Positions 1 to 36,157 of a stretch of DNA of 36,157 nt are shown piece by piece. Source of the DNA: Ruminiclostridium sp. GTDB lineage: Bacteria; Bacillota; Clostridia; Oscillospirales; Ruminococcaceae. The stretch lies in contig JAGAVH010000040.1 in the NCBI GenBank assembly GCA_017942025.1, positions 1-36,157 on the forward strand, given 5' to 3'. How positions within the stretch are numbered: position 1 is the stretch's first letter; the number at the start of each line of letters is the position of its first letter. A program made the translations under genes and the position numbers. The notes beneath the pieces are model-generated. The model made no database searches. It was given only the letters and a program-made list of their open reading frames with translations, and was not told where the DNA came from.

Positions 1-75
1 CTTTGTTGTGCATCGTCGTGATGCACTTTTGGTGTTCGCTTTACGGCGTCCTTGCCGTATGTATGCCTGTCGGGG
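1..75. repeat. dispersed intergenic repeat, copy 1 (cut by window start)
   Basis: About 70 bp that closely match 6327-6400 downstream of groEL. Both copies contain a 7-bp hairpin (GTGCATC / GATGCAC, loop GTCGT) followed by a conserved stretch with scattered substitutions. No coding gene is apparent in it. The true left boundary lies outside the window. Confidence 0.75.
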
Positions 76-83
76 CGGTTGAC

Positions 84-198
84 GATTTTGACCGAACAGG
101 TCAAAATCAATGGCTGACGTGCGTTTTTCATCGTCTGACAGTGTGTAGACAAATAACTTTGTCTACACACTGAGACCACCGACTATGCCGGTGGTCTC
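84..198. repeat. three successive hairpins downstream of the LRR gene
   Basis: Three perfect inverted repeats follow one another: 84-93/99-108 (10 bp), 139-153/158-172 (15 bp, loop TAAC) and 172-181/189-198 (10 bp). Their stem sequences are unrelated. None has a T-tract, so they are not clear intrinsic terminators, though they lie 3' of the minus-strand LRR gene. They resemble the hairpin arrays at 8894-9089 and 35566-35774. Confidence 0.7.
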
Positions 199-245
199 AA
201 CTATTTCGCTTTATCGTAGCCTGGTACTTTTACAGCCTCTGTGGC

Positions 246-2543
246 TTACCTTATTGCGTATTCAATCCCGTTTTCAACTGCAAAGCTATGAGCGGCTGAA
301 TTTTCCTTGCATACGATTATCGGTATTTTTTTGGCAAGTTCTATGTTGCCGAAGACGTTGGGCAGGATACGTGTAACGTTTTCGGGGATTACCAGTTCTT
401 TAAGTGAGGAGCAGTTTTCAAATGCCCAGTTATAAATTTCGGTTACAGAATCGGGAATATACACGTTTTTAAGACCGGTACAGCCTATGAAAACAGATTC
501 GTTTATGAAAGTCAACTTTTCAGGCAGAGTGATTTCGGTCATGGCGGTACAGTTACTAAAGGCGTATTTTCCGATGCTTTCGACATTTTCGGGAATTTTT
601 ATCTCTGTCAGTCTGTTACACTGTGAAAAGGCGCTGGAGCCTATTTCCTCGATACTGTCGGGGAGAGTAACGGATTTAAGATTAAGACATCTGTAAAAAG
701 CACTGTCGGGAATTTTATCAATCCCATCGGGGATAGTAATGCTTTTCAAATTTACACATTCAGAAAATGCCTGTGCTCCTATGCTTGTGACGCTGGGTTT
801 GATATCGATACTTTTCAGCGCCAGACATTGTTCAAAGGCTCTGTCGCCTATTTCCGTTATATTACCCTTGAAATTTACTTCCGTAAGAGCGGAGCAATTC
901 ATGAAAACACTTGTTTCCAGCTTTGTTATTTTTTGAGGTAGGGTAATGCTTTTCAGCGAGGTGCAGTAGGCAAATACGCCCTTTCCTATACTTTGTACGC
1001 TATCGGGGAGTGTAACTGATTCTAAAGCTCTGCATTGCCAGAAGGCGCCATCTTCAATAAATGCGACGGAGTCAGGTACGTCAATCTGCTTTAACGATAT
1101 GCAGCTTGCAAAGGCAGACTCCCCTATTCTTGTAAGAGTGTCGGGTAGCTCTATGCTTTTAAGCACAGCACAACCTGCAAAGGTGTTACCGCCGATAAAT
1201 TCAAGCCCACGGGGGAGCTTTACCGATTCAAGAGAGGTACAGTTTCCGAATCCGCCGTTCAGAACGGTTACGCTATCAGGTATGCTGACGCTTTTTAAAG
1301 AAGTGCAACCGAAAAATGCAAAATAAATTTCCAGTAGTCCTTCCGGCAGGTCGATTTCTTTAAGGGAGGTACAGCCTGAAAAGGCATTGCTACGAAGATA
1401 TTTCAGGTTTTCGGGAAGCTTTACCGTTTTCAATGACTCACAATCTGCAAAAGTGTAGGTGTTTATCTCGATAAGTTCTGAAGGGAGAATAACCGTTTCC
1501 AGCTTTATGCAATGATTAAAGGCATAGTCGCCGACTCTATTCACAGTTTCGGGAATTCTGATGGTAACAAGAGAGATACAGTCATCGAATGCGGCTTCTC
1601 CGATGGTTTTAAGATTTGACGGAAGATTTATTTCCGAAAGCGCCCAGCAGTCCTCAAAGACACGGGGAGGAAGTTCCTCTACACCCTCGGGGATGGTAAT
1701 TTTTCTGAGAGCGGTTGCAGTTCTGAACGCCCATTCGCCGATGCGCTGTACACTATCAGGAAGGTTTATTTCTGTAAGGTTTGTGCAGTTTTCAAAGGCA
1801 CTATCACCTATAGAGATGATGCTGTCGTGGAGCTTTACTTCCTTTAAGCCGCTCTTATAGAAGGCGCTGTCTTTTATTTCTAATACGTTTTCCGGTATGG
1901 TAAAACTCAGAAGAGATGTGCATTCTGAAAAGGCGCCTTCGCCTATACTGTTTATCCTGCCATTAAAATATACGTTTGTAAGATTTTCGCATCTCAAAAA
2001 GCAATAGTCGGGTATTTCGGTTATTGTTTCAGGCAGAGTGATGGTTTTTATATCTGTACATTCGTAGAATGCACGATCCCGTAAGCCAATTACCTTTCTG
2101 CCGTAAATGGTTTCGGGTACGACTACGTTTTCGGCAAAGCCCTTATAGCTTGTGATACAGACCTCTTCTCTGTCAGGATCAGGAACGGTAAAGCTGAAAT
2201 AGGCGGTTTCTTCCTCGTTAAATTCATATTTCGGATTGCTCTCGGAGCTTTCCGACCGGGTGACGGAGGGAGTGGAGAAAAGCTCCGTGTTTGTTAATAC
2301 CGTGGCTGATACCGCACCGATTCCGACGGCTACCGCAACTGCGGCGGCAACGGGGAGAAATCTTGCGAATTTCTTCTTTTCCTTTACCTGCTCATTTTTA
2401 TCGGCAGGGTCTGATATTATTATAAGCTCATCCGAGTCGGTATCCCGTTCAAAGCCTTTCCGGAGCGACTTTACAGTATCGCTTATATGTCTGTCATCTA
2501 TGCCGTTTATTATATTTTTCCATTTGTTATCCTGTAGGTTCAT
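246..2543 (-). CDS. membrane-anchored BspA-type LRR protein, possible sigma-regulator fusion
   Basis: 765 residues. Residues 1-60 are charged and predicted cytoplasmic; about 61-86 form an Ala/Val-rich transmembrane helix; about 140-740 hold roughly 25 leucine-rich repeats of the BspA/LRR_5 type, about 23 residues each, with motifs such as AFxxCTSLKxIxLPxS. There is no cleavable signal peptide, so the LRR domain should face outside in an N-in topology. A strong ribosome site (AAGGAGG) precedes the ATG. The gene starts 14 nt after an ECF-like sigma factor, exactly where these clostridial sigma factors usually carry their membrane anti-sigma partner. I infer a surface sensor whose short N-terminus may bind the sigma factor; no recognisable anti-sigma zinc-finger motif is seen. 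BspA-like LRRs elsewhere mediate adhesion or protein binding. Confidence 0.9.
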   Translation of the reverse strand: MNLQDNKWKNIINGIDDRHISDTVKSLRKGFERDTDSDELIIISDPADKNEQVKEKKKFARFLPVAAAVAVAVGIGAVSATVLTNTELFSTPSVTRSESSESNPKYEFNEEETAYFSFTVPDPDREEVCITSYKGFAENVVVPETIYGRKVIGLRDRAFYECTDIKTITLPETITEIPDYCFLRCENLTNVYFNGRINSIGEGAFSECTSLLSFTIPENVLEIKDSAFYKSGLKEVKLHDSIISIGDSAFENCTNLTEINLPDSVQRIGEWAFRTATALRKITIPEGVEELPPRVFEDCWALSEINLPSNLKTIGEAAFDDCISLVTIRIPETVNRVGDYAFNHCIKLETVILPSELIEINTYTFADCESLKTVKLPENLKYLRSNAFSGCTSLKEIDLPEGLLEIYFAFFGCTSLKSVSIPDSVTVLNGGFGNCTSLESVKLPRGLEFIGGNTFAGCAVLKSIELPDTLTRIGESAFASCISLKQIDVPDSVAFIEDGAFWQCRALESVTLPDSVQSIGKGVFAYCTSLKSITLPQKITKLETSVFMNCSALTEVNFKGNITEIGDRAFEQCLALKSIDIKPSVTSIGAQAFSECVNLKSITIPDGIDKIPDSAFYRCLNLKSVTLPDSIEEIGSSAFSQCNRLTEIKIPENVESIGKYAFSNCTAMTEITLPEKLTFINESVFIGCTGLKNVYIPDSVTEIYNWAFENCSSLKELVIPENVTRILPNVFGNIELAKKIPIIVCKENSAAHSFAVENGIEYAIR

Positions 2544-2557
2544 CTGATATCCTCCTT

Positions 2558-3100
2558 TCAGACGTCAATGTCGTTTTCCTTTAAATACTTTCGCAGGGCC
2601 GTTCTTGTTCTCAGTAGCTGGGAGCGTACAGTAGCATGCTCCATACCAAAGCATTTTGCGATAGTTTTTGTAGTCATATTGAAATAATATCTTGCTACAA
2701 AAATATCACGGTTCCGCTTTTTCTGACTGTCAAGAAAGCTGTTCAGAAGAGCGGATACACTTCTGTCATCCACTATTTTTTCAAGCTCATTTCCGCACAG
2801 CACGTCTTCAAGCTCGTCAAAAATATAATCTGTTTTGTGTTTGCCAAGCTTCTGTGACAGGGTAAGGGCGGTGTTGCGTACTATTTTTACAAGAAAGGCA
2901 CTGAAGGATTCGGGCTTTGTAGGTGGAATGCTGTTCCATACTTTAAGATAGGAGCTGTTTATACATTCCTTACAGTCTTCTTCGTTTTTTAGTATTTCGT
3001 AGGAAATTTTTCTGCACAGCTTTCCGTATTTTTCTTCTGTTTCCCTTACAGCACTTTCGTCGCGATCGAAATAAAGCTGTATAAGTTTTTCATCCTTCAT
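2558..3100 (-). CDS. ECF-like sigma-70 family RNA polymerase sigma factor
   Basis: 180 residues, usual size for an ECF sigma factor. Region 2 lies near residues 8-80, with an acidic CKECINSSYLKVWNSIPP stretch and a conserved FSAFLVKIVRN segment; region 4 lies near 125-175 with a helix-turn-helix (TKTIAKCFGMEHATVRSQL). The IPPTKP motif after helix 2 is typical of a sigma subfamily common in gut Clostridia. A good ribosome site (GGGGAGG) precedes the ATG. It is cotranscribed with the downstream LRR membrane protein, which probably controls it. Target promoters cannot be assigned from this window. Confidence 0.9.
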   Translation of the reverse strand: MKDEKLIQLYFDRDESAVRETEEKYGKLCRKISYEILKNEEDCKECINSSYLKVWNSIPPTKPESFSAFLVKIVRNTALTLSQKLGKHKTDYIFDELEDVLCGNELEKIVDDRSVSALLNSFLDSQKKRNRDIFVARYYFNMTTKTIAKCFGMEHATVRSQLLRTRTALRKYLKENDIDV

Positions 3101-3237
3101 GCTTTTCCTCCCCCTTTCACCCTATAAGACTAAAGAGAACTTTGTTTTGTTCTGTCCGTAACAAAAATTTTTCTGATGTGTAAGAAAATCGTTCAGGATG
3201 TAAAGTGATGATGAATAATAAGAGCAGATATAAAATA

Positions 3238-3262
3238 CGGAGAGCCTGAAAACGGCCCTCCG
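3238..3262 (-). terminator. intrinsic terminator of the winged-helix regulator gene
   Basis: Read on the minus strand: a 9-bp stem with one G-U pair (arms 3254-3262 and 3238-3246, 7-nt loop) followed by TATTTTATAT. It sits 29 nt past the stop codon of the regulator gene and separates it from the sigma operon. Confidence 0.7.
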
Positions 3263-3291
3263 TGATATTTTTATAGTCTGTCACGTTATGT

Positions 3292-3915
3292 TTAAATAAC
3301 TTCAAATTTATAGCCGACGCCCCAGAGAAATTTAAGACTCCACCTGGGCGATAAGCCGTCTATTTTTTCTTTAAGTGTGATTACGGCGTCTTCAATAGCT
3401 TTTTCGCCGCTGGGAGCGTCCACACCCGATACTTCATAGGCAAGCTGACTGCGGCTGAAGACACGGTTGGGATTTTTTGATAGTATCGCTAGAACATCAT
3501 ATTCAGTAAGCTCCAGCCCTATTTCCTTTCCCTCGGTGATTATTGACATATTATTTTTATTAAAGGCTATAAGGCTGTTTTTGTTTTCGTTATGCTTATC
3601 GAATACCGCCGCAAGCTCCGACATATCTATAGGATAGGATAAAAGGCTCAGGTCGTCGGGATTGGTTTTGGTTTTAACAATAGAATAGACATCTGCCATA
3701 AGTGAGGCGTGAGTGCATTTGTCATCCTCGTCGGCATAAGAGCCGCTCAGAAAAACTATATCAGGTCCGAAAAGTGTGCATTCGCGGATTATTCTCTGTT
3801 CCTCGTCACGGATGTCGCAGATTACCTTTACATTGAAGCCCTCTTTTTCGGCATAGTTTGAAAGAAGGTCGCAAAGCTCCTCGTTTTCTCCTGCAATAAG
3901 TACATTTTTCGCCAT
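3292..3915 (-). CDS. OmpR/PhoB-type winged-helix regulator with degenerate receiver
   Basis: 207 residues, a little short for a 220-240 residue OmpR-family response regulator. Residues 1-110 have a receiver-like fold pattern, but the key residues are gone: the acidic pair after strand 1 reads GENEE, the phospho-acceptor position after PDIVFL is Ser57, and the conserved Lys before Pro is Tyr94 (SYP). Residues about 115-207 are a good Trans_Reg_C winged helix (LTEYDVLAIL, FSRSQL, then RWSLKFLWGVGYKFE). No histidine kinase gene is adjacent. It is probably an orphan, phosphorylation-independent DNA-binding protein. It has its own promoter (3950-3978) and terminator. Confidence 0.85.
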   Translation of the reverse strand: MAKNVLIAGENEELCDLLSNYAEKEGFNVKVICDIRDEEQRIIRECTLFGPDIVFLSGSYADEDDKCTHASLMADVYSIVKTKTNPDDLSLLSYPIDMSELAAVFDKHNENKNSLIAFNKNNMSIITEGKEIGLELTEYDVLAILSKNPNRVFSRSQLAYEVSGVDAPSGEKAIEDAVITLKEKIDGLSPRWSLKFLWGVGYKFEVI

Positions 3916-3949
3916 TTTTACAGCCTGTCCTTTCTCGGTTTATGTACCT

Positions 3950-3978
3950 ATTATACACCGGCATATGACATTTTTCAA
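3950..3978 (-). promoter_or_regulatory. sigma-A promoter of the winged-helix regulator
   Basis: On the minus strand: TTGAAA (3973-3978), 17-bp spacer, TATAAT (3950-3955), 35 nt before the start codon. Confidence 0.8.
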
Positions 3979-4091
3979 GGGATTTGAGGATTTTTCGCCT
4001 GAATATTTATATCTGAGTAATCAAATTATACAAATGACAGATTTGATTTATGTGAATATAGCACAAAATTATAGAAATTGCCTGTTACCCC

Positions 4092-4120
4092 TTGATTTTT
4101 TCGATTAAAAATATTACAAT
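4092..4120 (+). promoter_or_regulatory. sigma-A promoter of groESL
   Basis: TTGATT (4092-4097), 17-bp spacer, TACAAT (4115-4120). The expected start site near 4127 places CIRCE at the very 5' end of the mRNA. Confidence 0.8.
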
Positions 4121-4132
4121 AATGAATAGTGG

Positions 4133-4159
4133 TTAGCACTCGCAACCCAAGAGTGCTAA
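4133..4159 (+). promoter_or_regulatory. CIRCE operator (HrcA binding site)
   Basis: A perfect match to the consensus TTAGCACTC-N9-GAGTGCTAA, located between the promoter and groES. HrcA repressor binding here gives heat-shock control of groESL in Firmicutes. hrcA itself is not in the window. Confidence 0.97.
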
Positions 4160-4188
4160 AACTTAAAAATTCGGAAGCTTAAATATAA

Positions 4189-4506
<318 letters not shown>

Positions 4507-4511
4507 GATAA

Positions 4512-6164
<1,653 letters not shown>

Positions 6165-6169
6165 TCCGA

Positions 6170-6203
6170 CCATCCGATAAACCCACGCACCGAAAAAATA
6201 CAG
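6170..6203. repeat. 34-bp direct repeat, left copy
   Basis: Identical over 34 bp to 6436-6469. The copies bracket a 232-bp segment that contains the groEL terminator and copy 2 of the dispersed repeat. Confidence 0.95.
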
Positions 6204-6252
6204 CAATAAAATTAAGATGATTAAGTTTATATATGTATTTTGCATTTATTTT

Positions 6253-6283
6253 GCCAAGCCTTCGGGCTTGGCAAAAGTATTTT
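6253..6283 (+). terminator. groESL intrinsic terminator
   Basis: An 8-bp GC-rich stem (6253-6260/6265-6272) with a TTCG tetraloop, flanked by A- and T-runs and followed by GTATTTTTCTT. It lies inside the segment between the two 34-bp direct repeats. Confidence 0.9.
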
Positions 6284-6325
6284 TCTTACTTCGTCACCTG
6301 ACGCCTACCATACTTTATGCGAACA

Positions 6326-6400
6326 CTTTGTTGTGCATCGTCGTGATGCACTTTGGGTGTTCGCTTTATGGCATCCCTGCCGTTCGTATGCCGACGGCGT
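6326..6400. repeat. dispersed intergenic repeat, copy 2
   Basis: Matches window positions 1-75 over about 70 bp, including the GTGCATC/GATGCAC hairpin. The 6165-6588 gap carries no gene that I can support: it holds the terminator, this repeat, the two direct repeats, a small 7-bp hairpin at 6480-6500 and a promoter. Confidence 0.75.
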
Positions 6401-6435
6401 CAGTTTCCTCGTCTGCGAGTGTTTCTCGGTGGCCG

Positions 6436-6469
6436 CCATCCGATAAACCCACGCACCGAAAAAATACAG
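6436..6469. repeat. 34-bp direct repeat, right copy
   Basis: Exact copy of 6170-6203, offset by 266 bp. Confidence 0.95.
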
Positions 6470-6521
6470 TTCATATATCCCGTTGTTTTTCCGACAACGG
6501 AATATTTATTTTGTCGAAGGG

Positions 6522-6550
6522 TTGAAATTTATGACGTTTTGTGCTAAAAT
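6522..6550 (+). promoter_or_regulatory. extended -10 promoter of the GGDEF-pnuC operon
   Basis: TTGAAA (6522-6527), 17-bp spacer ending in TGC, then TAAAAT (6545-6550). Confidence 0.75.
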
Positions 6551-6588
6551 ATTATATGTATATATATATTTAAAGGAGAAAAGTCCTT

Positions 6589-7746
6589 ATGAAAAACCAT
6601 CTCATTATCTTGAAAATACTTTTTGCTGTTATTGTATCCGCTTTATACCTTGCGGTAGCACAGACGGATTTTATAGTAAAGCTGATAGTTACACTGCTGA
6701 TAGCGGCAATATATATAGTTCTTACAGTATTAGAGCACAAAAGAATAAAGGAGCTGGAGGAACAGACCGAACATAAGCTTCATACCTCCGACACCCTCGT
6801 AGAATGCATCAGAGTCCTGTCTGAGGACGAAAAGGTCGATAAGGCAATGGATGACCTTCTGAAGGTTGTTACAGAATATTACAAGGCTGACAGGGCATAT
6901 ACCTTTGAAATAGATTACGAAGAGGAGAGCACCTCCAATACTTACGAATATGCGGCAGAGAATGTTACAGAGGAAATCGAGAAGCTTCAGGATGTGCCGA
7001 TAGATTCTATCGAGAGCTTTCTTGCAATGTTCAAGGAAAAGGGAACCTTCTTTATATCAGATATTGACGATGATGTAGAAAAGGGCTCCAGCACCTACGA
7101 GATACTTGCGATGCAGAACGTTCACAGACTCATTGCAGTTCCACTCATCGAAAATGATGAGATAATCGGCTTTATGGGTGTGGATAATCCTACTGTAAGC
7201 TACCATGATTTTTCACTTTTATCCTCCGTTTCCGTCCTCATTTTAGAAAACCTGGAAAAGAGAAAAAGACAGGAAGAGCTGGAAAGAATGAGCTTTCAGG
7301 ATGGACTTACAAAGCTTTATAACCGTAACAAGTTCAATTCTACAATCGCAGAATATACAGAAAAGGCACCCTCTTCCCTTGGTATTGCGTACTTTGACCT
7401 TAACGGTCTGAAGGTAATGAATGATGAATACGGTCACAGCGCCGGTGACAGATTTATTCTGAATGCGGCAAGCACGATAAAGTATGTGTTTGAGAGTGAT
7501 TCGTACCGTATCGGCGGCGACGAATTTGCGGTAATCTGCGCTGATATGTCAGAAGAAGAATTCACAGAAAAGCTTGAAGAAGAAAAAAAGCATCTGTGGG
7601 AAAATGAAATCAGCGTTTCTATCGGCTCTTGTTGGAGAGGCTCTGACAATGATATCAACGCTCAGCTGAGAGAAGCGGACAACCTGATGTATGAAAACAA
7701 GCGTGAATTCTATGAAAAATCAGGTCGTGACCGCCGCAGAAGGTAA
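6589..7746 (+). CDS. membrane GAF-GGDEF diguanylate cyclase
   Basis: 385 residues. Two transmembrane helices (about 5-24 and 30-48) with almost no periplasmic loop are followed by a short coiled stretch, a GAF sensor domain (about 65-222) and a GGDEF domain (about 228-380). The catalytic signature is intact: GGDEF at 309-313, preceded by the expected FQDGLTKLYNRNKF and YFDLNGLKVMND elements. The product should convert two GTP to cyclic di-GMP on the cytoplasmic face. The inhibitory I-site RxxD, expected just upstream of GGDEF, is absent (VFES). A good ribosome site (AAAGGAGA) supports the ATG. pnuC starts 3 nt after the stop, so the two are cotranscribed. Confidence 0.93.
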   Translation: MKNHLIILKILFAVIVSALYLAVAQTDFIVKLIVTLLIAAIYIVLTVLEHKRIKELEEQTEHKLHTSDTLVECIRVLSEDEKVDKAMDDLLKVVTEYYKADRAYTFEIDYEEESTSNTYEYAAENVTEEIEKLQDVPIDSIESFLAMFKEKGTFFISDIDDDVEKGSSTYEILAMQNVHRLIAVPLIENDEIIGFMGVDNPTVSYHDFSLLSSVSVLILENLEKRKRQEELERMSFQDGLTKLYNRNKFNSTIAEYTEKAPSSLGIAYFDLNGLKVMNDEYGHSAGDRFILNAASTIKYVFESDSYRIGGDEFAVICADMSEEEFTEKLEEEKKHLWENEISVSIGSCWRGSDNDINAQLREADNLMYENKREFYEKSGRDRRRR

Positions 7747-7749
7747 GCT

Positions 7750-8436
7750 ATGGAGCTTTTGAAGGAAGAGTTCAGAGGCTGGAAAAAGTGGGAGCTTATA
7801 TGGCTCGGCTTTTGTTGCGCCGTCATCATAGGTATATCCTTATGGATAGGGGATACCCTTATAGGAATAATATGCGCTGTAGCAGGCGTTACAAACGTTG
7901 TCTGTACAGGTAAGGGTAAGCTGATGTCCTACTTTTTCGGACTGATAAATGTCATACTCTATGCGATAATTTCCTATAATGCCAGGTATTACGGCGAAGT
8001 GATGCTAAATGTACTTTACTATCTGCCAATGCAGTTTTACGGCTTTTTCACCTGGAAAAAGAATATGAATACCGAAACCCACGAGGTAAAAAAGCTTAAA
8101 ATGACGGCAAAGGGAAGAATAATTCTTACCGTTATAATTGCGGCTATGACTGTAGTGTACGGAATTATATTACATCTTCTGGGTGGAAATATGCCCTTTG
8201 AGGACGCCTTCAGCACGGTAGCCTCCGTAGTGGCTCTTTATATCGCCATAAAGATGTACATAGAGCAATGGATGATATGGCTGGTGGTGGATATCGTAAC
8301 GGTTGTAATGTGGGCATTCGCCTTTGCAAATGGCACCGACAGTATAGCGACTCTCGTTATGTGGGCGCTTTACATTGCAAATGCAGTCGTAATGCACGTA
8401 AAGTGGTTAAAGGAAATAAAAGGACAGAAAATATAA
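7750..8436 (+). CDS. pnuC: PnuC-type nicotinamide riboside/mononucleotide transporter
   Basis: 228 residues, normal for PnuC, with about seven transmembrane segments. Family hallmarks are the run INVILYAIISYNARYYGE followed by MLNVLYYLPMQFYGFFTWKK, and later the EQWMIWLVVDIVTVVMW block, which line the substrate channel in this family. PnuC imports NAD precursors (nicotinamide riboside in characterised members) by facilitated diffusion. It starts 3 nt after the cyclase stop codon and is followed directly by a terminator. No NadR-type kinase or NAD riboswitch is visible nearby. Exact vitamin specificity is inferred. Confidence 0.9.
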   Translation: MELLKEEFRGWKKWELIWLGFCCAVIIGISLWIGDTLIGIICAVAGVTNVVCTGKGKLMSYFFGLINVILYAIISYNARYYGEVMLNVLYYLPMQFYGFFTWKKNMNTETHEVKKLKMTAKGRIILTVIIAAMTVVYGIILHLLGGNMPFEDAFSTVASVVALYIAIKMYIEQWMIWLVVDIVTVVMWAFAFANGTDSIATLVMWALYIANAVVMHVKWLKEIKGQKI

Positions 8437-8464
8437 AGGAGCTGTTTTACAGCTCCTGTTTTTT
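8437..8464 (+). terminator. intrinsic terminator of the GGDEF-pnuC operon
   Basis: An 8-bp stem (AGGAGCTG / CAGCTCCT, 8437-8444/8450-8457) with a 5-nt loop and a GTTTTTTAT tail, directly after the pnuC stop. Confidence 0.92.
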
Positions 8465-8700
8465 ATAAATTGCGGCGAGCCGCCGCTCCCTGTTCCCGCC
8501 TTTTATCAGGTTGTACGATGCGAAGCCTCGTGAACGGCGGGAGGTCAATTTTGAAATTGTCGATATTTAATGCATGACCAACAAACCTCGTATTACACGG
8601 GGTTTGGGGCGAAGCCCCAAGCAGGGCACAGGGGCGGCGAGCCCCTCTATTTTCCCCCTTTCCTCAGGGGAAAGGGGGTTAGGGGGATTGGGGCTACAAT
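8465..8700. repeat. large dispersed intergenic repeat, copy A
   Basis: About 235 bp that align in patches with 35912-36157: an ATAAATTG start, a CGGCGNGCCGCCG hairpin, a CCGCCTTT segment, CCTCG(T/-)GAACGGCGGG-like bases, then a near-identical stretch of about 60 bp from GGGGTTTGGGGCG onward, and a CCCC...GGGG hairpin. It has no coding signal. From here to 8893 I see further GC-rich imperfect hairpins but no gene. Confidence 0.75.
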
Positions 8701-8893
8701 AACCCTAGCGGAGCGTCAGGTAATTTATGCGGGTTGTCAGAGGACATACCCTAAAGGGCATCGCAGTCCTTCGGACTACTTGCCGACCCCTACATTTTCC
8801 ACCAATATTGCAAAGAGCGTGTAGGGGGCGGCCTCCCGGACGCCCCGCCGCCGCAGGCGGAATTTAAAATCCATCAATTGCCCTAAAGTAAGT

Positions 8894-9089
8894 AGTTATT
8901 GCCTATGGCAATAACTGCGGCAGTTGACAAAATCTATGATTTTGTCAACATATGATTCCCACAATTTCGTGCGTAGCACGAAACATCACTCCGACGGAGT
9001 CGGAACATCACACGGTGTAGCCGTGCATCACTTCGTGCAAAGCACGAAACATCACTTTGAAATTTGCGGCGGCACGCCGCAAATTTCAA
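8894..9089. repeat. hairpin array with CATCAC linkers
   Basis: Seven inverted repeats in about 200 bp: 8894-8916 (10-bp stem), 8923-8949 (12), 8965-8983 (8), 8990-9004 (6), 9011-9025 (6, one G-U), 9032-9048 (7) and 9057-9089 (15). All can be drawn with 3-nt loops. Stem sequences are mostly unrelated, but hairpins three to seven are separated by a constant linker, (A/G)CATCAC, seen four times. The last hairpin abuts the stop codon of the minus-strand small gene. Confidence 0.85.
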
Positions 9090-9263
9090 CTACATGCGGA
9101 AAGACTCTATAATAGAACCTACCGCCTTTATCGCTTTTCCCGTTGCCTTTTTTGCAACATATTTCTTTGATGAGGTTACGGCTTTTGCTGTGGCAAAGGC
9201 AACACCGCCGACTACCATAGCCGCACCGATGCATTTCATATTTGAAACTGTTTTCTTGGTCAT
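9090..9263 (-). CDS. 57-residue small protein with hydrophobic Gly/Ala segment
   Basis: A short open frame on the minus strand, ATG at 9263 and TAG at 9090-9092. A clear ribosome site (GAAAGGAG) lies 8 nt before the ATG, which is the main reason to believe it. The peptide begins MTKKTVSNMK, has a hydrophobic/small-residue stretch at about 11-29 (CIGAAMVVGGVAFATAK), then a Lys-rich amphipathic part and a C-terminal SIIESFRM. It could be a single-pass or peripheral membrane peptide. I do not recognise a family. It is transcribed divergently from pdxK, and a 15-bp hairpin begins at its stop codon. Larger frames overlapping it on both strands have no ribosome site. Confidence 0.75.
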   Translation of the reverse strand: MTKKTVSNMKCIGAAMVVGGVAFATAKAVTSSKKYVAKKATGKAIKAVGSIIESFRM

Positions 9264-9417
9264 ATTAAAAACTCCTTTCAGAACTTTTATCGTTCCAAAA
9301 ATATTATTTTCTGAAAAGATGTCTATATTTGTTGTAATAATTGACGAGGATAATTAGAATATAATTTGCAATTATTATCTAAAACCAAGAAAATAAGCAT
9401 CTTTTGAGAAATTTCTA

Positions 9418-9446
9418 TCGACTTTTTTAATAAAATGTGTTAAAAT
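9418..9446 (+). promoter_or_regulatory. extended -10 promoter of pdxK
   Basis: TCGACT (9418-9423), 17-bp spacer ending TGT, TAAAAT (9441-9446). The -35 is one mismatch from TTGACT, compensated by the TG element. Confidence 0.65.
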
Positions 9447-9482
9447 ACTTTTCAGCGTTATCTTTAATGGAAGGAGCTTTAT

Positions 9483-10346
9483 ATGTCACAGCATAAAAAG
9501 GTTGTTGCTATACACGATCTGTCCGGCTACGGCAGATGCGCTTTATCTGTAATAATTCCGATAATCTCCGCTACCGGCATTCAGGTAGTACCCGTTCCTA
9601 CTGCGGTACTGTCCACTCATACCGGCGGCTTTGATAATATAGCTATAAGAAATCTTACCGAGCATATCACCGATTGCTATAATCACTATAAAGAGCTTCA
9701 GGTAGAATTCGACTGTATCTACAGCGGCTTCTTATCCTCTCCCGAACAGGTTGACGGATGTCTTTTATATCTTGAAGGCTATAAGGACGCCTTAAAGGTT
9801 GTCGATCCCGTTTTAGGCGATAACGGAAAGCCTTATAAGACCTGCACAAAGGAGCTTATGAAGAGAATGAGAGAGCTTACCGGCAAGGCGGATATAATTA
9901 CCCCTAATCTTACCGAGGCGTGCATACTTCTTGACGAGGACTATCCTAAAGGACTTTCTGTTAATGAAGCAAAACAGTGGCTCAGAAGACTTGCAGATAA
10001 GCCGCAGATGGTAGTTTTCAAGGGCGTTCCCCTTATAGAAAACGATGATATAGTGCTGTCAAATATCGGCTACGATAATAAGACGGACGAATTCTGGAGA
10101 GTTGACTGGAATCACATCCCTGCAAACTATCCCGGTACGGGCGATATATTCTGCTCCGTGCTTACCGCCACTCTGATGAAGGGACAGACTCTCCCCGAGG
10201 CTATCAGCCGTGCGGCAAAGTTCACCGAAATCACCATAAACACCACCTATAAAAACGGCACAGAAGCAAGAACAGGCGTGCTGTTTGAATATGATTTAGG
10301 CTGGCTTATGAATGATGACGTAACAACGGAATTTAAGAAGATGTAA
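9483..10346 (+). CDS. pdxY: pyridoxal/pyridoxamine kinase
   Basis: 287 residues, typical of the PdxY/PdxK branch of the ribokinase superfamily. It phosphorylates pyridoxal-type vitamers with ATP to give vitamin B6 cofactor precursors (salvage). Visible features: the N-terminal IHDLSGYGRCALSV substrate loop, VVDPVLGDNGKPY in the middle, TPNLTEA, and the C-terminal PGTGDIF anion hole with the catalytic Asp. Ribosome site GGAAGGAG before the ATG. It is a single-gene unit between its own promoter and a bidirectional terminator. The symbol is by family; PdxY and PdxK naming overlaps in this group. Confidence 0.9.
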   Translation: MSQHKKVVAIHDLSGYGRCALSVIIPIISATGIQVVPVPTAVLSTHTGGFDNIAIRNLTEHITDCYNHYKELQVEFDCIYSGFLSSPEQVDGCLLYLEGYKDALKVVDPVLGDNGKPYKTCTKELMKRMRELTGKADIITPNLTEACILLDEDYPKGLSVNEAKQWLRRLADKPQMVVFKGVPLIENDDIVLSNIGYDNKTDEFWRVDWNHIPANYPGTGDIFCSVLTATLMKGQTLPEAISRAAKFTEITINTTYKNGTEARTGVLFEYDLGWLMNDDVTTEFKKM

Positions 10347-10350
10347 TGAA

Positions 10351-10384
10351 ACCCCTGAAAAGATATTTCTTTTCAGGGGTTTTG
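10351..10384 (+). terminator. bidirectional terminator between pdxK and glycosyltransferase
   Basis: A 13-bp perfect stem (10351-10363/10368-10380), loop TATT, with T-run on the plus side and TTTCATT on the minus side. It can serve pdxY and, 106 nt beyond its stop, the convergent glycosyltransferase gene. Confidence 0.9.
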
Positions 10385-10489
10385 CTATGTGTTAAATATT
10401 ATTGCCTTATCGGATACCTGCCGTTCACCCTTCTATGCAAAGCAGAGAACGTCAAAAGGCAGGAATTTTCAGCGGCGAATCGTCGCCAC

Positions 10490-11446
10490 TCAATGTTTTA
10501 TAAACTTATCAATAATAAATTTTGGTCTTTCCTTGACCTCGGTATATATCTTTCCTATATATTCGCCTACGATACCGAGAGCCATTATCTGAATACCGCT
10601 TAAAAACCAGATAGAGCACATAAGCGAGCTCCAGCCGGCCTGAGTATTGCCGAGAATATTCTGAACTATAGAATAGATTATAAAGCCTATACTTATAAGG
10701 AATACAAGAAATCCCACAACGGTTACAAGTCTTATCGGCTTTATTGAAAAGCTGGTGATACCGTCAAAGGCAAAGGCAAGCATCTTCTTTAAGGGATACT
10801 TTGATTCACCTGCAAAGCGCTCGCTTCTTTCATAATATACAATATCACTCTTGAAGCCTATCTGCTTTACGATACCTCTTAAAAAGAGATTTACCTCCTT
10901 GAACTGGGACAGAGCCTCCAGCGCCTTCTTTGACATAAGTCTGTAGTCGGCGTGGTTGTCAACAATATCAACGCCCAGCAGCTTCATAAATTTATAGAAC
11001 ATACCTGCTGTACCACGCTTGAAGGCGGTATCCGTTTTTCTTGAAGAACGTACGCCATACACGATATCACAGCCCTCGTGATACTTGTCAACAAACTTGT
11101 CCACTACGTTTATATCGTCCTGAAGATCCGCGTCCATCGAGATGGTGATATCCGCATGCTCCTTTGCTGTCATAAGTCCCGCAAGCAATGCGTTCTGATG
11201 TCCCTTGTTACGGCTTAAACTTATACCGCCAAAAATCTCGTCGGAGTTATAAAGCTCTTCGATTATCTCCCAGGTCTTGTCACGGCTACCGTCATTTACA
11301 AAGATGATACGGCTTTTATCGGATATTTTGCCCTCGTTTATAAGGGAGGTCATTTTTTCTTTAAGTCTTGCGGAGGTTTCGTGCAGTACCTCCTCTTCGT
11401 TGTAGCAGGGTACAACTATATATAAAATGTCATCGTATCTTTCCAA
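10490..11446 (-). CDS. GT2 polyprenyl-phosphate glycosyltransferase (GtrB/DPM1-like)
   Basis: 318 residues. The N-terminal GT-A domain starts with YIVVPCYNEEEVL, has FVNDGSRDKTW, and the metal-binding D-x-D within SMDADLQDD; about residues 230-300 contain two transmembrane helices, the layout of GtrB, YfdH and dolichyl-phosphate mannose synthase-like enzymes. These transfer a sugar from a nucleotide sugar to undecaprenyl phosphate at the membrane for later export to cell-wall polymers. The start is a TTG (11444-11446) with GAAAGGA 10 nt upstream; no in-frame ATG is available nearby. A minus-strand promoter lies at 11484-11512. No flippase (GtrA) or acceptor transferase is adjacent, so the sugar and target are unknown. 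Confidence 0.9.
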   Translation of the reverse strand: MERYDDILYIVVPCYNEEEVLHETSARLKEKMTSLINEGKISDKSRIIFVNDGSRDKTWEIIEELYNSDEIFGGISLSRNKGHQNALLAGLMTAKEHADITISMDADLQDDINVVDKFVDKYHEGCDIVYGVRSSRKTDTAFKRGTAGMFYKFMKLLGVDIVDNHADYRLMSKKALEALSQFKEVNLFLRGIVKQIGFKSDIVYYERSERFAGESKYPLKKMLAFAFDGITSFSIKPIRLVTVVGFLVFLISIGFIIYSIVQNILGNTQAGWSSLMCSIWFLSGIQIMALGIVGEYIGKIYTEVKERPKFIIDKFIKH

Positions 11447-11483
11447 TGTACGAAATTCCTTTCAATATAATATCTGTTTTATA

Positions 11484-11512
11484 AGTATATCTCATTTTTT
11501 TGGATTTGTAAA
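11484..11512 (-). promoter_or_regulatory. sigma-A promoter of the glycosyltransferase gene
   Basis: On the minus strand: TTTACA (11507-11512), 17-bp spacer, TATACT (11484-11489). Confidence 0.78.
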
Positions 11513-11691
11513 GGGAGAATACTAAAAACTGTGTGAAAATTCTTCAATTTATGGCAAATTTCTCGGAAAAGATATGCTATAATAATATCTGCTTTTGCCT
11601 GAGCCGATTATTGCTGTTACGATATTTAGCTTTGATATAAAGGAAAATTACCATATATATCAAATTTTTGTGACATTTTTAACAAAAAGCC

Positions 11692-11720
11692 TTGATTTTG
11701 TTTAAAATTTATGGTACAAT
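11692..11720 (+). promoter_or_regulatory. sigma-A promoter of the GGDEF-EAL gene
   Basis: TTGATT (11692-11697), 17-bp spacer, TACAAT (11715-11720), the same hexamers as the groESL promoter. Confidence 0.8.
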
Positions 11721-11727
11721 ATCAATA

Positions 11728-11870
11728 ATGATTATACTCGGTAGTAGTATGGGCAGAAGCCGGACCGATATGCGAAGGACTTTTTATGTATCGGTACAGG
11801 CATAACAACAGGGAACGCTCCGTCCGCTATTGTTAAATAAATATCATAATTGCCTAAGGAGGCGAAAAAA
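11728..11870 (+). other. long 5' leader of the GGDEF-EAL gene, possibly structured
   Basis: The inferred transcript start leaves about 143 nt before the TTG start codon. The leader can pair CCGATA (around 11765) with TATCGG (around 11791) and AACAACAG with CTATTGTT further down. I do not recognise a c-di-GMP (GEMM) or other known riboswitch core in it. Apart from this leader and the two promoters, the 11447-11870 gap is AT-rich with no gene. Confidence 0.4.
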
Positions 11871-14423
11871 TTGGAGCTTGAAACCGGTAATAAAAAATTT
11901 CTGGACATTACCATAGATATATCTCCCGGCTTTCCGTTTGTAATAGAAAAGGGTACTGAAAAGGAAAGAGCATATAACTCGCTTACTGAAATGATAAATC
12001 CCGACGATATACCGCCGATAACAGAAATGTTTACAGACGTATCAAACGGCGAAAGAGATAAATTAGAGGTGCATTGCCGCTTTAAGGTAGGCGGTGATTA
12101 CCACTGGTTCTATATATCCTGCGATCCTGTTTATTCGGATTACGGCAAGGCGATAAGTTTTGAAGGAAAGATGGGCGATGTATCAACCTACATCGAATCT
12201 GCAGGCGAGGACCTGGTGTATAAGCAGTTCAGGAAAAAAGGCTTTGCCAAAATATCAGAGCTCAGACAAAGCGGCATTGTGCTATCGGATGTTCTTGAAA
12301 AGGAGTATCTGACAGAAATGCTTATCCCTTTTATAAAAAGCGGACTGTATTCTGCAATCACCACACCTGACGGTAAAATAATCTGTACGACTGATCCTCA
12401 GTATGAAAAGCAGGAGATACGGTATCAGTTTGTAAAGAAAAAGACGATACGTGTAAATCATCAGACCAGCGGACATTGGATAATTGCCGCCAAGACAGAA
12501 GAGCTGCTCAGTCAGAATATAATGCTGTGGGAAACTCTTGTAGGCACTGTATCCCGTATGGCAAATGCCATAGTGGTTGTAATGACTGAGATGGAAAATT
12601 CGCAGAATGCCAATAAAATGCTCGGTCAGAATGTAGAAGAGCAGATTCTGCTCAACAACATCTATGCTATCATAATGGAGAGTAAAACAGCCAAGGAAAG
12701 CCTTGAAAAGGTGATAGACCTTGTGGGAGGCTATTTCAGGCTTGACAGAATTTCCGTAATAGACCTTTCTGCACTGGAAAAAGAAGTTTACATATGGAAA
12801 AAGAACAAGAGCGATACAAGAACGCTCACCACCTCCATAACCATAACAGCTGATGATTATCCCAATATTATGAGGGACCTGAACGAGCTTTCATCCAGCT
12901 TTTCCGATGATGAAACAAACGATCTCGACAGGGCAGGGGTTAAATCCTATGCGGTGTTCAAACTTTTTGACGCAGGAGAGTTCGATGGGCTTCTCGCCTT
13001 TGAAACCCTTGACGAAAAGCATGTATGGAAGCAAAGGGAAAGGAAACAGCTGCGAAATATTGCACAAATAATTTCTTCCATCATTATGCAGATGAAGGTT
13101 CAGGAAAAGTTGGAAGAATCTCAGGATAAAATGCGTCAGCTTGCTTTTTACGACGCCATTTTCAATATCCCTAACCGCACAAAGCTGAATAAGGATATGG
13201 GTACATTGTTAAGAAAAAACACCGAGGGCTCGCTGATTGCTTTCAAGATAACCAATACAAGCAATCTGTCGGCGGTCAACGGCCATACCTATTCAGATAT
13301 GCTGCTCAGAAATGTGGCACAGTATCTTAAAACTCTGCCGATAAAGAATATAGGCGTGTATTATTTTACAAACGCCATATTTATGCTGAATCTCCCGGGC
13401 TGCACGGGCGACGAGCCGAAAAGACTGGCAGAGGTGCTGATACATAAATTTTCAAAGCCCTGGAAATTCGGGGGAGATGAGCTTAATATCAACTGCAGTA
13501 TGGGTATAGCCTACTATCCTCTTAATGGAAAGACCTCAGAGGAAATATGCAAGGCGGCCAGCGTTGCTATGTACAGGGCAAGAGAATTCAAGCGTAACAG
13601 CTATACCTTCTATTCAGGTAATCTTGAAAAGACGCGCACCTTTGCGGCAACTCTTGAAAGCAGGATAAAGGAAAGCATAGCAAACGGAATGAAAGGCTTT
13701 TCTCTTAAATTCCAGCCTGCCTTTTCAGCGGAAAACGGCAATGTTATTTACTGCGAAAGCCTTGTGAGATGGACTGACGAAAAGTTCGGCAATATCCCGA
13801 ACTCCACATTATTCCCCTTACTTGAAAATCTGGGACTATCCTCCCTTATCGACGGATGGGTGCTGGAGCAGTCCTGCCTTTTCTGTAAGCAGATACAGCA
13901 GAGCGGCAACAAGGATTTCAGGGTGAGCGTAAATCTTACCGCCAGCGAAATACAATCGAGCGCTATAGTCGCTCAGGTAAAAAAAGCGCTTTCTGGCAGC
14001 GGACTTTCTCCTTCTTCTCTGATACTGGAGATTCCCGTCAAGGCGAATGTGTCCTATAACGACAGCACACATATACTGACCGATCTCAAGGCGGTGGGTA
14101 TAAGCGTTGCGATAGATAGCTACGGTACTGAGGATATCTCCCTTAAAATGCTTAAAAATTCTTATGTTGATATTATCAATATTCCATGTGTTCTTCTGTC
14201 CTCCGAGGATGAGGAATTCGACAGAGTACTGATAAACTCCATTATAGAGCTTGCTCATTGTAAGGATATAAAAGTGTGTATAAAGGGAATTGAGGATGAA
14301 ACAATGCTTAAAGCTACATCCGAACACGATGTGGATTGGGTGCAGGGCTATTATTGCTCAAAACCTCTGTGGCGTGACGAGGCGGCGAAAATACTGATGG
14401 GCAGTCTGAAAAAAATGTTGTAA
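11871..14423 (+). CDS. PAS/GAF/degenerate GGDEF/degenerate EAL signalling protein
   Basis: 850 residues from a TTG start at 11871; the AAGGAGG ribosome site lies 9 nt before it. The longer frame from 11850 would put that ribosome site inside the coding sequence. Order of parts: a PAS-like segment (about 20-130), a middle region, a GAF-like domain (about 255-415), a GGDEF-fold domain (about 422-580) and an EAL domain (about 595-850). The GGDEF motif is missing (YYFTNAIFML near 495). The EAL domain has ESL for EAL, an Asn in SVNLT, but EIPV for EITE, DSYG for DDFG, NIP for KID and KG for EG; only QG near 824 is kept. It should therefore be unable to make or degrade c-di-GMP and may bind it or a partner. 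No transmembrane helix. Confidence 0.9.
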   Translation: MELETGNKKFLDITIDISPGFPFVIEKGTEKERAYNSLTEMINPDDIPPITEMFTDVSNGERDKLEVHCRFKVGGDYHWFYISCDPVYSDYGKAISFEGKMGDVSTYIESAGEDLVYKQFRKKGFAKISELRQSGIVLSDVLEKEYLTEMLIPFIKSGLYSAITTPDGKIICTTDPQYEKQEIRYQFVKKKTIRVNHQTSGHWIIAAKTEELLSQNIMLWETLVGTVSRMANAIVVVMTEMENSQNANKMLGQNVEEQILLNNIYAIIMESKTAKESLEKVIDLVGGYFRLDRISVIDLSALEKEVYIWKKNKSDTRTLTTSITITADDYPNIMRDLNELSSSFSDDETNDLDRAGVKSYAVFKLFDAGEFDGLLAFETLDEKHVWKQRERKQLRNIAQIISSIIMQMKVQEKLEESQDKMRQLAFYDAIFNIPNRTKLNKDMGTLLRKNTEGSLIAFKITNTSNLSAVNGHTYSDMLLRNVAQYLKTLPIKNIGVYYFTNAIFMLNLPGCTGDEPKRLAEVLIHKFSKPWKFGGDELNINCSMGIAYYPLNGKTSEEICKAASVAMYRAREFKRNSYTFYSGNLEKTRTFAATLESRIKESIANGMKGFSLKFQPAFSAENGNVIYCESLVRWTDEKFGNIPNSTLFPLLENLGLSSLIDGWVLEQSCLFCKQIQQSGNKDFRVSVNLTASEIQSSAIVAQVKKALSGSGLSPSSLILEIPVKANVSYNDSTHILTDLKAVGISVAIDSYGTEDISLKMLKNSYVDIINIPCVLLSSEDEEFDRVLINSIIELAHCKDIKVCIKGIEDETMLKATSEHDVDWVQGYYCSKPLWRDEAAKILMGSLKKML

Positions 14424-14424
14424 A

Positions 14425-14463
14425 AAAAGCCGAAGATTTGGTTTCAGATCTTCGGCTTTTTGT
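14425..14463 (+). terminator. intrinsic terminator of the GGDEF-EAL gene
   Basis: A 13-bp stem (14425-14437/14448-14460) with a 10-nt loop and a T-run, immediately after the stop codon. Confidence 0.92.
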
Positions 14464-14511
14464 GTTTTTCTTTAAAAAAATATTATAGGGCGATAATTGT
14501 TGAAATTTCTC

Positions 14512-14540
14512 TTGAAAATTGACATAAATACGGTTATAAT
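14512..14540 (+). promoter_or_regulatory. sigma-A promoter of the rodA-like/galK unit
   Basis: TTGAAA (14512-14517), 17-bp spacer, TATAAT (14535-14540). A perfect TTGACA at 14519 is too close (10 bp) to the same -10 to be its partner. Confidence 0.8.
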
Positions 14541-14616
14541 AAATACTGTATAATTGTGTGGTTAAGATTACAGAAAATCTTTTATATAAAGGGCGCAGGC
14601 TCCTACAGGTGATAAT

Positions 14617-15774
14617 ATGAAATATGCTTTGGCAAAAGTTAAAACATATATAAGGCGTATTGACAAGATACTGCTTCTGCTTGTCTGTTGTATAAGCGGC
14701 TTTGCGGTGTTTTTGCTCTACACACTTTATCAGAACGAAATAAGCACAAGTGTTTCGGCAAGCCAGTACAAAACTCAGCTTATAGCTGCTGTGGCAGGAC
14801 TTGTGGTAGCGCTTGTTATTGCAGGGATAAACTATAAATTCATTGCAAAGCTATGGTTTGTCTATGCACCGGTGGCGCTGATATTTACCGCTCTGCTTTT
14901 TACTTCCCTTGGCGTACAGAACGAGGGTGCTGATGATATCGGCTGGCTCAATTTAGGGTTTATACAGTTTCAGCCGTCGGAAATGCTGAAGCTTGCCTTT
15001 ATCCTTTCCTTTGCCTATCATTTGTCAAAGGTGGAGGACAGACTCAACGAGCCGCTTCACTTTATTCTGCTGTGTATGCACGGCGGAGTACCCACTCTGC
15101 TTATCGTAATGACGGGTGACGACGGCTCTGCTATGGTGTTCCTGTTTGTATTTCTGTGTATGATATTTGCGGCAGGACTGTCCTGGAAGTATCTTCTCTT
15201 TTTCGGAGCGGTAACGCCGGTGGGTATATATGTTCTGTGGAACTATATTATGCAGCCTCACCAGCAGATGCGTTTCCAGATTTTATGGGATACGGCTATG
15301 CAGGAGGAAGAAGCTCTCGGCATATATATGCAGCAAAGACTTGGCAAGATAGCGCTCGGCTCAGGCGGTCTTACAGGTCAGGGGCTTTCGGGAGGACATT
15401 ATACCTATGTTCCTGAGATACACAACGACTTTATATTTTCCTATATAGGAATGTCAATGGGACTTTTGGGATGTCTTCTGGTAATTGTTCTTTTAGCGGC
15501 GTTGTCGCTGAAAATATTATCCTCTGCCAGTGCGGCAAAGGACCTTTTAGGAAGAAGTATATGCGTAGGAGTGTTTGCTCTTATCCTGTTCCATTCAGCG
15601 GTAAATATCGGAATGGTGCTGGGGGTAGCTCCCGTAATAGGAATACCGTTACCCTTCTTCAGCGCAGGAGGTACCTCGGTAGCCTGCCTTTTTGTGGCTA
15701 TCGGACTGGTACTGAGCGTAGGCGTTCACAATACGAAAAAATATCACATGTTCTATACAGAGCTTGATGATTAA
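14617..15774 (+). CDS. SEDS-family peptidoglycan glycosyltransferase (RodA/FtsW-like)
   Basis: 385 residues with about ten transmembrane helices. Family signatures: FQPSEMLKLAFI near residue 118, SGGHYTYVPEIHNDFIFSYIG with the conserved Asp of the SEDS active site, and PVIGIPLPFFSAGGTS near the C-terminus. SEDS proteins polymerise lipid II together with a class B penicillin-binding protein during elongation (RodA) or division/sporulation (FtsW/SpoVE). The 40-residue hydrophilic N-terminal start and lone position do not settle which. The ribosome site is weak (AGGTGAT). galK follows 15 nt downstream. No PBP gene is adjacent. Confidence 0.9.
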   Translation: MKYALAKVKTYIRRIDKILLLLVCCISGFAVFLLYTLYQNEISTSVSASQYKTQLIAAVAGLVVALVIAGINYKFIAKLWFVYAPVALIFTALLFTSLGVQNEGADDIGWLNLGFIQFQPSEMLKLAFILSFAYHLSKVEDRLNEPLHFILLCMHGGVPTLLIVMTGDDGSAMVFLFVFLCMIFAAGLSWKYLLFFGAVTPVGIYVLWNYIMQPHQQMRFQILWDTAMQEEEALGIYMQQRLGKIALGSGGLTGQGLSGGHYTYVPEIHNDFIFSYIGMSMGLLGCLLVIVLLAALSLKILSSASAAKDLLGRSICVGVFALILFHSAVNIGMVLGVAPVIGIPLPFFSAGGTSVACLFVAIGLVLSVGVHNTKKYHMFYTELDD

Positions 15775-15789
15775 AAGAAAGGACACAAA

Positions 15790-17049
15790 ATGGAAAAGAA
15801 GTTTATTCACAGCCTGGCAGAAATTTATTCAGAATCAGCAGTAGAAATGCAGAAGGAAAGATACGAAAAGGCGTTATCCTCCTTTAGCGAATTTTTCGAC
15901 GAAGAAGCAGACGGCACAAGATTTTTCTCCGCTCCCGGCAGAACAGAGGTCGGCGGTAACCACACCGACCACAACCACGGCAAGGTGCTTGCGGCAGGTG
16001 TTAATCTTGACGTTATCGCAGTAGTAAAGCCTACTGATGACGGTAAGATAGTTATCAAGTCCGAGGGCTTCCCCGTAGACGAGATAGACATTTCGGATTT
16101 AAAGATACTGTCCTCTCAGAAGAACACCTCTGCGGCACTTATCAAGGGTGTTGTTGCAGGCTTTCAGAACAACGGCTACAACGTGGGCGGCTTTAAGGCA
16201 TACACCACGTCAAATGTACTGAAAGGCTCAGGTCTTTCAAGCTCTGCGGCTTTCGAAGTTCTTGTCGGCACTATCCTTTCAGGTCTTTATAACGATGGCG
16301 CTATAAACCCCGTAAGAATTGCACAGATTGCCCAGTATGCTGAAAATGTTTATTTTGGTAAGCCCAGCGGACTTATGGATCAGATGGCTTGCTCCGTAGG
16401 CGGTTTTGTTGCTATAGACTTCAAGGACCCTTCCGCCCCCATTATTGAAAATATCAACGTGGATTTTGCAAAGTACGGTCACGCTCTCTGTATTATCGAT
16501 ACAAACGCCGATCATGCCGATCTCACAGACGAATATGCGGCTATTCCTAAAGAAATGAAGGCGATTGCAGAATATTTCTCCGCATCCGTTTTAAGAGAGA
16601 TTGCAAGAGCAGACGTTATTCTCAATACCGCTATACTCCGTCAGAAGTATGGTGACAGAGCGGTACTCCGTGCTCTCCATTTCTTTGCCGAAAATAACAG
16701 AGTGGACAAGCTGGTTCATTCTCTTAAAAATGATAATTTCGAAGCCTTCTTAGGCTCTATAAACGAAAGCGGAAACTCCAGCTACAAGTATTTACAGAAC
16801 ATCTTCGCAGTTTCCGACTATACACATCAGGCGGTAGGTATTGCGCTTAATATCGCTGAAAGTGCACTTTCAAGAAAGGGTGCGTGCAGAGTACACGGCG
16901 GCGGCTTTGCAGGAACTATCCAGGCATTCGTACCCCTTGATATGCTTCAGCAGTTCAAGCTGGACATTGAAAAGGTATTCGGTGCAGACAGCTGTCACGT
17001 GCTTTCTATAAGACCCTTCGGCGGTACTGAAGTAAATCTCGCAGAATAA
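15790..17049 (+). CDS. galK: galactokinase (GHMP kinase family)
   Basis: 419 residues, slightly longer than the 380-390 of E. coli GalK. It carries the galactokinase signature as GRTEVGGNHTDHNHGKVLA near residue 50, the ATP-binding GSGLSSSAAFE loop near 144 and the C-terminal GGGFAGTIQAF. It phosphorylates galactose at C1 for the Leloir pathway. Ribosome site GAAAGGA. It is placed 15 nt after the rodA-like gene, an unusual partner, and no galT or galE is present, so the substrate could be another hexose. I keep galactokinase because the signature His-Thr-Asp-His and spacing fit it. Confidence 0.88.
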   Translation: MEKKFIHSLAEIYSESAVEMQKERYEKALSSFSEFFDEEADGTRFFSAPGRTEVGGNHTDHNHGKVLAAGVNLDVIAVVKPTDDGKIVIKSEGFPVDEIDISDLKILSSQKNTSAALIKGVVAGFQNNGYNVGGFKAYTTSNVLKGSGLSSSAAFEVLVGTILSGLYNDGAINPVRIAQIAQYAENVYFGKPSGLMDQMACSVGGFVAIDFKDPSAPIIENINVDFAKYGHALCIIDTNADHADLTDEYAAIPKEMKAIAEYFSASVLREIARADVILNTAILRQKYGDRAVLRALHFFAENNRVDKLVHSLKNDNFEAFLGSINESGNSSYKYLQNIFAVSDYTHQAVGIALNIAESALSRKGACRVHGGGFAGTIQAFVPLDMLQQFKLDIEKVFGADSCHVLSIRPFGGTEVNLAE

Positions 17050-17072
17050 AAACCGCCTGCAAAGCAGACGGT
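17048..17072 (-). terminator. hflX terminator
   Basis: On the minus strand a 9-bp stem with one G-U pair (17064-17072/17052-17060), loop TTT, followed by a T-run. On the plus strand the same hairpin has a mismatch and no T-run, so galK termination is less clear. Confidence 0.75.
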
Positions 17073-17078
17073 AAAAGA

Positions 17079-18329
17079 TTATTCGGTTACATAGGGCAGA
17101 TAATCGGATATGTGGAGCTTATCCACAAGAGCAGTGACTGAAATTCCGTTTTCGGCGTATTCTTCGCTTATCACCTTGCTGTGAGAGTGAAGAGCCGCCG
17201 CAAGTGCGGATTTATCATAAGGTATGCAAAGAGTAAGCTTTGATATTTTATCAGGCAGATTTTCTGCTATCGCTTTAAGCAACTTATCAAAGCCCTGTTT
17301 GTGCTTTGCAGAGATGCAGACATTTGTCTCATCTTCGGGTAGCTCATAATCCAGTCTGTCACATTTGTTGAATATGTTTATTACGGGTATTTCTCCGCAG
17401 CCGAGGTCAGCGAGGATAGAAAGGGTAGTATCTGCCTTTTCCTTTGCCTCGGGGTCTGACGCATCGCATACGTGCAGGATTATATCGGCGTTTGCCGCTT
17501 CTTCAAGAGTTGACTTGAACGCCTCGACAAGGTGATGGGGAAGCCGTCTTATAAGCCCTACCGTATCTACAAGAGTCACAGAGCGACCGTCAGGAAGCTC
17601 TATTGCACGGGAGGTAAGGTCAAGGGTAGCAAACAACTTGTTTTCTGCAAGTACCCCTGCATCGGTAAGAGCGTTAAGTAAGGTGGATTTTCCCGCATTG
17701 GTATAGCCTACAATGGCACCGACTATAACGCTGTCCTTTTTTCTGCGGCGGCGGGACTGCTCTCTTCTCTTTTCAAGCTCCTTTAGTTCTTCACTCAGCT
17801 TTTCAATTCTTCTTCTGATATGACGGCGGTCAGTTTCAAGCTGGGTTTCACCAGGACCTCTTGTACCGATACCGCCACCGAGTCTTGAAAGGGAAGTACC
17901 TATACCCATAAGTCTTGGCAGACGATATTTAAGCTGGGCAAGCTCGACCTGAAGCTTACCCTCGTTTGTTACTGCTCTGCCTGCAAATATATCAAGAATA
18001 AGCATTGTGCGGTCTATTACCCGCACGTTTGTGATATCCTCAATATTCCGTATCTGGCTGGAGCTTAACTCCATATCAAATACAATAAGATCAGCCTCGT
18101 GCATTTCGGCAAGCTCCGACAGTTCGGCAATCTTGCCTTCTCCTAAAATAGTGGCACTTTCGATGGTGGGACGCTTCTGGATGAGTCGGCAGATTACCTC
18201 TGCTCCCGCAGTCCTTGCAAGCTCCTCCAGTTCATCCATAGATATTTCTGCATCATATTCGCCGGTATCAATTCCTGCGAGTATGGCACGGTTTTTCTTT
18301 TCATTTTCGTTTTTAATTTGTTCGTTCAT
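17079..18329 (-). CDS. hflX: ribosome-associated GTPase HflX
   Basis: 416 residues. The N-terminal nucleotide-binding domain and the Gly-rich linker (LGGGIGTRGPGETQLE) precede a coiled stretch (KLSEELKELEKRREQSR) and the GTPase domain from about residue 205, with G1 GYTNAGKST, the DTVG motif (LVDTVGLIRRLPHHL) and NKCD. HflX splits or rescues stalled 70S ribosomes, for example after heat or antibiotics. It is transcribed alone; its start codon is only 37 bp from that of the divergent nadB. The ribosome site is weak (TTGGAAA). Confidence 0.95.
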   Translation of the reverse strand: MNEQIKNENEKKNRAILAGIDTGEYDAEISMDELEELARTAGAEVICRLIQKRPTIESATILGEGKIAELSELAEMHEADLIVFDMELSSSQIRNIEDITNVRVIDRTMLILDIFAGRAVTNEGKLQVELAQLKYRLPRLMGIGTSLSRLGGGIGTRGPGETQLETDRRHIRRRIEKLSEELKELEKRREQSRRRRKKDSVIVGAIVGYTNAGKSTLLNALTDAGVLAENKLFATLDLTSRAIELPDGRSVTLVDTVGLIRRLPHHLVEAFKSTLEEAANADIILHVCDASDPEAKEKADTTLSILADLGCGEIPVINIFNKCDRLDYELPEDETNVCISAKHKQGFDKLLKAIAENLPDKISKLTLCIPYDKSALAAALHSHSKVISEEYAENGISVTALVDKLHISDYLPYVTE

Positions 18330-18366
18330 ACATTTTCCAATCTACTAAATAAAGGTGGTAATTCTT

Positions 18367-19851
18367 ATGATTTTCAAGGAATACGATGTCATTATCGTCG
18401 GAAGCGGCGTATCCGGACTATATGCGGCGCTGAATCTTGACAGCAGTATGAAGATACTGATGTTATCCAAAAAGGAGCTTACACTCTGCAACTCTGCATT
18501 GGCTCAGGGCGGTGTAGCGGCTGTTATGGATGAAAAGGGCGACGATTATGAGTTACATATAAAGGATACTCTTATTGCCGGTGGCTACAAGAACGATATG
18601 GACAACCTCCGCATACTTGTAGAGCAGGGCCCTAAGGATGTAAGAAAGCTTGTGGATTATGGCGTAGAATTCGACCGCAAGGAGGACGGCTCTATTCACC
18701 TGACCTTAGAAGGTGGTCATTGCCGCAACAGAATCGCACACCATAAGGACAGCACAGGCTACGAAATTGTAACCTCGCTTATTGAGAATGTAACAAAGCT
18801 ACCTAATGTAACTATCCTTGAAAATGCTCATCTTCTCGGACTTGATAAAAGAGGAGAGGATTTCCTTGCAGACGTACTGCAGGGTGGTGAGCATTCCTAT
18901 TATACCACAAAAGCTATGATACTTGCAACAGGTGGAATAGGCAGAGTTTACGAATTTACAACAAATTCTGCTATTGCAACCGGTGACGGCATACAGTTCG
19001 CCTACAATTTAGGCGCAGAAATAAAGCACTTAAACTACGTGCAGTTCCATCCCACAGCCTATGCGGACAGAGAAAACAGAGAATGCTTCTTGGTGTCCGA
19101 GGCGGTAAGAGGCGAGGGAGCATACCTGCTCAACTGCAATAAGGAACGCTTTATGCATAAATACGAGCCTGAACGTAAGGAGCTTGCTCCCCGTGACGTA
19201 GTATCCAAGTGCATCTTAAAGGAACAGAAGGCAACGGGCAGCGACAGATTTTATCTGGATATCTCCTATAAGGACAGCGAGTTTATCAAAAACCGCTTCC
19301 CGATGATATACAAAAAGGTACTGGAAAAGGGCTACGATATGACTAAGGAGCCTATTCCGATATACCCCTGCCAGCACTATCTGATGGGCGGTATTGCGGT
19401 AAACGGAAACGGTGCTACTAAAATAAAGGGACTTTATGCCGCAGGCGAATGCGCTCATACGGGCGTTCACGGAATAAACCGCCTTGCAAGTAACTCTCTG
19501 CTTGAGGCTCTTGTTTTCAGCCGACTTATTGCAGAGGATATCAACAAGAATTTCACCGCCACTGCAAAGGGTGAAAAGCAGTTTGACTATCCCACACCCG
19601 ACGGAATAGCTCTTCCCAGCGGAATAAGAACAGAGGTAAGAAGAATAATGCAGCGCTCCTTCTTTGTAGTGCCTGACTATGAGCAGGCGGCAGAGGACAT
19701 CGGCAGAATATCCGAAATAAAGGATATGCTCTATAATGGCGGCTATCAGATAACCCCCGACTATATCGAAGCAAAATCCCTTGCAACAGTAGCTTATATA
19801 ATTTTAAGCGAGGTTGTAAAGGAAGGAAAGGAAAAGGGAGAAATAAAATGA
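18367..19851 (+). CDS. nadB: L-aspartate oxidase
   Basis: 494 residues from the ATG at 18367, which has AAAGGTGG 7 nt upstream; the in-frame GTG at 18355 overlaps that ribosome site and is unlikely. NadB oxidises L-aspartate to iminoaspartate with FAD, first step of de novo NAD synthesis. Seen: the FAD-binding GSGVSGLYAALNL, ALAQGGVAAVM, EGGHCRNRIAHHKDSTG (substrate/active-site His-Arg), VQFHPTAY, SEAVRGEGAYL, APRDVVSKCI and GECAHTGVHGINRLASNSL. The tail after residue 440 is shorter than in E. coli. nadC follows with a 4-nt ATGA overlap. nadA is not in the window. Confidence 0.96.
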   Translation: MIFKEYDVIIVGSGVSGLYAALNLDSSMKILMLSKKELTLCNSALAQGGVAAVMDEKGDDYELHIKDTLIAGGYKNDMDNLRILVEQGPKDVRKLVDYGVEFDRKEDGSIHLTLEGGHCRNRIAHHKDSTGYEIVTSLIENVTKLPNVTILENAHLLGLDKRGEDFLADVLQGGEHSYYTTKAMILATGGIGRVYEFTTNSAIATGDGIQFAYNLGAEIKHLNYVQFHPTAYADRENRECFLVSEAVRGEGAYLLNCNKERFMHKYEPERKELAPRDVVSKCILKEQKATGSDRFYLDISYKDSEFIKNRFPMIYKKVLEKGYDMTKEPIPIYPCQHYLMGGIAVNGNGATKIKGLYAAGECAHTGVHGINRLASNSLLEALVFSRLIAEDINKNFTATAKGEKQFDYPTPDGIALPSGIRTEVRRIMQRSFFVVPDYEQAAEDIGRISEIKDMLYNGGYQITPDYIEAKSLATVAYIILSEVVKEGKEKGEIK

Positions 19852-20705
19852 TGTTACTTGATTTTTACGTTGACGATATTATAAAGACAGCCTTAAAAGA
19901 GGATATTAACTACATAGACAGCACAACGGATTTACTTATCAGCCCAAAGGACGAAAGCGAGGCATATTTCATCGCCAAGGCTGACGGCGTTGTGGCAGGT
20001 CTTGAAATTGCCCTTCGTGTGTTTAAACTTGTAGATAGCGATATCAAGATATTCTGTCATACAGAGGACGGAAACAAGGTGCGTAAGGGTGATATATTAG
20101 CCGAATTCAAGGGCAACACAAAGGCACTTTTAAAGGGCGAAAGAACAGCTCTTAACATTTTACAGCATATGAGCGGCATTGCTACCTATACTAACAAGTG
20201 TGTGGAGCTTGTAAAGGGCACAAAGGCTTCTATCTGCGATACAAGAAAAACTCTTCCCGGACTCCGTCCCTTACAGAAATATGCGGTAGTTATGGGCGGC
20301 GGTAAGAATCACCGCTACAACCTCACCGATGCGGCTATGCTTAAAGATAATCACATTGACGCCTACGGCGGTATTGCAAATGCGGTAAACGCCCTTCGTG
20401 AAAGAGCAGGTCATATGCTTAAAATCGAGGTTGAAGTAAGAAACTTCGACGAGCTTTACGAGGCACTCAGCGTAAATGCAGACGTAATCATGCTTGACAA
20501 TATGAGCCCCGCCGATATGAAGAAGGCTGTTGAAATAACAGACGGCAGAGCAAAGCTGGAAGCCAGCGGCAACGTAACCTTAGAGAACATCCGCTCGGTT
20601 GCAGAAAGCGGCGTTGATATCATAAGCCTCGGTGCGCTGACTCATAGCGTAACCGCCTTTGATATTTCGATGAAATGGGGCAAGGCTCCATTTGACGAGG
20701 AGTAA
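19848..20705 (+). CDS. nadC: nicotinate-nucleotide pyrophosphorylase (quinolinate phosphoribosyltransferase)
   Basis: 285 residues, normal length. It converts quinolinate and PRPP to nicotinate mononucleotide, CO2 and pyrophosphate. Motifs: RTALNILQHMSGIAT, CDTRKTLPGLRPLQKYAV, GGGKNHRYNLTDAAMLKDNH and the late EASGNVTLENI and GVDIISLGALTHS. Its ATG overlaps the nadB stop; a second ATG follows directly at 19851. The reaction releases pyrophosphate, of interest because a pyrophosphatase-like fusion sits two genes downstream. Confidence 0.96.
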   Translation: MMLLDFYVDDIIKTALKEDINYIDSTTDLLISPKDESEAYFIAKADGVVAGLEIALRVFKLVDSDIKIFCHTEDGNKVRKGDILAEFKGNTKALLKGERTALNILQHMSGIATYTNKCVELVKGTKASICDTRKTLPGLRPLQKYAVVMGGGKNHRYNLTDAAMLKDNHIDAYGGIANAVNALRERAGHMLKIEVEVRNFDELYEALSVNADVIMLDNMSPADMKKAVEITDGRAKLEASGNVTLENIRSVAESGVDIISLGALTHSVTAFDISMKWGKAPFDEE

Positions 20706-20738
20706 TATCCGACATAAATATTACTGATTGGTGATAAA

Positions 20739-20909
20739 ATGACAAATTGCGATAACTGTGTAAACTATGTCTACGATGAGGATTATGAGTGCTATTCCTG
20801 TCTTGTGAATTTAGATGAGGATGAAATGCGCAGATTCCTGACGGGCGACAATTATAACTGTCCCTATTTCAGACTTGATGATGAATACGAGCTTGCAAGA
20901 AAGCAGTAG
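20739..20909 (+). CDS. small Cys-rich protein, DUF6472-like
   Basis: 56 residues, missed by size-limited gene calls. It begins MTNCDNCVNYVYDEDYECY and ends FRLDDEYELARKQ. The CxxC at 4-7, CxxC-like pair at 18/21 and CPYF near 41 suggest a small metal-binding (zinc) fold. From memory this matches the DUF6472 pattern of Clostridia, with its YDEDYECYxCxxNLDEDEM core. It sits 33 nt after nadC and 8 nt before the Nudix fusion, whose ribosome site overlaps its stop codon, so it is part of that operon. The ribosome site is modest (TTGGTGA). Function unknown. Confidence 0.85.
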   Translation: MTNCDNCVNYVYDEDYECYSCLVNLDEDEMRRFLTGDNYNCPYFRLDDEYELARKQ

Positions 20910-20917
20910 GAGGAAAT

Positions 20918-21688
20918 ATGGCAAAGGTAATGCTTCAGGGTGATATGAGCTATATGGGTAAAAGGGTAACTGTTACTATGGACAGACCGATAGGAACAGA
21001 GCACCCAAAGCATCCGGGACTTATCTACCCCATAAACTACGGCTATATTGAGGGGCTTGTGGCAGGAGACGGAGAGGAGCAGGATGTATATCTTCTTGGC
21101 GTGGACAAGCCTCTTGAAAAGGCGGAATGTGTGATAATAGGCATAATCCATCGTCTTAACGACAATGAGGATAAATGGGTAGCCGTACCATCTGAGCTTG
21201 TCGGCAGTGAAATCTGTTACGAATGCAACATAATTCACGAAACTCATTTTCAGGAACAATACTACAATTCCGAGGTGTATGCTCTTTATGAAAAGACCTC
21301 AGGTGCAGTAATCTATACCGATGATGATGGAGTGAGAAAGTATTTTCTCATAAAGAATAAGAGCGGTCACATCGGTTTTCCTAAGGGACATATCGAATAC
21401 GGCGAAACAGAAAGGGAAAATGCTCTTCGTGAGGTGTATGAGGAATGTGGCTTAAAGGTTATACTGAATGACAAATTCCGAGCAGAATATACTTTCCGTA
21501 CACTCGAAAACACTGAAAAGACCTGCGCTTTTTATCTTGGCTATTTCGACAAAAAAGCCGCTGTTACCATTCAGCAGGAGGAGGTCATAGGCGACTGGCT
21601 TCTGACCTATGATGAAGCTATGGAAAAGCTGAACTGGGAACAGGATAAGGAAATATTAAGACAGGCAGAAAACTTTCTGAATAGCTAA
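20918..21688 (+). CDS. inorganic pyrophosphatase-like domain fused to Nudix hydrolase
   Basis: 256 residues. Residues about 1-110 resemble a soluble pyrophosphatase-like domain (VTMDRPIGTEHPKHPGLIYPINYGYI, then GDGEEQDVYLLG and IIHRLNDNEDKWV). Residues about 120-256 form a Nudix domain with an intact Nudix box: GHIEYGE, seven residues, REVYEECGL, which binds the divalent metals. The product likely cleaves a nucleoside-diphosphate-linked substrate. It is last in the nadB-nadC operon, which hints at a NAD- or dinucleotide-related role but does not prove it. AGGAGG ribosome site before the ATG. Confidence 0.88.
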   Translation: MAKVMLQGDMSYMGKRVTVTMDRPIGTEHPKHPGLIYPINYGYIEGLVAGDGEEQDVYLLGVDKPLEKAECVIIGIIHRLNDNEDKWVAVPSELVGSEICYECNIIHETHFQEQYYNSEVYALYEKTSGAVIYTDDDGVRKYFLIKNKSGHIGFPKGHIEYGETERENALREVYEECGLKVILNDKFRAEYTFRTLENTEKTCAFYLGYFDKKAAVTIQQEEVIGDWLLTYDEAMEKLNWEQDKEILRQAENFLNS

Positions 21689-21740
21689 AAACAGAAATAA
21701 GGCATTTTTTCAAGTAATTTACAACAAAAAATAACAAATA

Positions 21741-21773
21741 ACGGGGATATCTTTTATAGGATATCCCGTTTTT
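21741..21773 (+). terminator. terminator of the nadB operon
   Basis: Hairpin with arms 21741-21751 and 21760-21769 (one bulged G) followed by TTTTT. It separates the NAD operon from the promoter at 21797. Confidence 0.85.
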
Positions 21774-21796
21774 CGCATTACAATGGGAAAAACCGC

Positions 21797-21825
21797 TTTA
21801 CAACATATTTAAATTGTGCTATAAT
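21797..21825 (+). promoter_or_regulatory. sigma-A promoter of the acyl-conjugation operon
   Basis: TTTACA (21797-21802), 17-bp spacer ending TGC, consensus TATAAT (21820-21825). It falls inside the longest possible frame of the hydrolase, which shows that the first codons of that frame are not in the mRNA. Confidence 0.85.
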
Positions 21826-21870
21826 TCAAGAGTAAAAAAAGATGATAAAATACAGAAAGGTGTATTGGAT

Positions 21871-22821
21871 TTGAGCGTAGGACTTATAGTTGCCGGAGTA
21901 GTCGGCGGAGTAGCGGCACTTGGTGTTGCAGGCTCCTATGGTGTAGCAAATATTCTGTTCAAAAAAGTCATACCCCGTCAGGACGGAGTAAAGGTAGACC
22001 TTAACGAAATGGGTGACGGCGGCAAGTGGCAGGAATATATGAAGGTTATACAACCCAATAAGGAATATTTATTATCCTTACCCTGCGAGCATCTGAAGAT
22101 AAAATCAAAGGACGGACTCACCCTCTGCGGTGATTACTATAAAGCGGAGAATTCCTCTGATAAACTGGTTATCTGCTTCCACGGATATACAAGCGGAAGA
22201 ATGAGCAGCTGCTCCTTTGCGGCATTTATGTTAAAGGAAGGTTACGACTGCCTGCTGGTAGACAACCGTGCTCACGGTGACAGCGAGGGAGAATATATAG
22301 GCTTCGGTATTTTAGACAGATTCGACTGTATGTCCTGGATAAATTACGTAAACGAAAAATACGATAAAAAGGAAATACTGCTCTACGGAGTTTCAATGGG
22401 TGGTACAACGGTAATAATGGCGTCAGCGGATAAAAACCTCCCTGACAACGTAAAGGCTGTTATTGCCGACTGTGCGTTTACCTCTCCCTTTGACGTATTT
22501 TCTCACGTGCTTAAAAAGGATTATAAAATGCCTGCGTTTCCTACTATGGAAATCAATAATAAGATTTGCAAGAAGAAGGCAGGCTACGGCTTCAAGGATT
22601 ATTCCACTCTTGACGCTGTGAAGGAAACAAAGTGCCCGATTCTCTTTATCCACGGCGAAGAGGATAATTTCGTACCCGTTTGGATGAGCGACAGAAACTA
22701 CGAAGAGTGCCTTACCAAAAAGGCTCTTGTCAAGATAAAGGGCGCAGGACACGGTGCAAGCTACTACGAAAACGGCGAAGAATACAGAAAGGCTGTAAAG
22801 AACTTTCTTGATAACATCTGA
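21871..22821 (+). CDS. membrane-anchored alpha/beta hydrolase
   Basis: 316 residues from a TTG at 21871, 8 nt after AAAGGTG; a TTG at 21865 is a closer alternative, and the longest frame from 21814 overlaps the promoter. An N-terminal hydrophobic segment (VGLIVAGVVGGVAALGVAG) anchors it to the membrane. The catalytic triad is visible: nucleophile Ser in GVSMGG, Asp in HGEEDNFVP, His in GAGHG, with the oxyanion strand FHGYTSG. It resembles BAAT/YqkD-like hydrolases of Firmicutes that act on acyl esters or thioesters. It is the first gene of a five-gene operon with condensation, ACP and ligase genes, so a thioesterase-like or product-trimming role is possible (inference). Confidence 0.88.
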   Translation: MSVGLIVAGVVGGVAALGVAGSYGVANILFKKVIPRQDGVKVDLNEMGDGGKWQEYMKVIQPNKEYLLSLPCEHLKIKSKDGLTLCGDYYKAENSSDKLVICFHGYTSGRMSSCSFAAFMLKEGYDCLLVDNRAHGDSEGEYIGFGILDRFDCMSWINYVNEKYDKKEILLYGVSMGGTTVIMASADKNLPDNVKAVIADCAFTSPFDVFSHVLKKDYKMPAFPTMEINNKICKKKAGYGFKDYSTLDAVKETKCPILFIHGEEDNFVPVWMSDRNYEECLTKKALVKIKGAGHGASYYENGEEYRKAVKNFLDNI

Positions 22822-22835
22822 TAAATGGAGAGTAT

Positions 22836-24242
22836 ATGAAGGAATTTAACGTTAACGGAGCGGTGTTACAATGCTACCCCCTTACCGCTGCTCAGAGAAT
22901 ACATAACTATACAATAAGATTTTCAGCACATCAGGTACTTAATATAGGTACAGGCTTTTACGTACAGATTGAACTTAATCACGACAAGTTAAGAGAGGCT
23001 ATAAAGCTCGCATATCAGCAGTTCGATTCTATGAGAATAAGATTCTTAAAGGATGAGGACGATACTGTTTATCAGTACATAGTACCCAACGACGACAGAC
23101 AGGTGCCCTTTATAGATTTTTCCGACTGGAATGAAGAGGATGCTCACAAGGAGATGGAACGCTGGACTGCGGTTCCTTTTGAGAGATTCCATTCACCTAT
23201 GAATTATATAGCAATAATAAGACTTCCCGGCGGTTATAACGGAATCTACTTAAAGGTAGACCATATGACAATGGACTCAAGCTCCCTTATCATGTTCGAT
23301 GAATACGTGCTGAAGACCTATTGTGCATTATGCTACGGCACAGAAATGCCGAAGCCTATGATGTCCTATATCAAGGCGCTTGAAAAGGACCTTGAATATG
23401 AGGCAGGCTCACCTGCGCAGAAGCGTGATGAAGAATTCTGGATGAATGAAATCACAAAGAGCGAGCCTATATACACCGATTTCAACGGTATGGGCAGACT
23501 TATTACCCAGAGAAGAGAAAACAACAATCCCGACCAGCGTTGCGCTATGGTCGTATCAAAGAATCCCGAGGCGGCTATTGCAGTCTACAGACTTGAAAAA
23601 GAGCCCTCTGACAGACTTATGCAGTTCTGTCTTGACTATCAGATACCTATGGCAACACTTCTGCTTATGGGACTTCGTACAATCCTTTCAAAGTTCAACA
23701 ATGATGAAAAGGATGTATCGGTAAAGAGCTGTGTTGCAAGAAGAGGTACTCTTCTTGAAAAGAAATCAGGCGGTACAAGAATTCATTTCTTCCCCATCCG
23801 TACAGTAATCGAGCCTACCCAGACCTTCCTTGAAGGACTTCATATAATTCAGGCTGAACAGAACAAGCTGTTCCGTCATGCAAACTTCGATCCCATCGAT
23901 TATACTATAAGAAGAGCAAGACACTGGAAGAACCCTCCGGGAGCAAGCTACGAGAGTTTAAGCCTTACCTACCAGCCTATGACCTTACAGCGTCAGGAAA
24001 ACGAAATGCCTGATATAAAGTATAAGACTATGTGGTACACAAACGGCGTAGCAGGTCAGCCCTTATATCTCACGGTTATGCACAGAGCAGAGGACAACGG
24101 TCTGAACTTCAATTTTGAATACAGAAAGGACGCTGTTACCGAAAGCGAGATGGAATATCTCTACTATTACATCTGCCGTGCACTTTTCAGGGGCATTGAA
24201 GACCCTAACCGTACAATCGGTGAAATATTCGATTGGGTATAA
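22836..24242 (+). CDS. free-standing NRPS-type condensation-domain protein
   Basis: 468 residues, the size of one full condensation domain (about 450) and with no adenylation or carrier domain attached. The N-terminal PLTAAQRIHNY matches the C1 motif; the active-site motif HHxxxDG appears as DHMTMDS, keeping the second (catalytic) His and the Asp but changing the first His and the Gly. IHFFPIRTVI resembles the later NxxxxR region. Such proteins join an acyl group held on a carrier protein to an amine or hydroxyl. The next genes encode exactly a carrier protein and an activating ligase. GGAGAG ribosome site; 14 nt after the hydrolase gene. Acyltransferases of the WS/PapA type share this fold and are an alternative. 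Confidence 0.88.
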   Translation: MKEFNVNGAVLQCYPLTAAQRIHNYTIRFSAHQVLNIGTGFYVQIELNHDKLREAIKLAYQQFDSMRIRFLKDEDDTVYQYIVPNDDRQVPFIDFSDWNEEDAHKEMERWTAVPFERFHSPMNYIAIIRLPGGYNGIYLKVDHMTMDSSSLIMFDEYVLKTYCALCYGTEMPKPMMSYIKALEKDLEYEAGSPAQKRDEEFWMNEITKSEPIYTDFNGMGRLITQRRENNNPDQRCAMVVSKNPEAAIAVYRLEKEPSDRLMQFCLDYQIPMATLLLMGLRTILSKFNNDEKDVSVKSCVARRGTLLEKKSGGTRIHFFPIRTVIEPTQTFLEGLHIIQAEQNKLFRHANFDPIDYTIRRARHWKNPPGASYESLSLTYQPMTLQRQENEMPDIKYKTMWYTNGVAGQPLYLTVMHRAEDNGLNFNFEYRKDAVTESEMEYLYYYICRALFRGIEDPNRTIGEIFDWV

Positions 24243-24274
24243 TGAAATTATATATATAGAAAGGAACAGAAGAG

Positions 24275-24502
24275 ATGTTTGAACAGTTAAAGGAAATCAT
24301 TTTAAACTACGTTGAGGTAGATGCGGACTCTATCACAGAGGATTCAAGATTCATTGAAGATTTAGGCTTCAACTCCTACGACTTTATGAGCCTTTTAGGA
24401 GAGCTTGAACAGGAATTTGATATCACGGTTGACGAAAATCAGGTAGCTGACCTTCACACAGTAGGCGAGGCAGTAAAGTATATGGAAAGCCTCAAGAGCT
24501 GA
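24275..24502 (+). CDS. acyl/peptidyl carrier protein
   Basis: 75 residues, the normal size. The phosphopantetheine attachment Ser is in DLGFNSYDFMSLL (residue about 35), with Asn in place of the usual Asp before it. Helix 1 (LKEIILNYVEV) and the acidic helix 2 and 3 region are typical. It is not the fatty-acid synthase ACP by context: it lies between a condensation protein and an AMP-forming ligase, 14 nt before the latter. No phosphopantetheinyl transferase is in the window. Ribosome site GAAAGGA. Confidence 0.92.
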   Translation: MFEQLKEIILNYVEVDADSITEDSRFIEDLGFNSYDFMSLLGELEQEFDITVDENQVADLHTVGEAVKYMESLKS

Positions 24503-24516
24503 TAAAGGGAGAAAAT

Positions 24517-26061
24517 ATGGACAAGAATAAAATAAAGACTCTCCGTGATTTATACGAAGAAGCGGCGGCTCTTTACGGCGATGCTCCTTACGTAAAGGAA
24601 AAGGCAGGCAAGGAGATAGTTGAAAAATCCTTCTCACAGTTTGCCGATGATTGCCACAGAGTTGCAAACTATCTTCTTACCGAGGTCGGTGAAAAGCTTC
24701 ATGCGGCGGTTATAGGTCCTACAAGCTATGCCTATCTTGTGAGCTATTTCGGTTCGGTATCAACTGCAAATCCTATAGTTCCCCTTGATGCGCAGCTTCC
24801 TTGCCCCGACTTATGCGAGCTTTTACAAAGAGCTGATATAACGGTATTCTTCTATGACAAGAGATACGCTCCTATGCTGGATGCGATAAAGTCGGCTTGC
24901 CCCGAGGTAAAGCACTATATCTGCCTTCAGGAAAATGACGACGTTATCTCAACAGAAAAGATTGTAAAGGAATACGCACCTGCTGAAAAGCTTCCTGAAA
25001 TAAAGGAAAATACCTTAGCGGCAATTCTTTATACTTCAGGTACTACCGGCAAGAGCAAGGGCGTTATGCTGACACACGGCAACTTTATAGACAATGCTAT
25101 GTGCTGTGACGGTGAAAGCTCCCCTGGAGAATCAATACTTACAGTACTTCCTATCCATCACGTATATTGCTTTACCTGTGATATACTTTTAGGACTCCGC
25201 TACGGTACTACGGTATGTGTAAATGATTCTATGATGAGAATTGCGCTGAACTTAAAGCTGTTTCAGCCTACCTTCATCCTGCTTGTACCTATGATTGCAG
25301 AAACCATTTTAAAGCAGATAAAAGCAGCTTCAGCGGCAAAGCCCGAAATTCCTCCTCAGATGATAGCTCAGGCGGTATTCGGTGGCAGACTTAAAGGTAT
25401 CTACAGCGGTGGTGCATATCTTGCTCCCGAGATAACAAAGGCTTATAAGGAGCTTGGAATTCCGATTTCTCAAGGGTACGGTATGACAGAATGCTCACCC
25501 AGAATTTCTTCGTCAGTATTTACAGATGAAAACTACGGTGATGTTGGTACAGTAGTAAGAGGCTGTGAGATAAGAATAGAGGACGGCGAAATCGTTGTAA
25601 AGAGTCCTTCCGTAATGCAGGGCTACTACAAGGACCCCGAAGCTACAGCAGAGGCTCTTACAGAGGACGGCTGGCTTCATACAGGCGACCTCGGTTATGT
25701 AAAGGATAACCGTGTATATATCACAGGCAGAAAGAAAAATCTCATTATACTCAGCAACGGCGAAAACGTATCTCCCGAGGAGCTTGAAAACAAGTTTGCA
25801 GGCAAGGATATGGTAGCCGAGGTGCTTGTATATGCAGAGGAGGGCTATATCACAGCGGAAATAGTTCCAAATCCCGAATACTTCAAGGATAAGGAAAAGG
25901 CTGATATAGTCACAGCGTTAAACGAGCTTATAAAGGAAATCAACAAGACTGTAACCTCTTCAAAGACTATCAGAAGAATAAGACTTCGCGATAAGGAATT
26001 TGAAAAGACTACATCCAAAAAAATCAGGCGTCAGCAGTCCGAACAGGGCGAAATCATATAA
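24517..26061 (+). CDS. AMP-forming acyl/aminoacyl ligase (ANL superfamily)
   Basis: 514 residues. The core motifs are complete: YTSGTTGKSKGVMLTHGN (P-loop, near 171), QGYGMTECSP, DGWLHTGDLG, the hinge ITGRKKNLII and the C-terminal catalytic Lys in TTSKKIRR. It should activate a carboxylic acid as acyl-AMP and load it onto a thiol, here most likely the phosphopantetheine of the ACP encoded 14 nt upstream. The overall pattern fits long-chain fatty acyl ligases rather than amino-acid adenylation domains, but I cannot assign the substrate. It ends 22 nt before the SCP2-domain gene. Confidence 0.93.
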   Translation: MDKNKIKTLRDLYEEAAALYGDAPYVKEKAGKEIVEKSFSQFADDCHRVANYLLTEVGEKLHAAVIGPTSYAYLVSYFGSVSTANPIVPLDAQLPCPDLCELLQRADITVFFYDKRYAPMLDAIKSACPEVKHYICLQENDDVISTEKIVKEYAPAEKLPEIKENTLAAILYTSGTTGKSKGVMLTHGNFIDNAMCCDGESSPGESILTVLPIHHVYCFTCDILLGLRYGTTVCVNDSMMRIALNLKLFQPTFILLVPMIAETILKQIKAASAAKPEIPPQMIAQAVFGGRLKGIYSGGAYLAPEITKAYKELGIPISQGYGMTECSPRISSSVFTDENYGDVGTVVRGCEIRIEDGEIVVKSPSVMQGYYKDPEATAEALTEDGWLHTGDLGYVKDNRVYITGRKKNLIILSNGENVSPEELENKFAGKDMVAEVLVYAEEGYITAEIVPNPEYFKDKEKADIVTALNELIKEINKTVTSSKTIRRIRLRDKEFEKTTSKKIRRQQSEQGEII

Positions 26062-26083
26062 GAAAAAAGAAAGGGAAAAGAAA

Positions 26084-26644
26084 ATGACCTACGAGAAGAT
26101 TTTTGAAACCACAAAGAAGACCATTATGAAGAGCGATGTAAGCAACATCGAAGGCCACCTTGCAGTGCAGGTTGACATTGTCGGCGAGGGCGAAGGCGCA
26201 TTCTACATTGAGCTCAAGGATAAGCAGCTTTTTGTAGAGCCCTACGAGTACTATGATCACGACTGCAAGTTTATTATCAGCGCTGATGATTTCATCAAGA
26301 TGGTAAACGGCAAGCTCGATCCCGTTTTAGCTTACACAACAGGCAAGCTCAAGGTTGAAGGCAATGTTGATAAGGCACTCGAATTCAAGAAGATCGTTGA
26401 TTCTGTAAAGAAGCAGGAAAAGAAGGCGAAGTCTGCTACAAAGACTGAAAAGAAGCCTGCTGCAAAGAAGCCTGCTGCTAAGAAGGCAGAAGCAAAGCCC
26501 GCTGCAGAAAAGAAGGCTCCTGCTAAGAAGACAGAAGTAAAGCCTGCTGAAGAAAAGAAGGCTCCCGCTAAGAAGGCAGAAGCAAAGCCTGCTGAAGAAA
26601 AGAAGGCTCCTGCAAAGAAGACAACAACAAAGAAGACAAAGTAA
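26084..26644 (+). CDS. SCP2 sterol/lipid-transfer domain protein with Lys-Ala-Pro tail
   Basis: 186 residues from the ATG at 26084, with AAAGGGAAAAG upstream; a longer frame from 26000 runs through the ligase gene and is rejected. Residues 1-110 form an SCP2-like domain (GEGEGAFYIELKDKQL, CKFIISADDFIKMVNGKLDPVLAY and TGKLKVEGNVDKAL are family-typical), which binds hydrophobic acyl chains. Residues about 112-186 are a low-complexity tail rich in Lys, Ala and Pro, including three 15-residue repeats, strongly basic and resembling histone H1-like tails. Being last in the operon, it may hold or deliver the lipid substrate or product; the tail may bind nucleic acid, acidic wall polymer or phospholipid. 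Confidence 0.9.
   Translation: MTYEKIFETTKKTIMKSDVSNIEGHLAVQVDIVGEGEGAFYIELKDKQLFVEPYEYYDHDCKFIISADDFIKMVNGKLDPVLAYTTGKLKVEGNVDKALEFKKIVDSVKKQEKKAKSATKTEKKPAAKKPAAKKAEAKPAAEKKAPAKKTEVKPAEEKKAPAKKAEAKPAEEKKAPAKKTTTKKTK
26489..26623 (+). repeat. three tandem 45-bp coding repeats in the SCP2 protein tail
   Basis: Units 26489-26533, 26534-26578 and 26579-26623 encode variants of E(A/V)KPA(A/E)EKKAPAKK(T/A). Differences are mostly synonymous or Ala/Val/Glu changes, and length variation between strains is likely. Confidence 0.9.
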
Positions 26645-26659
26645 GATTTCTGATTTACA

Positions 26660-26689
26660 GCCTCCCTTTCGGGAGGCTTTTCTTTTTTT
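26660..26689 (+). terminator. terminator of the acyl-conjugation operon
   Basis: A 7-bp GC stem (GCCTCCC / GGGAGGC, 26660-26666/26671-26677) with loop TTTC and a TTTTCTTTTTTT tail. Confidence 0.95.
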
Positions 26690-26714
26690 ATGGCAACTTA
26701 TTATTGCGTGGCAT

Positions 26715-26780
26715 CTTATCTGAAAAAACGGCATCTTACCTTCACATATACCCTCTTACCGCTGATATTGGTCACTTACT
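26715..26780 (+). promoter_or_regulatory. four direct repeats at exact 20-bp steps upstream of the giant surface protein gene
   Basis: CTTATC at 26715, CTTACC at 26735, CTTACC at 26755 and CTTACT at 26775; the first two share the longer GCATCTTA. The phase is two helical turns and the last copy ends 9 bp before the -35 box at 26790. This is the layout of an activator-binding array, for example a LytTR-type or other dimeric regulator. No known consensus was matched with certainty. Confidence 0.65.
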
Positions 26781-26789
26781 GCATAATTA

Positions 26790-26818
26790 TTGATTTACGT
26801 TGCTATATAAAGTATAAT
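26790..26818 (+). promoter_or_regulatory. sigma-A promoter of the giant surface protein gene
   Basis: TTGATT (26790-26795), 17-bp spacer, TATAAT (26813-26818). The leader then holds a hairpin (26839-26845/26850-26856, extendable by GTGG/CCAC to 26832-26863) before the ribosome site GAAAGGA. Confidence 0.85.
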
Positions 26819-26896
26819 TTAATATGGAATAGTGGGAGAGTATTGCCTGCAATACTATACCACTTTCTTATCGCCTTTTGAAAGGAATTAAAATCA

Positions 26897-29800
26897 ATGA
26901 GTTATACCGGAAAAAGAAAAACTGTTTACGTTGCAATATCCCTGCTTCTGACTATCGCTATGATATTCGGAATGTTTCCCGTAACGGCGTCGGCAACTAT
27001 GCCTTCTACCGCTGACACGCCTGCGGCTACCTCGCCCTTCCCTGTGGATTACGATCCCAACGAGGGAACTGTAAAATACGGCTATTCGGGTGAAATAGGT
27101 ATGCGACCTGAAAATGACCTTAATAATATGTATGATAAGGGTGATAAGGTTGTATATTTCCCTGATGACGTAGCAAAGGACAAGGATACGTCAGGAAAGC
27201 TTTACTTCCCGAACTATAACCCATCCGATCCTTATTACGATTATACCGATATGTTCAACCACGCCCTCGGAATGTCAAGAGAACGTGATAATTGCGCTAT
27301 TTTTGTAAATCCGGGTGTTTACTATTTTACAGGCTCAGTGTATCTGTGGGGCAGTACGGCAATAAACAGTATTGCAGGCGAAACAGCCTTTGTCATAAAG
27401 CCCAATTACAAGGATAAGGACGGTAACTCCGTTGACGTAAACGGCTTCTTTGTAAATGGAGATCTTTCCGAAACCTATGCCTGGTACAGCTCTGCAAAAA
27501 TATCAGATATAGTATTTGTTGTAGAAAACGCACATAATAGCTTCAAGCCTACAAGTAGCGTAAAGACCATTATGTCAAATCTCTGCTCGGATAATATACA
27601 GCCGGTAGGCGAAGAATTTTCTCTTTTCTACAGAATACGCACAAAGTATGCCTCTATTGACAATATAGCGGCGTCAGGCTTCGGATGCTTCCAGCGCTGG
27701 TGCTTTATGGATATGCTTACCCGTGTAACAAATCTGACCATAGGTCCTACAAGACTTGTATACTACGGTGTACAGACAAACGACGCCTTCTTCTATGACA
27801 GCTATCACTACGGCGGATATTATACCGACAATGACGGTCTGCATCAGTTACCTTTATTCCAGATAAACTTCAGTATGGGTACTACGGTATTTTCAAACCA
27901 CTATATAGGTAACTACTACTTCTCCCGAAACGGCGCAGGTTGTTGGTGTCCTCATACCACCTATTCAGATATCACCTTTGAAAGAGTGTATAACTTTGTA
28001 ATGGATACAACCGTTACCTCCAATGCGGTAAGCGGATGTCTTTTCAAGGATGGTGCCTACAACGATATTGCTGAATATTTCGAAGGTCAGGGACTTACTC
28101 CCTTTGATTTCTGGGAAAGATACTGGGATGCCGAGCAGAAGAAATTCATATATACCAGCAAGGGATATATAATCCGTGATACTATTACCGGTGACAAGCT
28201 GAGTTCGGCTAACCATGCACATGATCAGAATATTACTATGATACAGCTTCACGGTGGTACAGCCTTTACACAGAATAAGATAGAATGTGATTCTCTTGAA
28301 TGGACCACTCTTGTGGCTCTTTCAAACTCTGAATGGGTAGCAAGCTATTCCGGAAAACGTGTAAACGGTAACAACGTTTATTTTTCCGATAATGCTTTTA
28401 AAATCAGAGACTGGGATTATGCAAATCTTATGGTGGATGACTGGAAGGGCGGTAGGCCTTTTACAGAAGGCTGGTATGACAGAACTGAAATAGTATGGGG
28501 CGAAAGAGGTTGGAACAATTCCGACGGAACTCCTGCTATGGGCTGGGTAGGCAAAGACGGCAACAAGGATGTTTCCTGGGTGACTGATGATTTTATCTAC
28601 GTTTCACCCGAATTTGGCAGATATGTTGATATGTCCGCCTTCAGAAGTCCCCGCACTCTTACTTACGGCTATTCCTCTCAGGGTAAGTTCGGTGCGGATG
28701 AGGATGCTCTTGAGAGAGCGGGCATCGAGGACAGATGTTACTATGATTTAAAATCAGGCAAGTATGAGATGAAATCCTTCACAAAGGATTTCGGTGGCTT
28801 CAGCTGGAACTACAGCAGTAACCACGAAAAGCTTCAGGAAGCCTTTGACTATATAGCAAGCACAGACGATACTATTCTTTATATCGAAAGCGGCGAATAC
28901 CGTATAGACAGACCTATCGTGCTGAGAGGTGGCGCAGAGTACAGAGTGATCTTTGAATACGGCGCTTCTATCAAAACAAACAAGACAAACGACGTGTCAG
29001 GTGCGGGTATATTCGTTATGAGCGCAGATGATAATGCACCGATAAGCGGCTATATTACAAATCTTTCCCTTACAATGCAGTCAACAAACAGCAGTGCCTT
29101 CTTCAATGTAAATACAGACGGACTGTATATAAATGTAGTCAGCATCCAGCGTGGCGTCGGTTGCTTTACAAACTGCAAGCTGAAGAACACCATCATTCAG
29201 GGTGGCGCTATCCAGTACTGTGATTACGGCTTCTTCTACAAGACCGTAACAGACAATACGGTTGTAAAGAACGTGTACGGTACTTCAAGCACCTGGGTGG
29301 AGACCGAGGACGGTATTACTCCCGGTGATATAAATTATCGTTATTTTATATCAAATTCTGACTTTGCTCATTCCACCTGGAGAGGCTGCTGGCTGGAATT
29401 CGGTCAGTTCTCCAACGGTAAGAAGCTTATGGGCGATGGCAACAGTGTCTACAGAGGCAATATCATCGACTATACCTATAACTACAGCTTCGGCAAGAAT
29501 GATATGTTTGTCGGCAATACCATGACAAGAGCGTCATATGGCAGTATAACAAACCACATGACTACCTCCAATTTCCCGATAGACCTGCCCGACGCTCTTA
29601 CAAATAAGCCTATGGTTATGTTCCATATAAACGATGGCGTAAAGGTTATAGGTAACGCTGTGCTTGGTACTATGAACCGTGCCACACTCTTTGCGTGCTT
29701 TGACAGTCCCACTATCCGCCATAAGAATTCAAGCGGGGCAGAAGTGGTTTCTATAAGCAATGCCCGTGTGGCAGGTAACCTTGTAACTACTGCGGCAACA

Positions 29801-32350
29801 GGTGATTACAAGGTAGAAGAGCCCTTTACTCCCTTTGGCAAGGCGAATAACGTAGACGTGGATTCGTCAAAGAATAACGCCTTCAACTTCCACGCTCTGT
29901 ATTTTATCGATAGGGCAGACGATCCCGAAACTCCTGAAAACGAGACCTTTAAAATCACAAAGAACGAGGTGCTCAGTTGGTGTATCCCCGGTGTAAGAAC
30001 CTACGTAAACGGCGAATATATCGAGGTAAAGGATACTGCAAGAAGCTCGCAGGTGAGTGATATAAAAACTCCCCAGCCTCCTCAGGATGAAATATATGAC
30101 GTTCCGAATATCTGGACTGATGAGATAAGAAAGACAGAGTATCTGCTTTACGATTTCAAGGACAGAACAAAGCAGGAAACGGATAAGCTCTCAAAGTTAT
30201 TTGCTGACAGTATTGACAATACTACTATAGCGGCATATCTGCGCTCTCGCTTCAACGTGGCGGTACTGCCTGATTCAAACGGAGAAAAGGTATCCTTTGA
30301 CGCCAACAAGCTGAAGAATTACAGCTATAAGCAGATATACGATATACTTGCCCAGACTCTTATATACGGTGTAGAAAAATCTCCTTCGGGCGAAAACTCC
30401 TTCTTTATGGATGGCTCCCGTGAGGGTACGGGAGATAAAGGCGACGGCACAACAAACAGCGCTGATAACAAGAATAAGCCTACCTACAGCGTAGTATTCA
30501 GAGACAACCGCATCACGGGAGAAGCGCTCCAGAGTGTTACTGCAAGCATTTATGCAAACTATCGCTATTCATATGCATGGCAGGGTAAGAGAAGCACGAT
30601 ATTTATAATGTATGAGGATGCAGATTATTACTACGGCTTGTCACTTGGTTATGCTGATGGAACAAACGGTATCTTCTGTGCACCTTGCAAGATAGTAAAG
30701 GGTTATTATGAAGAGCTTGGAAAGTTAGGCGAAGTACATTTTCAGACGGGTGTATATACCGAAAATAACTATAACAGAACAAAATATATAGATCCCTTCA
30801 GCGGTATTTCAAGACCTCACAGTGGCGAGCAGACAAAGACCATTATGGGCGACTATACAACTATAGAAATGTTCGGGGGCAGCATCTTCAATTATGATAC
30901 TGTTATTTTAGGTGTTGATTTTACCTGCGAGTATAATGATGCTTATGATACGGTATCTATGTACGCGACTGTTGATTTCGAAAAAATCGGCGTTGATAAT
31001 TCATATAAGCCCGGACTTAAAGCTACCACAAGAAAGGTATGGCTGGGCACCTATGAACTTAACGGCAAGGATAAGGTGTTCGGACTCTGGGCAGGCGATG
31101 AGATGTGGGTGGAAAGTGTTCAGTTTGAATACTATCCCAAGAAGGAATCCACCTGCAAGCATTCCTTTACGGATAAAATTACCCGTACAGGTCATTGCAC
31201 AAAGGATGCTGTGGTAAGACATACCTGCTCAAAGTGCGGTTATGAATATGAAGAAATGGAAGCGGCGTCAGGACACGTATTCTTCGATAAGAGAAGCGGA
31301 GATAAGATACTTCGTACCTGTAGAGATTGTGGCTTTGCATATCTTACAGATGAGCCTTTTACCTATGAGTGCCAGCATTCATATAACGAAACCGTTATAC
31401 AGAAGCTCACCTGTGTAACGGATGGTATAGTTAATTATACCTGCAAATATTGTGGTGAGGAATATACTAAAAACATTACCGCAACAGGACACAATTATAC
31501 AGTTAAGGTTATCAATCCTACCGCAGTTGATGAGGGTTATACTCTCCACACCTGCGAAAAATGCGGTGACAACTACAAGGATAATATAACGGCTGCTTTA
31601 GGCGGTCTTGCTGACAGTAAAACCAATATCGTGACAGGTATCGCAAACGGCGGTAAATACTATACCGAGGATACCCTTACCTTTGTTGCGATAGGCGCCA
31701 ACAGCAGCATAAAGCCTGTAGAAAAGGCGGAAAGATATGTATTCTCCGATTGGAACGTAACTCCTGAAAGCGGAATAGAAAAATCAGAGGGTACAAATTC
31801 CTTTATCGTACACGTAGCAGGAAGCTATACGCTTCAGGTAAGATTTGACAAGCAGGTATATAAAAACGGAAGCTGGACTGCAACCTCCGACTCGGAAACT
31901 ATAAAGGTAAGCTTCACCGTCGAAAAACGTGCGGTTCCGCCTAGCCAGAAGCCTGACGGAAAACCTGAAACAAATAAGCCTGAAACGAATAAGCCTTCTT
32001 CCGATAAACCGGGTACAAGTAAGCCTGAAACCGATAAACCCGGCACAAGCAAGCCTGAATCCGATAAACCGGATAATCCCGAAAGCAAGCCGGAAGGCTC
32101 TGATACTAATTCGGAAGATTCAGACGTAAGTCAGGATAATCAGGAGACTAACAGCGGCAATTCTTCGTCTGCTTCGCCTGACGGAAATGGCGGTAATCAG
32201 ACTCCGACATCTGATGCAGAAAGCTCTGAATCAGGTGAAGTAAGCACTGATACAGGTTCTGATATGACGCTTTTAATCGTCATTATAATTGCTGTAGTGG
32301 TGGTGGCTGTCGCCTCGGTAATTATTGTGAAAAAGGTCAAGTCGAAATAA
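26897..32350 (+). CDS. giant secreted beta-helix surface protein with Zn-ribbon-like repeats and C-terminal anchor
   Basis: 1817 residues. A signal peptide (1-33, cleavage after ASA) leads to two pectate-lyase-like right-handed beta-helix regions (about 60-640 and 640-1060), each opening with a similar segment (NCAIFVNPGVYYFTG versus DTILYIESGEYRIDR). About 1200-1415 is a beta-rich, lectin-like region. About 1418-1570 carries CxxC units of the form TCSKCGYEYEE, TCRDCG, TCKYCGEEY and TCEKCGDNYKD. A region near 1590-1675 resembles an Ig-like fold. Then a Pro/Lys/Ser/Glu-rich spacer (PETNKPSSDKPGTSKP type), a transmembrane helix (about 1788-1811) and the tail KKVKSK. No LPXTG motif. It likely handles polysaccharide at the cell surface or adheres to it; catalytic residues were not identified. 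Confidence 0.9.
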   Translation: MSYTGKRKTVYVAISLLLTIAMIFGMFPVTASATMPSTADTPAATSPFPVDYDPNEGTVKYGYSGEIGMRPENDLNNMYDKGDKVVYFPDDVAKDKDTSGKLYFPNYNPSDPYYDYTDMFNHALGMSRERDNCAIFVNPGVYYFTGSVYLWGSTAINSIAGETAFVIKPNYKDKDGNSVDVNGFFVNGDLSETYAWYSSAKISDIVFVVENAHNSFKPTSSVKTIMSNLCSDNIQPVGEEFSLFYRIRTKYASIDNIAASGFGCFQRWCFMDMLTRVTNLTIGPTRLVYYGVQTNDAFFYDSYHYGGYYTDNDGLHQLPLFQINFSMGTTVFSNHYIGNYYFSRNGAGCWCPHTTYSDITFERVYNFVMDTTVTSNAVSGCLFKDGAYNDIAEYFEGQGLTPFDFWERYWDAEQKKFIYTSKGYIIRDTITGDKLSSANHAHDQNITMIQLHGGTAFTQNKIECDSLEWTTLVALSNSEWVASYSGKRVNGNNVYFSDNAFKIRDWDYANLMVDDWKGGRPFTEGWYDRTEIVWGERGWNNSDGTPAMGWVGKDGNKDVSWVTDDFIYVSPEFGRYVDMSAFRSPRTLTYGYSSQGKFGADEDALERAGIEDRCYYDLKSGKYEMKSFTKDFGGFSWNYSSNHEKLQEAFDYIASTDDTILYIESGEYRIDRPIVLRGGAEYRVIFEYGASIKTNKTNDVSGAGIFVMSADDNAPISGYITNLSLTMQSTNSSAFFNVNTDGLYINVVSIQRGVGCFTNCKLKNTIIQGGAIQYCDYGFFYKTVTDNTVVKNVYGTSSTWVETEDGITPGDINYRYFISNSDFAHSTWRGCWLEFGQFSNGKKLMGDGNSVYRGNIIDYTYNYSFGKNDMFVGNTMTRASYGSITNHMTTSNFPIDLPDALTNKPMVMFHINDGVKVIGNAVLGTMNRATLFACFDSPTIRHKNSSGAEVVSISNARVAGNLVTTAATGDYKVEEPFTPFGKANNVDVDSSKNNAFNFHALYFIDRADDPETPENETFKITKNEVLSWCIPGVRTYVNGEYIEVKDTARSSQVSDIKTPQPPQDEIYDVPNIWTDEIRKTEYLLYDFKDRTKQETDKLSKLFADSIDNTTIAAYLRSRFNVAVLPDSNGEKVSFDANKLKNYSYKQIYDILAQTLIYGVEKSPSGENSFFMDGSREGTGDKGDGTTNSADNKNKPTYSVVFRDNRITGEALQSVTASIYANYRYSYAWQGKRSTIFIMYEDADYYYGLSLGYADGTNGIFCAPCKIVKGYYEELGKLGEVHFQTGVYTENNYNRTKYIDPFSGISRPHSGEQTKTIMGDYTTIEMFGGSIFNYDTVILGVDFTCEYNDAYDTVSMYATVDFEKIGVDNSYKPGLKATTRKVWLGTYELNGKDKVFGLWAGDEMWVESVQFEYYPKKESTCKHSFTDKITRTGHCTKDAVVRHTCSKCGYEYEEMEAASGHVFFDKRSGDKILRTCRDCGFAYLTDEPFTYECQHSYNETVIQKLTCVTDGIVNYTCKYCGEEYTKNITATGHNYTVKVINPTAVDEGYTLHTCEKCGDNYKDNITAALGGLADSKTNIVTGIANGGKYYTEDTLTFVAIGANSSIKPVEKAERYVFSDWNVTPESGIEKSEGTNSFIVHVAGSYTLQVRFDKQVYKNGSWTATSDSETIKVSFTVEKRAVPPSQKPDGKPETNKPETNKPSSDKPGTSKPETDKPGTSKPESDKPDNPESKPEGSDTNSEDSDVSQDNQETNSGNSSSASPDGNGGNQTPTSDAESSESGEVSTDTGSDMTLLIVIIIAVVVVAVASVIIVKKVKSK

Positions 32351-32359
32351 ATAGATTCA

Positions 32360-32394
32360 AACTCCTGATGGCATGATATCATCAGGAGTTTTTC
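32360..32394 (+). terminator. terminator of the giant surface protein gene
   Basis: A 10-bp stem (32360-32369/32381-32390) with an 11-nt loop and TTTTT tail. Confidence 0.92.
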
Positions 32395-32401
32395 TATAAT
32401 T

Positions 32402-32462
32402 ATTACAAAACGGTAACAGTAAGATTACAATTTGGTTACAAAGCGATTACAATTTTGTAACA
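32402..32462 (+). promoter_or_regulatory. six direct repeats at exact 11-bp steps, Pho-box-like operator array
   Basis: TTACA or TAACA begins at 32403, 32414, 32425, 32436, 32447 and 32458, each 11 bp apart, preceded by A or G-T context. The array ends 4 bp before the -35 box. Direct repeats of TT(A/C/T)ACA-like hexamers with 5-bp gaps are the known binding pattern of PhoP in Bacillus, and 11-bp spacing is general for tandem PhoB/OmpR-family winged-helix dimers. The identity of the regulator is inferred. Confidence 0.75.
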
Positions 32463-32466
32463 TTTA

Positions 32467-32494
32467 TTGACAATAGAAATTTCTGTGATATACT
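32467..32494 (+). promoter_or_regulatory. extended -10 promoter of the 93-residue protein gene
   Basis: Consensus TTGACA (32467-32472), 16-bp spacer ending TGA, TATACT (32489-32494). The leader to the ATG is about 74 nt. Confidence 0.85.
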
Positions 32495-32574
32495 GAAATT
32501 GTAAGATAAATAATTACCACAACTTATCCTGAATTAACTTTCGGGAAATAACTGAAAGGGAATGGTGAAGACTT

Positions 32575-32856
32575 ATGAAAAAGGCTTTAAAAAGATTATC
32601 CGTTATTTTTGCATTAACACTTACACTTATATTGTCCGCCGTTCCTGCATCGGCTGAAGCTCCATCGGAGAATGGAAGTCCTGCCAAGGCGGCAGTTATG
32701 GAACAGACACAGCCCGTTGCATCGTCTGAAAGCTCGGCAATGCCCAATTGGTTAGCCTTCAGCGGTATCGGTGCGGTGGTTGTGATAGGCTTTATCGTAG
32801 GTGCGGTAGCGCTTGGCAGTAAGAGCGATGAAACAACGCCTGATAATGAAGAGTAA
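32575..32856 (+). CDS. small secreted/membrane protein, 93 residues
   Basis: An N-terminal signal peptide (1-27, KKALKRLSV then a Leu/Ile/Thr core and ASA cleavage), a Ser/Glu/Ala-rich extracellular linker, one transmembrane helix (about 57-81, SGIGAVVVIGFIVGAVALG) and an acidic tail (DETTPDNEE). After cleavage it would be a single-pass peptide of about 66 residues with a negatively charged C-terminus. I recognise no family. It has the strongest promoter in the window and a phased operator array in front, and its own terminator, so it is a tightly regulated single gene. The ribosome site is weak (AATGGTGAAG). Confidence 0.85.
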   Translation: MKKALKRLSVIFALTLTLILSAVPASAEAPSENGSPAKAAVMEQTQPVASSESSAMPNWLAFSGIGAVVVIGFIVGAVALGSKSDETTPDNEE

Positions 32857-32890
32857 GACGAGAAAACCCCTCTGAAAATACAAAAGAAAG

Positions 32891-32921
32891 GCCTCTGTGG
32901 TGAAAATCACAGAGGCTTTTT
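32891..32921 (+). terminator. terminator of the 93-residue protein gene
   Basis: A 9-bp stem (GCCTCTGTG / CACAGAGGC, 32891-32899/32908-32916) with an 8-nt loop and a TTTTT tail. Confidence 0.92.
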
Positions 32922-32932
32922 CTACAGATATG

Positions 32933-32961
32933 TTGATTTTAAAAAGAATTTATGCTACAAT
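32933..32961 (+). promoter_or_regulatory. extended -10 promoter of the 105-residue membrane protein gene
   Basis: TTGATT (32933-32938), 17-bp spacer ending TGC, TACAAT (32956-32961). Confidence 0.82.
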
Positions 32962-32994
32962 TCTTATAGTTAAATAAACAAAAGGAGAAACAAA

Positions 32995-33312
32995 ATGCGA
33001 AGAACATCCCGTAAAGGCGGATTTTTACTCTGCCTGCTTATAAATATGCTTCTGAACCTTGACGGACTTATTCCTGCCATATTGCTACTTATCTGCCATT
33101 TCGTCTTCGGGCTTCCTTTGTGGCTTACCTTTGTAGCTATAGGTCTGTGGCTTGCAGGTATGATAATATATATGCTCATTTTTGGCTGGTATTACAGTCA
33201 GGACAGTGACCTGCCGCAGAAGTCAAAGCAGGTGAATAATCCTTATGCTAAAAAGGGTACTATAATAAAGAACGGCGTAACGGTACAAAAGCCCGAACCT
33301 GATGATAAATAA
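32995..33312 (+). CDS. small integral membrane protein, 105 residues
   Basis: Two hydrophobic helices (about 9-38 and 41-65), a short basic N-terminus (MRRTSRKGG) and a hydrophilic C-terminal tail of about 35 residues (NNPYAKKGTIIKNGVTVQKPEPDDK). It should be a two-pass membrane protein with a cytoplasmic tail. No family recognised. AAAGGAG ribosome site, own promoter and terminator, so a monocistronic gene. It follows the 93-residue protein gene but the terminator between them argues against a shared transcript. Confidence 0.85.
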   Translation: MRRTSRKGGFLLCLLINMLLNLDGLIPAILLLICHFVFGLPLWLTFVAIGLWLAGMIIYMLIFGWYYSQDSDLPQKSKQVNNPYAKKGTIIKNGVTVQKPEPDDK

Positions 33313-33316
33313 CAAA

Positions 33317-33358
33317 AGAGGTTGTAAAAATGAATTTTTTTACAGCCTCTTAATTTTT
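33317..33358 (+). terminator. terminator of the 105-residue membrane protein gene
   Basis: A 14-bp stem with one G-U pair (33317-33330/33337-33350), loop of 6, then TAATTTTT. Confidence 0.85.
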
Positions 33359-33404
33359 GGAACAAATTGGTTTTTTGCGGGTGGTTTGAATTTGGGAACA
33401 TACC

Positions 33405-33544
33405 CCTCATCAGTCACCTTCGGTGACAGCTTCTCCCGAGGGAGAAGCCTTTAATTTCCACTTTATAGAGCGGAAGCACCTTTAAAGCCTTCTCCTTCAG
33501 GAGAAGGTGGCAAATGACGTTTTAACGTCATTTGACGGATGAGG
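33405..33544. mobile_element. MITE-like element, 140 bp
   Basis: Terminal inverted repeats CCTCATCAGTCA (33405-33416) and TGACGGATGAGG (33533-33544) pair with one mismatch. Inside are four hairpins: a TCACC/GGTGA, a GCTTCTCCC/GGGAGAAGC, a 9-bp CCTTCTCC...GGAGAAGG and an AAATGACGTT/AACGTCATTT palindrome. It has no coding capacity. Elements of this look are frequent between genes in Ruminococcaceae; I have no transposase to assign to it. Confidence 0.75.
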
Positions 33545-33602
33545 TGTTATAGGCACGCCGTAAACCAATATTTGAACGAAAAATCATATTTTACAGCATT
33601 TT

Positions 33603-33980
33603 TTAATTGAACAGAAATGGATCTCCGAGTATAAGCCTTATAATATAGACCACAAGGAACAGAACACCTGTTCCCGTAACGGCTATATTCGTTATCTTTT
33701 TGAGTTTGCCTGTAAAGTTTTCCTCCGCCACCATTACTATAATAAAGGGGATTCCTAAAAAGAACAGAGGATGATATCTGAAGGCGGTAACAAAATCAAG
33801 GCTTAACGCCGATATATGCGCCCTTGTCATACCACAGAAGGGGCAGGGGATATGCAGGAGATTCTTTATCAGACAGGAGCCACCGAAAATAAGATTCATA
33901 ACTACTATATAAAGGGTGATAACGCCTGCTATAGTAATATATCTTATTATGAGAGTCTTTGCTTTTGGGGATATTTTCAT
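33603..33980 (-). CDS. DUF2752 membrane protein
   Basis: 125 residues with about three transmembrane helices. The DUF2752 signature is clear: CPFCGMTRAHISALSLDF followed by AFRYHPLFF. The two Cys and the Thr-Arg pair are invariant in the family. The function is unknown; these proteins are often found alone or beside small membrane proteins. It lies 25 nt after the lipoprotein gene on the same strand and is probably cotranscribed with it. Confidence 0.9.
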   Translation of the reverse strand: MKISPKAKTLIIRYITIAGVITLYIVVMNLIFGGSCLIKNLLHIPCPFCGMTRAHISALSLDFVTAFRYHPLFFLGIPFIIVMVAEENFTGKLKKITNIAVTGTGVLFLVVYIIRLILGDPFLFN

Positions 33981-34005
33981 CTTTTCACCTTACAGGATAC
34001 TCTGT

Positions 34006-34461
34006 TTAATTTATTGTGTAGGTTATCTTGTACTTAGCGCTTTCGCCGGCTAGCTTAAGGCGTATATTTCCTGAATATTTTTTTAAAGAAAACGTCTGTT
34101 CTTTTTTGTTCAGCATAAAATCATGTACAATGGTATTGTCAACAATCAGCACCAGACGAGCATTACCCTTGCTGACCTCGCTTGACACCTGAATTTCAAA
34201 ATCCTGATTTCGAAGTCTTGTCTCGTATAGCTTGATTACTCCTGATATTTCCTTAGCGGTACAAGTGGTTACGTTGTTTATCACTGACTTTGTACTCATA
34301 ATCTGTGAGCAGGTATTGGCATTGGATGTGATATCCGCAGTTGTAAGAGTCTGCAGAGAAAAATCCTCATCTCCGTTAGTATCCTCGTAGGTAACGAATT
34401 TACAGCCTGCAAGGGATAGAACTAAAACTGCGGCAAGCAGAAAAGAAACAAATTTTTTCAT
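34006..34461 (-). CDS. predicted lipoprotein, 151 residues
   Basis: A type II signal peptide (MKKFVSFLLAAVLVLSLAGC, lipobox LAGC with lipidated Cys20) exports and anchors it to the outer face of the membrane. The rest is hydrophilic and beta-rich with a TTCTAKEI and a NNVTTCTAKE segment and two additional Cys, and no recognised domain. AACGGGAGA ribosome site; promoter at 34494-34522. It is followed 25 nt later by the DUF2752 gene. Confidence 0.87.
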   Translation of the reverse strand: MKKFVSFLLAAVLVLSLAGCKFVTYEDTNGDEDFSLQTLTTADITSNANTCSQIMSTKSVINNVTTCTAKEISGVIKLYETRLRNQDFEIQVSSEVSKGNARLVLIVDNTIVHDFMLNKKEQTFSLKKYSGNIRLKLAGESAKYKITYTIN

Positions 34462-34493
34462 ATTATATCTCCCGTTAGTTTATTGTTGTTTTT

Positions 34494-34522
34494 ATTATAG
34501 CACACCGCATATTGAAAGTCAA
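34494..34522 (-). promoter_or_regulatory. sigma-A promoter of the lipoprotein-DUF2752 operon
   Basis: On the minus strand: TTGACT (34517-34522), 17-bp spacer ending TGC, TATAAT (34494-34499). The -35 box touches the T-tract of the upstream gene's terminator. Confidence 0.88.
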
Positions 34523-34553
34523 TTAAACAAAAATCCGGGGATTAACCCCCGGA
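34523..34553 (-). terminator. terminator of the DUF2809-like gene
   Basis: On the minus strand a 7-bp stem TCCGGGG/CCCCGGA (34547-34553/34534-34540) with a 6-nt loop, then ATTTTTGTTT. Confidence 0.9.
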
Positions 34554-34564
34554 CTTGCTCTGAT

Positions 34565-34957
34565 TCAGTTACTCTCTTTGCGACAAAGTCGTTTAATCAG
34601 CAGTTTTGCCACAAAGAACAAAATACATCCCGCTCCGTAGCACAGAATATCGTGCAGTGAAAAGGTTCTGCCGATGATGGTGGATAAAAATGCATTGTCC
34701 TCAAATCCAAGCAGCTTCACTATATCAAAATACTGGGCTATTTCTACCGCCGCCGCAAAGATAAAGACGTAAGCAGGTAATAGCTTTACCTCTTCGGGGA
34801 TGAATATTCTGAGCAATGCACAGATAAGTACCATCACAAGCACATCCCCCACGTAAGGGCGGATGAAATCGTCGTGTATAAATAACGAAATGCATATCTC
34901 TATAAGTAATACGGCAAGAAATGTGATAGCGTAGATTATGCGGAGCTTTGTTTTCAT
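34565..34957 (-). CDS. DUF2809-like small membrane protein
   Basis: 130 residues with four transmembrane helices. The pattern FIRPYVGDVLVMVLICALLR in the first half, VEIAQYFDI in the third helix and a SLHDILCYGAG near the end agrees with the DUF2809/VanZ-like fold of four-helix membrane proteins, in which the conserved GD, E-x-x-Q and D-x-x-Y residues line one face. The function is unknown. It lies 18 nt after the XRE regulator stop and may be cotranscribed with it. I prefer DUF2809 over VanZ because of the GDVLV motif. Confidence 0.75.
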   Translation of the reverse strand: MKTKLRIIYAITFLAVLLIEICISLFIHDDFIRPYVGDVLVMVLICALLRIFIPEEVKLLPAYVFIFAAAVEIAQYFDIVKLLGFEDNAFLSTIIGRTFSLHDILCYGAGCILFFVAKLLIKRLCRKESN

Positions 34958-34975
34958 ATATTCACCTGTCTTTTG

Positions 34976-35230
34976 CTATTCTTCATCGTTACCTATATGC
35001 TTTATAATATCCGACGGCGTACAATCAAGAGCATAGCATATACGGGCGAGTACGTCAAGGTCGAGCTTTTCAACGTTGTTCTTGCACCATTTGTCTATTA
35101 CTTCAAAACGTGTATTCGTGGCTTTTGCAAGATAATATCGCTTGATACCCCGCTGTTCCAGAATTTCATTAAGCCTTAATTCAATCCTGCCATATTCCTT
35201 TATTGAAATTATAGTTTTTGAACCGTTCAT
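34976..35230 (-). CDS. XRE-family transcriptional regulator (Cro/CI-type HTH)
   Basis: 84 residues; a single HTH_3 domain from residue about 18 (LRLNEILEQRGIKRYYLAKATNTRFEVIDKWCKN, then LDLDVLARICYALDCTPSDII). This size is typical of small YozG-like or antitoxin-like repressors. Its promoter (35252-35280) shares a -35 box with the divergent 54-residue gene, and a perfect inverted repeat lies next to them, so autoregulation and control of that gene are likely. AAGGAAG ribosome site. Confidence 0.9.
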   Translation of the reverse strand: MNGSKTIISIKEYGRIELRLNEILEQRGIKRYYLAKATNTRFEVIDKWCKNNVEKLDLDVLARICYALDCTPSDIIKHIGNDEE

Positions 35231-35251
35231 ATTATCACTTCCTTAACTTCA

Positions 35252-35280
35252 ATTCTATTATCGAAGTTACATCTTGACAA
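35252..35280 (-). promoter_or_regulatory. sigma-A promoter of the XRE regulator
   Basis: On the minus strand: TTGTCA (35275-35280), 17-bp spacer, TAGAAT (35252-35257). Confidence 0.75.
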
Positions 35281-35302
35281 TATACATATATAGTGTTACT
35301 AT
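35274..35302 (+). promoter_or_regulatory. sigma-A promoter of the 54-residue gene
   Basis: TTGACA (35274-35279), 17-bp spacer, TACTAT (35297-35302). Its -35 overlaps that of the opposite promoter by five bases. Confidence 0.82.
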
Positions 35303-35308
35303 ATATGT
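35284..35308. promoter_or_regulatory. 10-bp perfect inverted repeat, probable XRE operator
   Basis: ACATATATAG (35284-35293), 5-nt centre TGTTA, CTATATATGT (35299-35308). It covers the spacer and -10 of the plus-strand promoter but not the minus-strand one, the position of a repressor operator. Confidence 0.8.
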
Positions 35309-35332
35309 AGTAATAAAAGAAAGGAGTATTAT

Positions 35333-35497
35333 ATGATAGATTATAAAGCGCTATACAGCTTTCTATTTAACGGAATAACTGATATTATTGAGAAGGCGGA
35401 AAAATCTGACGTAAGCACTACAAATGCAGATTGTGTTCTTCTTTTAAAAGAGCTTCAGGCTGATGCAGAAGAAATGTATCTGAGTCAGGAGGATTGA
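35333..35497 (+). CDS. 54-residue small acidic protein
   Basis: ATG at 35333, TGA at 35495-35497, with a strong ribosome site (GAAAGGAG) 8 nt upstream and a good promoter. The product is MIDYKALYSFLFNGITDIIE, then a Lys/Ala/Ser segment, and an acidic amphipathic helix ending EEMYLSQED. It has one Cys, is predicted mostly helical, and lacks a signal peptide. I do not recognise a family; its size and pairing with a divergent XRE regulator resemble small regulated peptides or toxin-antitoxin partners, but toxicity is not shown. It is below usual gene-calling length limits. Confidence 0.8.
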   Translation: MIDYKALYSFLFNGITDIIEKAEKSDVSTTNADCVLLLKELQADAEEMYLSQED

Positions 35498-35565
35498 GGA
35501 TTCAAGTGATATTCTGTTTTGTTGCGCAAAGGAGCGTGGAAAGTGAAGAATGTTTGGCGGATGCT

Positions 35566-35774
35566 CTTCGTTTGCGAAGCGAATAAATCAAGGCGAAGCC
35601 TTGTATATCATCCGCAACTTGTTGCGGCATATCATCAACACGAAGTGTTGTATATCATCAAGCCGCAGGAATATACACGCTGACGCGTGATAAGATACAA
35701 GGGCGGCATTAAGCCGCCCTTGATGATATGCGCCGTACTTTGTGCGTCGATGATATACCAAGCCTGCGGCTTGG
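35566..35774. repeat. hairpin array with TATATCATC linkers
   Basis: Hairpins at 35566-35579, 35589-35603 (6-bp stem, loop GAA), 35612-35627, 35636-35650 (6 bp, loop GAA), 35676-35689, 35698-35722 (10 bp), 35730-35749 (one mismatch) and 35758-35774 (7 bp). The first hairpins are joined by TATATCATC-like linkers; after about 35722 the same linker appears inverted (GATGATAT). Stem sequences differ from each other. The 35498-36157 stretch has no gene that I can support. Confidence 0.85.
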
Positions 35775-35779
35775 ATAAA

Positions 35780-35813
35780 CAAAAAGAGCTTTTGCAAACA
35801 AAAGCTCTTTTTG
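35780..35813 (+). terminator. strong bidirectional terminator-like hairpin
   Basis: A 14-bp perfect stem (35780-35793/35800-35813) with A-run/T-run flanks and a GCAAAC loop. It could end the 54-residue gene's transcript or one arriving from the right. Confidence 0.7.
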
Positions 35814-35911
35814 TTGGCTGTTCCGAACCATTTAGATGCCACTTTGTTTTTGAAAAAAGAGCTAAAATTAATGATTTTTATTATTTTTTTCAAAAAAAGA
35901 TTATCTATTCG

Positions 35912-36157
35912 ATAAATTGGAATTTGACGGCGTGCCGCCGTGGGCAATTCCGCCTTTAAATATGTTTGCGGTAGGTGTGACCTCGTTAACGGCGGGGATA
36001 AACAATTGTGGTTATTTCAATTTGTTAAATCACCCGCAAACATCGATATAAACGGGGTTTGGGGCGTAGCCCCAAGCAGGGCACAGGGGCGGCGAGCCCC
36101 CATGTATTCCCCCTTCCCCTTGAGGGGAAGGGGGTTAGGGGGTTAGGGTGACACCAC
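35912..36157. repeat. large dispersed intergenic repeat, copy B (cut by window end)
   Basis: The partner of 8465-8700. Shared landmarks in order: ATAAATTG, a CGGCGNGCCGCCG hairpin, CCGCCTTT, an AACGGCGGG segment, about 60 bp of near identity from GGGGTTTGGGGCG, and a CCCC/GGGG hairpin with AGGGGGTTAGGG. Confidence 0.75.

Follow-up and report, generated by a model that had tools for sequence, protein, structure and literature searches.

A predicted fatty acid amide operon from a Ruminiclostridium sp. and its relatives with a conserved hydrolase gene

Products of fatty acid amide (FAA) pathways can mimic animal signaling lipids, and similar products are made by the human-microbiome N-acyl synthases, single-enzyme makers of N-acyl amides that differ in protein family and mechanism. 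FAA clusters of the human gut make lipids able to act on host receptors (PMC13142362). The closest described system is the oleoyl aminovaleric acid FAA system of Coprococcus eutactus, consisting of OaaA, OaaACP, and OaaC (Chang 2021, via PMC13142362), whose neighborhood is taken here as the three genes named in PMC13142362. Lipoinitiating (starter) condensation (C) domains of NRPS, such as those of RzmA and the CDA synthetase, are embedded in large multidomain NRPS, where an aminoacyl carrier protein receives the acyl group.

The window analyzed here, a stretch of 36,157 nucleotides from Ruminiclostridium sp. (contig JAGAVH010000040.1), contains five genes, all on the plus strand (21871-26644), for a hydrolase, a free-standing C protein, an acyl carrier protein (ACP), a ligase, and an SCP2 protein. 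They are separated by 14, 32, 14, and 22 nt, within the range of 14 to 32 nt given in a preliminary description of this DNA, and the one promoter and one terminator proposed there for all five genes were both located (Table 1). The promoter has 11 of 12 consensus bases and is the top of 18 candidates in 21600-26900, compared with a mean of 10.1 candidates in shuffled sequence. A terminator-like site lies between the upstream Nudix gene and the operon, and the Nudix gene is therefore separate from it. Translation of the hydrolase likely starts at the TTG given in Table 1, since the listed TTG at 21814 is inside the promoter, and the open reading frame (ORF) 26000-26644 starts too early, with comparison to loci L063, L064, and L065 placing the SCP2 start at an ATG (26084). 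The Pfam E-values are 1.8e-17 (Abhydrolase_1), 9.3e-36 (Condensation), 1.7e-12 (PP-binding), 4.7e-62 (AMP-binding), and 2e-15 (SCP2); among the NCBIfam matches listed for the five proteins, all were below the curated cutoffs.

Table 1. Features of the operon and its flanks in the window
Feature	Position	Strand	Detail
Terminator-like site 3' of upstream Nudix gene	21744..21772	+	
Sigma-A type promoter	21797..21825	+	TTTACA-17-TATAAT, TG before -10
Alpha/beta hydrolase	21871..22821	+	316 aa from TTG 21871; Abhydrolase_1
Free-standing condensation protein, FAA (OaaC) family	22836..24242	+	DHMTMDS motif
Acyl carrier protein	24275..24502	+	Phosphopantetheine Ser34 in GFNSYDF
AMP-forming acyl ligase	24517..26061	+	C-terminal Lys502
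SCP2-domain lipid-binding protein	26084..26644	+	Lys/Ala/Pro-rich tail
Intrinsic terminator	26659..26689 (hairpin 26659-26678 + T-run)	+	8-pair stem

Judged from sequence, the core of the operon (C protein, ACP, and ligase) is an FAA NRPS-like system of the kind known from gut Clostridia. The traits of FAA clusters that are present here are a stand-alone C protein, a (D/H)HxxxDS motif, an adjacent free-standing ligase and ACP, and a phosphopantetheinyl transferase (PPTase) in the genome. The C-FAA class is further characterized by a homodimer that dissociates on contact with holo-ACP and by formation of FAAs from free amines. The C protein (468 aa) is a single Condensation domain (residues 12-464) with no fused A or carrier domain, and its DHMTMDS motif is present as first described. 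Among 71 aligned condensation proteins, the H and D of the motif are found in all and the final Ser in 67. The nearest solved structure is OaaC of C. eutactus (12kh), matched over the full length with 373 bits (next, 38) and 38% identity; this closeness is measured in bits against solved structures, the tree considered below having been built without canonical C domains. The stretch that holds the inserted helix of OaaC (after PIYSD) aligns without gaps, and the model has a helix at 220-228. The best fold match of the modeled protein is an acyl-chain-binding starter C domain, and OaaC was not among the fold matches listed (library entries to 2026-04-08). The likeness to starter C domains is one of fold and acyl donor; the sequence match is weak (at most 38 bits), and whereas a canonical starter C domain belongs to a multidomain NRPS with a downstream acceptor carrier, the protein here stands alone and is accompanied by one ACP.

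The phosphopantetheine Ser of the ACP, earlier placed in NSYD, was confirmed there and is kept in 53 of 53 aligned sequences. Lys502 of the ligase, which we take to be the catalytic lysine, is kept in 61 of 61. This ligase has no close solved relative (the best are 4-coumarate CoA ligases), and that it loads ACP and not CoA is therefore suggested by the neighboring genes. The genome encodes, at G000:C23, a PF01648 protein of 199 aa, a candidate PPTase that we read from its length as Sfp-like.

The operon very probably directs FAA (N-acyl amide) biosynthesis. The route previously proposed, from ligase to ACP to condensation with an amine, gains support from the homologous OaaA/OaaACP/OaaC system, which has been reconstituted; by analogy with it, the ligase would adenylate a free fatty acid and load the acyl group onto holo-ACP, made by a PPTase encoded elsewhere in the genome. 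The C protein would then join the acyl-ACP donor to a free small amine and release the amide without a thioesterase. Amine and acyl specificity are not transferable from OaaC at 38% identity. A new kind of conjugation chemistry was considered and rejected, the C protein being plainly OaaC-like in its score and DHxxxDS motif.

To describe the neighborhood in relatives, 247 family genomes, of which 31 match the C protein at E 1e-20, and a genome contig collection (57 loci) were combined into 77 nonredundant loci, window included, after 13 loci with a C protein identical to that of another locus had been dropped. In 62 of these loci, again with the window, the C protein is at least 60% identical (the close clade); the other 15 are separate. 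Within the close clade, the hydrolase gene is directly upstream of the C gene in all 56 evaluable loci, and downstream follow the ACP (55/56) and the ligase (52/52). A PPTase gene is present on the downstream side of 4 loci (of 50) and on the upstream side of 1 (of 49); the PPTase genes, like the TetR genes discussed below, were found by reading, with examples confirmed by Pfam (PF01648 in L081 and L065; TetR_N in L103). Profile models recognized no further ACP-like or ligase-like gene in the stretches covered of the 62 loci, the sole exception to one ligase ORF being L035, where the ligase is split over two. Thus, the finding that would have spoken against a functional set, genes never adjacent in related genomes, was not made. 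Nor was the other such finding, a predicted structure of the C protein that lacks a substrate tunnel, going by its fold match to a starter C domain. The preliminary description had also called the set uncommon, and this stands only in part: a free-standing C protein, ACP, and ligase are the defining FAA layout, and within the clade the hydrolase is their constant partner. The chemistry of the core is of a known kind, and what is added is the conserved hydrolase-bearing sub-type.

Outside the close clade, the hydrolase is found in only one (L049) of the 15 loci. Seven have C, ACP, and ligase genes without it (L051-L054, L058, L059, and L114), L050 has C and ACP genes with no recognized ligase, L055-L057 and L060 show C alone in the stretch covered, and L061 and L062 (25% identity) differ. 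A wider search of 391 class genomes (20 matches) and 394 order genomes (6 matches), with the window counted in both, added 20 of 24 available loci; the four left out (G262, G352, G442, and G518) share their genus with two of those included. Hydrolase, C, ACP, and ligase genes occur in this order in 10 of the 20 (L125-L128, L130-L132, and L140-L142), and in L128 the ACP and ligase genes are separated by one for a PPTase. The other 10 have no such hydrolase before C, among them L129 with only 680 bases upstream.

A tree of 95 condensation proteins (three of <400 aa having been dropped) places OaaC with L134, L136-L138, L058, and L059, next to L055-L057 and L144. Unlike the window operon with its added hydrolase and SCP2 genes, these nearest relatives of OaaC (L134, L136-L138, L058, and L059) have ACP and ligase genes but no recognized hydrolase or SCP2, apart from an 18-bit hydrolase match 3' of the ligase in L058. 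The window lies in the other arm, where the hydrolase is general except in L050 and one nested group (L051-L054, L114, L129, L133, L135, and L143), 8 of whose 9 members read HHxxxD(S/A); L070 and L096 are too near a contig end to judge. From this distribution, and as far as the tree can be trusted, the hydrolase characterizes a single branch of FAA clusters, and a few deep branches account for its gain or loss. Deep placements are unsure because the tree search was quick and several branches are long (L062, L139, L140, L050, L049, L142, and others).

The recent history of the locus is illustrated by the sister species G1006, whose NadB and Nudix proteins are 94% and 90% identical to those of the window. 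At its locus (L167), the same promoter stands downstream of the Nudix gene, with the -35, 17-nt spacing, TG, and -10 kept and the spacer letters different, and leads directly into a long-tailed SCP2 gene (81% identical over 108 residues). The hydrolase, C protein, ACP, and ligase had no match in the 15.4 kb of L167, nor had the C protein one in the whole G1006 genome. No operon gene stands beside Nudix in the stretches covered at seven other loci of the genus. On the simplest account, the common ancestor of the two species acquired the operon and G1006 later lost four of its genes, the lone SCP2 left there under the same promoter resembling a natural deletion; a less simple account has the four genes inserted upstream of an SCP2 that was already in place.

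Less certainly than the core proteins are assigned, SCP2 would bind the acyl chain or the amide and keep the bound lipid soluble between the enzymes and the membrane. The possibility that it is instead a passenger, a general lipid-binding protein that some lineages happen to carry in the operon, is less than even but substantial. Only 19 of 50 evaluable close-clade loci have SCP2, which makes it optional, and L167 has it without the other four genes; the pathway can thus do without SCP2, and SCP2 can occur without the pathway. SCP2 relatives occur in 59 of the 247 family genomes, and 39 of the 226 genomes without a hydrolase ortholog hold one, as would fit a passenger, and among 20 regions around unlinked copies, the 13 that retained SCP2 after ORF selection shared no constant neighbor (in the other 7, it was displaced by longer ORFs that overlap it). 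Conversely, 20 of the 21 genomes with a hydrolase ortholog hold SCP2, 10 in the operon and 10 elsewhere (Fisher p 4e-13, with kinship of the genomes uncorrected), the ten best-scoring SCP2 matches in the 247 genomes are all beside a condensation gene, and in most SCP2-containing clusters the gene is downstream of the ligase, as in L142 of the wider search, with a position upstream of the hydrolase in L132, L140, and L141. Two positions among clusters indicate that SCP2 joined repeatedly or moved within the cluster. As single cases near unlinked SCP2 genes, a PPTase gene adjoins in L150 and a condensation-like ORF lies nearby in L147.

The basic SCP2 tail, singled out earlier as a notable trait, is encoded in the window by a 45-base tandem repeat (3.5 copies, 26464-26620). 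It proved not to be general and was rejected as a pathway feature: 15 of 20 operon SCP2 ORFs are only 112 to 137 aa long, several with a short Lys-rich end, and the five long ones (185 to 221 aa) are those of the window and L113, lengths that include an early start, L063, L064, and L047, the last with an unchecked start. SCP2 ORFs in four loci of the wider search measure 107 to 222 aa (starts unchecked). A second, unlinked SCP2 in the same genome as the window operon carries a similar tail at its N terminus.

The hydrolase has a predicted N-terminal membrane helix, followed by an IPRQ motif, and an intact triad, Ser175-Asp265-His294, numbered from the start in Table 1. The charge signal for its topology is weak: in 31 proteins, the net charge averages +0.8 ahead of the helix and +1.6 behind it. 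The 21 matches of at least 300 bits in the 247 family genomes are all beside a condensation gene, and the next match (259 bits, G157:C33) is located elsewhere; one of the 21, G027, looks degraded, its hydrolase gene being interrupted by an in-frame TAG and its condensation protein aligning over just 108 residues. Fold matches of the model (Pf2001 esterase, monoglyceride lipases, feruloyl esterases, and the thioesterase DcsB) do not fix the substrate. Going by fold and topology, a role is less certain here than for the core: anchored at the inner face of the membrane, the enzyme may, we suggest tentatively, free acyl chains from membrane glycerides or esters and so feed the ligase. A type II thioesterase-like proofreader that strips wrong acyl groups from the ACP is an unlikely role. 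Somewhat less plausible still is an amidase that would cleave the operon's own amide and thus set its level or recover acyl chains: the fold matches include monoglyceride lipases, enzymes that act on animal signaling lipids, and the serine triad is intact, but making a synthase and the hydrolase of its product from one promoter would be a futile arrangement without some spatial or temporal separation of the two. The preliminary description had allowed for release of the product by the hydrolase; this is doubtful because the condensation step itself frees the amide in the OaaC system (PMC13142362), and a releasing thioesterase was rejected on that ground.

The weakest alternative concerns the acceptor, namely that the product is an N-acyl amino acid, an acylated peptide, or an acylated alcohol. 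The distance from OaaC in identity and tree position would allow it, and the fold matches of the C protein include SgcC5 and VibH, stand-alone C proteins of other systems that perform other acyl transfers, but with a motif and neighbors that are those of the FAA set and no second ACP- or ligase-like gene recognized in the stretches covered of the 62 close-clade loci (the split ligase of L035 aside), it is improbable.

In relatives, a TetR repressor probably controls the operon. Of 49 evaluable close-clade loci, 23 have a divergent TetR gene on the upstream side. Among 57 loci examined, the palindrome TTCGACCGnCGGTCGAA is matched near the hydrolase start at 14 or more of 17 positions, N always counted, in 25 of the 28 with a TetR gene and in 11 of the 29 without; the consensus was derived from L036, L038, L104, and L108, which are included in these counts. 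Shuffled controls (50 per locus) gave a mean of about 10 and a maximum of 14, and in L101 the real score was no better than that of the shuffles. These matches are good evidence that relatives carry an operator here. The window scores 9 and so has no such operator, no TetR gene stands beside its operon, and a TetR fragment found no match in the own genome (83% complete; search without a positive control). The window lineage has probably lost both, with loss rather than original absence suggested by the tree.

Combining these elements, we consider, as a speculation more likely wrong than right, a TetR-controlled line from membrane lipid to signal lipid, in which the hydrolase would strip acyl chains, SCP2 ferry them, the core make amides, and TetR sense a fatty acid or amide. 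If so, glycerides, the bacterium's own or absorbed, would be stripped at the membrane, and the operon would represent a distinct, self-feeding FAA sub-type spread horizontally among herbivore-gut Oscillospiraceae and into other families. The words "SCP2," "sterol carrier," and "hydrolase" are absent from the main text of PMC13142362, and the sub-type with hydrolase, SCP2, and TetR was not found in literature searches, whose scope did not extend to Chang 2021; a search linking SCP2 or sterol carrier protein with a condensation domain and acyl carrier protein found no papers. We regard the novelty of the accessory genes as provisional.

The operon and its relatives extend the FAA system among gut Oscillospiraceae, many from herbivores by record titles, and name three likely accessory functions (hydrolase, SCP2, and TetR with a defined operator), from which testable predictions follow for the source of acyl chains and the switching of production. 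Of the 40 genomes of the genus, that of the window among them, 8 have a condensation relative, the seven besides the window at 41 to 80% identity (one a fragment); another genus has a condensation protein of up to 87% identity, which points to horizontal exchange. Record titles in the contig collection include Goat_Colon, Roe_deer_Colon, Sheep_Rectum, Water_deer_Cecum, and Lapin.

The promoter of the fatty acid amide (FAA)-type operon and its SCP2 gene are retained in the sister species (locus L167, positions 3543 to 4142), where none of the other four operon genes is present; this arrangement may represent either a natural deletion of the cassette or the state preceding its insertion. A copy of the operon that appears degraded was found in another genome (G027, contig C68, positions 20754 to 23902): the hydrolase gene contains an in-frame TAG, the match to the condensation protein spans only 108 residues, and the SCP2 match covers the full length of the domain.

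In two clusters, L143 and L058, the usual hydrolase is missing, and a different alpha/beta hydrolase, scoring 18 bits against the hydrolase family of the operon, follows the ligase. Two different FAA-type clusters, L034 and L051, coexist in a single genome (G181), one with the hydrolase and the DHxxxDS condensation motif, the other with HHxxxDS and no hydrolase.

SCP2 genes were also found away from the operon. The second SCP2 of the window's own genome (L122, positions 1495 to 2040, minus strand) carries its KPAAKK-type tail at the N terminus, not the C terminus. At L150 (positions 3473 to 4725), a phosphopantetheinyl transferase-like gene lies directly 3' of SCP2; the search of 247 family genomes (E 1e-20) gave no match to the window's condensation protein in the genome concerned, G005.

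Genes flanking the operon and the alternative hydrolases
Feature	Location	Strand	Context
Nudix hydrolase	window 20918-21688	+	downstream of nadB-nadC
1817-aa protein	window 26897-32350	+	directly downstream of operon
Different alpha/beta hydrolase	L143, +3246 to +4064 from condensation start
Different alpha/beta hydrolase	L058, +3201 from condensation start

The N-terminal stretch of the Nudix hydrolase encoded 5' of the operon resembles inorganic pyrophosphatase (PF00719; Pfam, E = 4e-5), and relatives of this protein were matched in 23 of the 40 genus genomes. The 1817-aa protein, for which Pfam gave no family above the cut-off, starts with a signal-like segment and carries a hydrophobic anchor at its C terminus. 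No match to it was detected at L167, and the first part of this protein is present, up to the contig end, at L063, a relative's operon-bearing locus.
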